From NCBI GenBank assembly GCA_030706745.1, contig JAUZNX010000009.1, positions 1-58,739 of the forward strand: a stretch of DNA of 58,739 bases. The letters are read 5' to 3'. The notes below the pieces were generated by a model. That model saw only the letters and a list, made by a program, of their open reading frames with translations, was not told the DNA's origin and did not search any database. The DNA comes from Bacteroidota bacterium (lineage in GTDB: Bacteria > Bacteroidota > Ignavibacteria > Palsa-1295). This document shows positions 1 to 58,739 of this stretch, piece by piece (position 1 is the stretch's first letter; each line of letters starts with the position of its first letter). The position numbers and the translations under genes were made by a program.

Positions 1-843
1 ATTCTCGCTTTGAATGGCGACCTCCATCGGTTCAATGGGACTTCGTGGAACCGGGAAACGCTCAACGGCCATGCGCCCGGAGCATTGAGTGGAGCTTCAA
101 TCTTCGGGTTCAACGATAATGACTTCTGGATTATTGATGGAAGCATTATGTATCATTGGAATGGCACCGCTGTCATCGAAACTCGTCTTGAAAAAACAGG
201 AGTTTGGAATTACCCACATGACGGAGTAATTCACTCGGCCTGGGGCACCTCCTCAAACGCAATGTTCTTCGTCGGCGATTCGGGCACCATCCTTCACTTC
301 GATGGCACCCACTGGACGAAGATGAGCACGCCGACGAAGGAGAATCTATACGTGATCCGTGGTTCGAGCGATACGGATATTTGGGCTACCGGATATAATC
401 CAAACACTGCTGAGTCAGAAGTGCTGCACTTTGATGGCACAACTTGGACCGAAGATAAGCTTTCCACTTCAGGAACAGCCTATTCCTACGGGATTGGTGA
501 TGTCGTTGAGTTCGATAGCGCGGGGCACAAGGTCTTGGCAGCCGCAGGGTCAACTGTTTTCCGTCGCACCGATGATGGCCCGTGGTGGATGGATGGGACA
601 GTGCCAAATGGCGATCATATCGGTATTGGGTTCGCAGCTCAGTCCCCGAACGATCTATTCGTCGCTGGCGGATGGGGAGTTGTAGCGCATTGGAGTGGTA
701 AGAGTTGGAAGCGATACGACCAGTTTTACGAACCAGACAATCCGGTTTACGGTGCGGGCGGAGCATCGTATCGCGGCAATACATTGTGCATCGTCGGCGT
801 CAAGAACGGCACAAGCTGGGTGCTGCTAGGGCAACGGCAATGA
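1..843 (+). CDS. Repeat protein, beta-propeller-like, 5' end missing
   Basis: The frame is open to the left edge, so this is the C-terminal part of a longer gene (the TTG at 10 is only the first possible start inside the window). Over about 280 residues a unit recurs of the form hydrophobic-x-H/R-F/W-D/N/S-G-T/K-x-W (LHRFNGTSW, MYHWNGT, ILHFDGTHW, VLHFDGTTW, VAHWSGKSW), with intervening stretches such as GSSDTDIWATG. Such alternating W-rich units are typical of secreted beta-propeller proteins with kelch/YVTN-like blades, but I cannot name the exact family. No enzymatic motif is visible and there is no C-terminal sorting domain. It is probably exported, but the N-terminus that would show a signal peptide lies outside the window. 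Confidence 0.7.
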   Translation: MLALNGDLHRFNGTSWNRETLNGHAPGALSGASIFGFNDNDFWIIDGSIMYHWNGTAVIETRLEKTGVWNYPHDGVIHSAWGTSSNAMFFVGDSGTILHFDGTHWTKMSTPTKENLYVIRGSSDTDIWATGYNPNTAESEVLHFDGTTWTEDKLSTSGTAYSYGIGDVVEFDSAGHKVLAAAGSTVFRRTDDGPWWMDGTVPNGDHIGIGFAAQSPNDLFVAGGWGVVAHWSGKSWKRYDQFYEPDNPVYGAGGASYRGNTLCIVGVKNGTSWVLLGQRQ

Positions 844-1156
844 GCGGGCATCAGAGCGCCTTGACACATTTTATTAGAATTCATCGAAAAATTGCGATGC
901 CGCGGGTGTCGAACCTTGTTATATAGGGTGAAGGTGTGTCTCTTCTTTCAATGACGAATTACGAATTCCGTATGCTTTCGGCATGTTTGCGAAACGAAAA
1001 CTGTGGCTATCTAAGAGACACCGCGACCGCTTCATGAAAAACAAACAAAAAGAATAATCATAATTATTGGTGCTGTCTGAGAGACATAGAGTTGACGAGT
1101 AAGAATGTTGGAGAGATGCCAAGGGCGTCAGTTGCCGGGGAGAACAGGAGAGCCGA
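844..1156. other. Intergenic region between convergent genes
   Basis: This 313-base stretch contains no convincing gene. The one reading frame in it (minus strand, 67 codons) has no recognisable domain. A 9-base inverted repeat GTGTCTCTT (936-944) and AAGAGACAC (1013-1021) encloses 68 bases, and an AT-rich hairpin AATAAT-CATA-ATTATT lies near 1053-1068. Neither is followed by a T run, so I do not call a terminator. Confidence 0.4.
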
Positions 1157-1558
1157 CTACTTCCAGCTAAAACGGAAGGTAACGCTGGTGCCGTCGCGGG
1201 AGGATTCGATTTGGGAGTCGTTCGAAAGGGCTTTCAGGAGGTAGACTCCCCTGCCACCGGGGCGATGCAGAAAAGCGGTCTGGGTTGGGTCGGGTACAAG
1301 TTCAGGCGCGAACCCATTGCCACGATCGCGCACAGTGAAGGCGATCTCGCCATCGCCGACGCGGCACTCGAGCTTAACTTTGTGCGTGCGGCACTCCTGA
1401 CAGCCGTGCCGGATCGCATTGGTGACACATTCGGAAAGCGCCAGGAGCACGTTGTGCTGAAGGTCCGGTGGTACGCAGGCCTGATCGAGCTGGCGGCGGG
1501 TCCAGTCATGGACCTGCTCCAGTTCATCGAGTGTGCCGGGTATCAGGAGGTGCTCCAC
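1157..1558 (-). CDS. Anti-sigma regulatory factor, RsbW-type Ser/Thr kinase ATPase
   Basis: A 133-residue single-domain GHKL ATPase (HATPase_c_2). The N box is ALSECVTNAIRHG (around Asn47), the G1 box is VRDRGNGF (around residues 76-83), and the G2 loop is GGRGVYLL (101-108). In the RsbW/SpoIIAB family these bind ATP and phosphorylate an anti-anti-sigma partner, and the protein in turn sequesters a sigma factor. No sigma factor or STAS-domain partner is visible nearby, so targets must be elsewhere. The start is GTG at 1558: reading upstream in frame I reach a stop with no better start. It lies 31 bases downstream of an unknown 117-residue gene on the same strand and is probably co-transcribed with it. 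Confidence 0.85.
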   Translation of the reverse strand: MEHLLIPGTLDELEQVHDWTRRQLDQACVPPDLQHNVLLALSECVTNAIRHGCQECRTHKVKLECRVGDGEIAFTVRDRGNGFAPELVPDPTQTAFLHRPGGRGVYLLKALSNDSQIESSRDGTSVTFRFSWK

Positions 1559-1589
1559 GTGCGGAGTGATTAATTGGAAACGGTGTATA

Positions 1590-1943
1590 TCATGCCATTT
1601 GGCTGTGCTTGATCATCGACAGGTCGTGACTGAGATCCAGAATGCTCGACATTGCCGCGGGCGTAAGATCGGTGTACCTGCCAGCAGAGGAAAACCCATT
1701 ACTGGCGGCGAGAACGATCAAGCTCCGAATTTTCTCTACGGTCTCGGCGAAGGTTTGTTGCATTCGTCCAAATCCCTCGGATTGCGGCCCAGCTTGCCGC
1801 ATGACACCGAGGAGCCGATCGGCAAAATCGGCGTGAAACAGCAAATCGAAAGTCTGTCCGGGGTCGCTGGCCAGAACTTCCAGCAGCTCACGGACAACGC
1901 CAGGATTTTTCAGGCGGGAGTCCCATTCAGATCGCCACTCCAT
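1590..1943 (-). CDS. Conserved-looking hypothetical protein, 117 aa
   Basis: I do not recognise this protein. It is predicted to be soluble and mostly helical, with acidic and hydrophobic heptad-like runs (RELLEVLASD, MQQTFAETVEKIRSL, SSILDLSHDLSMI) and no signal peptide or membrane segment. It is placed 31 bases upstream of the RsbW-like kinase gene on the same strand, which suggests one transcript and possibly a role in the same signalling switch, but nothing in its sequence shows STAS or sigma-factor features. A longer open frame on the opposite strand (1533-2201) is read as a shadow because it covers the RsbW-like gene start and has no domain. Confidence 0.5.
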   Translation of the reverse strand: MEWRSEWDSRLKNPGVVRELLEVLASDPGQTFDLLFHADFADRLLGVMRQAGPQSEGFGRMQQTFAETVEKIRSLIVLAASNGFSSAGRYTDLTPAAMSSILDLSHDLSMIKHSQMA

Positions 1944-2136
1944 GGTTTACAAAGAGATAAAGGCTGGATAATCTGGAAAGAACAGGTACGAAGTAGTTTT
2001 GCACCGAAAAGACGCACACATATTCCTCTTACCTTGGCTCGTCTTTCAGGGTTATTGGGGCTGCCTGTTTGCATGGTGGGTGCGTTGCACCGTTGCCGTG
2101 CTGACAGGCAGCCCATAGCCGTTTACGAGGCCCAAC

Positions 2137-2757
2137 TCAGGCAGCCACTTCCACGGGAGCTTCCTGATGGGTCGTCTCAGCCACATGGGCACCACCATTA
2201 ATGCTGGCAGCGGCTTCCATGAAGCCGAGAAGTTCATTGTGATAGCGCTCCCAAAGTCGATCGTCCATATCAGGCGCGAGCGGCCGAAGCGTCTCGGCAG
2301 TCACGGGTTTCGCGTTGACGATGGCTTCGAGTTGCTTGTTGTTGAAGAGCGCGAACGGCTTGATTCGCTCATCCTTGGCTCGCGCGTTTCGCCATTTGCG
2401 GACTGCCTCGAAAAGTGGCTTGTCACCTTCGGCAATCAGCGGGACGTAGTCTTCGCGTGGAGTCTTCTCCCGAGGTTCGCGCATCGGTGGGCGATCGTCG
2501 CCGCGCCGCTCTGGGCGGACGTCTCGGCCATGATTGGTCGCGCCACGCGGGGCGTCGCGACGATCGCGATCACCACCAGTGGGGCGGTTCTCGTTCATTC
2601 GAATCTCGTAGCCCAGGAATACATTCCAGACACCGCCCTCAGGGCTTTGCTCGTAGGTGGTGCTCCAATGCCGAACGATCTTGCCAGTGAGGAAATCGTT
2701 GAGCGTTTGCTCATCGGCGGAGGATTGAATGCGAAAAGTCTTGATCTTTACGTCCAT
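2137..2757 (-). CDS. HRDC-domain protein resembling DGR accessory proteins
   Basis: 206 residues from ATG 2757. The reading frame is open further upstream to 2850, but those residues are encoded by a simple repeat and look non-coding. The N-terminal part (about 1-55: MDVKIKTFRI, TLNDFLTGKIVRHW, VWNVFLGYEIR) has the form I recall for stand-alone HRDC accessory proteins of diversity-generating retroelements and some other reverse-transcriptase loci. A disordered Arg/Asp/Gly/Pro-rich linker follows (about 57-105). An HRDC domain comes next (about 112-150), with PLFEAVRKWRNARAKDE and KPFALFNNKQLEAIV. HRDC domains bind nucleic acid in RecQ and RNase D. No reverse transcriptase, template repeat or variable repeat is seen in this window, so its role here is open. 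Confidence 0.7.
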   Translation of the reverse strand: MDVKIKTFRIQSSADEQTLNDFLTGKIVRHWSTTYEQSPEGGVWNVFLGYEIRMNENRPTGGDRDRRDAPRGATNHGRDVRPERRGDDRPPMREPREKTPREDYVPLIAEGDKPLFEAVRKWRNARAKDERIKPFALFNNKQLEAIVNAKPVTAETLRPLAPDMDDRLWERYHNELLGFMEAAASINGGAHVAETTHQEAPVEVAA

Positions 2758-2829
2758 TGTGGTTTGGTAAAAAGTAACGAGAGATGAGTAACGAGTAATC
2801 TCCAAGGAAGTGCCCGCCTTCCATGAGGA

Positions 2830-2850
2830 ATGACAAATGACGGATGACAA
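2830..2850. repeat. Short tandem repeat (ATGACAA)x3
   Basis: Three 7-base units (ATGACAA, ATGACGG, ATGACAA) upstream of the HRDC gene. The last unit plus AT forms ATGACAAAT (2844-2852), which has an inverted match ATTTGTCAT at 2896-2904, overlapping the stop codon of the rhomboid gene. A similar 7-base repeat sits between nuoJ and nuoK (37439-37466), so this is likely a dispersed simple-repeat type of the genome. Confidence 0.6.
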
Positions 2851-2900
2851 ATAGAATTCGAATCAGGACAAAATGCCGTAGCGATATCGTACTCAATTTG

Positions 2901-3578
2901 TCATCTCATTCCGAGCCGATGCATGGTGCCCTGTTTAGCTTCGTGCCGACGGAAGACGAAGGTGAGTATGACCCCCGTGAAAAACCCACCCACATGTGCC
3001 ATGTACGCAATCCCGCCCTGTGCGGTCGCGGCATGATGGTAGGTCGAGGTCCAGCCCGAGAGCAATTGCGTCGCGATCCAAAGCCCCAGGACGAACCATG
3101 CGCTCATGGTCATCGTGAATGGAAAAAAGATGAGGACGCGAATGCGGTTGCGGGGATAGAGTATCAAGTACGCCGCCAACACGCCAGCAATTGCGCCAGA
3201 AGCGCCAATGTTCGGAACGGTGGAATCCGGTATCGCCAGCGCCTGCGCGAGCATAGCGGCAACCCCGCACAGCATGTAAAAGAGGAAGAACTTGACCTTG
3301 CCGAGATTATCCTCGACGTTATCTCCGAAAATATACAGATAGAGCATATTCCCGAAAATATGCGCGAACCCGCCATGCAGGAACATCGAGGAAAACAAAT
3401 TGAAGATTGGCTGCTGGCCATGAAAGAACGCTGCGGGAATCAGCGAATAGTGGATCAGAAATGCCTCGCCGCGTGAGACTTCGAGCAGAAATACGAGGAT
3501 GTTGGCGGCGATAAGTAAGAGAGTGACGATCGGGAACGCCATGCGCTCCGGATTATCATCGCCGATGGGAAGGAGCAT
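2901..3578 (-). CDS. Rhomboid family intramembrane serine protease
   Basis: 225 residues with about six membrane helices. It carries the rhomboid signatures: the L1-loop segment FLHGGFAHIFGNMLYLYIFG (67-86, with His73 and Asn77), the catalytic serine in GASG (125-128, Ser127), and the catalytic histidine in AHVGGFF (His195). Rhomboids cleave transmembrane segments of substrate proteins within the inner membrane. The short N-terminus before the first helix (about 15 residues) and the overall size are usual for the bacterial class. Upstream on the same strand lies a tRNA-Val gene, and downstream the HRDC gene. The natural substrate cannot be inferred from context. Confidence 0.93.
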   Translation of the reverse strand: MLLPIGDDNPERMAFPIVTLLLIAANILVFLLEVSRGEAFLIHYSLIPAAFFHGQQPIFNLFSSMFLHGGFAHIFGNMLYLYIFGDNVEDNLGKVKFFLFYMLCGVAAMLAQALAIPDSTVPNIGASGAIAGVLAAYLILYPRNRIRVLIFFPFTMTMSAWFVLGLWIATQLLSGWTSTYHHAATAQGGIAYMAHVGGFFTGVILTFVFRRHEAKQGTMHRLGMR

Positions 3579-3612
3579 CTCAGGTAAAGCTGAGGGATGA
3601 ACGGAAAGAAAG

Positions 3613-3687
3613 TGGGCATTATAGGATTTGAACCTATGACCTCTCGCGTGTGAGGCGAACGCTCTGAACCAGCTGAGCTAAATGCCC
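3613..3687 (-). tRNA. tRNA-Val (anticodon CAC)
   Basis: The minus strand folds as a standard cloverleaf. The acceptor stem is GGGCATT/AATGCCC, the D arm is GCTC-AGCTGGTTCA-GAGC, the anticodon arm is TTCGC-CTCACAC-GCGAG with anticodon CAC (reads GUG, valine), and the T arm is ATAGG-TTCAAAT-CCTAT. The discriminator base is A. The CCA end is not encoded: the sequence continues with CT. Confidence 0.95.
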
Positions 3688-3911
3688 GATTGTGGGGCCA
3701 CTAACCCTCGGTGCGACAAGTGCGGTTCCGGCTATTCCAGCGGTTCGTTGGGCCATTGGACAGACAAATCTTTCTGATTTATCGCTCATCCTGCCAGCCA
3801 TTTCCATTCGAAGCGTTGAATTTAGGCCATTGCCAAAAGCGCATTGCTTTCCGTTACCACCATTTCACGAACATCACCATGGTTTTCTGCTCTTAGTCCT
3901 ACGCATAGCAA

Positions 3912-4712
3912 ATGATCGCCCGAATGACTGAGATGAATATGACTAAGGAGCCAATGACAGATCTCGAAATGACCAAACGACTGAGAACAACTCTTGCAGA
4001 ATGGACGAAGGCCCGCATCGGCTTGACCGGAGCGCTGCTGCTGATGACCATTGCATTAGTTTCGCCCGTCGGATTAGATTCCTTCGGTTCGAATCCCTCG
4101 GCAGCGAATTCGCTCATCACTCGAAGCATGGCTCACGCGGCGGTGCCGGTTTCGCTCCCAGCTGCTCGGGCCGCGGCCCCCATTACGGATGCTTTCGGAA
4201 TTCGCATTACAACCGAACGAAATTCTCCGGTGGATAACGCGAGCATTTCGAAAAATCCCGAAGTGAACCTGACTCCTGAGCAAGCTTCTGTTGTCAAGGC
4301 ATTTGGCGCGTATCTCGCCTCGCGCGGCGAGTGGGCCATCGTGACCAGCGGCAAGCGGACCAGCGAGGGGCAGCTTGCGCTGATTAAAGAGCGCATTGCA
4401 GAAAAGGGTGCTACTCGAAAATTTCCGCAGCTTGAAGAAGCGAGCGTGCTCGATACGAAAATCTGGCTCAAGGCATGGCATTGGCTCACCGCACGGCGAG
4501 TTCCGATCAATGCGCCAGCTCCGGTGCCCGGTGCGAATGTCCGTACGTCCATGCACCTTAAGGGACTTGCGATCGACTTCATTTCGGATGATCTCAGCCA
4601 CTTGCGTACGCTGCTCGCGAATTTTTCGCGATCGAGCTTCGCCCGCAACGCGGATTTGCAGATCGTCGGCATCGTCCGCGAACCCGGCTGCGTGCATATC
4701 AATTTGGGATAG
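3912..4712 (+). CDS. M15-type peptidase-like membrane-anchored protein
   Basis: 266 residues. One hydrophobic segment (about 36-53, IGLTGALLLMTIALVSPVG) gives an N-in membrane anchor or uncleaved signal. The C-terminal half has the metal-site spacing of the M15/VanY (DD-peptidase) fold: S-x-H-x-x-G-x-A-x-D in SMHLKGLAIDF and a terminal VHINLG that can supply the second histidine. R-T-S-x-x-Q (KRTSEGQLALIKERI) also fits that fold. The family trims peptidoglycan peptides in the periplasm. The tryptophan usually preceding the last histidine is replaced by Val, and overall similarity is weak, so enzymatic activity is an inference. Several in-frame ATGs near the start (3912, 3924, 3933, 3939) leave the exact N-terminus open. 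Confidence 0.6.
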   Translation: MIARMTEMNMTKEPMTDLEMTKRLRTTLAEWTKARIGLTGALLLMTIALVSPVGLDSFGSNPSAANSLITRSMAHAAVPVSLPAARAAAPITDAFGIRITTERNSPVDNASISKNPEVNLTPEQASVVKAFGAYLASRGEWAIVTSGKRTSEGQLALIKERIAEKGATRKFPQLEEASVLDTKIWLKAWHWLTARRVPINAPAPVPGANVRTSMHLKGLAIDFISDDLSHLRTLLANFSRSSFARNADLQIVGIVREPGCVHINLG

Positions 4713-4734
4713 TGCTTCGCTTCCATTGATTCCG

Positions 4735-4742
4735 TATATTTG
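4735..4742 (+). promoter_or_regulatory. Bacteroidetes-type -7 element TATATTTG
   Basis: Exact match to TAnnTTTG, 5 bases before the ATG at 4748. No TTG at the expected 19-21 base distance upstream is obvious. If used, the transcript would start at or next to the ATG. Confidence 0.45.
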
Positions 4743-4747
4743 CGGCA

Positions 4748-5245
4748 ATGGAGACGACCATTACGCTTGCTGCGAATGCTGCAATTGCTCTATCTTTCAT
4801 TGTAGCGTTGGTCTTTGGACTTGCGCAAGTCCGTGCCGCGGCACGAGATCGACGTGAACGACTGACGCTCGAAACGATCAGGAATTTCCAGACGAGAGAG
4901 TTCGCTGAGCTGCTGCAGTCATTCAGCCGGGGTACGATGTACTCGACTCGCGATGACTTCTACGCGCTCCCGTCCGCCGAACAGGTACTTTTCATCCAGC
5001 TCTCTCAGGAAATGGAGTCTCTCGGAATTCTCGTGGCCGAAGGGCTGATCGATCTCGACTTGGTTGATAAGACCTTGGGCTCCTTCGTCTCAACTGCGTG
5101 GGAAAAATCTCGTCCTGCGATCCTCGATATGCGCGAGAAGAATCCGGATCCTTATCTTGCCGAATACTTCCAATGGCTGGCCGAGCGCATCGATACCCGG
5201 ATGCGCGAAAATCCCCGGCCGCCGTACTTCGAGAATCACGCATGA
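4748..5245 (+). CDS. DUF4760-like membrane protein
   Basis: 165 residues. It begins with a single membrane helix (about 5-30, AANAAIALSFIVALVFGLAQ) followed by a basic stretch (RAAARDRRERL) and a helical cytoplasmic domain with TLETIRNFQTREF and LSQEMESLGILVAEG. This arrangement matches DUF4760 proteins, whose biochemical function is unknown. Its stop overlaps the start of the TPR gene by four bases (ATGA at 5242-5245), so the two are translationally coupled and likely act together. A -7 element immediately upstream suggests this is the first gene of the pair. Confidence 0.75.
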   Translation: METTITLAANAAIALSFIVALVFGLAQVRAAARDRRERLTLETIRNFQTREFAELLQSFSRGTMYSTRDDFYALPSAEQVLFIQLSQEMESLGILVAEGLIDLDLVDKTLGSFVSTAWEKSRPAILDMREKNPDPYLAEYFQWLAERIDTRMRENPRPPYFENHA

Positions 5246-6921
5246 TCCCGCTTCGTCTTGCACGGGAAGTAACCTATCAGCTCGAACGAGCTGGCGAGCA
5301 TGAACGGCTGGCATCTGTGTTCGCGAACATCCCGGTATTTCTCCGCCTCTATCGAAGCGAGGCCCGATCTGACTTGCTGTCGTCAATCCGTACCGTTCAC
5401 GAGCATGGCACCGATATCGAGGAGCTTTATCGCACGCGTCTCGCCGCACTTAAAGCTCTGAATCCTCGAGCATGGGCAGATGCAGTGCCCGATGTGAGTC
5501 TCCTGTTCGATGATCGTGCGAATTGGACCTTCAGTCAGCAATTGACTGTCGAGTTGCTCTCATGGGCAACGGCGCATGGTTCACCCCGCCAGTTGCAAAA
5601 CGCCCACCTTCGAATGGGGATAACGCATTGGCGGATCGGACAGAACGACGAAGCTCTCGCGGAATATTCGATTTCCCTGGATTTGGCCAGGCAAAACGGT
5701 GACAAGGCGGGTGTCTCTGCAACAGAAAGTAATATAGGTATGCTGCTATGGAATCAAGGAGAATATCGCAGGGCGATGGAATGTTTCCGCGAGCAACTCA
5801 AAGTCAAGGAAGAGCTGAATGATCGTCTAGGTGTCTCGAGAACATATTCACGGATGGGACATATCCATGTCTTACTCGGTGAGCACGACAAGGCGATCGA
5901 GTGCTACAATCAGTCACTCGCAATATCCCGGTCCTGCAACGATCGACTCGAAGAAGCATTTGCGCGAGGGAATATCGGTGCTGCATTGGTCTTTGTTGGC
6001 CAATATGACGAGGCGCTGCCGTATCTCGAACGACAATATGAAATAGCTTCGGGACTTGGTGCGCGCGAGACGATGTCCAAGGCGCTCTTCAACGCTGGCA
6101 CCGTATACTACCGAAAAGGCGATCATGCACGTGCGATGTCTGCATTCGAACAACATTTGAATATGGCACGGGTGATCGGGGATAGGAGAGCGGAGGCCCT
6201 TGCACTTGGTAATATCGGGGATATCTATTTCGAAAAAGGTCAGTATGCTCGCGCCGCTCAGTTCTTCCGTGATAAGTTAGCGATCTCTCAACCGCTTGGC
6301 GATAAGCGAGGGATTGCGTTAGCACAGGCTGATCTCGGTCGGATCCATCTTCGACTTGGAGAGTATGAAGAAGCATTTGCGCTGCTCCAGGAGGGCGAGA
6401 AGGGACACAGAGCAATTGAAAGCCATGAATTGGTCACTGAATGGCTCTGTGAGATTGGTGCCATTTATCTCGAGGTGCTGCATCTTAACGATTGCCCAAA
6501 CTGGTTGAATCAGCATCTCGCAGACCTCAACGAAACATCAGTAAGTTGGCGCGACGCCGTTCTCCATGCGGCCCGAACAGTTGCAGAAGAGGCGCTTGCA
6601 ATTGGCAACACCAATTCCAATCCGGCGAAGCGCTTTACTGCAACGCTTATTCTTGCCCGTACTCAGGCCGCTCAGGGCGAGGCAACCTTAGCATTGAATA
6701 CCCTCGAGACTATGCTGCAGCACGAAGGAGACGACGAGCGTATTGCCAGTCTTCACTATTGGCTTTGGAAGCTCCGTGGCGCTGAAGAGGAAGTCCACCA
6801 AATAGCAGCTCTTACGGGCTATGAGGCACTCTATTCTCGCATTCCAAAATTCGAATTGCGAAAGAGGATCGCCGAGTTGAAGGGAGAACCGATTCCGATG
6901 AGTGCCGATGAGGTGAACTAG
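5242..6921 (+). CDS. Tetratricopeptide repeat protein
   Basis: 559 residues from the ATG at 5242, which overlaps the DUF4760 stop. A longer frame upstream exists, but it would overlap the neighbour by over 140 bases. From about residue 115 to 410 there are roughly eight TPR units of the NPR/LGN style, each about 40 residues with a G-x-x-Y/H-x-x-x-G-x-Y/H-x-x-A pattern, for example LGNIGDIYFEKGQYARAAQF. No signal peptide, enzyme domain or DNA-binding domain is seen, so it is probably a cytoplasmic scaffold at the membrane through its DUF4760 partner. Its stop codon interlocks with that of the convergent lipoprotein gene: both use the palindrome CTAG at 6918-6921. Confidence 0.88.
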   Translation: MIPLRLAREVTYQLERAGEHERLASVFANIPVFLRLYRSEARSDLLSSIRTVHEHGTDIEELYRTRLAALKALNPRAWADAVPDVSLLFDDRANWTFSQQLTVELLSWATAHGSPRQLQNAHLRMGITHWRIGQNDEALAEYSISLDLARQNGDKAGVSATESNIGMLLWNQGEYRRAMECFREQLKVKEELNDRLGVSRTYSRMGHIHVLLGEHDKAIECYNQSLAISRSCNDRLEEAFARGNIGAALVFVGQYDEALPYLERQYEIASGLGARETMSKALFNAGTVYYRKGDHARAMSAFEQHLNMARVIGDRRAEALALGNIGDIYFEKGQYARAAQFFRDKLAISQPLGDKRGIALAQADLGRIHLRLGEYEEAFALLQEGEKGHRAIESHELVTEWLCEIGAIYLEVLHLNDCPNWLNQHLADLNETSVSWRDAVLHAARTVAEEALAIGNTNSNPAKRFTATLILARTQAAQGEATLALNTLETMLQHEGDDERIASLHYWLWKLRGAEEEVHQIAALTGYEALYSRIPKFELRKRIAELKGEPIPMSADEVN

Positions 6922-7628
6922 TTGAGCACGAATTTCAGCATGTTCGAAACCGGGCCCGCGCCGGCCGCAACTCGGAGGGACTGTCCCGAAATCGTCGTAT
7001 CGTATTCGTAACAGCCAAGCGATTTGTACCCCGTAATATCCACCCGTCCAATGACATAGATGGTATCGCCATGGTTGAACCCTTGTCCTAGTAAAATGCT
7101 GTCGTCAAGTACGGATCGGAGCTGATCGTAGGGCTTAGGGATGCTTACGTGAGTTGTCGACGACGCGACTGCACTAGAACTCTTGCTAAAGTAGCAAAAA
7201 GGAAGCGAGATCTCGGTCACTCCTGATGCCACACCCGTGATCGTTGTCGTATGTGCAGATGCATCGTGCGTTGCGTCGCTCAGTGTGACAGTGCCGGACT
7301 GCGAAGGAAATAGGTCTGTGGTATCGGCTGATCCATCGCCAGCCGTGCCGCTTTTCCAGAATGCATAGCCTGCTTTGACATAATCGATTACCTTGTTTCC
7401 CGCGGGGATGCTATCGATACGCCACTCACCGAGCGCGTTCGTCGTCGCAGTCAGCGCCGTACCTTCGACGGAAACAGAGACTCCGCTCAGGTCGCTGGCA
7501 AGAGAGCGATTATTGTCAAAGAGTCGAACGTGACCTGCCACAATGCCAGACTGTGGAGCGGTGACAGAATGACAGCCACCGAGGATGGACACAACGATAA
7601 TGAGAGAGACTATACTATCCGTTTTCAT
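6918..7628 (-). CDS. Lipoprotein with carboxypeptidase-regulatory-like domain
   Basis: 236 residues from the ATG at 7628, which gives a proper lipoprotein signal (MKTDSIVSLIIVVSILGGC, lipobox LGGC); an upstream in-frame ATG at 7667 would bury it. After the cysteine comes a beta-sandwich segment, GIVAGHVRLFDNNRSLASDL followed by TTNALGEWRIDSIPAG, the pattern of CarboxypepD_reg-like/SpaA-like domains that are common in Bacteroidota surface proteins. The rest is beta-rich, Ser/Thr-rich and unrecognised. It is likely anchored in the outer or inner membrane facing the periplasm or surface. It is downstream of mfd on the chromosome but convergent with the TPR gene. Confidence 0.75.
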   Translation of the reverse strand: MKTDSIVSLIIVVSILGGCHSVTAPQSGIVAGHVRLFDNNRSLASDLSGVSVSVEGTALTATTNALGEWRIDSIPAGNKVIDYVKAGYAFWKSGTAGDGSADTTDLFPSQSGTVTLSDATHDASAHTTTITGVASGVTEISLPFCYFSKSSSAVASSTTHVSIPKPYDQLRSVLDDSILLGQGFNHGDTIYVIGRVDITGYKSLGCYEYDTTISGQSLRVAAGAGPVSNMLKFVLN

Positions 7629-7724
7629 AGGATCTTGGGAGAAAGATAGAGTCGGTGATTCAAACACTCCTCTATTGCGAAAGAATTGCCATAAAGAAAA
7701 ACATTCTGCCCGAATCCTTATTCT

Positions 7725-10700
7725 CTACGGGCTTGCGGTTGCCGGAATGGTTGAGATCGTCTCCGGAGTGAGCTTCGCAAGCACTTCTTCTATCTCCTTG
7801 AGTCGGTCGGGGCCATCCTCGGTCATGCGAAGGCGAACGACGAGTCGCAGGAGTTTGCCCTCGCTCAGCAAGCGGATATTCTGCTGTCCGACAAGCGAAA
7901 ACCGATCGAGCACAAGTGGGAAAGTATGCTGATAGTAAAAGGCCTCGTCTTGCGGTGGGAGCAGAATGCGAAGCGTGCGAGTCTGCTCTTCAAAGATCAC
8001 ATTGCGCGCGCCGAGCTGCTTTGCGCGCTCGCGCACTCGTGCAACACCGAGCAACGTCATTGCTTCTTCTGGGATGGGACCGAACCGATCGCGCAGTTCG
8101 CGTGAAATTTCCTCGAGTTGCGCGTCCGTTGTGGCGGCGGCCATACGTTGATAGAATCCGAACCGCTCGGCATCATCCTCGATGTATGTCTCTGGAATGA
8201 GCGCGGTCATGCCGAGTTGAACGCTGACATCGCCCTCGCCTGAAAGCCGCTTCCGGCCAAATGCAGTTTTCGCCTCGCGCGCGAGATCATCCTTGAACAG
8301 TTCGCGGAATTCCTCGCGCTTGATCTCCTCCACCGCTTCTTCTACGGTCTTTTGGTAAAGATCGAAACCAATATCGGCGATAAAGCCGGATTGCTCGGCG
8401 CCGAGCAGATTGCCGGCGCCTCGAATTTCGAGATCGCGCATCGCAAGCTGGAATCCCGCACCAAGTTCGGAGAATTCTTCCATGGCTTCCAAACGGCGCA
8501 AGGCATCCTGCGACAGCTGATTCACCGGAGGCGCGATGAGATAGGCGTAGGCCTGTTCATTCGAGCGGCCGACTCTGCCTCGAAGCTGATAAAGCTCCGC
8601 AAGGCCAAAGTTCTGTGCGCGGTTGATGATGATTGTGTTCGCATTCGGCACGTCGAGACCGGATTCCACAATCTTGGTTGCAACCAGAATATCGATCTTC
8701 TTTTCGAGAAAATCGCGCATCATCTTTTCAATCGAGCTTGGGGGCAATTGTCCGTGGATGATGCCAACGCGTGCTCGTGGTGCAGCTTCGCGAAGTTTGT
8801 TGGCAAAAAAGTCGATATCATGGACTTTATCATGGATAGCATAAATTTGGCCGCCACGCGAAAGCTCGCGCCGTAATGCCTCTGCGATAACATGTTCGTC
8901 GTATCCCGCAAGCACTTCCGTCATGATCGGCAGCCGGTTACGAGGCGGCGTTTCCATGATCGAAAGATCGCGCGCGCCGAGCAGGGAGAAATTCAGCGTA
9001 CGAGGAATCGGCGTGGCTGTAAGCGTGAGTGTATCGACATTTGCGCGAAGCTCGCGCAACTTCTCTTTCGCAGCAACTCCGAAACGGTGCTCTTCATCGA
9101 TGACCAGCAATCCAAGATCCTTGAATATGACATCCTTGGATAGAATGCGATGCGTGCCGATCAGCACGTCGATCTTGCCCTCGGCGAGATCTTTCAGGAT
9201 CGCGGTCTGCTCCTTCTTCGAGCGAAACCGCGAAAGCGATGCGCATTTGACTCCAAAGCGATCGAGACGATCCGAGAACGAACGGAAATGCTGCTCGGAG
9301 AGAATCGTTGTCGGCACGAGCACAGCCACTTGCTTCTTATCGAGCACGGCCTTCATCGTGGCGCGCAATGCAACCTCGGTCTTGCCATATCCGACATCGC
9401 CACAGATCAAGCGGTCCATTGGATGCCGCGACTCCATATCATGCTTTGCTTCCGCGCTGGCTTTGGCCTGATCTGGAGTGTCTTCATACATGAAGGCCGC
9501 CTCCATCTCGCGCTGAATGATATCGTCGGGACTGAACGCGAATCCTTCCGCTTGTTTGCGCTTGGCGTAGAGCTGAATTAGATTTCGGGCGATGTCCTTG
9601 AGCCGCTTCTTGGTTTTCTCTTTTGTCCGCTGCCACTCGGCACTTCCAAGCTTCGAGAGTTTCGGCTCCGAATCTTTTGTCTCTCCAGCAGAGTACTTCG
9701 AGAGGCGGCCGATATAATCGAGATTGACAAAGAGCACATCACTGTCACGATAGACAAGCCGGACGACCTCTTGCTTTTTTCCAACGACCTCGATCGTTTC
9801 GAGGCCCATGAACTTGCCGATGCCCTTATCTTCGTGCACCAACAAATCGCCGCGCTTGAGTGCGCGAAGTTCGCGGAGCGAAATGCCTTTTGTGCGAGCG
9901 GCTTTTTTGCGCGCGGCAGCGCCACGCTCACGCTTACGACCGAACAACTCGTGCTCGGCATAGACTGCCGCCGGCCCAACCTGGAATCCATGCGAAAGGG
10001 ATGGCTCGACGTACTGGACGGAGTGGACGGGAGTGGACTCAGTGGATTCTTCCGTATCGAGCAGATCGCGCAGACGTTTTGAGAGGTCCTTCGTCTCGGA
10101 CATGATGATTGCGCTCGTGCCGCGGGAGGCCAGGTCCGCGAAGTGTTGGCGAATCAGCTTGAGATTCGCATTGTAGCTCAGTTGTGAGCGTCCACCAAAA
10201 TCGATCGTGCTGACACCTGTTGCCGGAAATGCTTCAATAGAGAGCCGCGCAAATTGTTGGATTGGTCCGAGGGAGTCCTTCGGGGCGCCACTTTCTTCGA
10301 GCGCCGACTGAACGCGCGACGGTTCGAAGGTAACGATCACGGTGTTTGCCGCGAGATAATCGAAGATCGTCGCGTCGCGGATCTCTCCGGATTCGGTCAG
10401 GGCGTTCGGCACGAGCGTGAGCGTTCCACGCCCTCCTGTCGAGCGCTGGCTGACGGCATCAAATGCGCGCATGCTTTCGATCGTATCACCGAAGAACTCG
10501 ATACGGATTGGAAGCGTCTCGGTATAAGGGAAGACATCGACAATACCACCGCGAACTGCGAAATCACCAGCAGACTCGACGAATTGCTTGCGCTCAAAGT
10601 GGTGCTTCGTGAGCCATGTGACCAGCGTTTCAAAGCCGATGGATTCCATCACGGTCACTGTCATGGATTCTGCTGCGAATGCATCTCGTCGCGGAAGGGG

Positions 10701-11117
10701 AAAGGCCATCGCTGCGGCATCTGCAATTGTGATGATTGGACCTTTGGCTCGGGCAAGGCGATCGATGGCTTCGAGCAATTGTGCGGTCGCCTCGGCAGTC
10801 TGTGTTCGCTTTTGGCGTTCGCGCGCAAGCAACGATGCGTGAGCCCCTTCGCTGAAGAGCGCGAGACGCTCTTCCCCCATGAGTCGCGCGAGATCGTCAT
10901 AGAGCCGCTCAGCCGTTTCGGCGTCTTCGCTGAGCAGCAGGAATGGACGAGCGAGCGCTTCACACGCGGATGCGACAACAAGCGAGTCGAGCGAAGCCGG
11001 GATATTCGTGAGATGCATCTCGGCGCTGGCATCCATGCCCTTCAGGGCACGCCGGAGCGATTCAAAGGCTGGCAACTCTTTGAGGAGCGGAGAAAGCAGG
11101 CGATAAAATGGGGTCAC
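7725..11117 (-). CDS. mfd: Transcription-repair coupling factor Mfd
   Basis: 1130 residues, the usual length. The N-terminal UvrB-homology region is followed by the RNA-polymerase-interacting domain (about residue 425, LLVHEDKGIGKFMGLETI). The superfamily-2 helicase motor has Walker A in GDVGYGKTEVALRA (about 570) and motif II DEEHRFG (about 670; most Mfd have DEEQRFG). Further motor motifs are TLTATPIPRTL, VATKIVESGLDVPNANT and QLRGRVGRS. The C-terminal D7 domain closes the protein. Mfd displaces RNA polymerase stalled at lesions and recruits UvrA. The start is GTG at 11117, because an in-frame stop lies four codons upstream. Same-strand neighbours upstream are a membrane protein and ligA, giving a repair-associated cluster. 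Confidence 0.98.
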   Translation of the reverse strand: MTPFYRLLSPLLKELPAFESLRRALKGMDASAEMHLTNIPASLDSLVVASACEALARPFLLLSEDAETAERLYDDLARLMGEERLALFSEGAHASLLARERQKRTQTAEATAQLLEAIDRLARAKGPIITIADAAAMAFPLPRRDAFAAESMTVTVMESIGFETLVTWLTKHHFERKQFVESAGDFAVRGGIVDVFPYTETLPIRIEFFGDTIESMRAFDAVSQRSTGGRGTLTLVPNALTESGEIRDATIFDYLAANTVIVTFEPSRVQSALEESGAPKDSLGPIQQFARLSIEAFPATGVSTIDFGGRSQLSYNANLKLIRQHFADLASRGTSAIIMSETKDLSKRLRDLLDTEESTESTPVHSVQYVEPSLSHGFQVGPAAVYAEHELFGRKRERGAAARKKAARTKGISLRELRALKRGDLLVHEDKGIGKFMGLETIEVVGKKQEVVRLVYRDSDVLFVNLDYIGRLSKYSAGETKDSEPKLSKLGSAEWQRTKEKTKKRLKDIARNLIQLYAKRKQAEGFAFSPDDIIQREMEAAFMYEDTPDQAKASAEAKHDMESRHPMDRLICGDVGYGKTEVALRATMKAVLDKKQVAVLVPTTILSEQHFRSFSDRLDRFGVKCASLSRFRSKKEQTAILKDLAEGKIDVLIGTHRILSKDVIFKDLGLLVIDEEHRFGVAAKEKLRELRANVDTLTLTATPIPRTLNFSLLGARDLSIMETPPRNRLPIMTEVLAGYDEHVIAEALRRELSRGGQIYAIHDKVHDIDFFANKLREAAPRARVGIIHGQLPPSSIEKMMRDFLEKKIDILVATKIVESGLDVPNANTIIINRAQNFGLAELYQLRGRVGRSNEQAYAYLIAPPVNQLSQDALRRLEAMEEFSELGAGFQLAMRDLEIRGAGNLLGAEQSGFIADIGFDLYQKTVEEAVEEIKREEFRELFKDDLAREAKTAFGRKRLSGEGDVSVQLGMTALIPETYIEDDAERFGFYQRMAAATTDAQLEEISRELRDRFGPIPEEAMTLLGVARVRERAKQLGARNVIFEEQTRTLRILLPPQDEAFYYQHTFPLVLDRFSLVGQQNIRLLSEGKLLRLVVRLRMTEDGPDRLKEIEEVLAKLTPETISTIPATASP

Positions 11118-11238
11118 GATGCGAGTTCTTTAAAACGGCTGAATGCAGCCACGCGATGAAAGCCAAGCTCCCACCGCGTGCCGCTGGTTTTTGCGTTAAG
11201 CCGCCCTTCAACAAAGGCCGTGCGCGCTTGGTGCGGAC

Positions 11239-12294
11239 TTAGTCTAAATACACCAGCGCCCCATCACGCCGCGTACGAAGATCATAGTAAAATACCGTCA
11301 CGAATACAGGGAAAAATGCTCCGAGAAGCAGAATGAACACCGTAATTTCTCCCGCCAACTGCCAAAGAAAGCCTGGCAAGGACCTCAGTATCCATGGAAC
11401 AGTAACGACCTGAGCGGTCAGAAATTCCTTACACCACTCAATGACATCGCCAAAGGCGAAACCAGCTATAACACTGACCACGATTGCGGCAAGGAACAGA
11501 ATTACTCCGAAACCCACTGAGGTACCCAAAATGCGGATCCCATGTCCGAGTGTAAGCCGCCAACTACGGCGCAAGGCTGGTATGGGCCCAATCTCCTCGC
11601 TGATAACCGCAGGTACTGTCGCGAAAAGTCGAATGCCAATGTAAATCTCGATAACCGTGATCATACTTCCGAAAAATGCCTGAACGCTATTCGGAAGAAC
11701 GGCCGTAAGACCAAATAGTACATCGACCAAAAGCCCGGCAACAAAATAAACTAGATACAGTCCAAGCAATATCCACAGATGTCTGGCAATACTTGACCGA
11801 AGAGCTTCGGCCACATTCTGTCCACGTTCTTCAAAATACTGACAGGCGAGATCGATCGTGGATGACAGCAATCCGAATGCACCCAGCAAAAGGAGCAGGC
11901 CTCCCGCGCCGAGAAGCACCCAAGCGTTCGAGAATTGCGATAGGTTGGATTCAAAATATTCCCGCACCTGATGCAACGAGACTCTCCCCGGCGCGAGGAT
12001 CGTATCCGGAACACCAAAGATGCGCTCCTCCTGCTCGATCATTGGATTTTGTTTCGCCATCCAAACACGGAAGTCATTCCGAAGCGATGTGACATCCGAA
12101 TCATTGAGTGCCAGATCACTCCGCGCGCGAACGAGAGCTTGACTGGAGAGTTCACTGGTGCCGTATGTGAAGAGTGAGATACCCGGCAGAATGAGAATCA
12201 ACAGTAATAGCGCATATCGCGGAAAAATCCGGAATGAGATCGAGAGGGTCTCACCGATGATGTCAACGAGCGAAAGAGGGCGGGATGGAATCAC
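11239..12294 (-). CDS. Multi-pass membrane protein, GPDPase-membrane-domain-like
   Basis: 351 residues with about six hydrophobic segments. The N-terminal sequence RPLSLVDIIGETLSISFRIF followed by a long helix resembles proteins annotated with the glycerophosphoryl-diester-phosphodiesterase membrane domain (or DUF975/YciC-like), which have no catalytic domain and an unknown role. A second typical segment is PALRRSWRLTLGHGIRILG. The start is GTG at 12294. It lies between ligA and mfd, with 43 and 121 base gaps, on the same strand. No substrate can be inferred. Confidence 0.7.
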   Translation of the reverse strand: MIPSRPLSLVDIIGETLSISFRIFPRYALLLLILILPGISLFTYGTSELSSQALVRARSDLALNDSDVTSLRNDFRVWMAKQNPMIEQEERIFGVPDTILAPGRVSLHQVREYFESNLSQFSNAWVLLGAGGLLLLLGAFGLLSSTIDLACQYFEERGQNVAEALRSSIARHLWILLGLYLVYFVAGLLVDVLFGLTAVLPNSVQAFFGSMITVIEIYIGIRLFATVPAVISEEIGPIPALRRSWRLTLGHGIRILGTSVGFGVILFLAAIVVSVIAGFAFGDVIEWCKEFLTAQVVTVPWILRSLPGFLWQLAGEITVFILLLGAFFPVFVTVFYYDLRTRRDGALVYLD

Positions 12295-12337
12295 AAATTG
12301 AGAATAAAAGTCGAATGATCAAACTATGAGAACAACC

Positions 12338-16035
<3,698 letters not shown>

Positions 16036-16037
16036 AC

Positions 16038-17450
16038 CTATGGACCAGGCGGGACAGGTTCAACGGAGTGGAGTTCAGTGGTCGGTCCTTTGCTCCGTTT
16101 GCTCTTGGGTTGCTTCGACTTCGGAGTCGCCGACGGAAGATTCGAGGGGGAATTCTTAGCCTGCGATGGCTTTAGCTGGGGCTTGGTGCCATTCTTAACC
16201 GGAACGGGCCGCACCGGCTGTATACTGGGTGTCTTTACTGTCCTCGCGGTTGGCTTGGCCTTCGATGGAGCTTTCCCCGGTACGCTCTTTGGTACTATTG
16301 GCGCGGCTGGAGCAGCAACAATTGGAGCCGCAGGAGTAGGCACACTCGTCAGAGACTTCCAGTTCAATTCTCGTCCCCCGAGACTGACGTGGTTTCGCAT
16401 CAACACCAAGCCGCGTATTACGACGCTTGAATTTTGAATAGTTGGCAGGTTCGAGAGCCGTTGACCGTCGAGCTGCATCTCAACAGATTTCTGATTGCCG
16501 ATGTCCAGCAGGATTTTCTCGGCTGCACGAAACGTGCGAGTCTCTCCCGCACGAAGCTGGCCCCGATATGCCGGCACGCCATCTGGTGCAATCGAAACCC
16601 AGACTGGCTGCGTCGCCCGAAGGATGAAGTGGATCGAGTCCTTAATAGGCACGGTCGGCGAAGTCGTGGCTGCCGTGTTTGAACTTGCTGTACGTTTCTT
16701 GCCCGGCGAAGGGGTTGGGGTTTCAACGGGCGCGGGAATATACTCTCCTTTGACGGCAGTGCTCGCACCTTCGGTCCGATACATGCGAATCGCAAAGAAT
16801 ATCGCGGTACCAAAGAGCAATGCCAATAACGCAATCACACCATAAGTCGCACGTTTGGAAATTGTTCGAACCGGACGTACTCGTGGTGACGATACTGATG
16901 CTGCTTCCTCGATGGGAATCTCCGAAGCTTTCTGTTCAATCGGAAGGGGTGGCAAGCCGTGCCGTTCACGCCGAACATTCTCGGCCTCATCCCAGAGGCT
17001 TTTGGAAGTCAAGACTTCAATGGCCTCCTTCCCACCAGTCTCGACCATTTGAACGACACTTTCCGTCGTCTTAGTGACTGATTTGACGGCCGACCGGACT
17101 GCGGTGTTCGCCATCCGTGCTGTTTCGCGCGCAACATCGGAGATGGGCGCCGATCGTTCGCCGGCTAAATGGCTCACCACCTTTGGATCCTTCGGGGAGG
17201 CAGGTGGTGCTCCCGGCAATAAGGCAAACTCATTTGGCACAGCCACTCCGACAGCGCGAGCGAACTCCCGAACAAACGCCTTGACATAGGGACCCTGCGG
17301 TATTCGGGTCAAATCGCCAGATTCAATCGCCTCCAAATGGCGCCGGTGAATTTTGGTCGTCGCGGCAATATCATCGAGCGAACGGCCACGCGCGATGCGT
17401 GCCCGTCTCAATTCCTCACCCAATGCTTGAAACCGTTCGTCAGTGACCAT
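16038..17450 (-). CDS. RodZ-like HTH membrane protein with long Pro/Lys tail
   Basis: 470 residues. The N-terminal HTH_25 domain (about 8-70, ELRRARIARGRSLDDIAATT and RHLEAIESGDLTRIPQGPYV) is the RodZ form, which in characterised species binds the actin-like MreB rather than DNA. A cytoplasmic linker and one membrane helix (about residues 198-220, YGVIALLALLFGTAIFFAI) follow. The periplasmic DUF4115 beta domain comes next (about 272-355, TQPVWVSIAPDGVPAYRGQL). The last 100 or so residues are a low-complexity Pro/Ala/Lys/Ser tail with near repeats (APIVAAPAAPIVPK), longer than in typical RodZ. The stop lies 2 bases before the histidine-kinase start. mreB is not in the window. Confidence 0.85.
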   Translation of the reverse strand: MVTDERFQALGEELRRARIARGRSLDDIAATTKIHRRHLEAIESGDLTRIPQGPYVKAFVREFARAVGVAVPNEFALLPGAPPASPKDPKVVSHLAGERSAPISDVARETARMANTAVRSAVKSVTKTTESVVQMVETGGKEAIEVLTSKSLWDEAENVRRERHGLPPLPIEQKASEIPIEEAASVSSPRVRPVRTISKRATYGVIALLALLFGTAIFFAIRMYRTEGASTAVKGEYIPAPVETPTPSPGKKRTASSNTAATTSPTVPIKDSIHFILRATQPVWVSIAPDGVPAYRGQLRAGETRTFRAAEKILLDIGNQKSVEMQLDGQRLSNLPTIQNSSVVIRGLVLMRNHVSLGGRELNWKSLTSVPTPAAPIVAAPAAPIVPKSVPGKAPSKAKPTARTVKTPSIQPVRPVPVKNGTKPQLKPSQAKNSPSNLPSATPKSKQPKSKRSKGPTTELHSVEPVPPGP

Positions 17451-17525
17451 GCATTACCTCAAGCATGAACGCACAGGGCGCGAGCGTTGGTTCAAATTCG
17501 ATGAAAGAATGAACAAAGCTAAAGA

Positions 17526-18401
17526 CTACTTGGAGAGTCTCTGCATGCGTTGGAGTTGCTGCGGTTCGTTTTGGACGACCCAATCGTCTACCGAAAGCAA
17601 TTCAAAAGCCATGGCATAATGGGGACCAGCCAGCTCACCCTTGCCCAGTGAATAGAGTGCCTCCGCAAGCTCCTGGCGAATGTAACCGTCGTCTTTGCCC
17701 TCTGTTAGAAGACGATCCAGGATGGGTTGCATCAATGTTTGGGATTCTTGCATCCGTCCAGCGAGCCGCGCGGCCTTTGCACGATCTTTCACTGTGTACA
17801 TATCCGGCGAACCCGTACGCTCGGCTTGCAACGCGGCAAGTCGCGAGAAATAATCATAGGCTGAATCATATTCTCCAAGCGAGAGGTATGTCTCGCCAAC
17901 ATTATTGTACAGTGCAAAGAGCCATCCCCGCTCGTTTGTCGCTTCGGCAAGCGCGATCGCTTTCAAATTCCATTCGAGCTGGATCGCTGGCTCAACCTCC
18001 GCGATCGCAATCATGTGGACTGCATCGACAGCATAACGGCTCTCATTCAGCGCAGAAGCGACATCGTATGCTTGATGAAAGAGTGGCAGAGCGCTCTCGC
18101 GCTGATTGGATGAGTTATACGCTCGGCCACGTTCAAGGAGGTACCGGGCACGAGCAAGTCGTAGATCGTGCTTAGAAATCAGTTGCTCGGCTGCGTCTAG
18201 CGTGGCATGGCCCATCTCGAATTTGCCCTGGAGTCCTTCGCAACGGGCGATCTGTGTCAGCAATTGGGCGAGATACTCCGCATCATGCGACAACTCAGCG
18301 GCTGGCAGGAGCTCACGAAAGCGCCGCTCCGTCTCGCCGGGATCTCCATAATTCCAAAGAGTATCGAAGTTTGGTAGGGTGGATTTTGACTGACTCATCA
18401 T
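17526..18401 (-). CDS. TPR-repeat protein
   Basis: 291 residues of helical repeats and no signal peptide. Repeats are visible through the length, for example YLAQLLTQIARCEGLQGKFE, YLLERGRAYNSSNQRESALP and ALYNNVGETYLSLGEYDSAY, giving about five to six TPR hairpins, likely a cytoplasmic protein-interaction scaffold. It is the first gene of the minus-strand run TPR, rodZ-like, histidine kinase, ligA, membrane protein, mfd, separated from the rodZ-like gene by 75 bases. It is divergent from the MFS transporter gene. No enzyme domain is seen, so its partner is not known. Confidence 0.8.
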   Translation of the reverse strand: MMSQSKSTLPNFDTLWNYGDPGETERRFRELLPAAELSHDAEYLAQLLTQIARCEGLQGKFEMGHATLDAAEQLISKHDLRLARARYLLERGRAYNSSNQRESALPLFHQAYDVASALNESRYAVDAVHMIAIAEVEPAIQLEWNLKAIALAEATNERGWLFALYNNVGETYLSLGEYDSAYDYFSRLAALQAERTGSPDMYTVKDRAKAARLAGRMQESQTLMQPILDRLLTEGKDDGYIRQELAEALYSLGKGELAGPHYAMAFELLSVDDWVVQNEPQQLQRMQRLSK

Positions 18402-18513
18402 GGGTTCGATCTGGCTTAGTCAATACATAAGTCTTATCAGAAGGCCAGAATTCCCAAACGGTCTCTGGAAACCTGCCCGTGTCAACGCACGTAGCACCGG
18501 ACACAATACACGA

Positions 18514-19878
18514 ATGGAATTCAATGGAAAAGCATTATTGCCCGATGTGAGCTGGCGCAAGCTGAAGCATGCACCACAAAATTTGCTCAGCGGAACATTC
18601 CGCTCGCTCCGCCATCCGAATTATCGTCTTTTCTTTTTCGGTCAACTCATTTCGCTGATCGGCACGTGGCTGCAAAATACCGCGCTGGCCTGGCTCGTCT
18701 ATTCGCTGACGAAGAACGCCATGACGCTCGGTATTGTCAGCTTTTTGGGTTCGATCCCAGTACTCTTTTTCTCTGTGCTGGCCGGCACCTTCGCCGATGA
18801 GCACCCCAAACGCAGAATCCTCGTCTGGACCCAAGCTGCGGCTGGGGTGCAGGCCATCTTGCTTGCCGTAGCGATTTGGACCGGCAATGCCACGGTTGTG
18901 GTAATTGGCATCGCGAATTTCCTGCTTGGGATCGTCAACGCATTCGATATGCCAACGCGCCAGGCATTTGTCGTGGAAATGGCTAGCAAGGAAGACGTGA
19001 CAAATGCCGTGGCCCTCAATTCGGCAGTCTTCAATGCTGCGCGCCTGATTGGCCCAGCATTCGCCGGATATATTATCTACGCGCTCTCGATCGACATGTG
19101 CTTCTTCCTGAATGGGATCTCGTATATTGCGGTGATACTAGGGCTCATGATGATGCGCTTCGATCGCCTAGAGATCCGGAAACGAGCTCTAAATGTCACG
19201 CGCTGGAGCGCTATGAAAGAAGGTATTGCATACTTGAACCGAATTCCCCAATTGCGCGCGCTGATGTTCCTCGTCATGGGAATGACTCTCTTCGGATGGA
19301 GCTATACGGTGAATTTGCCAGTCGTGGCCGACCACCTGCTTCGTGGTGGATCCTCGGTCTATAGTGCACTGCTTGCTGCGAATGGTGCTGGTGCATTGTT
19401 GGCAGCGCTTTCGCAAGCGGCATTTGGCAGTAGATTCGATGCTCGCCGCATGCTCTTTGTTGGACTCGGAGCATTTATCGTCGGACTTGTCACACTATCG
19501 TTCGCGCTTTCCATCTGGATGGCTGTCGTCGCTCTCGTCTGTATTGGTTGGGGCATCATCACCTTTTTCATAACGGCAAATACGACTCTTCAGCGCCGGA
19601 CACCCGATCATCTTCGGGGTCGTGTCATGAGCATCTACACGCTGGCATTTGCGGGGCTGTTCCCGTTCGGGAGTCTATTTGCCGGTTGGCTTGCCCAGTT
19701 TTTAGGCGTTGCGGACGCCTTCCGGATCAATGCGGCGGTGCTGCTCTGTTTTGCGGTTCCGGCCATGCTCTACCTGCGGAACGTCCCTCGGCTACGTACG
19801 TTACCACGCGAAGCCCTGGAAGCCCTGCTTGCCGGGGAACAACAGGTAATCCAAGCGGAACAGATTTCGAAAGGATGA
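18514..19878 (+). CDS. MFS transporter, MFS_3/EntS-like
   Basis: 454 residues from the ATG at 18514. The open frame runs further upstream, but those residues do not look like coding sequence and would reach the start of the divergent TPR gene. Twelve predicted membrane helices follow a roughly 25-residue cytoplasmic N-terminus. The first helix motif LRHPNYRLFFFGQLISLIGT and the TM2-3 loop (ADEHPKRRILVWTQ) are the pattern of the MFS_3 family (EntS, macrolide and siderophore exporters). The equivalent of the second-half loop is GSRFDARRML. The likely role is drug or small-metabolite efflux through the inner membrane driven by protons. No regulator is adjacent. Confidence 0.9.
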   Translation: MEFNGKALLPDVSWRKLKHAPQNLLSGTFRSLRHPNYRLFFFGQLISLIGTWLQNTALAWLVYSLTKNAMTLGIVSFLGSIPVLFFSVLAGTFADEHPKRRILVWTQAAAGVQAILLAVAIWTGNATVVVIGIANFLLGIVNAFDMPTRQAFVVEMASKEDVTNAVALNSAVFNAARLIGPAFAGYIIYALSIDMCFFLNGISYIAVILGLMMMRFDRLEIRKRALNVTRWSAMKEGIAYLNRIPQLRALMFLVMGMTLFGWSYTVNLPVVADHLLRGGSSVYSALLAANGAGALLAALSQAAFGSRFDARRMLFVGLGAFIVGLVTLSFALSIWMAVVALVCIGWGIITFFITANTTLQRRTPDHLRGRVMSIYTLAFAGLFPFGSLFAGWLAQFLGVADAFRINAAVLLCFAVPAMLYLRNVPRLRTLPREALEALLAGEQQVIQAEQISKG

Positions 19879-19968
19879 GATTAGACACATTGCGGTTTGC
19901 ACGCACTGTGTAATGAGTTCGCCTGTTTTAAACGTAGCTCCTTCATTCGCTACTAGCCCCAGGCTGCG

Positions 19969-20376
19969 ATGATTGCATTTATTCTTCTCAAAGGCAAGGA
20001 CTTCGTAATCCCAGACGGCATTTCAGTCGGGATCATCGGCATGTTCTTTGGCCTGATTATGGGCCTCTTTTATTACCAGCACTACCTCAAGCCATGGTTC
20101 TGGGCGATATCGCTTGTAGCCGGTGCACTCTTCACATCATTTTTTCACTGGGTTTTTCTTCGGCGGCCTTCCAGCGACGATTCGACTTCATTGGTCCTTA
20201 CTATTGCCTCATTCATTGTGCCCTTCGCTCTAACACTGGCCTTGAATCAGACGCTCTACGTACTGAAGGTCCGAAAACGCAAGCAACGCTCGGGACGAAA
20301 GCGCCATTCGAGTTTTTTCGACACGGTCAATGCCGCTGACGCGCTTAAACGAGAAAGGGATGTTACATCACTATGA
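19969..20376 (+). CDS. Small integral membrane protein, unknown
   Basis: 135 residues with about four hydrophobic helices (about 17-35, 43-62, 72-90 and a shorter N-terminal one) and a basic cytoplasmic-looking tail (VRKRKQRSGRKRHSS). I do not recognise a family. The stop overlaps the next ATG by four bases (ATGA, 20373-20376), coupling it to the downstream lipoprotein. It has a similar strand and composition to its neighbours, so there is no sign of transfer. Confidence 0.65.
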   Translation: MIAFILLKGKDFVIPDGISVGIIGMFFGLIMGLFYYQHYLKPWFWAISLVAGALFTSFFHWVFLRRPSSDDSTSLVLTIASFIVPFALTLALNQTLYVLKVRKRKQRSGRKRHSSFFDTVNAADALKRERDVTSL

Positions 20377-20744
20377 AATTACTCCGTCTGCTTTTCCTAT
20401 TATCCCCAGTTGTGGCTGGTTGTCTGACCAATCCTCCAATCACACAAGAGTATATGACTGTAAGTCCGCGCTCCGTTGTGTTTGCCAAGGGTGATTCTGG
20501 TTCGACGATATCGATTACGCATTCCTGCACATGTCCATTTACCTGGACTTCAAAGATTACTCCGAGCTCTGCTTCGGCGTGGCTCCAATTCCCGCCGGAT
20601 ACGACCGGTGACCATTCCAACATTCAGATTTCTGTGCTGCCATCCCACATGTCGGCCGATACGAATCGTGCTACAATCACGATCACCTCGAACAGCTATG
20701 GGATGGATTCTATTGAGGTCGTAGCCTACGGGCCGAGATCTTAA
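20373..20744 (+). CDS. BACON-like small lipoprotein
   Basis: 123 residues. It has a lipoprotein signal with lipobox VAGC (Cys about 17). The mature part is one immunoglobulin-like beta domain: MTVSPRSVVFAKGDSGSTIS, then a Cys-x-Cys (CTCPFTW), then WLQFPPDT and ATITITSN. The order of strands, the Ser/Thr-rich pattern and the W-L motif resemble BACON domains, which occur in Bacteroidota surface proteins and are associated with carbohydrate or mucin binding. A second member of the pair is the membrane protein just upstream. Its TAA stop interlocks with the TAA of the convergent gene in the palindrome TTAA (20741-20744). Confidence 0.6.
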   Translation: MKLLRLLFLLSPVVAGCLTNPPITQEYMTVSPRSVVFAKGDSGSTISITHSCTCPFTWTSKITPSSASAWLQFPPDTTGDHSNIQISVLPSHMSADTNRATITITSNSYGMDSIEVVAYGPRS

Positions 20745-22648
20745 GGCCACCCGATATATCGATAGAGAACGGCTTTAGAATCGATCGCGAACTCCTGCTT
20801 CAGGGCTGACTTTTCCGGTTTTGTCTGAGGATCGCCAAACCAGGCAAGATATTTGGCCGATGAGAAATCATCCATCGGCATCAGTGTACCGCTCAAATCG
20901 AGTACACGTCGCTCCGAGAAGAATCCCATTGCCCCCGGCGCGTTGGTCGCGATAATATCATTCGGCTGAGTCATACTGGCAATCACACGCGCCATCTTGA
21001 CTTCCGTCGTATTGGCCAACTGGACATCATGCCCGAACTTGTGCGCGACGTGCGGTAATAGTGCCATATTTGCTGCCAGCGCTATCAACAGCACTCCACG
21101 CAACACTCTGATCGTGGGTTCCGACAATTGCGCGGCACCCATATCTTCATCACGATGAAACGTCATTTTCATTCTATCTGCTTCGAGCACAATGTGACCC
21201 AACTCTGGTTTGCCAAGCCGAATGCCGGCATGGCGCAGGGCAATCATATAGAACAAGCCGGTCAGAAGTAACAGAAGGACGAACTCGAGAGCATTCCACG
21301 CTTCATAACCAAGACCCAGAGTCAGCCCCAATGCCAAGACCGCAATTGCCATGACCGAAAGGATCTGCTTTGTCGTAACTGAACGAAACAACTCCCGACG
21401 AACCAGTGCCACAAGCGAAAGAATACCAGCAAGTTGATAGAGCGGAAGCACAAAGGCAGTTGCCGATTCGTGACTAGTGCCCGACGCACTCGTCCCAAAC
21501 AGCAAAGCCCTTATGTACGGGAAGATTACCAGAACCAATGCCACGAGCGAAAGAAGTGAATCGACCGCATCGCGGCGAATGAGCGGACGCCTCCAACGCG
21601 AGATGAACGCTAGCAGGATCGTAATGATCCAGAGAGGATTCTCGGGAAGATACACGTCGCGAATCATTACCAAAATACCAACAACACTCAAGAAGATCTG
21701 CGAGGCCGATCTCTGAAACTCACCACTTCCTATTAGGGAGATCGCCGAGGATGTTGTGATTCCCGTGAGAAATGATGGCGGTAGAAATGTCCCTCCAATA
21801 GCGAAGTTCGTTATTCCAATTGGCGCGATCGTGAGCACAAATACACTCAGCATAATACCCGCATTCTTCCATGGACGCGGGGAAGTGAAGAGCGCATTGA
21901 TCAAGACTGTGATAAAGATAATGGCGGACTCTGGTCGAGTAAGTGCTGCAAGCGCAAAGATCCCTCCAGCGATCGCGCCATGCGTCCAATGATGTTTCTC
22001 GTGTTCTCGGCTTCCGGCAACCAGCCACCATATAGCACCAAGGATAAGTGCCGAGGCCAGGCAGGTCTCCAATCCCGAGAGTTCCGCCCAGGCCATTGCG
22101 GGGGCTGTCATGATGAGAGTACCGCCGAGCAGAGCGGCAGCATGCTCAATCCCAATGGCCTTCAGGGCGCGAAAACTATAATAGCCGGCCAAGAAAAGAA
22201 ATACCGCGCCTAGTAATTTTCCGGCAATGAGCGGATCGTGGAACAGTCCAAGTCCGAACGAGAGAAATACGATCCAAAACGGCGCGGACGGACTTGCGGT
22301 CCGATCGCCGGAATTGAACTCGAAATCGATGTGATGGAAAAAATTGCGAGCATAGACTTGATCCGTCCATGCCTGATCCTTTGGGAACCCCAAATCACCC
22401 GCGATCAGAAGTTCATGACCAAGAAACAAGACTGCAATCGCCGAAGCTAGCAGAACGAAGATGGTGGAGGGTGAGAGTCTCTGCCACCATGGCTCTTCTG
22501 GATACGGCATGGTCCCAAGAATTGCCAACGGGTCGCGGTAACTCAGCGAACCAAGCGCGCCAGTATCACTGGCATGCACGCTGACCGTCCCTGACTCGTG
22601 GACTCTCGGCTTCAAGTCATCATGCGCTTCGTCCCAAACGCTTTGCAT
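20741..22648 (-). CDS. GT-C-fold-like membrane protein, possible glycosyltransferase
   Basis: 635 residues with about eleven membrane helices, a first periplasmic loop carrying FPKDQAWTDQVYARNFFHH, and a soluble C-terminal domain (LANTTEVKMARVIASMTQPN, NAPGAMGFFSERRVLDLSG). This layout and the motif ...ARVIASMT...DIIATNAPGAMGFF...VLDLSGT are those of proteins annotated as GT-C/ArnT-like or dolichyl-phosphate-mannose-type glycosyltransferases in this phylum. The acidic residue in the first loop would bind the lipid-linked sugar donor. The donor and acceptor cannot be predicted. It is followed on the minus strand by an MFS-linked lipoprotein pair in convergent orientation and preceded by RND genes. 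Confidence 0.65.
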   Translation of the reverse strand: MQSVWDEAHDDLKPRVHESGTVSVHASDTGALGSLSYRDPLAILGTMPYPEEPWWQRLSPSTIFVLLASAIAVLFLGHELLIAGDLGFPKDQAWTDQVYARNFFHHIDFEFNSGDRTASPSAPFWIVFLSFGLGLFHDPLIAGKLLGAVFLFLAGYYSFRALKAIGIEHAAALLGGTLIMTAPAMAWAELSGLETCLASALILGAIWWLVAGSREHEKHHWTHGAIAGGIFALAALTRPESAIIFITVLINALFTSPRPWKNAGIMLSVFVLTIAPIGITNFAIGGTFLPPSFLTGITTSSAISLIGSGEFQRSASQIFLSVVGILVMIRDVYLPENPLWIITILLAFISRWRRPLIRRDAVDSLLSLVALVLVIFPYIRALLFGTSASGTSHESATAFVLPLYQLAGILSLVALVRRELFRSVTTKQILSVMAIAVLALGLTLGLGYEAWNALEFVLLLLLTGLFYMIALRHAGIRLGKPELGHIVLEADRMKMTFHRDEDMGAAQLSEPTIRVLRGVLLIALAANMALLPHVAHKFGHDVQLANTTEVKMARVIASMTQPNDIIATNAPGAMGFFSERRVLDLSGTLMPMDDFSSAKYLAWFGDPQTKPEKSALKQEFAIDSKAVLYRYIGWP

Positions 22649-22710
22649 CGAAATGCTAACCGCGCGCGCTTATCAGTTGTTCGGCAAGAGCATCTCTTCC
22701 GTGATTCGGC

Positions 22711-25700
22711 TTAGCTTTCGAGAACGGCAGCCTCAACCGATGCGGGAGCATGTGCCGTTGCCTTACGGCCAAACCGTGCGCGGAATCGGTCTCTCCAACC
22801 GCTGAACAGTTCATAAATGGTGGGAATCACAACGAGTGTGAGAATCGTGGAAGTAATTACTCCGCCAATGACTGCCCGGCCGAGCGGCGCGCGGAAATCG
22901 GCACCCTCACCAGCCCCGATTGCGACTGGTAGCATGCCCGCAATGAGAGCAAGCGTGGTCATCAGAATCGGACGCAAGCGGATCCGTCCAGCCTCTATGA
23001 GCGCCTCCCGAAGCGGCATACCCTTTTCATGCTGCCATTTTGCGAAGTCAATGAGGAGGATAGCATTTTTTGCCACCACGCCCATTAACATCATCACGCC
23101 GATCATCGACATGATATTGAGCGAGTCGCCCGTGGCCAGTAACATCAGTACGACGCCGATCAGCGAAAGCGGCAACGAGATGAGAATAGCCAACGGATCG
23201 AGGAACGAGCCGAATTGCACGACAAGGATTAAGTACATGAGAAGAATCGCCAGGCCAAGCGCTGCGCCCATCGAACCCGCCAGTTCATCCTGATTCTTGG
23301 CTTGCGCACCGTTAGAAATTTGAATCCCTGCTGGCAATTGAAGCTTCGCGATGCCGTTCTGAAGGTCAGTTCGAATTTCACCAAGCGAACGGCCGGAAGT
23401 ATTGGCCTCCACATTGATCACCCGGTCCTGATCGAGATGATCGATCTCGGCAGGTCCCACGCCCTCCTTAATATCTGCAATTTGACCGAGTGGCAGGACG
23501 GCCGAACCTTGTTGCGTCCCGACGGCTGGCACGATCCCTGGCGTGGCTGTTCCACCGGCACCAGCGCCTCCGACGACAATTGGTACTTTCAGAAGATCCG
23601 ATACATTCGCACGCGATGAGGCTGCGAGCCGCACCGTGACGTCGCGGGTCTTGCCGTTGGGGTCGACCCAATCACCCGTCTTAAGCCCGGCGAATGCGGG
23701 CATGAGTGATTGGGCGGTCTGCCCAACCGATAGTCCCATTGTGCCAATCAATCCACGTCGGAGATTAACTTCAACCTCTGGCTTCTGGCCCTTTGTCGAA
23801 AGACCCACATCGACCGCGCCTTTCGTGTGATGAAAGACATCTTCAATCATTTCTGCGGCTTGCTCCATACTGGCATCGCTCGTGCCGCGAATCTGATATT
23901 GGATTTCCTTTTGGGTCGCCCCCCACGGGTTCGTGAAGATGTTGCATTTTACGCCTCCGATCGCTGTAATCTGTTGCCGGAGATTTGCAGCAAACGCATC
24001 GGCCGAGATATGTCTATCGCTCTTGGGCACCAGCTTGATATAGATGCTCGCCTGCGTAACGTCCCCTGCGCTGGATGATCCGCCGAAGGCATTGGCCGTA
24101 TTTCCGATCGTTGTGTAAACGTACGGGACTTCCTTGTGGGCACGTATAAGACTAGTCAGCGCATCGCATTTCGACCGCGTATAGTCAAGGGATGAACCGG
24201 GCGGCGTTTCAACCGAGAGCGTCAGCTCCGAACGATCGCTGCTGGGCGCGAAGCCGGAGCCTCCAAACTTCGCCTGCAAAAAGATTGCGCCGAAGAATAC
24301 GACAACGACGAGTCCGACCATCGACCATCGATGATCGAGCGCCCAGGCGACAACATTGCGGTACTTATCGGCCTGACGGTTAAACCAATTATTGAATCGG
24401 TCGAGTAATCGCGCCAACCAGTTGCGGCGTTCATGTGCTTCCGTTTGAGGATCGGGCCAGTATGCCGAAAGCATTGGATCCAGCGAGAAGCTCACGAACA
24501 GCGAGACCATTACGGCGCATGCAATCGTCAGAGCAAAGGGTTTGAACCACTGCCCCGAAATGCCGCTCATAAATCCCACGGGCGCAAAGACTGCTACGAT
24601 CGAAAATGTCGTGGCGGTCACTGCGAGTCCGATCTCATTTGTGCCAGTGTGCGATGCTGTGAAATGATCCTCTCCCATTTCTACGTGTCGTACAATATTT
24701 TCTCGAACGACGATCGCATCATCGATCAGGATTCCGATGGCAAGTGAAAGTCCCATCAGCGACATGACGTTCAGAGTAAAGCCTGCCGCCATAACTGCGA
24801 TGAACGCGGCCAGCACCGAAACGGGCAACGCAATACCGGTTATGACCGTGGATCGCCACGAATTAAGGAAGAGAAATACGACTAACACCGTCAGAAATGC
24901 GCCTTCGAAGAGTGTCTCCTTCACGTTGTTGACCGATCGCGTGACACGCTCGCCCGCATCTTTGATGACTTCAAGCGACGTCCCGGGTGGAAGAGTCTTC
25001 TTGATATCATCAATCGCAGCCTTGACGTTGTTCGAGACGGTTGCTGTGCTCGCACCTTTGGATTTGGTGATATCTAAACCCACTGCTTCAACACCATTGA
25101 AGAGTGCCAGTGAACGGGCTTCCTTCGCGGTATCGCGGACGTCGGCAACGTCTCCAAGGCGCACCACCTGGCCGTTGCGGGTTGCGATAGGCACTAGCTT
25201 AAACTGCTCGGGATCTTCGATACGGCCTTGCAGCCGAATCGATTGCTCGACCTGCGGATTTTCGAGAGCGCCCACGGGCGCTGCGAGATTCTGCGTTTGG
25301 AGCGCCTGGACGACTTGCGCCACGCTCACGCCATTAGCTTCGAGATCCGCGGGCCGCACGTTCACCGAGATCTCACGATTGACCGCCCCACTAACAGTAA
25401 CTTGCGCGACACCATTGATCGCGCGAATTTCTTTCGTGATACCAGGATCGGCCATCGATGTCAGATCCGCCGGCGACATTCCAGGAGAGCGAAGGATCAG
25501 CGAAACGATCGGCAAATCATCCGGATCGTACTTCTTCAGGATCGGCGGCTTCATCTCCAGCGGCAGATCGTTTTGGATGCCACTGATCGCATCTCGAACG
25601 TCCTGCATCGCCTGATCCGGATTCTTGCTGAAGACGAACTGGCAGGTGATCATGGCAAAGCCGTCCATCGACTTCGAGTTCATCACGTCCATTCCGCTGA

Positions 25701-25920
25701 TCGAACCGAATACCTGCTCCATACGGACGACGACTTCACGCTCGACCTGCTCGGGAGAGGCACCGGGGTACGGGACCATCACCATTACGAACGGCGCAGA
25801 TACGTCGGGAAATTCGTCGATCTGTAGACTCCTGAGCGCGAAAATGCCAAAGATGACGAGCGCCAACATCGTCGTGATCGTGACAACGGGGCGCTTGATA
25901 GCAAAATCTGAAATAAACAT
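22711..25920 (-). CDS. RND efflux pump inner-membrane subunit (AcrB/HAE1 family)
   Basis: 1069 residues, the typical size for a proton-driven AcrB-type pump. Twelve membrane helices sit in two halves, with large periplasmic loops after TM1 and TM7. TM1 reads FAIKRPVVTITTMLALVIFG. The proton-relay aspartate pair lies in TM4 (GILIDDAIVVRENIVRHVEM, about residues 396-400), and the second-half family motif is LGLAILLMYLILVVQFGSFL. The expected Gly-rich GDVADVRDTAKEARSLA segment is also present. Substrate range is not visible. It is the third gene of tolC-adaptor-pump, 30 bases after the adaptor. Confidence 0.97.
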   Translation of the reverse strand: MFISDFAIKRPVVTITTMLALVIFGIFALRSLQIDEFPDVSAPFVMVMVPYPGASPEQVEREVVVRMEQVFGSISGMDVMNSKSMDGFAMITCQFVFSKNPDQAMQDVRDAISGIQNDLPLEMKPPILKKYDPDDLPIVSLILRSPGMSPADLTSMADPGITKEIRAINGVAQVTVSGAVNREISVNVRPADLEANGVSVAQVVQALQTQNLAAPVGALENPQVEQSIRLQGRIEDPEQFKLVPIATRNGQVVRLGDVADVRDTAKEARSLALFNGVEAVGLDITKSKGASTATVSNNVKAAIDDIKKTLPPGTSLEVIKDAGERVTRSVNNVKETLFEGAFLTVLVVFLFLNSWRSTVITGIALPVSVLAAFIAVMAAGFTLNVMSLMGLSLAIGILIDDAIVVRENIVRHVEMGEDHFTASHTGTNEIGLAVTATTFSIVAVFAPVGFMSGISGQWFKPFALTIACAVMVSLFVSFSLDPMLSAYWPDPQTEAHERRNWLARLLDRFNNWFNRQADKYRNVVAWALDHRWSMVGLVVVVFFGAIFLQAKFGGSGFAPSSDRSELTLSVETPPGSSLDYTRSKCDALTSLIRAHKEVPYVYTTIGNTANAFGGSSSAGDVTQASIYIKLVPKSDRHISADAFAANLRQQITAIGGVKCNIFTNPWGATQKEIQYQIRGTSDASMEQAAEMIEDVFHHTKGAVDVGLSTKGQKPEVEVNLRRGLIGTMGLSVGQTAQSLMPAFAGLKTGDWVDPNGKTRDVTVRLAASSRANVSDLLKVPIVVGGAGAGGTATPGIVPAVGTQQGSAVLPLGQIADIKEGVGPAEIDHLDQDRVINVEANTSGRSLGEIRTDLQNGIAKLQLPAGIQISNGAQAKNQDELAGSMGAALGLAILLMYLILVVQFGSFLDPLAILISLPLSLIGVVLMLLATGDSLNIMSMIGVMMLMGVVAKNAILLIDFAKWQHEKGMPLREALIEAGRIRLRPILMTTLALIAGMLPVAIGAGEGADFRAPLGRAVIGGVITSTILTLVVIPTIYELFSGWRDRFRARFGRKATAHAPASVEAAVLES

Positions 25921-25950
25921 GCGACGTGCTAAAGTGCTGCGGCGTTGACG

Positions 25951-27033
25951 TTATGACTTTGGCGGCAGGATCTTGATGTGGGTCCCAAGCCCAATATCGC
26001 GCGCCGGGCCACGCAATACGGTATCCCCAACCGAAATGCCCGATGTGATTTCAATCACATTGTTCTGCTCGTCGAGTGTCCCAAGTGTGATGGGCACGCG
26101 TTGCACGACGTCGTTTACAATTCGTATGACCGCTGGGGTGATCGTCTTGCGATCGACAGCATCCACGGGCAACATTAACGTCGTCTTGTGCTCGCTTGCA
26201 ACGCGGCCCTCCGCATAGAGTCCCGCGACCAGCGCGCGTCCAGTATTTGGAATTTCGGCATAAATGCGAACTTGCCGCGTCATGGGATCGGCGGCAGGAT
26301 TAATCCGCGCGATCTTACCGAGGAACTGCCTTCCCGGATAGCCGGTCACGCTGAATTGAATCTCGAGTCCGGTATGCACGAGTCCGATCGCATTGGCAGG
26401 TACTGCACCTTGCAGTTCAAGCGTCGAAGGATCGACGATGGTCAGCATCGGAGTACCGGGTTGTACCACGTCTCCAGCGGCGACATTTTTCTCGCTAACG
26501 ACCCCCGAAAAAGGAGCGCGTAACGTGGCGTAGGAAAATTGCTTCTGTGCGTTCGCGAGTTGCGTTTTGGATTGCGAGAGTGCAGCCTCCGCGGCGATCG
26601 TCATGCGGCGCGCCTGATCGACCGATTGCTCACTGATCGCTCCCGCCGTGACCAGCTTCTCTTGACGGTCCTGTTCACGCTTCGCTACATCCAAACTATT
26701 CTGAGCACTGGTAACAGCATTCCTGGCGCTTTGGACGGCCTCACCCAGGGCGCTATTGTCGATCGTCGCGATGATTTCGCCGGCCTTGACATTCCGCCCC
26801 TGATCGACAAAGACCTTGAGCACCGAGCCAGAGATCTGAGCCCGTACGACCGCTTGATCGCGAGGAACAAGCGTGCCCGAAATGCTTGGGCCACTCTCGA
26901 TGGCGCCCTCAGTCGCGACGGCATACCCTTCCGCGCCAACCTGCACCGCTGACGGCGGTGGGGGTGGCGGTGCCTTTTTACAGGCCGCCAACGAAATGAA
27001 CGTTACTATGACAAGATAAGGAATGTATTTCAT
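25951..27033 (-). CDS. RND periplasmic adaptor (membrane fusion protein), lipoprotein
   Basis: 360 residues. A lipoprotein signal ends in the lipobox SLAAC (about residue 18) and a Pro-rich stretch (KKAPPPPPPSAV). The family's lipoyl/barrel-sandwich halves flank a helical hairpin: RAQISGSVLKVFVDQGRNVK, then SAQNSLDVAKREQDRQEKLV and ALSQSKTQLANAQ, then ATLRAPFSGVVSEKNVAAGD. The beta-barrel and membrane-proximal domains follow. It joins the pump to the TolC-like channel in the periplasm. The ATG overlaps the TolC-like stop by four bases (ATGA), so assembly partners are translationally coupled. Confidence 0.95.
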   Translation of the reverse strand: MKYIPYLVIVTFISLAACKKAPPPPPPSAVQVGAEGYAVATEGAIESGPSISGTLVPRDQAVVRAQISGSVLKVFVDQGRNVKAGEIIATIDNSALGEAVQSARNAVTSAQNSLDVAKREQDRQEKLVTAGAISEQSVDQARRMTIAAEAALSQSKTQLANAQKQFSYATLRAPFSGVVSEKNVAAGDVVQPGTPMLTIVDPSTLELQGAVPANAIGLVHTGLEIQFSVTGYPGRQFLGKIARINPAADPMTRQVRIYAEIPNTGRALVAGLYAEGRVASEHKTTLMLPVDAVDRKTITPAVIRIVNDVVQRVPITLGTLDEQNNVIEITSGISVGDTVLRGPARDIGLGTHIKILPPKS

Positions 27034-28529
27034 TGTCCCGTAGGCGACGCCGATCCTCCCATCGCGGACGAGGCCGATGGACCAGCAGACGACTGTAGTG
27101 AAGGTGAAGACTGTTGCATAACCGCTCCTTGCAGGGGTGCGGCAGCCTGTGCCGGGCTGACCGGCAAGTCCTTGAGTAACGCCAGTTTTGCGCGCGCGAC
27201 CTGATAGTTACGGACGGCACGCGCCCAGTTCGCGCGGGATTGCTCTTCCTGCAAGCGTGCGTCGTCAAGCTCCAATTGAGTTGAGATTCCTTGCGTGTAC
27301 CGCAGATGTGCAATTTCGTATGCGCGCGCAGCTTCCGATGCGGTGCTTGCCGTCGAGCGCAAGTTCGCCTCAGATGTATGCAACGCATCAATGGAGCTTC
27401 GCGCATCCATGGCCGCTGCTTCGCGAGCCTGCTCGAGCCGGCCACTGGCCTGATCGCGCGTAGCGCGTGCCTGATCGATGTTGCCACCGATATTCCCACC
27501 CGTATAGAGCGGTAGCGAGAGCGTAACCCCCGCAGTCCAGTTCGAAAGCCAATCGTTGTTGTTTGGGAAGAACTGATTGGGGTACGCAACCGGTGAATAC
27601 GACGAACTCGCTGTAATCTGGGGCCAGCGCGCAGCTTCGGCAATGCGGATCTGCGCGTCGCTTGCCGTGATATTCTCCATCGCTTGCCGGACCGGAGCGC
27701 GCGCGTCCTCAGCAGTGTCGCTTCGTGACGCAAACCGCGCAAGCGAATCGACCACGGGGGTGGTGAGCACAAGCGAATCGTCGAGCGAGAAATTCAGCAA
27801 TTGCTTGAGGCGGTAGTACGCCTGGGCACGGTCGCTTTGGCTTTGCAGCAGGATCGGAATTTGATTGTCGCGAGCGACCTTCGCGCGCAGGGCATCGAAC
27901 TCGGCTTTTTCGCCTACCTCATACGCAAGCTGCACTTGCTTGTACACCTCCTCGGCCTGCTTCAGGGCGTCCTGCGAGATTTGGACTAATGTGTCAGACA
28001 ACTCGGCGTCGTAATAACTTTGAGTCACATTCAGCATGACCTGGGCCTCCGCTGCCGTAAGATCGATGTCCGCCGACCGTTTCCGTGCCTGTGCGGCCTC
28101 GCGCTGGGCCGAAAGCCGACCCCCAGTGAAAATGCTTTGCGAGGCGGTCAGTCCGAGCGTCCACACGTTCTCCTTGCCAAATGGAAAGCTCGAAAACAGC
28201 GATGAGAGCGCCTTCGAGATCTGTGACGTGTCCGGTGCGTTGGTGGACATGCTATACTGAGACTTCAGCGTTCGGGTGTAATTGGCAGAGGCGGCAATCT
28301 GCGGGAGCATCCCGCTTGTGGCAACCGCAATGCCGCCTTCAGCCGCCCGGACCCCGGCCTCCGCGATCTGCACCTCTTCGCCGCGATGGAGTGCGGCATC
28401 GATCGCCTCATCGAGCGAAAGGGTACGCCGGGTGGATGACCGATCATCCACCCTCTGCTGAGCGCTCAGGGAGAGCGGCGCGACAAGCGCGATAATAGCC
28501 AACATTGTGAGCTGACGAGCCAAAATCAT
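27030..28529 (-). CDS. TolC family outer-membrane efflux protein
   Basis: 499 residues with a signal peptide (LAIIALVAPLSLSAQ) and two repeats of the outer-membrane efflux protein domain, visible as long amphipathic helices (EEVQIAEAGVRAAEGGIAVA, DIDLTAAEAQVMLNVTQSYY and, in the second half, TRDQASGRLEQAREAAAMDA, DDARLQEEQSRANWARAVRN). Such trimeric ducts cross the outer membrane and periplasm. It is the first gene of the three-gene efflux operon. The C-terminal 50 residues are low-complexity (Ser/Ala/Gly/Pro). No repressor gene is adjacent. Confidence 0.95.
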   Translation of the reverse strand: MILARQLTMLAIIALVAPLSLSAQQRVDDRSSTRRTLSLDEAIDAALHRGEEVQIAEAGVRAAEGGIAVATSGMLPQIAASANYTRTLKSQYSMSTNAPDTSQISKALSSLFSSFPFGKENVWTLGLTASQSIFTGGRLSAQREAAQARKRSADIDLTAAEAQVMLNVTQSYYDAELSDTLVQISQDALKQAEEVYKQVQLAYEVGEKAEFDALRAKVARDNQIPILLQSQSDRAQAYYRLKQLLNFSLDDSLVLTTPVVDSLARFASRSDTAEDARAPVRQAMENITASDAQIRIAEAARWPQITASSSYSPVAYPNQFFPNNNDWLSNWTAGVTLSLPLYTGGNIGGNIDQARATRDQASGRLEQAREAAAMDARSSIDALHTSEANLRSTASTASEAARAYEIAHLRYTQGISTQLELDDARLQEEQSRANWARAVRNYQVARAKLALLKDLPVSPAQAAAPLQGAVMQQSSPSLQSSAGPSASSAMGGSASPTGQ

Positions 28530-28778
28530 CCGGTCTGTGACGAATGAGAGATAAGATTATTGCACGGGTAAGGATGAGTGATCATCCGCCATTAAATCCG
28601 CAGCTAATACGTCCGGAGACGGTCCGCGTTTCGGCGGCCCTAAACAGCAACGAAGGCTAAAGATGTTGCACGGATTCGCAACCTCGTATAGAGGCCGAGC
28701 CCCAGCTTGAATGCCTGTCGTTTGCCGCAGTCAGAGCGGTGCAAGCGGGAGCTTGCACCTACACGCAGGGTTCTTTCG

Positions 28779-28786
28779 TATTTTTG
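28779..28786 (+). promoter_or_regulatory. Bacteroidetes-type -7 element TATTTTTG
   Basis: Exact TAnnTTTG, ending 3 bases before the ATG at 28790. It supports 28790 rather than the upstream in-frame ATG at 28739 as the start and predicts a leaderless mRNA. Confidence 0.5.
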
Positions 28787-28789
28787 CTC

Positions 28790-31700
28790 ATGCGTCTAAA
28801 ACTACTTGTCTCCATCCCTGTCGTCTTCATCCTTGGTATCAGCTCGATCCTTCACGCCCAGTCGGCCGCGACGGGCATTCCGTACTTTCAGCAGGGTGTC
28901 CACTATACGCTCGATGCCACGTTCGAGGATGACTACTCATCTCCCGCGCTCAGCGGGCAAGGCCGGCTACTCTACACGAATAACTCACTGGATACACTCC
29001 ACGAGCTATACTTCCATCTCTACTGGAATCTCTTCCGCTCAGGCAGCTACGGTGAGCGCGCGCCGAACCGCGATCACTCGCCAGATTCGAAATATGGGCG
29101 TGGCGGTATCGACATCAAAGCACTGACTGTCGGAGATGGTGGCAAAGATAGCCGCCCCGTGCGCTATGAAATCGACAACACTATCATGCGCGTCTTCTTG
29201 AACGATCCACTCATGCCAGGCGCGACGCGAAAGATCGGATTCGAGTGGCATGCAATCTTTCCAAACTATGGTGTCCGTTCGACCTGGGGCTGGCATGACA
29301 AGGGCGCACGCAATTTTGCGACGGCGCAGTGGTATCCGCAGGTCTGCGTGTATGATAATCACGGTTGGCATCCCGATCAGTATATCGGGATGGGCGAGTT
29401 CTACACGGACTATGGCTCATTTGATGTCTCGCTCAAGATGCCGGAGCGATTCAGCACCGTTGTATCGACGGGATTCCAGACGAATGCGAAGGACATCCTG
29501 CCGGACTCGGTCAACCAGCATCTCGATTTTGCCCACGCACATCCGGATTCTATCGTTCACATTTCCGATCGCTCCAGTTTCCAGAATACTCCAATCAAGA
29601 AAGGTGAGCCGACCCGCACCTGGAAATTTCACGCAGATTCAGTTCGAGACTTTGCCTGGTGCGCGGATGAAGCCTATATTTGGGATGCCGTCTTCGATGG
29701 CGGCGTAATGCACCATGCGGTCTACTGGAACAGCTCACATGAATTCTGGAGCAAGGAAGCAGCGAAGATCGTGCTTGTTACGGAACAGACAAACTCGGAA
29801 TTTGCAGGTAAGTATGCCTATCCCAACATGTTCTTATGCGAGACGTATGAAGGCGGCATGGAGTACCCCGGCATCGTCTTCGTTGGGCCGTCCGAGAACG
29901 AATCCACCTATCACTGGCAGCATAACACGATGATGCACGAGCTTGGGCACGAGTGGTACCCGATGATGATGGGTTCGAACGAGACCGACTACGGCTACAT
30001 GGACGAGGGGTTCAATACGTTCATCACGACCTTCGTGCAGGAGAAATACTTCGGTCGGTGGAATAACTCTTTCGGTCCCGGACTTGGCTTTAACGACGAC
30101 GAACGTACAGCGAACTATCGCAATGCGCTGATGCACCAACTCATCGGCAACCAGGAGCCGAGCGAGCAGAAAGCCGACGCCTATCTCAGCTATCGCGATT
30201 ATGCCGAGGCAACCTATCCTCACACATCGAGCGTGTTCTTTATGTTGCGCTATACGATGGGCGAGAAGGCGTTCGATGACTTCATGCACTTGTACTATCA
30301 GCGCTGGCGCTTCAAGCATCCCTATCCCGATGATCTGCTGAATGCCGCTGAGGACATCGAGCGCACCGAAGGGGACACGAACCGCGTCCGCGCCCGAGGC
30401 GATCTCCGTTGGTTCTTCGATGAGTGGTTCAACAAGACGTGGAAGCTGGATTATGCAGTCGAGGATTTCCATGTCAGCGACACTCTAATGGTGGTGGCGT
30501 CCGGAGGAGACCCCGTTATACCCATCATGCAGACTGTCTTTATAGCGAAGGTTACTATCGCGAGAAAACAGCGCTGCGTCATGCCGCTCGATCTCGTCTT
30601 TACATTCGATGATGGCACGACCGAACAAAGGTGGATTCCTGTCGATGATTGGTTGCGGACAGTCGCGGATGAGCGGACATACACCTACACCTTCGCAAAA
30701 CATCCAACTCGTGTCGAGATCAATCCCTCGCGCGAGTTGAAGGAGACCAACAGGCTCAACAACACGAGCAGTTGGCTGCCGCCGATGGAAGTTGGCCTGA
30801 TTCCCAAAGTCTTCGGCGATGTCAAGCCGATTGATAAATATGCAATCCGCTCCGCGCCATACGTCTGGCCATTATCGGGTGACTTCTCTTCGGGCTGGCT
30901 GTTGGGCTGGACCTTCCTGGGCAGCTATCTTGACCGCACGGACAGGATCGCAATCGGGCCGCGCGTCAGCCTCAATCATTTCGATCACATTCTGAATGGT
31001 GCTGCGCTGCAGTATCATACCGTGCTCGATTGCCTCTCGCCTCAAACCGATCTTGACCTACTGCTCGCGCCTGCCGATTATCCGCAGAAGTACGGATTTC
31101 AGTATCTGGGATTCCAATTTTCTTATCTCGTAAACAGGCCTGGAACAACCGAGCCTATCGATATCTTCGAAGGGGGAGTCGATGTTTCAGGCGCTCATTT
31201 GATTGGCCAGGATGTAATTGCCCTGCCACCTCTCAATCGCGGACACGTTGGCTATTCCGTGAGTGCATCTGGCCCAACCAACCACGTCACAATCGCCGCA
31301 CAGTTCGAAGATGGCTTAGGCGATCCACGCAACACCTACACGAAGATTGCTGGACTGCTAATCGACCGCCAGCGCATCACCTCCGATTGGTCGGCGCTCG
31401 CGAGGCTGTTCGGTGGCAGCGAGCAACCAGCTGGTGGTTCCATCCCCGCGCAGACCATGTTCCAACTCGCGAGTCCAAGCGATCTCGATCACTTCACCGA
31501 TCTTTACGGCTCGAACTTCGGCTCGGGCGTGCGGGACAAAATTCGCAATGCGACGGTGAGCGGTCCGCTCGTGCGAGGATACGTTGGTCGTGGCAATGAC
31601 ATCGGCCGCGCTGCCGCAAGTGGGACGTTCGAGATTAGCAATTACTCGATGTTTCCGTTCAGCCTCCTAAGAGAGATACCAATCGTTGGCAATATCTTCA

Positions 31701-31963
31701 AGCCATTTGGTCTTGTGCTATTCGCCGATGCGGGTGTCGTCTCCAATGATGTGAATGCGAACAACCTTCATGATGAGCTGAAGAGCGATCTCGGTATTGG
31801 ACTGCGATGGGAAGGACTCTTCGGGCGAATGGAGCGCGCGCTCGATATCGATCTTGAGCGGGCTAATTTCCAGATCGACTTTCCCATCTATCTCGATAAA
31901 CCGCCGGTCGGCGAGAGCAAACTCGCATTCCGTGTTGTCGGAATGGTGCGGCAGGACTTCTAG
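28790..31963 (+). CDS. M1 family metallopeptidase fused to a C-terminal beta-barrel-like domain
   Basis: 1057 residues from the ATG at 28790, giving a clean signal peptide (MRLKLLVSIPVVFILGISS). Residues about 30-620 are an M1 (gluzincin) metallopeptidase: the exopeptidase-type motif GGMEYPG and the zinc motif HELGH (His383, Glu384, His387) with the third ligand Glu406 in YMDEGF, exactly HEXXH-x18-E. A linker (to about 670) leads to about 385 residues rich in alternating aromatic strands (PFGLVLFADAGVV, SDLGIGLRWEG, FQIDFPIYLDKPP) that ends in Phe (VVGMVRQDF), as outer-membrane beta-barrels do. I infer a surface-anchored or periplasm-facing peptidase. Nucleotide composition resembles the neighbours. 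Confidence 0.88.
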   Translation: MRLKLLVSIPVVFILGISSILHAQSAATGIPYFQQGVHYTLDATFEDDYSSPALSGQGRLLYTNNSLDTLHELYFHLYWNLFRSGSYGERAPNRDHSPDSKYGRGGIDIKALTVGDGGKDSRPVRYEIDNTIMRVFLNDPLMPGATRKIGFEWHAIFPNYGVRSTWGWHDKGARNFATAQWYPQVCVYDNHGWHPDQYIGMGEFYTDYGSFDVSLKMPERFSTVVSTGFQTNAKDILPDSVNQHLDFAHAHPDSIVHISDRSSFQNTPIKKGEPTRTWKFHADSVRDFAWCADEAYIWDAVFDGGVMHHAVYWNSSHEFWSKEAAKIVLVTEQTNSEFAGKYAYPNMFLCETYEGGMEYPGIVFVGPSENESTYHWQHNTMMHELGHEWYPMMMGSNETDYGYMDEGFNTFITTFVQEKYFGRWNNSFGPGLGFNDDERTANYRNALMHQLIGNQEPSEQKADAYLSYRDYAEATYPHTSSVFFMLRYTMGEKAFDDFMHLYYQRWRFKHPYPDDLLNAAEDIERTEGDTNRVRARGDLRWFFDEWFNKTWKLDYAVEDFHVSDTLMVVASGGDPVIPIMQTVFIAKVTIARKQRCVMPLDLVFTFDDGTTEQRWIPVDDWLRTVADERTYTYTFAKHPTRVEINPSRELKETNRLNNTSSWLPPMEVGLIPKVFGDVKPIDKYAIRSAPYVWPLSGDFSSGWLLGWTFLGSYLDRTDRIAIGPRVSLNHFDHILNGAALQYHTVLDCLSPQTDLDLLLAPADYPQKYGFQYLGFQFSYLVNRPGTTEPIDIFEGGVDVSGAHLIGQDVIALPPLNRGHVGYSVSASGPTNHVTIAAQFEDGLGDPRNTYTKIAGLLIDRQRITSDWSALARLFGGSEQPAGGSIPAQTMFQLASPSDLDHFTDLYGSNFGSGVRDKIRNATVSGPLVRGYVGRGNDIGRAAASGTFEISNYSMFPFSLLREIPIVGNIFKPFGLVLFADAGVVSNDVNANNLHDELKSDLGIGLRWEGLFGRMERALDIDLERANFQIDFPIYLDKPPVGESKLAFRVVGMVRQDF

Positions 31964-31972
31964 GGTGTTGCT

Positions 31973-31999
31973 GTAGTGGCGCTATTTCCGCGCCACTAC
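31973..31999. terminator. Bidirectional hairpin between convergent genes
   Basis: Perfect 10-base stem GTAGTGGCGC / GCGCCACTAC (31973-31982 and 31990-31999) with a 7-base loop, in the 49-base gap between the M1 gene (+) and nuoN (-). T-rich sequence follows only partly (TCTAATTTGC), so rho-independent strength is uncertain. Confidence 0.7.
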
Positions 32000-32012
32000 G
32001 GTCTAATTTGCT

Positions 32013-33539
32013 TTACCGTGCGTAAAAGCTCTGCGAGAGGTTTGTCAGGATTGAGGGGAGGAGGCCGAGGATCGAGATGCCAACCGTTGCGATGGCCAAA
32101 GCGACCCATGCGGTGATCGTGCCTACCCCGCTGACGGAAAGAGCGCCGCCGCTGCCAACTACGATTCCCTGCTCCACTTCATCGTGGGCGATGGCTTCCG
32201 CATCACGGAAGTACATTACGACCATAATCCGCAGATAGAAGAATACAGAAATGAGCGTGGCGACCATACCGAGTATCGCAAACAGTGTCAATCCGCTGCC
32301 AATCGCGGCCGTAAAGACATAGTACTTTCCGAAGAAGCCACCGAACGGCGGAATCCCAGTGAGCGATAGCATCATGATGGACATAACAAATGCGACCCAG
32401 GGACGTCGGCGGCCAAGTCCGGCATAGTCGTTTAGGTCGAGCCCCTTGCCACCTTCTCGCTCGAGCAGTCCAACAACCCCGAACGCGCCCATCTGCATAA
32501 AGGTATAGACCGTGAGATAGATTGTTACGGCGGTTGCTCCTTGTCGCGACATCGCGGCGACGCCAAGCAGCATATAACCCGCATGCGCGATGCTCGAATA
32601 AGCGAGCATACGCTTGATGTTGGTCTGTGCGAGCGCTGTGATGTTGCCATAGAACATCGATGCGAGCGCCAGGATACCAAGCACCATCTGCATTTTGTGG
32701 TACGCCGCGGGGTCGTTCGCCAACGGTCCCATCGCGATGTTGATGATGAGCACCAGCGCAGCAAATGCACCGGCTTTGCCTGCGGTCGAGAAGAAGCCCG
32801 CGACAACGGTCGGGGAGCCATCATACACATCCGGCGCCCATTGATGGAAGGGGAATGCTGCAATCTTGAAGCAGAATCCAACGAGCAACATGCCAACACC
32901 CATCCAGAACATCGGGCTGCTCAGCGCACTATTCGCTGTGGTAGGAATGGACAGCGCAGCGGTGATCGCATCCAGGTTCGTCGTGGCGAACGTGCCGTAT
33001 ATCAGAGCGATACCATAGAGGAAGAATCCGGTCGAAAACGCGCCGAGCAGAAAGTACTTGAGTGCAGCTTCGTTCGACTCTCGACGGCGGCGGAACAAAC
33101 CCGCGAGCACATAGAACGCAATGGACATTGTCTCCAGACCGAGGAACGTCACGATGAGATCGTTACCCGAGGCGAGCATAATCATGCCGCAAGCGGAGAA
33201 AAGGACCAGTGCGCTGAACTCGCCAACCAAAATCTCTTCATCCCGAAGATACCGTTCGGCCAGCAGACTCGCCATGATGACTCCGACCGAAAACAGCACT
33301 GAGTAATAATTCGCCCAGCCGTTATTAAGAATCATGCCGTTGAAAATGTGGCCAGTATTATCCATGTTGACAATACCTGCGGCACCCGCTGCCACCGCGC
33401 CCAACAGCGTGAGGAAGAGCGGAATTCTGGACGGGACTTTCTCGAATGCGTCCCACATGAGCACAACCAATCCTGTCCCCGCAAGGATCAGGAGCGGCAT
33501 GACGCCATAAAAATCTCGAGCGCTAACTTGAAATGGCAT
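32013..33539 (-). CDS. nuoN: NADH-quinone oxidoreductase subunit N
   Basis: 508 residues, 14 predicted membrane helices. It is an antiporter-like proton channel of complex I. The family pattern is clear: FLGLETMSIAFYVLAGLFRR, conserved lysines in AFPFHQWAPDVYDGSPTVVA, NIKRMLAYSSIAHAGYMLLG, and SLTGIPPFGGFFGKYYVF. It pumps protons when NADH is oxidised. It is the last gene of J-K-L-M-N, with a hairpin downstream and 6 bases after nuoM. Confidence 0.97.
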   Translation of the reverse strand: MPFQVSARDFYGVMPLLILAGTGLVVLMWDAFEKVPSRIPLFLTLLGAVAAGAAGIVNMDNTGHIFNGMILNNGWANYYSVLFSVGVIMASLLAERYLRDEEILVGEFSALVLFSACGMIMLASGNDLIVTFLGLETMSIAFYVLAGLFRRRRESNEAALKYFLLGAFSTGFFLYGIALIYGTFATTNLDAITAALSIPTTANSALSSPMFWMGVGMLLVGFCFKIAAFPFHQWAPDVYDGSPTVVAGFFSTAGKAGAFAALVLIINIAMGPLANDPAAYHKMQMVLGILALASMFYGNITALAQTNIKRMLAYSSIAHAGYMLLGVAAMSRQGATAVTIYLTVYTFMQMGAFGVVGLLEREGGKGLDLNDYAGLGRRRPWVAFVMSIMMLSLTGIPPFGGFFGKYYVFTAAIGSGLTLFAILGMVATLISVFFYLRIMVVMYFRDAEAIAHDEVEQGIVVGSGGALSVSGVGTITAWVALAIATVGISILGLLPSILTNLSQSFYAR

Positions 33540-33545
33540 AGATTG

Positions 33546-35147
33546 TTATTTCACTTTCTGCGCAATGGCCTCTGCCGGTGTTGTGTATGTCACGGTTACG
33601 ACAGACCCTTCCTTCAGCTTCAGCAAATCGTCCGACATCTTGTACATCGTCTTTTCGCTCATCTGCATGAAGTTCATTGGCTGGATGCCGATCCACAGCA
33701 TAAACGCCACCATCGGCACGACCGCGACGAGTTCGCGCCAGGAAAGATCGGGTGTTGCATGGCCATCATGGTGACTCTCAACGGCATGGGCGTGTCCATG
33801 ACCGGCCGGTGAAGCACCCTTCGGCAGACCGAAGACGAATCGCTGATACATCCAGAGCAGGTAAACGGCGGCCAGGATCACGCCTGAGGCACTCCAGACT
33901 GCGTATGACCACGTATTCAGTACCGGCGAATAATATGCGCCCATCATCGTAAGATACTCACCGATGAAGCCGTTGAGTCCCGGCAAGCCGACACTCGACA
34001 TCACGGCAATGCCAAAGAACGTCGCAAACAGTGGGATGGTCTTCGCAAGTCCGCCATATTCTGAAATCTCACGTGTATGCCGACGATCGTAAATCATGCC
34101 AAACATCAGGAAGAGCATACCAGTCGAAAGGCCGTGATTGATCATCTGCACGAGTGCACCTTGCAAGCCCTCGCGCGTCATCGAAAAGATGCCTAGCACG
34201 ATAAAGCCCATGTGGGCGACCGATGAATATGCGATAAGTCGCTTCACGTCTGTCTGCACCATCGAGACGAGGGCACCATAGATAATGCCGATCACGCCAA
34301 GCACGCAAAACAGGGTGGAATAATCGAAGCTCGCTTGCGGAAAAAGGCCCAGGCAGAAGCGGATGAGTCCATAGGTGCCCATTTTAAGCAGGACTCCTGC
34401 CAGGATGACCGAGCCAGCAGTCGGCGCTTCGGTATGCGCATCCGGCAACCACGTATGGAGCGGGAAGATCGGTACCTTGATTGCGAAACTCAGGGCAAAT
34501 GCAAGGAAAAGATAATGCTGTACGTCGATCGGCAATTGACGGGAGACGGCGTAAAGCTTCGTAAGATCGGTCGTGAAGTGCCCAGTCACGCGGCCAGCTT
34601 CGATACCAAGCCAGATAATTGCGACGAGCATGATGAGCGAGCCCGCCATCGTATAAATAAAGAACTTGACTGCCGCATAGATTCTTCGCTTCCCGCCCCA
34701 GACACCGATAATGAAGTACATTGGGATCAGGATCACTTCCCAGAACACATAGAAGAGGAAGAGATCGAGCGAGCAAAATACGCCGATCATACCGACTTCC
34801 AGCACCATCATAAGTGCCATAAAAGCAGGCACATTCTTCGTCACGGAATTCCATGTACCGATCAGCGTGATGATCGTGAGGAACGTCGTTAGCAGGATGA
34901 GAAACATCGACATGCCGTCGATGCCGACGAAATACGTGAACGCAAGACCTGGCGTGAAGACCCACGGCAACTGCTCTGTCAGTTGATACCCGGCAACGGC
35001 AGGATTGAAATTCGAATAGACAAAAAGCGAAATCCCGAATGCGATCACGCTCGTAATGAGCGCGACCCACTTCGCAGTTTCCGCCTTCCGCGCCGCCAGC
35101 GCAGCCAAAGCGCCGATGAGCGGGAAAAATATTAAGAGTGATAGCAT
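33546..35147 (-). CDS. nuoM: NADH-quinone oxidoreductase subunit M
   Basis: 533 residues, 14 membrane helices. Characteristic motifs are FFPLIGALAALAARK, FYVFWEVILIPMYFIIGVWG, FPLHTWLPDAHTEAPTAGSV, KRLIAYSSVAHMGFIVLGIF and SSVGLPGLNGFIGEYLTMMG. Conserved lysines and glutamates in these helices carry protons through complex I. It lies 3 bases after nuoL and ends 6 bases before nuoN, in the usual order. The C-terminal tail has a His-rich segment (GHGHAHAVESHHDGH) which is not part of the family core. Confidence 0.97.
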   Translation of the reverse strand: MLSLLIFFPLIGALAALAARKAETAKWVALITSVIAFGISLFVYSNFNPAVAGYQLTEQLPWVFTPGLAFTYFVGIDGMSMFLILLTTFLTIITLIGTWNSVTKNVPAFMALMMVLEVGMIGVFCSLDLFLFYVFWEVILIPMYFIIGVWGGKRRIYAAVKFFIYTMAGSLIMLVAIIWLGIEAGRVTGHFTTDLTKLYAVSRQLPIDVQHYLFLAFALSFAIKVPIFPLHTWLPDAHTEAPTAGSVILAGVLLKMGTYGLIRFCLGLFPQASFDYSTLFCVLGVIGIIYGALVSMVQTDVKRLIAYSSVAHMGFIVLGIFSMTREGLQGALVQMINHGLSTGMLFLMFGMIYDRRHTREISEYGGLAKTIPLFATFFGIAVMSSVGLPGLNGFIGEYLTMMGAYYSPVLNTWSYAVWSASGVILAAVYLLWMYQRFVFGLPKGASPAGHGHAHAVESHHDGHATPDLSWRELVAVVPMVAFMLWIGIQPMNFMQMSEKTMYKMSDDLLKLKEGSVVTVTYTTPAEAIAQKVK

Positions 35148-35150
35148 AGA

Positions 35151-37106
35151 TTAAAACATCACCAAATATCCTACGAGCACAAACAGTCCGACTACGATCA
35201 GCACTGCGTAGTTCTGCACAATGCCGGTCTGGATGCGCCGGATCATGCCAGAGCCAATCTCTGTGATATGCGCGAGGCCATTGATGATACCATCGATGAC
35301 ACGCACGTCCACGATCTTATAGAGGAAGCCGTTGCTGACGTTGTAGATAGGCTGGATGACGGTCTTGTCGTACAGCTCATCGACATAAAACTTATTGTGC
35401 ATTAACTGGTATGCGGCACCAAGTTGAGCCTCATCCTTAGCGAGCGTCAGGCGGCGCTTGTAGAACCGAGCGGCAAGCAGGATACCGGCAACGGCAATTC
35501 CAACCGAGACCGCCATTAAGGCCCACTCGAGTCCGGCGCCTTCGGCGGCTCCCGCTACCTTCGAAATTTCCTCTCCTCGTGAAACGACCGGCTCGAGCCA
35601 TTTCTCGAACCAATTCCCCGCTCCAAAAACAGAAGGCATCCCAAGGAATCCGGCACCGATCGAGAGTGCGGCAAGAACGACGAGTGGCAGCCACATGCGC
35701 CAATCGACTTCATGCGGTTCATGGTGATCGGTGTCGAATCTCTCCGTACCATAGAAAGTCAGATAGATCACCCGAAACATGTAGAATGCCGTCATGAGGG
35801 CAGCAAGCGCACCGATGAGCCACAGAACAACAGAACCACGGCTGAAGGCCTGCCAGAGAATTTCATCCTTCGAGAAAAATCCTGCGAACGGCGGAATTCC
35901 AGCAATGGCAAGGGTGGCAATCAGGAATGTCCAGAACGTGATCGGCAAATATTTTCCGAGTCCGCCCATCTTTTGCATGTCCTGCTCGTGGTGCATCGCA
36001 TGGATGACTGCGCCAGAACCAAGAAAGAGACAGGCTTTGAAGAAGGCGTGGGTCACGACGTGAAAGACGCCTGCGGTGAAGGCTCCGACGCCCAACGCCA
36101 GGAACATATATCCGAGCTGGGAAACGGTCGAATAGGCCAGCACCTTCTTAATATCGTTCTGGAAGATACCGATCATCGCGGCGAAAATTGCAGTGGCGGC
36201 GCCAATCCCAGCAACGACGCTGAGTGTCGTCGGTGAGAGCGCGAAAAGAATGTTCGAGCGTGCGACCAGGAAGATACCGCTCGTGACCATCGTGGCGGCA
36301 TGGATGAGCGCACTGACGGGCGTCGGACCAGCCATCGCATCCGGAAGCCAGACATACAATGGAATTTGAGCACTCTTACCCGTGCAGCCCAGGAAGAGCA
36401 TCAGCGTGATGATCGTCGCAATCGGTGCACCAACGGCAAGCGTGGTCGCCATCCCGATATGATGGACTCCATCGACGACGTTGCCGCCCGAACCGAGAAT
36501 GTCTAGGTAATTCAGTGATTTGAACTGCCAGAGCATTGCGCCCATTGCCACGAGGAATCCGAAATCACCGATGCGGTTGACGATAAATGCTTTTTTCGCC
36601 GCATCGTTATTTTTCTTCTCGTCGTACCAGAACCCGATCAGCAGATAGCTGCACAGTCCGACGCCTTCCCAACCCACGAATGTCAGAAGGTAGTTATCGG
36701 CCATGACGAGTTGCAGCATCATGACAATAAAGAGATTGAGATACACGAAGAAGCGCCAGTAGCCTCGGTCGCCCTTCATGTAGCTGATGCTATACAGATG
36801 GATGAGCGAGCCGACGCCAGTGATGACCAGCATAAAGATAATCGAAAGCTGATCGATCAAATAGGAGATATCGACATTGACGCGACCGACGTGGATCCAG
36901 TCGAGCCAATGGAAGTGAATGGTGCGCTGCTCGGGGGGCCAGCCGAGCATATTCGAAAAAAGGCCGAGCGTCACGAAAAAGCTGATGGCAACCGCGCCTG
37001 TCGCGATCCAGCCAGCCATTTCGCCCCGCATCCGCGAACCGAAGAAGAGATTGATGAGGAGCGCCGCAATGGGCGCCAGTACGATGATCGGAATAAAATC
37101 GCTCAC
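35151..37106 (-). CDS. nuoL: NADH-quinone oxidoreductase subunit L
   Basis: 651 residues. The N-terminal antiporter-like core is recognised by IDQLSIIFMLVITGVGSLIH, FVGWEGVGLCSYLLIGFWY, AQIPLYVWLPDAMAGPTPVS, KKVLAYSTVSQLGYMFLALG and AGIPPFAGFFSKDEILW. The C-terminal region carries a lateral helix and a last membrane helix (LIVVGLFVLVGYLVMF). It is the distal proton channel of complex I. GTG start at 37106. It is preceded by nuoK (18-base gap). Confidence 0.98.
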   Translation of the reverse strand: MSDFIPIIVLAPIAALLINLFFGSRMRGEMAGWIATGAVAISFFVTLGLFSNMLGWPPEQRTIHFHWLDWIHVGRVNVDISYLIDQLSIIFMLVITGVGSLIHLYSISYMKGDRGYWRFFVYLNLFIVMMLQLVMADNYLLTFVGWEGVGLCSYLLIGFWYDEKKNNDAAKKAFIVNRIGDFGFLVAMGAMLWQFKSLNYLDILGSGGNVVDGVHHIGMATTLAVGAPIATIITLMLFLGCTGKSAQIPLYVWLPDAMAGPTPVSALIHAATMVTSGIFLVARSNILFALSPTTLSVVAGIGAATAIFAAMIGIFQNDIKKVLAYSTVSQLGYMFLALGVGAFTAGVFHVVTHAFFKACLFLGSGAVIHAMHHEQDMQKMGGLGKYLPITFWTFLIATLAIAGIPPFAGFFSKDEILWQAFSRGSVVLWLIGALAALMTAFYMFRVIYLTFYGTERFDTDHHEPHEVDWRMWLPLVVLAALSIGAGFLGMPSVFGAGNWFEKWLEPVVSRGEEISKVAGAAEGAGLEWALMAVSVGIAVAGILLAARFYKRRLTLAKDEAQLGAAYQLMHNKFYVDELYDKTVIQPIYNVSNGFLYKIVDVRVIDGIINGLAHITEIGSGMIRRIQTGIVQNYAVLIVVGLFVLVGYLVMF

Positions 37107-37124
37107 GCGCTTATTATATCGTGC

Positions 37125-37427
37125 TTACCACTTGAGAATATTCACCTTCGCCACGTCGACTGTCTGCTTGTTACGGAACAATGCGATTACGATCGCGAGT
37201 CCGACAGCGGCTTCGGCCGCGGCAACGGTCATGACAAAGAAGACGAGGATCTGGCCGGTCTGATCGCCAAAAAATTGTGAGAACGCGATGAGCGTCAGGT
37301 TCACGGCGTTCAGCATTAGCTCGACGCACATGAAAATGATGATCGCATTGCGGCGGAAGAGAACCCCGGCCGTCCCGATTACAAACAGGATTGCCGATAC
37401 CGCAAGATAGTGACTGAGTGGTGCCAT
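37125..37427 (-). CDS. nuoK: NADH-quinone oxidoreductase subunit K
   Basis: 100 residues, three membrane helices. It has the conserved membrane glutamates of the E-channel in [16 protein letters not shown] and [19 protein letters not shown], and the first helix [19 protein letters not shown]. It links the quinone site to the antiporter subunits in complex I. The gap to nuoJ on its upstream side is 102 bases and contains two simple-repeat stretches, unlike the 3-18 base gaps elsewhere in the set. Confidence 0.97.
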
Positions 37428-37438
37428 GCTCCCTAAAA

Positions 37439-37466
37439 GGATGAAGGATGAAGGATGAGGAATGAA
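37439..37466. repeat. Tandem 7-base repeat (GGATGAA)x4
   Basis: Four adjacent units GGATGAA, GGATGAA, GGATGAG, GAATGAA, followed by GGGG, in the nuoJ-nuoK gap. The unit type resembles the ATGACAA repeat at 2830-2850. Confidence 0.7.
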
Positions 37467-37493
37467 GGGGAAGTCTCCATGACTGATCCTGTT

Positions 37494-37526
37494 AGTCGTA
37501 TTGGTCCTGGAAGTCGCATTGGTCCC
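37494..37526. repeat. Imperfect direct repeat, period 18
   Basis: AGTCGTATTGGTCCTGG (37494-37510) and AGTCGCATTGGTCCC (37512-37526) are near copies with a period of 18, next to the 7-base tandem repeat in the same gap. Confidence 0.55.
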
Positions 37527-37529
37527 ATG

Positions 37530-38039
37530 TTACGTAAGCCTCTTCTTGGCTAAGATAATCGCTCCGACTGCCGCCGAAATGAGAATCAGCGATGCCATTT
37601 CGAATGGGAATGAATATCCGGTATAGAGCGTCCTGCCTATAGCCTCGGTCGTCCCGAGCATCGCGGCATTTGGACTGATGGTTTTCGGCAGACGGTCCCC
37701 AGTAAGGAAGATCATTCCTAGTATCTGCGCCAGCACCCCAAGCGCCGCCAGGATGCTCACCATCCCTTTCCAATTTCGCCCGAGCTGAATTTCCTCACTC
37801 TCCAAATTCAGTAACATGATCACGAACAATACCAGCACCATGATTGCGCCAGCATACACCGCAACTTGTACGACAGCAAGGAATTGTGCGCTGAGTGTCA
37901 GGTAGATCGCTGCCAGAAAGCAGAACGTCAGAACGAGCATAAGTGCACTCACGACGGCGGATTTCCGCGTGATCGTGAGCAGCGCACAGATGATCGCGCC
38001 AGCACTCAGTACGTAAAATGCAACTGCAGAAAGCATCAT
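37530..38039 (-). CDS. nuoJ: NADH-quinone oxidoreductase subunit J
   Basis: 169 residues, five membrane helices. The family motif is in the third helix and loop (FLAVVQVAVYAGAIMVLVLF), where the pi-bulge of NuoJ lies, followed by FVIMLLNLESEE. The start is ATG 38039 or the adjacent ATG 38036. It is the first of the J-K-L-M-N set. A TAAATTTG element lies 53 bases upstream. The genes nuoA to nuoI that usually precede it are not in the window; an unrelated outer-membrane gene is next on the same strand. Confidence 0.95.
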   Translation of the reverse strand: MMLSAVAFYVLSAGAIICALLTITRKSAVVSALMLVLTFCFLAAIYLTLSAQFLAVVQVAVYAGAIMVLVLFVIMLLNLESEEIQLGRNWKGMVSILAALGVLAQILGMIFLTGDRLPKTISPNAAMLGTTEAIGRTLYTGYSFPFEMASLILISAAVGAIILAKKRLT

Positions 38040-38092
38040 TCAAATTTGCGGTTTGGGCGGATGAATCACCAAGACTGTTCATCCGCGCCATG

Positions 38093-38100
38093 CAAATTTA
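38093..38100 (-). promoter_or_regulatory. Bacteroidetes-type -7 element TAAATTTG (minus)
   Basis: The plus strand reads CAAATTTA, so the minus strand reads TAAATTTG, an exact TAnnTTTG 53 bases before the nuoJ ATG. It is the best placed candidate promoter for nuoJKLMN. Confidence 0.4.
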
Positions 38101-38132
38101 CGAAGATAATCGCCCGGCGGCTCGATTCTGCA

Positions 38133-38669
38133 TTATCTGAAGTAATAATGGACATTCGCGGAGGGATACGGGATGAGGTCGCCAGACGGCTGGAAGGAGG
38201 TTAACGCTATCTCAGCGGCGACGCAAATATCGAGTCCTGTCAAATAAACTTCAACACCGAAGCCACCTCCGAAGCGGTCCGGATCAGAGTAGGTATTCGT
38301 TGTTGGTGGTGGACCATTGCGGAATTCATCATAAAAATGGCTGACCCCGCCGAGCGCGTAAAACCGCAGCCGTTCCTTTACAACGACATCATATTGTAGC
38401 TCAAAGCCGAAATTGTACATCACTTCGTCCGACGTCTTGAACCCATATCCCGTGACCATACCGCTGATCCGATCCGGGAGGTGAAGACGAAGCGAAACAC
38501 CTATTCCACTCGTGGCACTAAAATTCGCACCGAGACCAAAGACGGTACCCGAGATTTGGGCACGGCCGGTATCACCACTCGCGCCAGTTTGCGAGTGTAC
38601 CATTCCGGCGAATGACACCATGATGAACAGAGCACCAGCGAACGAGCGGATCAAGAAATTGCGAATCAT
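38133..38669 (-). CDS. Predicted outer-membrane beta-barrel protein
   Basis: 178 residues from the ATG at 38669, which gives a signal peptide (FLIRSFAGALFIMVSFAGMVHSQ); an in-frame ATG at 38816 would overlap asnS by over 70 bases. The mature part has alternating beta strands with aromatic residues (ISGTVFGLGANFSATSGIGV, FGFELQYDVVVKERLRFYAL, GFGVEVYLTG) and ends ANVHYYFR, close to the aromatic-rich ends of small OmpA-like or 8-strand porins. No named family is recognised. It lies between asnS and nuoJ on the same strand. Confidence 0.6.
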   Translation of the reverse strand: MIRNFLIRSFAGALFIMVSFAGMVHSQTGASGDTGRAQISGTVFGLGANFSATSGIGVSLRLHLPDRISGMVTGYGFKTSDEVMYNFGFELQYDVVVKERLRFYALGGVSHFYDEFRNGPPPTTNTYSDPDRFGGGFGVEVYLTGLDICVAAEIALTSFQPSGDLIPYPSANVHYYFR

Positions 38670-38743
38670 ATTCCTAACTGTGTGAGTAGTCACCTTCTTG
38701 TAATAACAGTCGAGGAACCTGAAAGTTACAATTGTTAGGCGAG

Positions 38744-40096
38744 TTATGGCCAGATACGGGTCAGTGTCCGCGGGAATGGAATCGCCTCTCGAATATGATC
38801 GAGATCGCAAATCCACATGACTAAGCGTTCAAGTCCAAGGCCGAAACCGGCATGCGGAACCGAGCCATAGCGTCTCAAATCGAGATACCACTCGAAGGCG
38901 GCTTGCGGGAGCTTGTGTTCTTCAATCCGCTCGAGAAGCAGATTGACATCGTCCTCGCGCTGGGAGCCGCCAATGATCTCGCCGAACTCCGGAAAAAGCA
39001 CGTCCATCGCGAGCGCCTTATCCGGTTCGTTCGGGTCGCGCTTCATGTAAAATGCTTTGACGGCGGCAGGATAGTGGTGGACGATCACCGGCGCATCGTA
39101 GAGTGAGGTCAGTGCCACTTCATCGTAAGCACCGAAATCATCACCATATTCAAATCGCTTGAAGGTCGGCGGCAGTGGGTCCCCTGAAGCGAGCTTTTCG
39201 TCCCAATACTTGTCGAGTATCTTCGCGGCCTCGTCGTAGTGCATGCGCTCGAAGGGCTTCATCACTCGCTGGCAGCGCTCGACAAGCCGTCCAGTGCCGT
39301 CATCGAGAATCGCAAGCTCGCTCTGACGTTCTTCCAACACCCGGCCAACGATGGAGTGTACGAATTCCTCGGCGAGCAGCATGTCACCCTCCAGGTCCAT
39401 GAAGGCGACTTCGGGCTCGACCATCCAGAATTCGTTCAGATGACGTTTGGTCTTGGATCGCTCGGCGCGGAATGTCGGACCGAATACATAGACTTTGCCG
39501 AATGCCATCGCACCAGCCTCGCCATATAGCTGGCCCGACTGCGATAGGTACGCCATGCCTTCCTCGAAATACTTTGTCTCGAAGAGCGTGCTGGTGCCCT
39601 CGGCGGCGTTTGGTGTTAGGATCGGCGAGTCAAAGCATACAAAATCACGCTGTCCGAAGAAATCGCGGATCGAGCGAATGAGCGTGTCTCGAACTTTCAT
39701 CGTCGCCCAGGGGCGCGAAGAGCGAAGCCAAAGATGCCGGTGCTCCATCAGGTATTCGACGCCGTGCTCTTTCGGCGTGATGGGGTACTCCCCCGCAGGC
39801 GAGAGTTGCTCGACCTTCGAGACAAACAGTTCGACATCTCCGGGGGCCTTGCCCTTAGCCTCCTGAACCTTGCCGGTGACAGCAAATGCGGACTCCTGCA
39901 CAAGTGCGTCACAGGCCGCGTAGGTTGCAGCATCGACTGCATTCTTCATCACAACGCACTGGCAGAGGCCCGTGCCATCGCGCAGGATGAGAAATTGGAT
40001 TTTGCCACTCGACCGCTTCCCGTAAAGCCACCCACGTAAGGTGACTTCCTGGCCGACGAGTTTACTTAAATCTTGAACGTATTCGCGCTGCATCAT
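38744..40096 (-). CDS. asnS: Asparaginyl-tRNA synthetase
   Basis: 450 residues from ATG 40096 (or the adjacent ATG at 40093). The longer frame to 40216 adds residues that do not belong to the family. The N-terminal OB-fold anticodon-binding domain (VTLRGWLYGKRSSGKIQFLI) precedes a class II core with motif 2 TFRAERSKTKRHLNEFWMVE and motif 3 GFGLGLERLVMWICDLDHIR, and the end PFPRTLTRIWP is usual. GGSQREDD is the AsnRS-type loop before motif 3 and separates it from AspRS. It charges tRNA-Asn directly. It is divergent from the PH-like gene. Confidence 0.97.
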   Translation of the reverse strand: MMQREYVQDLSKLVGQEVTLRGWLYGKRSSGKIQFLILRDGTGLCQCVVMKNAVDAATYAACDALVQESAFAVTGKVQEAKGKAPGDVELFVSKVEQLSPAGEYPITPKEHGVEYLMEHRHLWLRSSRPWATMKVRDTLIRSIRDFFGQRDFVCFDSPILTPNAAEGTSTLFETKYFEEGMAYLSQSGQLYGEAGAMAFGKVYVFGPTFRAERSKTKRHLNEFWMVEPEVAFMDLEGDMLLAEEFVHSIVGRVLEERQSELAILDDGTGRLVERCQRVMKPFERMHYDEAAKILDKYWDEKLASGDPLPPTFKRFEYGDDFGAYDEVALTSLYDAPVIVHHYPAAVKAFYMKRDPNEPDKALAMDVLFPEFGEIIGGSQREDDVNLLLERIEEHKLPQAAFEWYLDLRRYGSVPHAGFGLGLERLVMWICDLDHIREAIPFPRTLTRIWP

Positions 40097-40202
40097 AACG
40101 GAAAGGCTTAGTTCTGAGAAGTTGCAGATAACGCCTGCACGGGGAAGTCCGTTGCTATACAGTGGAAGTTCTAAATCAGCATGGAGGATAATCGGCCGCC
40201 CC

Positions 40203-40210
40203 TGTGTTTG
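40203..40210 (+). promoter_or_regulatory. Near-match -7 element TGTGTTTG
   Basis: 7 of 8 positions of TAnnTTTG, 5 bases before the ATG at 40216. This supports 40216 rather than the GTG at 40269 as the true start of the frameshifted gene. Confidence 0.35.
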
Positions 40211-40215
40211 CACCA

Positions 40216-40799
40216 ATGATGAGAAGTGAAGCTACGACACATGGTGCTCAGGTTCAAGAGAAAGTCCTGTGGGCAGGGCGTCCCAAGCAAGGTATTTTGT
40301 TCTCCGTGCGGGATCTGCCCCGACTCCGTTGATTCTGTTTAACGCTGCCACAATCATCTTCGTCGCATACTCCCTACTGACGCGCGACCACCAGATTCTG
40401 ATGTATTGTCTCGTCTATGGGATCATTGGGTACGGGTTCATATTTGGAAGGCTCGTGCCGGACCGAAATCGAAGGGCTGGAACGCGGTACGAGATAACGA
40501 ATGAGCATGTGATCGTGCGCAGGCCACCAAACTTCTTTGCAGATGCGGTGACCTCGTTTAGTTTCAGCGGTTTGACGAACGTGAATTCGGCTCATTTCCC
40601 AGATGGAACCGGCTCGATCTATTTCTTCGATCGGTCATTCCGTGAGGTTCCTTCTCGACGATTGACGAAGTGGCGTGCTTCCCTCGTTGCCGGGCAGTGG
40701 TCAGTGGAACAAGGCGCCTCGATTGTTTTCGAGCGAATTCCTGAGCCCGACAAAGTACTTGACCTCATCCGTCAGTTGCGAACGCAATCAGGAGAGTGA
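40216..40799 (+). pseudogene. PH-domain-like membrane protein gene with apparent 1-base frameshift
   Basis: Reading from ATG 40216 (or 40219) gives MMRSEATTHGAQVQEKVLWA, then GRPKQGILF and SVRDLPRLR before a stop. A second frame starting as GTG 40269 carries the rest: APTPLILFNAATIIF, two membrane helices, then a bacterial PH-like domain (TRYEITNEHVIVRRPPN, GTGSIYFFDRS). The family I recall begins with E-x-V/L-L-W-x-G-R-P-x-Q-G-I/L and continues into two helices, so the two frames join at DLP/TPLILF. One extra C in the run CCCC (about 40318-40321) would restore a single 194-codon frame. Either the gene is broken, or the base is a sequencing error, or a -1 shift is used. Function unknown. Confidence 0.7.
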
Positions 40800-40808
40800 G
40801 ACAGACAT

Positions 40809-41699
40809 TCAATGCCGAATAAACTTCAGTACCGTATCAGCATAATTCTCAAATCCCCACGTCTGCGGGATGGTACCGTGGTCGGCGCCAGGAATGCGGT
40901 GCGCTTCCTTGTAAGGACCGTGGTAGTTCGCGTACACGACCTCGCCGTTCGTCGCGATGTTGATGAACATGTCGCTCATGCCATGAATCCAGCAAAGAGG
41001 CTGCTGGACAGACTTGATCTGCTCGGCATTATCGAACTTGAGATTGGTAACGAACGATGACGGCATGTCAAGACCTGTCGCATCGGCCGTGAGGGAGGCG
41101 GTGGAAGCGAATGGCGCTTCAAGAATTATCTTTTTTGCAGCGAGTGCGCGGGGGTGTGCGGCGAGATACGTAGCAGGGGCACCGCCGAGACTGAATCCGT
41201 AGAGAATCAGTCGATCGCCGGTCAAGCCGCGAGATTTCAGCCATTGAATGGCGGCATCGTCGTCCGCGTAAAGTCCTTCTTCGGTCGGAGTGCCCGAGGA
41301 AAGTCCGAAGCTTCGGTAGTCCATCATCATCACCCCGTAGTGATTCTTGCCACCAATATTCGCAAGCAATTGCGCCCGCGGATAGTAAAAATCCATGTGG
41401 TGACCGTAGCCATGCGAATAGACAATCACGGTATCGGTTGCGATGCGTGACGTATCGCCGAGATAGGCGGCGTAAATCGTCGTTGGTGAGGACTCGCCAT
41501 TGCCCTGACTCGGAATCGTGAAGACATGAATCATGTCAGCAGGCAGTGCATAGCTCGAATCCAAATGGAAATCGACTCGCCCGGTGTAGTTCTGCATTTG
41601 ATAGGACGTGATCTTGTCACCCGGGTCGAGCAGATTGGCATCGAGACTCAGGCAGCCCGAGCATGCAAGGAGGAGTAGCAGAATTGGAAGTCGTTTCAT
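40809..41699 (-). CDS. Alpha/beta hydrolase lipoprotein
   Basis: 296 residues. It has a lipoprotein signal with lipobox CSGC. The alpha/beta-hydrolase fold shows the oxyanion-side motif SHGYGHHMDFY, the nucleophile elbow GFSLGG (Ser about residue 171), the acid in GMSDMFI and the histidine in GADHGT near the C-terminus. The form is that of BAAT/BEM46-like serine esterases. It is placed in the periplasm or at the outer membrane. It is the last gene of the 55284-40809 minus-strand run; its ATG and the TGA of the upstream lipoprotein share one base (TGATG). Confidence 0.88.
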   Translation of the reverse strand: MKRLPILLLLLACSGCLSLDANLLDPGDKITSYQMQNYTGRVDFHLDSSYALPADMIHVFTIPSQGNGESSPTTIYAAYLGDTSRIATDTVIVYSHGYGHHMDFYYPRAQLLANIGGKNHYGVMMMDYRSFGLSSGTPTEEGLYADDDAAIQWLKSRGLTGDRLILYGFSLGGAPATYLAAHPRALAAKKIILEAPFASTASLTADATGLDMPSSFVTNLKFDNAEQIKSVQQPLCWIHGMSDMFINIATNGEVVYANYHGPYKEAHRIPGADHGTIPQTWGFENYADTVLKFIRH

Positions 41700-42364
41700 C
41701 AGAATTTCCTCGTCAATGCCAGATAGACTCCGAACGCTCCATTGCCGCTGATACCATGATAATCAACCGGTCCTGGCAGGTTCGGCACTCCGGCTTCAAG
41801 GTACTTCAACTCAGTGACGTATTGCCAATGCTCGCCGTCGAAGGTGTGACCAAGCGCGAAATTGGCAAACCAGTGCCGAGTCTGTGCGGAGTAATCAGCG
41901 CGCGTCGAGGATAGCTCGAACCAGTTCTGGCTTGAGAGATAAATTAGATTTCCCGAGGCGTTCAGGTAATGCCAGTAGAAATTCACATCGGCTTCCGGCC
42001 AAATTTTGAATGCGTTATCACGAAAAGCGAGGACAATATTCAGAACTGGCGCGACGGAAATCGCGGGAAGCCATTTGTCCTGTGCGCTCAGTTCATGCAA
42101 GGCGCCAAGATCGAGCTGCAAGTCTTTGAAGAGCAGCGCGGTGGTGTGCAGGCCTCCGAAGAGCGTCGTCTTATCGGTCACGCCATATCCAGCCGCCAGC
42201 GACGTGAGCGGCATGGGAATAACGAGGCTGTCGAATGTAATCAGCGGGCCGCCGAGCGAGGCAGTCGCGGCATAGTGATCGCGCGGGAGCGGCTCGACAA
42301 ACCGCGCGGGAGCGCAGGAGACAGCCACGAGTGACGCGAATAGAAGTAAGGTGAGCAACTTCAT
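41699..42364 (-). CDS. Lipoprotein of unknown function
   Basis: 221 residues from the ATG at 42364, chosen because it begins with a clean lipoprotein signal (MKLLTLLLFASLVAVSC, lipobox AVSC) and has a TATTTTTG element 6 bases upstream; the upstream ATG at 42391 would put nine odd residues before the signal. The mature part is beta-rich with aromatic residues (ATASLGGPLITFDSLVIP, FYWHYLNASGNLIYLSSQNW, HWQYVTELKYLEAG) and ends FGVYLALTRKF, which fits an outer-membrane-associated beta structure. I do not recognise a family. Confidence 0.7.
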   Translation of the reverse strand: MKLLTLLLFASLVAVSCAPARFVEPLPRDHYAATASLGGPLITFDSLVIPMPLTSLAAGYGVTDKTTLFGGLHTTALLFKDLQLDLGALHELSAQDKWLPAISVAPVLNIVLAFRDNAFKIWPEADVNFYWHYLNASGNLIYLSSQNWFELSSTRADYSAQTRHWFANFALGHTFDGEHWQYVTELKYLEAGVPNLPGPVDYHGISGNGAFGVYLALTRKF

Positions 42365-42370
42365 GCTTGG

Positions 42371-42378
42371 CAAAAATA
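42371..42378 (-). promoter_or_regulatory. Bacteroidetes-type -7 element TATTTTTG (minus)
   Basis: The plus strand reads CAAAAATA. The minus-strand TATTTTTG ends 6 bases before the ATG at 42364. Confidence 0.45.
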
Positions 42379-42387
42379 CGCAAATTC

Positions 42388-43338
42388 TCAATAGGTTACC
42401 ATGTCGCTTCCGGTTACCCGGATGCCGAGAGTGGCATACGATGCATTGCGCGGGATCGGGACCTGGCCATCATCTTCCCATGACTCATAGCCTCCGTAGA
42501 ACTGAATGCGACCCATGCGGCCTTCGAATGCGTAACCAAGTTCTGCGCGGCTATCGACTGTGATTTTCTGGACCGATGCAAAGCGATCGAGGAATCCGGT
42601 GTTATTGCTGAACGCGGAAGAGTTAATGTTCATCGAGAGATATACTGAGCTTCGCTCCCACGCCGCGAGCTTCGAGCTAAACGCTTCGCCGAATGACCAT
42701 GCGAGATGATTGTATTCCGGTGGATAAGCGGCATCCGAATCAGGAATGCGATAGTCCTCGCGAATGAGATACGCATCGGCATGCAGCCACGAAGTCGTTG
42801 GAATGTGCAATCCAAGAATGCGCTCGGCAGTGAAGATCGTTTTACCGGAGAGCGAGCAATAAATCAGGGTTCTCTGACCGCCGATACCGGTGTAGCCGCG
42901 TGGATCGATGTTGTCGAGATCATGTCGGCACCGGTAAATGGTGCCGAGCTGCCATCCAAAGCGATCGCTCTCCTTGACGGCATAGGCCAATCCCTCTTCC
43001 CAGTCCACTCCACGCGGCTTAAAGGAAATATCGTTATGGGTGTTGGCTGTCAACTCCGTGCCGGCAAAGCCGAAGAGGGATTTGTTCCCCGACCATCGCG
43101 CGAATTCCCACGCTGCGCCCATTGAGATGTCCCAACCCCAGCGGTCGCTATCGCTGCCGAGTCCGCGCTGAAGGCTGGCCCAGTATCCGCCATGATCGAA
43201 CATGCTCGTGGTATCCGTTTTCTGATACCACTTCGGCTGAAGCAGGAATCCACGCGTCGGAAATATTGGTCCGGCAAAGGTCTTTGAGACCAAGGCTACC
43301 ACAAGGAGAAATACTGGAAGACACTTCAGAAGTCGCAC
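42388..43338 (-). CDS. Hypothetical exported, beta-rich envelope protein
   Basis: 316 residues, start GTG 43338. The N-terminus is a signal peptide (LPVFLLVVALVSKTFAG). The mature sequence is Trp/Tyr/Gly-rich with alternating patterns (WGWDISMGAAWEFARWSGNK, FGWQLGTIYRCRHD, GRMGRIQFYGGYESWEDD), as in outer-membrane or periplasmic beta-barrel proteins, but the C-terminus ends DMVTY rather than Phe. I recognise no family. It lies 10 bases after fabI on the same strand, and the 42364 lipoprotein gene starts just after it, so these small envelope proteins likely share a transcript. Confidence 0.6.
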   Translation of the reverse strand: MRLLKCLPVFLLVVALVSKTFAGPIFPTRGFLLQPKWYQKTDTTSMFDHGGYWASLQRGLGSDSDRWGWDISMGAAWEFARWSGNKSLFGFAGTELTANTHNDISFKPRGVDWEEGLAYAVKESDRFGWQLGTIYRCRHDLDNIDPRGYTGIGGQRTLIYCSLSGKTIFTAERILGLHIPTTSWLHADAYLIREDYRIPDSDAAYPPEYNHLAWSFGEAFSSKLAAWERSSVYLSMNINSSAFSNNTGFLDRFASVQKITVDSRAELGYAFEGRMGRIQFYGGYESWEDDGQVPIPRNASYATLGIRVTGSDMVTY

Positions 43339-43348
43339 CGCTTGGAAA

Positions 43349-44245
43349 TTACTTCCTCGGATTTCGAATACGATGGATCATCTCTTCGGAAAACCCGGCG
43401 TTGCGCAAGTTCTCATCGGATTTCGCCGCAGTATCAATGAGGTGCAGGAGCGGCGTTATCATGCCCATGCTGGCAAAGCCGCCGTCGTGGAAAAGATTCT
43501 GCATCGTGACCATACGGCTCAGATCGCTAAGCAGCGTGACGACGTAATCGCCGCAGTCCTGGGCGGTCGGGTTGCCGAGCGGCGATAGCAGATCGGCGTA
43601 CTCATACATTTTGTCGAAATCGTCGATACCGTTGCCGGCCCGAGTCCAGGTCGGACCTTGGCTAACCGTGTTGACACGAATGCGTTTTGGTCCGAGCCTC
43701 GCGCCAAAACTGCGCATGACGGACTCGAGCAACGCCTTCGCGTCAGCCATGTCGGAATACGTCGTAAACGCGCGTTGAGCTGCAATGTAGCTCAGGCCAA
43801 TGACGCTGGCACCATCCGCGAGCGCGTCATGCTCAAGCGCGCCGTGAATCAGACGATGTAACGAAAGGCCACTGACATCGAGCGTCTTGAGGAACCAGTC
43901 GTACTTCGAGCTCTCGTAAGCGAGTCCCTTGCGGATGTTATGCGACATGCCGACCGAGTGGACGATAAAATCGAGCTGGCCGAGTTTTGCCTTGGCCTCT
44001 TCAAAGCAAGTTGAGATTTCTTCGCTGTTTGAAACGTCACAAGAAATCAGCGGAGCGTCACCGAGCAGCTTCGCAAGCCGAGCGGGCGAACCTACGCGAA
44101 GTGCAACCGCAACATTACTAATCGCCAGCTTCGCACCTTCCCGGTGTGCCGAGAGCGCGATCTGCCAGCCCAGACTCGTCTCGTCCAGCGGTCCGAAGAC
44201 AATTCCTTTCTTACCTTCTAATAATCCGTATGATTTTTGCGACAT
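43349..44245 (-). CDS. fabI: Enoyl-[acyl-carrier-protein] reductase FabI
   Basis: 298 residues, a short-chain-dehydrogenase-fold reductase that reduces enoyl-ACP with NAD(P)H in fatty-acid elongation. The nucleotide-binding start GKKGIVFGPLDETSLGW is in the form I recall from green sulfur bacteria (E. coli has a different GxxxxxSI start). The active-site set is Tyr153, Tyr163 and Lys170 (Y-x6-K in TTYSDMADAK). The substrate-loop segment RMVTMQNLFHDGGFASMGM ends the domain. It is preceded by DUF1015 with a 4-base gap and has its own -7 element inside that gene's end. Confidence 0.95.
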   Translation of the reverse strand: MSQKSYGLLEGKKGIVFGPLDETSLGWQIALSAHREGAKLAISNVAVALRVGSPARLAKLLGDAPLISCDVSNSEEISTCFEEAKAKLGQLDFIVHSVGMSHNIRKGLAYESSKYDWFLKTLDVSGLSLHRLIHGALEHDALADGASVIGLSYIAAQRAFTTYSDMADAKALLESVMRSFGARLGPKRIRVNTVSQGPTWTRAGNGIDDFDKMYEYADLLSPLGNPTAQDCGDYVVTLLSDLSRMVTMQNLFHDGGFASMGMITPLLHLIDTAAKSDENLRNAGFSEEMIHRIRNPRK

Positions 44246-44249
44246 GGTG

Positions 44250-45578
44250 TTACAAATATACCGACTTCCGTGCTTGACTGCCCAGGGATGCGCCTTCTTG
44301 CGCTTCGAATTCGTGAATAACGAGTCCTGTAAGTAACTTTGGATAAAAATAGGTCGTCTTTTGTGGCATAAATTCGCCGTGATGAACGATGGCCATCACT
44401 TGCTCGGGGTTCACCGCGCGAACGAGAAACGCTACATCCCACGGTGCGGACTCCTTCATTTCGTCAAGTTCTGCCATCGTGTGAGGATAGAACAGATTTG
44501 TGCGACGAGCAATTGCGTCGTCCGAAAGTCCAATGATCTCACGAAAAATCTCCTTTTCGATCCGGCTGACAGGCAAAACGCTGGACGTGACATCCCTTGC
44601 TGGCGGGATATTGTCGCGGAGGAGAACGAACCTTGGAACTTCGGAGAATTCCAAGAGTGAGATCGCTTGATCGTCGCGATCGAGCAACGCAATGCCTTCC
44701 TCGCGCGTATTAACCGGCACGAGTTCGAATCGCTCCTTCAGAGATTCGAGCAGACGATACTGATTGAAATTCGGGGCATCATGCAACAGACGATGGGTCG
44801 GAAGAATGACGGTACCCTGGGACTGGAGGTTGGAAACATAGCTCATGATGTATCCTGCCTGAGGAATTTCAGGATGCCGCCCTTGATACTCGAGCGCGGT
44901 CTCATAGCGATGATGGCCATCAGCAATGACAACACTTTGGCTGCCTACAATCCGAGCAATCCTCTCGATGGCGCCCTGATCGTCAAGCCGCCAGAGCAGA
45001 TGGCGAATCGTGCGTCCATCCGGAAGTTCTTCCTCGAGATTGGCAATTGCCGGCTGTACGGTCGCGATCTCCAAGGTTTGATCGAAGACAAAACTGGGGT
45101 CCGAAATCAGACCAAAGATCGGGGAGAAATTCGCCCGTGTCGCTTCCATCAGCCGCATACGGTCTTGCTTCGGGCCTGCGTGCGTTCGCTCATGAGGAAT
45201 AATCTCTTTCGCGTCATACGGCGAGAGCCTGAGCCGTCCAATCACACCTGTTCGCGTCATTTCGCTGATTCGCGGTGCACTGCCCCCCGATGCATCGATG
45301 CCCGGTGCATGGAAGATCTGGCGATAGACGTAATAGCCAGGATTAGCTTCTCTCCGCAGAATGCCCTGCTGTTCCCACTGCCGCAGTAATTGGTACGCAC
45401 TTGCGTAGGGATCCGGTTCTCGGCTGAATTCGAGACGTACGACATTGTGTTCATCCCGCGCGTATAGAACATCTCGCAATTCGTCCGAGATGACATCGTA
45501 TGGTGGCGATGTAACGTTGGCGAGCGTAACTTTGGAGCTATCGTAGCGCGTGCCGACGAATGGGAGAAACTCCGGCAT
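44250..45578 (-). CDS. DUF1015 family protein
   Basis: 442 residues, soluble, no signal peptide. The family's N-terminal motif ...NVTSPPYDVISDELRD and the central ADGHHRYETALEYQGRH are clear. The N-terminal portion also has NVVRLEFSREPDPY. Some members have been linked to serine metabolism next to serA/serC, but neither is present here, and the activity is otherwise unknown to me. It lies 9 bases downstream of era and 4 bases before fabI, in the same unit. Confidence 0.92.
   Translation of the reverse strand: MPEFLPFVGTRYDSSKVTLANVTSPPYDVISDELRDVLYARDEHNVVRLEFSREPDPYASAYQLLRQWEQQGILRREANPGYYVYRQIFHAPGIDASGGSAPRISEMTRTGVIGRLRLSPYDAKEIIPHERTHAGPKQDRMRLMEATRANFSPIFGLISDPSFVFDQTLEIATVQPAIANLEEELPDGRTIRHLLWRLDDQGAIERIARIVGSQSVVIADGHHRYETALEYQGRHPEIPQAGYIMSYVSNLQSQGTVILPTHRLLHDAPNFNQYRLLESLKERFELVPVNTREEGIALLDRDDQAISLLEFSEVPRFVLLRDNIPPARDVTSSVLPVSRIEKEIFREIIGLSDDAIARRTNLFYPHTMAELDEMKESAPWDVAFLVRAVNPEQVMAIVHHGEFMPQKTTYFYPKLLTGLVIHEFEAQEGASLGSQARKSVYL
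44253..44260 (-). promoter_or_regulatory. Bacteroidetes-type -7 element TATATTTG (minus)
   Basis: The plus strand reads CAAATATA. The minus-strand element ends 7 bases before the fabI ATG at 44245 and overlaps the 3' end of the DUF1015 gene, so fabI may have its own promoter within the operon. Confidence 0.5.
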
Positions 45579-45587
45579 GTTCGAGTG

Positions 45588-46490
45588 CTATGTTCTATAT
45601 CCTAATTCTGCGAGCGATCGCTTATTGTCGCGCCAATCGGCGCGGGTCTTTACATGAAGTTCGAGGAAAACAGGATGCGTGAGGAAGCGTTCGATTTCTT
45701 TTCGGGCCTGTTCCCCGAGCGATTTGAGGGCAAGCCCGCCACGGCCAACCAGGATCGCTTTCTGCGAATCGCGCTCGACGACGACATCTGCGCTCACAAA
45801 CCACTTTCCATTCTCCCGCTCTTTGAACTCGCGCACCTCCACTTCGGTCGAGTAAGGGATCTCTTCCTTGTACTTCTGGAAGATCACTTCGCGAACGAGT
45901 TCACCGACGAAGAAGCGATCGTTCTGGTCGCTGAGTTGCTCTGTATCGTAAAATGGCTCGGCAACTGGTAAGTATTTCCGGAGAGTTTTCACCAGTTCCG
46001 GTAGGTTCGATTTCTTCAGAGAAGAAATCGGGACGATCTCAGTAAACTCGGTTTGCTCGCCGTAATGTTGAAGGACCGGAAGCAGGTCCGTTCGTTTCTT
46101 GGATAGGTCAATCTTCGAGATCGCGAGAATAATCGGCTTTGTGCCGGCAATGCGCTTGTATTCGTCCCAATTGCCGGGTAGCGCTGAATCGAATGGCTTG
46201 TGCGCTTCAGCGAGCACCAGTATCACGTCGGCATCCGCAAATGAGCGCTTCACTTCCTCGAGCATCGCCTTGTGCAGCAGTGTGTTCGGCCGCGGCATAA
46301 TACCCGGTGTATCGAGAAAGACCATCTGCTCTGTTTCGCTTGAAAAAATGCCAAGCACCCGCTTTCGGGTCGTCTGCGGCTTCCGCGAAACGATCGAGAG
46401 TTTCGTGCCAAGGAGCGCATTCATCAGCGTGGATTTCCCGGCATTCGGTATGCCGACGATCGCACAATAACCAGTCCTGAAATCAAACAT
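45588..46490 (-). CDS. era: GTPase Era
   Basis: 300 residues. G1 is GIPNAGKST (13-21), the switch region KPQTTRKRVLGIF follows, G3 is DTPG, and G4 reads SKID where Era proteins usually have NKxD. The C-terminal KH domain is clear (VVERDSQKAILVGRGGLALK). Era binds 16S rRNA near the anti-Shine-Dalgarno region and supports 30S maturation. It precedes DUF1015 with a 9-base gap and follows the solute-binding gene with a 17-base gap. The G4 substitution could be natural; it is the only atypical residue seen. Confidence 0.97.
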   Translation of the reverse strand: MFDFRTGYCAIVGIPNAGKSTLMNALLGTKLSIVSRKPQTTRKRVLGIFSSETEQMVFLDTPGIMPRPNTLLHKAMLEEVKRSFADADVILVLAEAHKPFDSALPGNWDEYKRIAGTKPIILAISKIDLSKKRTDLLPVLQHYGEQTEFTEIVPISSLKKSNLPELVKTLRKYLPVAEPFYDTEQLSDQNDRFFVGELVREVIFQKYKEEIPYSTEVEVREFKERENGKWFVSADVVVERDSQKAILVGRGGLALKSLGEQARKEIERFLTHPVFLELHVKTRADWRDNKRSLAELGYRT

Positions 46491-46507
46491 TCGTAAATTG
46501 TAATTGA

Positions 46508-47758
46508 CTACGGTTGCTTCATGCGCTCTTCGGTCCGCCGCTGCATGGACGCCATCGCTTGTTCCGGCGTCTCCCTCTTGTACAGCGCTTCGGATACTTC
46601 ATCCTCGATAATCGCCTCGACATCGAGCCATTGTGGAATCACTGGCGTCATCCGGGCATGCTGGAGTTGCTCGGTGAAGACGGAGCCCTCACGGCGATGC
46701 AAATAGAATGTATCAGACTGCGACTGAATATCAGCGGGATATTCGTTCACGCGCCGAGCGAACGCCAACTCATTGTCCCGTCGAGTGATGTATTCGAGAA
46801 ACACTTGTGCCTCGCGCTTCATCGCGCTATTCTTGTTGATCGCAAGGTATTCCCCGCCGGCAAATGATTCGCCATGATGATCGTTATTGCCGGGGAAGAG
46901 CATGGTGTGCCATCGAAACGGAGCTTTCACAAGCCTGGGCAGGAGCCACGAGCCACTAAACCACACTCCAAGCTTCCCGCGCACGAAGGCATCGTCCAGA
47001 TTCTTTTGCGTCTCCATGACCCCAACGTGGATTTGATCCACATAGAAGCGTAGCGCCTCGATATTCTCAGGTGAGTTCATTGTGGGGTGCCCGAGGCTAT
47101 CGAAGAGATCGCCTCCGTTAGACCACACATATGGCAAGAATTTTTTGTAGAGACGATGCTGATCGGGACCATTGACACCGATTCCCGAAGAGCCCGCGCG
47201 GTGGATTGCATCAGCCAAGGACTGCATGGTCTTCCAGTCCCAATCATGGAACGCTTGGGTCACATGGGACTCACGAGCCCCATCGGAAGCATCCTCGGAG
47301 CCTGCGAGTTGATCGTTGATAAATATGACTCTTGTATCGAGCAGCCACGGCACGGCGTAATAATGTCTGCCCCACATGCCTGGTGCATGTGAATACGCCG
47401 GTGAATTGGTAAATCGCTCAATGAGAGAAGCATTCGAATCCAGAGGCAACAGCACACCACTTGCAGAGAACTGCGCAACCCAATCCGAGCCAAGCTCAAG
47501 AATGTCAGGTGCGGTCTCTGAGTTAAAGCCAACCATCAACTTCGTCTTGCCATCTGACCAGCTAAGCTCTGACACTTCGACGGGAATCTCCGGATGCTCA
47601 CGATGGAAGCCGGCAAGCATCGTGTCCATGTAGGCTCGCTGCGCCGGCTCCGACCAAAAATGCGAAAAGCGCAGCACTCCAGGCGTAATGCCTCGATTGC
47701 ACGATGCCGAAACCAGCAACAAGCAGGCGCAAAGCGCGAGTGCGGCCCGGCGTGACAT
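46508..47758 (-). CDS. ABC-type extracellular solute-binding lipoprotein (family 1)
   Basis: 416 residues. A lipoprotein signal ends in lipobox SASC (about residue 20). The mature protein has the family-1 (maltose/UgpB-type) pattern: VEVSELSWSDGKTKLMVGFN, PDILELGSDWVAQFSASGVL, YYAVPWLLDTRVIFINDQL, FRWHTMLFPGN and FLEYITRRD. Such proteins deliver sugars or other small solutes to an ABC permease. No permease or ATPase gene is adjacent, which is unusual. It lies directly after an SLBB gene: the SLBB stop (TAA) and this ATG are contiguous. Confidence 0.9.
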   Translation of the reverse strand: MSRRAALALCACLLLVSASCNRGITPGVLRFSHFWSEPAQRAYMDTMLAGFHREHPEIPVEVSELSWSDGKTKLMVGFNSETAPDILELGSDWVAQFSASGVLLPLDSNASLIERFTNSPAYSHAPGMWGRHYYAVPWLLDTRVIFINDQLAGSEDASDGARESHVTQAFHDWDWKTMQSLADAIHRAGSSGIGVNGPDQHRLYKKFLPYVWSNGGDLFDSLGHPTMNSPENIEALRFYVDQIHVGVMETQKNLDDAFVRGKLGVWFSGSWLLPRLVKAPFRWHTMLFPGNNDHHGESFAGGEYLAINKNSAMKREAQVFLEYITRRDNELAFARRVNEYPADIQSQSDTFYLHRREGSVFTEQLQHARMTPVIPQWLDVEAIIEDEVSEALYKRETPEQAMASMQRRTEERMKQP

Positions 47759-48292
47759 TTATTTCGTCGTAAACGAAATGAAATTGATTAGCGCGGTGAT
47801 GATGACCATGATATTCGTGATAATCCCAATCGCCTGGAAGAATACATCGAGTGCGCGGCCGCTGACGATGATCGTATCACCCGGAACCAGTAACGGATTC
47901 TGTGCCAGATCACCGTTATCGCGGTAGGCTTCGAGATTGTAAGTTTCGACACGCTTCTCCTGCGCGGTGTCGGCATGGACAATTCGGATATCGACGAGTC
48001 TCGCCTGGGCAGATGGTCCACCGGCAAAGCTGAGCAATTCCACGAGCGAAGTTGAGCCGGGCACGCGATAATGACCGGGAGAATTCACATAGCCCCAGAG
48101 ATTCACATCGATCTGCACTTCGCCACCACGGTAGACATTGAAGATCGGCATGTTCGGCGAGCTCGGCGTGAGCGGCTGGCTCGTTCCCGTTCCGACTCCC
48201 GGCTGTCCAGTGGCTGGGCGTTGCGCTCGCGCTGCGCTTAGTGCAGCGCAGCACGCCACGAGAACAATGCAGATGACTTTGATACTCTTCAC
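47759..48292 (-). CDS. SLBB-domain polysaccharide-export-like protein
   Basis: 177 residues, start GTG 48292. A signal peptide (VICIVLVACCAALSAARAQ) is followed by one SLBB-type domain (about 50-140: VQIDVNLWGYVNSPGHYRVP, LVELLSFAGGPSAQARLVDI, NPLLVPGDTIIVSG). A C-terminal hydrophobic helix (IGIITNIMVIITALINFISF) anchors it in a membrane. SLBB domains in Wza-like exporters line the polysaccharide channel. The Poly_export domain of full-length exporters is missing, so this is a shortened form. A TAATTTCG element (7 of 8 to TAnnTTTG) lies just upstream of the start. Confidence 0.8.
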   Translation of the reverse strand: MKSIKVICIVLVACCAALSAARAQRPATGQPGVGTGTSQPLTPSSPNMPIFNVYRGGEVQIDVNLWGYVNSPGHYRVPGSTSLVELLSFAGGPSAQARLVDIRIVHADTAQEKRVETYNLEAYRDNGDLAQNPLLVPGDTIIVSGRALDVFFQAIGIITNIMVIITALINFISFTTK

Positions 48293-48304
48293 GTGAATGC
48301 GAAA

Positions 48305-49063
48305 TTACGGCAAGATCGAAAACGAACTCCAGCGCGACGAAGAACCACCATGAGTAATGATGCGCTTAACGCGCCAACGGTACTGGCCATTGGGTGCAAG
48401 CCGCTCGGCGGAATCGGGGTAGTTCACAATCGGCTGATTCGAAAACTCCGACAACCTCTCGGACCATACGTAGCGTTCGCTGTCGAGACGCTCTACGATG
48501 ATTTGGAAGGAATCCCCATCTTCCGGGTCCTGCCAGGAAAAGGTCTGACCGGTCGGCGGAGGCTTCGTCGGTCCGTTTGGACTCAGGGGAATTACCGGGT
48601 TAGTATAATGAAATGACGTCGTCACATCAACGGGCGTCGGCGTGCTATAGGTCAGTGTTCCTGTTGGGGATCGGTGGTACGCCTGCAACTGGTACCAAAA
48701 AGTCGCGCCGGGAAGAATCGCGGCAGTATCGCGATAGGATGTCGGCAGCGGTTCGATGGTCTGATCGGTCGTTTCGAGCTGCGCGACGATGCGCGCGCTA
48801 TCGGCGAGAATTCCGTCCGGGCCAATGGCTGGGTCTGTCGCGCGCCGAAGAATATACCCAGTCGTTGCGCGGGAGGAATCCATTTGCCACTCGATCCAAA
48901 TCGCATTCGTGTTCGGATCGACATCGGCGTAGATTCCACGATCGACCGGGTCAGGCGGAATCGATGTCGGAATAAAGTGGGGCTGTGGAGGTGTGATCTG
49001 CGGCTCTTGCGGTGTGCTGCACCCGACAAGAATCAGCAGAAGTGGTATGATTCGCTTATTCAC
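48305..49063 (-). CDS. Fibronectin-III-like lipoprotein
   Basis: 252 residues. Lipoprotein signal MNKRIIPLLLILVGCSTPQ with lipobox LVGC. After a Pro-rich linker come two beta-sandwich regions with the Fn3-like pattern (TNAIWIEWQMDSSRATTGYI, FSWQDPEDGDSFQIIVERLD, YRWRVKRIITHGG). No enzyme motif is present. It is placed in the envelope, next to the porV-like gene that it overlaps by 8 bases, and 12 bases before the SLBB gene. The function is not known; these domains often mediate protein or glycan contacts. Confidence 0.7.
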   Translation of the reverse strand: MNKRIIPLLLILVGCSTPQEPQITPPQPHFIPTSIPPDPVDRGIYADVDPNTNAIWIEWQMDSSRATTGYILRRATDPAIGPDGILADSARIVAQLETTDQTIEPLPTSYRDTAAILPGATFWYQLQAYHRSPTGTLTYSTPTPVDVTTSFHYTNPVIPLSPNGPTKPPPTGQTFSWQDPEDGDSFQIIVERLDSERYVWSERLSEFSNQPIVNYPDSAERLAPNGQYRWRVKRIITHGGSSSRWSSFSILP

Positions 49064-50189
49064 TCGTATCCTCCCTCTTCAAGAGATTATCGATGTTGAA
49101 AGAGAAACTCAGGCGATGTTCCGGCCCGAGCGCGGTATTGATGGAGAGCGAGTAATTCACATCGATCTTTTGATGCCAGTTGAATCCGGCACCAGTGGCA
49201 AAGAGCCCTCGGTCCAAACCGGCGCGTAGCGCGACGATGCTGTCATACATCATTTCGAGTCCAAATCGTGGCTTTTCCGCTTCGCCAATCAGGAAGTCGG
49301 ATGAGAACGTGGCGATGGTGTGCAGCAATGGCAGCGGCTGCGCGTATGCGATTCCCCCATTGATATGCATCGGTACTACTTGCGTCCTCTGAGTGCTCCA
49401 GTTCAACCGTGTGCCTCCAATATCGGTGACGGAAGTCCCAAGCGAGATCTTTCCAAGTGCCGGCATCTGCGTAAACTCGGCTACCGAGAATCGGAGCATA
49501 ATCCCAGCATCGACACCGATCCCAGAGGCTGAGCCGAAGCTACCAATCCCTTGATGGATGATCTTGAAGTTCACGCCAATCGGCACTTCTATTTTCTGCT
49601 TGTAGTACAGCCAACCCCAATCGAGTGTGAACCGATTGTTGCGCGCGACTGAGAGCACAATGGCATCTTCGTTATCGCTGAAATAATCTGGCGCCCCACC
49701 GGCAATCTCACGGACGATCTGTTCGCGCCGGTCGGCGAGGGAATCGGTAATATCGGGAGTGTGCATCAGATCGCCAACAGAAAGTCGGACCCAGTTGGCG
49801 GCGATCGTCATATCTTTCATTGGATAGGTAAGGCCCAGCTGGTAAAAGTTCGCAAGGGCACTGCCCGGTGTCCCATATTCCGACGAATACATGAATCCGA
49901 TGAGCCGATTCGAGACGAGCGATACGCCAGCGGGATTCCAATGGAATGCAGCCTCATCGTTTGCGATTGCGGTATACGCGCCACCCATTGCTAGCGCTCG
50001 CGAACCAACGGGAATTTCGAGGAAGGCGCCGGCGTACTTCGAGTCTTGCGCAAATGCTACCGAGGACAATCCGCACGATAATGTCATTGCGAGGAGGATT
50101 GCGGAGCGATAGCGGAGCAATCCGACGAAGCAATCCCTTCCCAGCAAGGGATTACTTCGTCGCTCCTTCGTCGCTCCTCGCAATGACAT
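49056..50189 (-). CDS. PorV/PorQ-like outer-membrane protein with repeat-derived N-terminus
   Basis: 377 residues from the ATG at 50189. The mature part begins SKYAGAFLEIPVGSRALAMG and continues AYTAIANDEAAFHWNPAGVS, the hallmark of the PorV/PorQ family, 14-stranded FadL-like barrels that act with PorU in T9SS. The native N-terminus seems displaced: residues 1 to about 36 (including RYRSAILLAMT) are encoded entirely by the 111-base palindromic repeat at 50080-50190, and the ATG lies in its terminal repeat. Together with the following LSCGLSSVAFAQ it still forms a plausible signal peptide. The first internal ATG (50087) would leave only MTLSCGLSSVAFAQ. An AAGGGA possible ribosome site precedes the first ATG. 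Confidence 0.88.
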   Translation of the reverse strand: MSLRGATKERRSNPLLGRDCFVGLLRYRSAILLAMTLSCGLSSVAFAQDSKYAGAFLEIPVGSRALAMGGAYTAIANDEAAFHWNPAGVSLVSNRLIGFMYSSEYGTPGSALANFYQLGLTYPMKDMTIAANWVRLSVGDLMHTPDITDSLADRREQIVREIAGGAPDYFSDNEDAIVLSVARNNRFTLDWGWLYYKQKIEVPIGVNFKIIHQGIGSFGSASGIGVDAGIMLRFSVAEFTQMPALGKISLGTSVTDIGGTRLNWSTQRTQVVPMHINGGIAYAQPLPLLHTIATFSSDFLIGEAEKPRFGLEMMYDSIVALRAGLDRGLFATGAGFNWHQKIDVNYSLSINTALGPEHRLSFSFNIDNLLKREDTSE

Positions 50190-50190
50190 T
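50080..50190. repeat. 111-bp palindromic MITE/REP-like element
   Basis: Perfect 17-base terminal inverted repeats AATGTCATTGCGAGGAG (50080-50096) and CTCCTCGCAATGACATT (50174-50190). An inner stem of 15 pairs with one mismatch lies at 50123-50137 and 50148-50162, loop TTCCCAGCAA. The whole can fold into one long hairpin. Sequences of this type (CATTGCGAGGAGCGAAGCGACGAAGCAATC) recur in many genomes. It lies between the porU-like stop and the porV-like mature region. Confidence 0.85.
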
Positions 50191-50196
50191 CCCTTA

Positions 50197-53100
50197 TTAC
50201 CTTAGTCTCGCAAATTTTCCTGTGATGTCTCGGCTGGCGTCTGGTGTTTGGGCGCCAAAGCGATAGAAATAGACCCCGTTAGCCACTTCATCGCCGTTAT
50301 CATCGCGGCCATCCCACCAGACTTCGTGATAGCCTAAACTTGTAGGCACGCCGGTGCCACCTTTTAAGAATCCGAAGCTCCTCGTCGGATCGTTCGATGG
50401 AAACGTCTCCGTTCGAATGCGCCGGCCACTCACGGTGTATATATCCAGACTCACAGAAGTTGCGAACGCGATGCCGCGAATCTCGTACGCGATGAACATG
50501 TACTCCTTCGTAAACGGGTTTGGAAACGAACCGAGCACACCAATCGAGAAGCCATTCGAAACGTGTACATCCAGCTCTTTCGCGACATTCATCCGTCCGT
50601 TGTTGTCAGTGGCCTGAATGGTAATCTTGTGATTGCCTTCCGCGAGCGAAGGTTCGAGTCGCAGATTAACTGTCGTTGTTGTTCGACCGGAATCGAGCAT
50701 CACAAAGTCTGCGAGTTGATTGTCGATTTTCAGGATCGTCTTGCCCGGAGTGAGGTCAATTCCATTCGCATCTTGGGCAATGGCATGAATATGCGGCACT
50801 GGAGGCACTTCACCATTTTGAGAGAAGATTTGTCCCTCCACCGTCATATCGACGACCGGGTCTTTGGTATCCGTGTTGTAGGCAACAGCAAACGTCCCGA
50901 GATTGCGTAACCTTGCCGTGAGCGTATTGCCGTTTGGCGTTGTCGAGAGTTTCGTCCACAACTTCGAGCGATCGTCCTGCCGGTAAATGAAAAGCGATCC
51001 GATCGGATGTCCGGCCAAAGAATCGACACGCACTGTCAGTGTGGAATTGGAATCCACCAGCGGTATTGCACCAAGGGAATCGCTCACAACCCTAACACCA
51101 GCATACTTGCGACCATTAGATGTGTACAGAGGGAGGAAGTGAATGTCCGGCTGCACAGTCTGCGCCGGCATGTATTGCCGATTGACACGGATCACATCGG
51201 CATTGATGCTTCCCTCCGTGTTCGGACTCAGCGAGAGCACAATTTCTTCCGAATTGAAATGTGCCGCAATGCCCGAGCTGCGTTGGTATGCCGCGGCGCC
51301 GGGGGCATAAGGCATCGCGAGCGTGGTATCGTTTGTGCGGAGGCTATCTCGAAGATTTAGCGGGCTGCCTCCTGCATCGGGACTAATTGCGAGCGCATAG
51401 AGCGCAGAATCAACATTCGTTATAGGAACAGGAATGGAAAGCAGCGCATCCGAGTGTGCCCCAAGTCCATTCACCACTGTGCTGCCGACGATTTGTGGGC
51501 TACCAGTCCTTTCATCCAGCAGTGTGACGGTACTCGATCCGATCGGTGATGCTCCCCAATTATAGACGCGCTCTTGCCAGGCGAGGCCATTCTTGGTCGC
51601 AAGATATTTGCCGGAAAGCGTGCGATGATATGCGTCCTTCATCACCGATGGATCCACCGCTGCTCCAACGATAATCGTAGCGGAATCGGAAACGACAGTC
51701 CCGGATGACGTCGTCAGGACAACCTTGCTAACAACTTTATCACCAGCTTTCAACTGATTGCCCGCAACCACAGCATGGTAACGGTCGCCACTTGCTGTCA
51801 TTGGAAGCATGATCGTGCGTGATGCGATCTGCCCAGCAGCATTCTGAGAATAGATCGTAAGTGAATCGATCACAGTAACGATCGCTTGTGGCGTCTGGAT
51901 GGCCGCACTGAAATCGAGCTGCGAGCCAACCGGCAGAGGCCGCGGTTCGAAATCGAGCTCCGTGATGCGCGAGTCGGTAATCGTTACGTCCTCGCTCGTA
52001 GCGGCATAGCGGGCATCGGAATTGTCCGAAATCGTGACACGATACGCCGCGTGGGAAATCGAGATTGCCGGGACATTATCCGTTATCGAAAATGCGCCTC
52101 CTGTCACTGGAATGCCACCAATCAGGTGCGGCGGTGAGAGAGGACTCATTTTCGTATCAACCAGCTCGATCGATGCCGTCCCTGATGTAATGGTCGTCGT
52201 TCCGCTCAAATGAACCGACCCGCCCGGCATGATCGTCCTCGATCCCAGCGTGAGTGTAACATGCTCGCTTGGCGGATGAGGCGCCGCCAGTGGATCGCCG
52301 AGGAAGTGATAGCAGTACATGAGCGTCGGCGGTATCAGATCGCCTGCATCCGCTCGCAAGAGAAATTCAATCTTCCCTGCATTAATGCGTTCTGCAATGG
52401 GCCCACCTACAGAATCGAACAAGTGTGGAACAACTGACTCCGCCATGTGCTCGTCATTTTGCTCCCACCCAAAGCTCGTTGTCCCCATGCAGGCAATGGT
52501 ACCGGCACCTGCCGCATTTTGCAGCGTATTCAGGATGCCAACCGATGGCCCATCATAGCCTGCTGTGAAGCAAGTCATGCTCAGAATGATCGGGTAATGC
52601 AGTGAATTATGGAATCGCGACAAGTCCGAATTGTCCAGCACGGGACGTCCGGTACTATCGAGCGGATCATCCCAAATGGCATTGCCGCCGTGACCGAAAT
52701 AGCCGATGAAAGCGAGTCCATTGTTAACGTTGTTCACGAGTGTCTGGTCCGAACTGCGATATGGCGATGTAATTACCGTCGATTGGCGCAACACACTGAC
52801 CCGACCCGGCAACGCGCGTTGAATGATACCATCAATGTCAGTATCGAAGCTTCCGCCTGCACCGATGAACAGCGCTTTGTTCTTCCAATCGCCAGGAGTG
52901 ACACGGTCCGCTTCAAATTCTTTCAGCTTGGCGAAGTAGGCTGCGTCACCTTTGATGTCCGGAGTCGCGAGCCGTCCGAGCAAAATGTCAGGGACGAGAT
53001 CGTCGCCATCAAGCATCGCGTACCAGGCATCGGCAGCGACATTTCCTTCGAGATAGGCTTGCACATACGGTGCCGGAACCTGGTCGGTCGGTTTGTAAGG

Positions 53101-55284
53101 CTTCGGATCATCATTGCCCTGGTGCGTGACGCCAACGAGCAGTACATACTTTGGAGGATCCTGCCATGAATTGTATGCGTAGCTCAGAAATGCTTTGATG
53201 GCATTTGGCGAGCGCGCTCCATAATTGAATTCGTCATAGATATTGGCAACATCGACAATTTTAGTCGTGACATGATTTGCGCTCGCTCGATAGTCTGCCA
53301 AATCTTGAAGCGGGACGCGGGCGCCGGAATGTGCTTTCGGAAGATGATCGCGATTGGTGATAATGAGATAGGCTCCGGAATTTGCCGGTGAAGCTAGTCC
53401 GGCAAAATCATCTTTCACATATCGCGTTGGTTTGAGCTTTCCGGCTTCGGTGACGGCGAGAAACCCGTCGGCATCGCTCGCAACATTGAGCTGGAAGATC
53501 GCCTTGGTGCTCCTGGGTTGATCGGGGTTTGACGTGATGACGACATTCGAAATCTTCGAGACCCCGACGCGATAAATCGATATATCGGTCCGGCTAAAGT
53601 TCTGCAAGGTGAATTGGTAGAGTGCAGAGGCTGCGTGCTGTGGTGCATGAAATGCCAACTCGTCCTGATACGCATAGTATAATCGATCGTATCCGAGCTC
53701 GATCCAATTAATCGCGAAGCGGCAGCCCTGCGTCGTGGTCTGTCTGCGTTGCGAAAATGTGATGCCGATCGGCGACACATTGCCACTGGTATCGAGTACG
53801 GGCCCACCAAGCAGTTGCGCCGTCGGCTGACCCGAGGAGAGCTGTGATGCCGTGTCGGTCGAAAGGAACTTCAGCGTTTGGCTGTCCCACGTTCCGTGCA
53901 GCACATCCCGATTGTTGACGGAGATCGAGGCAACGTCTTCGCTATCGACGTTCGGAAGCTCGATGCCTTTGGGATCGGTAGCACCGGGATCGAAATGCGA
54001 GATGCCGTGGAGCGCGGCGCGAATGGAGATGGGCCGGTTCTGTCGCACATCAGCAAACGGGACGATGGCTTGCGTTGTGTAGCTGCCACGATAGAGCTGC
54101 CCGGTACCGACAATCGCCATGAAGTCATGATCCCGAAGATCCGAACGCCGGTCCACATCGGAAATATCGAGATCGTCATGGATGTTGTCCTGCTCCACAT
54201 GTACCAGCGACCAGAAGGCGCTGTCCCGCACATTGATAAATTTTGCGCGATCGACTTCGCGAATCTCGCCGGACTCCTCGACCATTCGCTTTACTCCGCC
54301 GAGTGGAACGGGAGAGTAGTGGGTGCCCCATACGAGATAATAGACATTGTCTTTGGTATCGGGATCGTAGTAGAAATCACCGAATGTACCGGGGCCATCG
54401 TAATGCTTTTCCTCGCCATAGAACTCGAAGTAATCGTTCGGATCGAAGTGTCCATCCTGATGATCGAACACATAAACCGGCACCTGCTGCCCTCGATTCA
54501 CGATGCGGAGCGTATTGGGATCGACGCTGCCCGGATCGATGCCGAAGTTCTTTAGGTCCTCGAACGCAATGTGATAAATACCCGTCTTCCGCACGTACAT
54601 TCTGTAGACATTGCCATCATCGGCCTGTATGCCGGGCGATTGCTTCACATCAGTGTCCGATAATATTCGACCTCCTTTTAAGGCTATCGAGTGCGATGGT
54701 GCCGGCGCCGAAGGATGCGTCGCTGAGAGTCTCTGTTTGAATACTCCAGTCGACACTTGAAATGGCTCCGCAAGATCCGTAACAGAACTTGAAGGCAGTC
54801 CTAATGGGTCTGAAATCCGAACAACGACACGTCTCGTGTAGCGAATCTCATTTGGCACGGTCTGATCGAGGATTCCGAGTGCCAGCCGGCTCACAGGTGC
54901 CGCGCGCATTCGTCCGATGTATCTGAGCTGTGCGAAGCCAATGCCATAGTGATCCGCGATGCGCGTTCGAGGACTTACGAGCGCGGCTGAAAGCCTGATT
55001 GATTGGTCAACATGAGAAACGACCACCACGCTGGCGGATTTCGAGGCGCGGATCGGAATCACAAGCTCAGCAAGCGGATCTCCCGTTCGCCGTTGCTCAT
55101 GATAGGCGCGCAAGTGCAATGCATGGTTTGCGTCTGTATCGAATGCTGGTTGGGGAACCGTGATTTCCACCGTGACGGAGTTGGCTTGCCGGCTTAATTC
55201 GCGGACGTGAATAGATTGGCCGACCGCATTACTGCAGACGAAAAGCAAAAAGCTGATACAGCAAACAGGTATCCGAGACCGCAA
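50197..55284 (-). CDS. PorU-like C25 (gingipain-family) T9SS peptidase
   Basis: 1695 residues, longer than typical PorU (about 1150-1300 from memory). The start is TTG 55284 with a signal peptide (ISFLLFVCSNAVGQ) and an in-frame stop seven codons upstream. A beta-rich N-terminal region (DHQDGHFDPNDYFEFYGEEK, VYYLVWGTHYSPV) precedes the C25 peptidase: catalytic His in GYFGHGGNAIW (about residue 861), Cys in SMTCFTAGYD (about 903), and LLGRLATPDIK. Several Ig-like domains follow and the end is a FlgD/T9SS-type module (FPNPFTKEY, SVSLDIYTVSGRRIRTE, WWDGRDDNGDEVANGVYFYR). PorU is the surface sortase of T9SS. The PorV-like gene follows at once. Confidence 0.9.
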   Translation of the reverse strand: MRSRIPVCCISFLLFVCSNAVGQSIHVRELSRQANSVTVEITVPQPAFDTDANHALHLRAYHEQRRTGDPLAELVIPIRASKSASVVVVSHVDQSIRLSAALVSPRTRIADHYGIGFAQLRYIGRMRAAPVSRLALGILDQTVPNEIRYTRRVVVRISDPLGLPSSSVTDLAEPFQVSTGVFKQRLSATHPSAPAPSHSIALKGGRILSDTDVKQSPGIQADDGNVYRMYVRKTGIYHIAFEDLKNFGIDPGSVDPNTLRIVNRGQQVPVYVFDHQDGHFDPNDYFEFYGEEKHYDGPGTFGDFYYDPDTKDNVYYLVWGTHYSPVPLGGVKRMVEESGEIREVDRAKFINVRDSAFWSLVHVEQDNIHDDLDISDVDRRSDLRDHDFMAIVGTGQLYRGSYTTQAIVPFADVRQNRPISIRAALHGISHFDPGATDPKGIELPNVDSEDVASISVNNRDVLHGTWDSQTLKFLSTDTASQLSSGQPTAQLLGGPVLDTSGNVSPIGITFSQRRQTTTQGCRFAINWIELGYDRLYYAYQDELAFHAPQHAASALYQFTLQNFSRTDISIYRVGVSKISNVVITSNPDQPRSTKAIFQLNVASDADGFLAVTEAGKLKPTRYVKDDFAGLASPANSGAYLIITNRDHLPKAHSGARVPLQDLADYRASANHVTTKIVDVANIYDEFNYGARSPNAIKAFLSYAYNSWQDPPKYVLLVGVTHQGNDDPKPYKPTDQVPAPYVQAYLEGNVAADAWYAMLDGDDLVPDILLGRLATPDIKGDAAYFAKLKEFEADRVTPGDWKNKALFIGAGGSFDTDIDGIIQRALPGRVSVLRQSTVITSPYRSSDQTLVNNVNNGLAFIGYFGHGGNAIWDDPLDSTGRPVLDNSDLSRFHNSLHYPIILSMTCFTAGYDGPSVGILNTLQNAAGAGTIACMGTTSFGWEQNDEHMAESVVPHLFDSVGGPIAERINAGKIEFLLRADAGDLIPPTLMYCYHFLGDPLAAPHPPSEHVTLTLGSRTIMPGGSVHLSGTTTITSGTASIELVDTKMSPLSPPHLIGGIPVTGGAFSITDNVPAISISHAAYRVTISDNSDARYAATSEDVTITDSRITELDFEPRPLPVGSQLDFSAAIQTPQAIVTVIDSLTIYSQNAAGQIASRTIMLPMTASGDRYHAVVAGNQLKAGDKVVSKVVLTTSSGTVVSDSATIIVGAAVDPSVMKDAYHRTLSGKYLATKNGLAWQERVYNWGASPIGSSTVTLLDERTGSPQIVGSTVVNGLGAHSDALLSIPVPITNVDSALYALAISPDAGGSPLNLRDSLRTNDTTLAMPYAPGAAAYQRSSGIAAHFNSEEIVLSLSPNTEGSINADVIRVNRQYMPAQTVQPDIHFLPLYTSNGRKYAGVRVVSDSLGAIPLVDSNSTLTVRVDSLAGHPIGSLFIYRQDDRSKLWTKLSTTPNGNTLTARLRNLGTFAVAYNTDTKDPVVDMTVEGQIFSQNGEVPPVPHIHAIAQDANGIDLTPGKTILKIDNQLADFVMLDSGRTTTTVNLRLEPSLAEGNHKITIQATDNNGRMNVAKELDVHVSNGFSIGVLGSFPNPFTKEYMFIAYEIRGIAFATSVSLDIYTVSGRRIRTETFPSNDPTRSFGFLKGGTGVPTSLGYHEVWWDGRDDNGDEVANGVYFYRFGAQTPDASRDITGKFARLR

Positions 55285-55489
55285 GGCTCTTACGAAGTTG
55301 ATTCAGTTAGGGGCTCGCGCATCCGGGCGTACGGGGGCAACCGTGGCGACAGGATGGCATCAGCATGTCACGAACCGAGTCGGGATGAATCCCGCCTCGA
55401 CTCTATAACACAATTCGGCCTCGACATCAGTTCGCGCCGCTGGCTTGAATTACACGATTTGAGGCCATGGGATCCCAAACAGCCTGGGT

Positions 55490-58400
55490 CTACCCCGCTC
55501 CGTGGCAGTTCTTGTACTTCTTCCCGCTGCCGCATGGGCAGGGATCGTTGCGCCCGACTTTAGGTCCGACGCGCACGGTTTGTGGCACGGGACGCGGTGC
55601 GGGAATTTCGCTTTCACCGTTGCCGTGAAATCCGGATGGCGCTGCTTCTTTCGAAGCCACTGCGCGGCCACGCTTCGCCGGCTGGCTCGGCATCATACGG
55701 CGGCCACCGGCCTGCGCCGGGACCATCTGCCCCGTGCGCGGATCCTGTACCATCGGGTAGAGCTTGAAGGCCAGATCGAGCACGCCATCGCGGACAAGCA
55801 CGAGCAGTTCCTGGAACATCCGATAGCCCTCTTGCTTGTATTCGACCAGTGGGTCCTTCTGTCCATAAGCGCGGAGGCCGATGCCTTCCTTCAACTCGTC
55901 CATTTCGCGAAGATGATCGCGCCATTTTTCGTCGATGACGCGGAGTGTCGCGAAGCGTTCGAGTTGGGCAACGCCTTCGGAGCCAAGCTGCTCCTCCTTT
56001 CGCGCATAAAACTGATACGCTTCATCGATGATCTTTGCGGCCACTCCGTCCTCACCGATCTGTGCGAATTCTTCACGCGTCATCTGCGCATCGACCATGA
56101 AGCGCGTGCGGACTTCGTCCTGCAGCTTCTCCATTTCACCTGCGTGATAATGGACGGCTGTCAGCTCTTTGACAGCCTCCTCCATCATTTCGAGAATCTC
56201 ATCCTTCAGTCGCTCGCCATAGAGCGCCTGACGGCGTCGCTCGTAAATGACCTCGCGCTGCGAGTTCATGACGTTGTCATACTCGAGCAGGCGCTTGCGG
56301 ATGGCGAAGTTGTTCTCCTCGACCTTCTTCTGTGCGCGCTCGACGGATTTCGTGATCATCGAATGCTTGATGACCTCGCCCTCTTCCAGACCGAGCTTCT
56401 GCATGATGCCGGCGATGCGCTCGCTGCCGAACAAGCGCATCAGATCATCTTCGAGCGAAAGATAAAACTGCGTCGAACCCGGATCGCCCTGGCGACCTGC
56501 GCGGCCACGAAGTTGGCGATCAATACGCCGCGCATCGTGGCGTTCAGTGCCGAGGATGTGCAATCCACCTGCCTCGCGCACGCCGGGGCCGAGTTTGATG
56601 TCGGTACCACGGCCAGCCATGTTCGTTGCAATGGTCACGGCGCCGGAGAGTCCGGCATTCCGAATAATTTCAGCTTCGCGTGCGTGCTGCTTGGCGTTTA
56701 GTACATTATGCGGCACTCCGATGCGCTTGAGCAACTTGGAGATTGTCTCGGAGACTTCGACGCTCGTCGTACCGACCAACACCGGGCGGCCCAATTTGCG
56801 AAGCTCCTGAATCTCTTCCATGACCGCATTGAGCTTTTCTCGCTTCGTGCGATACACCATGTCGTCGCGGTCATCTCGGGTCACGGGTACGTTCGTCGGA
56901 ATGACGACGACATCAAGCTGATAGATACTAAAAAACTCACCCGCTTCGGTTTCGGCGGTGCCCGTCATGCCAGCGAGCTTCTTATAAAGACGGAAATAGT
57001 TCTGGAGTGTGATCGTGGCGAGCGTTTGCGTGTCGCGCTCGACAGTGACGCTCTCCTTCGCCTCGATGGCCTGATGCAGACCTTCGGAGTACCTGCGCCC
57101 CGGCAGAATCCGACCGGTAAACTCATCGACAATGAGGACCTTGCCCTCCTGCACGACATATTCCACGTCTTTTTCATAGAGCGAATATGCGCGCAGGAGC
57201 TGACCGATCGTGTGCAACCGGTCGGAGCGATCGGCATACAGAAGATGAAGCTCGTCTTTCTTTTTGCGTGTCTCTTCTTCTGAATACCCTTCAAGCTGCG
57301 AAAGCTCGGTGGCAATATCCGGCAAAATCCAGAGATCGCGATCGCCACCCGCCGCAAGGAAGTCACGGCCTTTATCGGTCAGATCGATCTGATGGTTCTT
57401 TTCTTCGACGACGAAGTAGAGGTCATCATCGATCAGGTGCATATTGCGCGATTGGTCGCGCATGAACTCCATTTCGGTGGACTGCATGAGCTTGGCCATC
57501 TCGCCATCGGACAGGAGCTTCAGCAGCCGCTTGTTCTTCGGCATCCCATGATGCACGCGGACCAGCATTTCACCAGCCTTTTTCTTCTTATCGTCGTCTC
57601 CGGATTTCAGCAGTTCCTCGGCTTCGGTCATAAAACTCGCGCAGAGGGCCTTCTGCGCGTTGACCACGCGATCGACAATCGGCTTCATCTCGTCGAACTT
57701 GTGATCGGCGCTTTCGACCGGACCCGAGATGATGAGCGGCGTACGCGCTTCATCGATCAGTACAGAATCGACTTCATCCACGACCGCATAATAGTGCGGA
57801 CGCTGCACCATCTCGTTCGCATCCTGCACCATGTTATCCCGCAGGTAGTCGAATCCAAATTCGTTGTTGGTGCCGTAGGTGATATCGGCCTCGTACATCG
57901 GCTTGCGCTCCCACGGGTTCTGCGATTGCAGAATCACGCCGACGGTCAGCCCGAGGTATTCGTAGATCTTGCCCATCCATTGCGAGTCGCGCAATGCAAG
58001 GTAATCGTTAACCGTCACGATATGCACGCCACGACCCGGCAAAGCATTCAAGTATACTGGCAGCGTAGCCACGAGCGTCTTACCTTCGCCCGTTGCCATC
58101 TCCGCGATCTTGCCCTGATGCAAAACAATGCCGCCAATTAGCTGCACGTCGAATGGGATCATGTCCCACTTCATCTCTTGCCCGGCGACGGTGAAGGTCG
58201 AGCCGACCAGCCTGCGGCACGCATCCTTGACGACAGCGAAGGCTTCCGGTAACAGCTCGTCGAGCGTGACCTTAGTCACCTCGTCTAGTTCTTTATCGAG
58301 GACGCCAATGCGCTCGATGATCTCCATGCGCTCCGCATGTGGAACGTCCTCTTTGAGTCGCTCACGTAACTCGTGGGATTCCTCGGTGATCTCATGCGTC

Positions 58401-58567
58401 GCTTCTCGAATGCGGGCGCGAAATTCCTCCGTTTTCGCGCGGAGTTCGTCATCGGTCAGGCTGGCAAGCCCCTCATAATGCGCGTTGATTTCATCAACGA
58501 GCGGCAGCAGTAACTCGACGTCTTTCTCCCGCTTGGAGCCAAAAATCTTCTCTATAAACTTTAGCAT
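55490..58567 (-). CDS. secA: Protein translocase subunit SecA
   Basis: 1025 residues, within the range for Bacteroidota/Chlorobi SecA. The motor shows Walker A in [19 protein letters not shown] (about 155-165) and Walker [14 protein letters not shown], with preprotein-crosslinking and helical-wing domains between, FLADRQGDPG-type motif VI sequence ([20 protein letters not shown]) and the C-terminal zinc-binding tail [18 protein letters not shown] that contacts SecB or lipids. It drives protein export through SecYEG with ATP. The T9SS genes lie 205 bases downstream on the same strand; their substrates must first cross by SecA. Confidence 0.98.
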
Positions 58568-58739
58568 ATCAAATAATTGGGACGTGCCGTGGCGGATGAT
58601 CGGTCAGCCGCTTCCACGCCCGGATTCGTTCACGCTCCTAAGTCCAATTCGCTAAATTTGACCTTAAACGGGGATTTTGGAGCCAGAATCAGCATCAAAC
58701 GCTAAAACGGGCGAGATGCTTCCGGGTTTCGAAAAGGCG
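58568..58739. other. Region upstream of secA, possible start of next gene at right edge
   Basis: A TAAATTTG (TAnnTTTG) lies at 58653-58660 on the plus strand. An ATG at 58716 opens a frame (MLPGFEKA) that runs off the window, and it could be a divergent gene, but eight codons are too few to judge. No clear minus-strand promoter for secA was found. Confidence 0.25.

Follow-up and report, generated by a model that had tools for sequence, protein, structure and literature searches.

An M1 zinc metallopeptidase fused to a predicted Omp85-type outer-membrane barrel in the Bacteroidota

A single open reading frame in the window (by which we mean the whole 58,739-nucleotide stretch of DNA analyzed here) was noted in a preliminary description as an M1 metallopeptidase that apparently continues into an outer-membrane β-barrel. 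This raised the question of whether such a fusion is real, what kind of barrel it carries, and on which side of the outer membrane the peptidase would lie.

Gene, peptidase, and barrel

The fusion gene (28790..31963, plus strand, as are all features below unless stated otherwise) starts at ATG 28790, ends with a stop codon at 31961-31963, and comprises 1057 codons; relatives of full length exist for the 1057-aa product. From the N terminus, the order is signal peptide, M1 zinc aminopeptidase, Ig-like domain, and outer-membrane barrel. Read from an upstream GTG at 28739, the same frame would give 1074 aa; we preferred the ATG because the signal peptide begins immediately after it. The predicted signal peptide, read from the translation, covers residues 1 to 23 (28790..28858), with likely cleavage between LHA and QS, and the structural model has a helix at residues 2 to 26. 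No lipobox Cys stands behind the signal peptide, so the protein is not a lipoprotein, and lipoprotein anchoring was ruled out on this ground. AlphaFold models of the whole protein (pLDDT 79.7, pTM 0.80) and of the barrel alone (pLDDT 75.8, pTM 0.76) were built from 26 aligned long proteins.

The N-terminal half is that of an M1 enzyme. A β domain at residues 34 to 312, approximately (28889..29725), was placed by strands of the model and by the whole model's fold match to IRAP and ERAP1, and is followed by the catalytic domain at about residues 313 to 548 (29726..30433). Pfam Peptidase_M1 (PF01433) matched residues 332 to 546 with an E value of 4.7e-14 and a score of 52.9 bits (cut-off, 27.7). 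The whole-protein model retrieved IRAP and ERAP1 among solved structures (E of about 1e-20), and the family profile retrieved solved M1 enzymes with an E value of 6e-18. The motifs that had been placed within the first 600 residues were all located there. GGMEYPG (residues 355 to 361; 29852..29872) is the counterpart of the GxMEN exopeptidase motif, with its Glu (E358) kept in 26/26 aligned long forms and its Asn replaced by Tyr. The zinc site HELGH (H383, E384, and H387; residues 383 to 387; 29936..29950) and the third ligand, E406 (30005-30007), have the spacing HExxH-x18-E when read from the sequence. Y476 (30215..30217) is the likely catalytic tyrosine, by analogy with other M1 enzymes. 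These six residues (E358, H383, E384, H387, E406, and Y476) were identical in all 26 aligned long forms and were also invariant in a phylum-wide alignment of 27. Judged by these residues, the M1 active site is intact.

The catalytic domain is followed by an Ig/FN3-like domain (residues 553 to 655; 30446..30754), which is all β in the model save for one short helix. This domain is common to short M1 forms, to which matches stop near residue 658. It is not a POTRA domain, and Pfam POTRA was absent from the whole protein at an E value of ≤1. Nor does the model leave room for one, with only about 28 residues of linker (30755..30838) between the Ig-like domain and barrel strand 1.

The last 385 residues had been described as barrel-like and ending in Phe, which corresponds well to the barrel plus linker found here. 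The predicted barrel occupies residues 684 to 1057 (30839..31960), with strands from 684 to 1055. Both AlphaFold models gave 16 strands, within the 12 to 16 expected at the outset, and in both a single long loop (loop 6, residues 880 to 940; 31427..31609) joins strand 11 to strand 12. The last strand and its C-terminal Phe (31937..31960), recognized from the alignment and the model, form a candidate β-signal for insertion by BAM; R1048, near this strand, was present in 26/26 aligned long forms.

Fold and profile searches point to the same family of barrels. With the barrel alone as the Foldseek query, TamA, BamA, and Sam50 ranked on top (E values down to 2.9e-8) and FhaC lower, while OccAB1, an unrelated porin, appeared at rank 38. 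VIA-align, run on the Foldseek candidates, aligned BamA of Deinococcus over 296 residues at 3.7 Å (Z score, 20.8), and the best 50 listed entries all belonged to the Omp85 superfamily. The Pfam Omp85 model gave the window protein by itself 18.0 bits, below the cut-off of 24; it matched 5 of the 26 close long relatives at an E value of ≤0.1 (best, 3.5e-6) and 5 of 27 phylum-wide long forms at ≤0.05. A fused-barrel profile made from the phylum-wide set of 27 matched BamA with an E value of 3.4e-10, whereas a barrel profile from the close relatives alone reached 0.09 at best. As modeled, then, the C-terminal barrel is a member of the Omp85 (BamA/TamA/FhaC) superfamily. The two contrary outcomes envisaged earlier did not materialize: a soluble β-sandwich gave way to a membrane barrel in the models, Foldseek, and VIA-align, and the long homologues are not ordinary M1 enzymes with a named M1 C-terminal domain. 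A soluble sandwich and a helical M1 domain at the C terminus were thus both ruled out by the barrel seen in the models and fold searches.

Omp85 proteins are marked by an RG[FY] motif that lies in loop 6 and precedes strand 12. The fusion has VRGY at residues 928 to 931 (31571..31582), with E948 of strand 12 located 19 residues after the Arg. The corresponding distance, counted by eye, is 18 residues in L125 (with POTRA), L126 (without POTRA), and L127 (with WD40-like repeats), three further Omp85 proteins encoded in this genome, and on the strength of this near-equal spacing we read VRGY as the Omp85 loop 6 motif. Its Arg was found in 20/26 close long forms and in only 11/27 of the phylum-wide set, and the HMMER alignment to BamA did not bring VRGY into register with BamA's own motif.

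Distribution and history of the fusion

M1 relatives come in two sizes, a short form of about 640 aa that lacks a barrel and a long form of about 1000 to 1100 aa. Searching 61 genomes (including that of the window) with the window protein gave a match in 51. A long form, defined here as a matching open frame of ≥980 aa, was present in 24 of the 61, and most of the remaining matches lay in frames of 440 to 880 aa. Within the window's own family, 12 of 13 genomes carried the long form; in the thirteenth (G012), the match ends at a contig edge. Since the same fusion occurs in 24/61 genomes, in some of them on megabase-size contigs, a chimeric contig or a frameshift was ruled out.

In a sample of 395 Bacteroidota genomes, at least 45, from at least 20 families, carried long forms. 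For this count, the profile ran from the Ig-like domain to the end of the barrel, up to 4 candidates were scored per genome, and a match had to start at profile position ≤4, end at ≥460, and lie in an open frame of ≥990 aa; G060, where the frame ends at a contig edge, was left out. Short M1 forms were common in the phylum (up to 2 candidates scored per genome). Plasmid records gave 27 matches, none of which covered 80% of the query and none of which was a long form; the plasmid matches listed do not extend past residue 659. Among named records, the nearest are metagenome-assembled genomes that bear the names Candidatus Kapaibacterium, Ignavibacteriae, and Bacteroidetes bacterium, and a scan of named genomes gave close relatives and, apart from these, just two short archaeal matches, leaving few named carriers of the fusion. 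Together, these data establish the joining of an M1 peptidase to an outer-membrane barrel as real and old. Because the fusion is present across many families and its active site appears intact, the protein is likely functional.

The M1 halves of long and short forms are largely separate in a tree. Among 34 long and 25 short forms (59 rows picked for spread from a larger match set, with L118 left out because its frame was wrong), the length label changed twice on the tree, compared to 19.2 times in shuffles; the tree was quick and unrooted and had no bootstraps. Six short M1 forms (L111 to L116, of families f28, f33, f35, and f37) are nested within long forms, which suggests loss of the barrel, a direction that the tree alone cannot separate from gain. 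Two long forms of family f17, L021 and L144, group with short forms and may represent a second fusion event. The branch leading to L142 is very long.

A quick, unrooted tree of 49 barrels recovered the same main fused subgroups as the M1 tree. The nine stand-alone barrels sampled formed a single clade (99), separate from the fused groups. Stand-alone barrels of this kind in families f34 and f35 are encoded in frames of 400 to 443 aa (403 to 438 aa for the nine, L102 to L110) and match the fused-barrel profile with E values down to 2e-39; all nine have RGY or RGF in loop 6, and L102 and L107 had no Pfam match at an E value of ≤0.01. Genomes of f34 hold both stand-alone barrels and the M1 fusion. 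This co-presence and the separate clade argue against the stand-alone barrels being direct fission products. As far as these quick, unrooted trees can tell, the pattern is consistent with one or very few origins of the fusion, with its halves inherited together and the barrel lost in some families.

Location and function of the fusion protein

We consider it probable that the protein is an outer-membrane-anchored aminopeptidase whose head lies on the periplasmic side and trims N-terminal residues from peptides. In this scheme, Sec would export the protein, BAM would insert the barrel by way of its C-terminal strand, the M1 head would be held on the periplasmic side of the outer membrane, and its substrates would be peptides entering through that membrane or arising from protein turnover there. 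Anchoring in the outer membrane, as first proposed, is supported by the predicted Omp85-type barrel. The accompanying suggestion that the peptidase may face the surface fared less well. Omp85 barrels have a periplasmic N terminus. The passages on PlpD, a patatin-Omp85 protein, in PMC11116518 describe an enzyme domain that stays in the periplasm. By analogy with these barrels and with PlpD, the M1 head should be periplasmic as well, which argues against a surface-facing peptidase. In the model, the loops that would be outer if the N terminus is periplasmic are longer than the others (means of about 17 and 9 residues, the 61-residue loop 6 included), and their lengths thus fit a periplasmic N terminus.

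M1 enzymes with a GxMEN-type Glu are generally known as exopeptidases that act on peptides and not on folded or stalled chains. This weighs against a different role at the same membrane, quality control of outer-membrane proteins beside BAM, in which the M1 head would degrade stalled or misfolded proteins much as the M48 protease BepA does. The kinship of the fused barrel to BamA speaks for the idea, and PMC13067283 describes the action of BepA and further zinc proteases at BAM. On the other hand, the patchy occurrence of the fusion (at least 45 of 395 genomes) and the lack of a conserved neighbor gene among 4 loci compared count against such a function, which we regard as unlikely.

The trimming aminopeptidase that we favor could also be elaborated into a port for peptide processing. 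Here the barrel would admit or sense peptides, with loop 6 or the lateral seam gating the M1 site at the periplasmic mouth; the proteins would form a catalytic, POTRA-less class of Omp85 that arose by fusion early in the Bacteroidota and was subsequently lost from some lineages. This is a speculative extension to which we attach a small probability. If true, it would mean that a scaffold for building membranes had been turned into a membrane-bound peptidase.

Surface display, in which the Omp85 barrel would carry the M1 head across the outer membrane in the manner of type Vd secretion for extracellular digestion of peptides, seems improbable. The 28-residue linker might just be long enough for a threaded head, and patatin-Omp85 proteins were originally claimed to use type Vd autotransport, as stated in the sections of PMC4104836 on this subfamily. 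However, PlpD was the founding type Vd case, and its reexamination is what placed the enzyme domain in the periplasm (PMC11116518, in the passages cited above). Such transport would also require the folded head, for which its length suggests a mass of about 70 kDa, to unfold. Membership among type Vd autotransporters proper was ruled out, as patatin and POTRA are both absent.

The genome has, moreover, an established surface route for M1 enzymes that leaves a second one unneeded. It contains six M1 genes, two of which are barrel fusions; the second fusion paralogue, of 1042 aa, is on contig C3. Among the other four, L003 has a T9SS sorting tail that scores above the cut-off, and L002 and L004 have weak matches (L003, L002, and L004 are on contigs C4, C1, and C19, respectively). 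The fusion protein had no Por_Secre_tail match at an E value of ≤0.1, and with a C-terminal sorting tail absent, it was ruled out as T9SS cargo. The genome thus seems to place M1 peptidases at the surface via T9SS and at the outer membrane via a barrel.

Least probable of all is a reading in which the barrel does the work, as an insertase or translocase that lacks POTRA and has an inactive or chaperone-like M1 domain in its place: other non-POTRA Omp85 subfamilies have been proposed as assembly helpers (in the subfamily descriptions of PMC4104836) and stand-alone barrels of like kind exist in f34 and f35, but the zinc and catalytic residues are all retained in 26/26 long forms and the barrel is the more variable part, with a mean column identity of 31% in the barrel alignment versus 39% in that of the whole protein.

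Related systems and genomic setting

Outer-membrane assembly centers on the Omp85 superfamily, in which members with an enzyme head are few and poorly understood. The closest parallel in architecture is provided by the patatin-Omp85 proteins PlpD and FplA, which likewise have an enzyme N-terminal to a 16-strand Omp85 barrel; however, their head is a patatin lipase and they possess POTRA, while the fusion has an M1 peptidase head and no POTRA between head and barrel. BamA, TamA, TpsB, and patatin-Omp85 all have at least one POTRA, unlike the fusion. The domain PF00149, which we take to be calcineurin-like phosphoesterase, has another metal-dependent fold than the M1 zinc peptidase of the fusion. 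It heads the 'Metallo' Omp85 subfamily, which, like the WD40-Omp85 subfamily, has a non-POTRA domain before the barrel, as the fusion does (PMC4104836, subfamily descriptions). Heinz and Lithgow (2014) defined the Omp85/TpsB superfamily by its barrel and distinguished ten subfamilies, several of them POTRA-less; none of the ten is described there with an M1 head, and no word of the main text begins with 'peptidase' (PMC4104836).

Proteins that share only one half were also compared. Short M1 proteins (annotated 'M1 family metallopeptidase') have the same M1 and Ig-like domains but end there, without a barrel. LTA4H, ERAP1/IRAP, and aminopeptidase N have the M1 catalytic fold and residues of the fusion, with helical C-terminal domains where the fusion has its barrel. 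The stand-alone barrels of f34 and f35 resemble the fused barrel in loop motif and profile match but have no peptidase. We found no curated model for the combination, in keeping with the earlier remark that no common M1 peptidase has such a C terminus.

An M1-Omp85 protein was not found in the portions available of a 2026 review (PMC13067283) or of two papers on Bacteroidota (PMC12611786 and PMC12045153), and titles and the beginnings of abstracts in the open-access literature yielded no description of one, although others may have seen such a protein. The M1-headed, POTRA-less Omp85 protein is widespread in the Bacteroidota and undescribed in the open-access literature searched. It adds a zinc aminopeptidase, found in numerous families of a major phylum, to the enzyme heads of Omp85 and offers a direct test of the idea, based on PlpD, that these barrels were reused in novel roles with their enzymes kept periplasmic and not secreted. 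In practical terms, the annotation 'M1 family metallopeptidase' can conceal an outer-membrane protein.

Next to the fusion gene and divergent from it, on the minus strand at 22711-28529 of the window, is a three-gene RND efflux set (ACR_tran, HlyD-type, and OEP by Pfam). Among 4 loci compared, this set was kept beside the fusion only in the nearest, L037; flanking genes were not kept at L038 to L040, so no neighbor is conserved beyond L037, and no conserved neighbor points to a substrate. In this comparison, we labeled genes AcrB, MFP, and TolC on the basis of the Pfam matches to ACR_tran, HlyD, and OEP, respectively; the Nuo names are presumptive, taken from the look of the sequences. Scans for promoters and terminators and a search for repeats yielded nothing relevant to the fusion protein.

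Other Omp85 proteins of the genome comprise three that carry POTRA, a patatin-Omp85, a bare barrel, and a protein with WD40-like repeats. The patatin-Omp85 protein, L124 (contig C5), matched Pfam Patatin and Omp85, and L127 (contig C4; 1058 aa) has WD40-like repeats and a C terminus matching Omp85. Two relatives carry tandem pairs of M1-Omp85 genes (L039:1651-8024 and L040:1426-8048), whereas the two fusions of the window's own genome sit on separate contigs.
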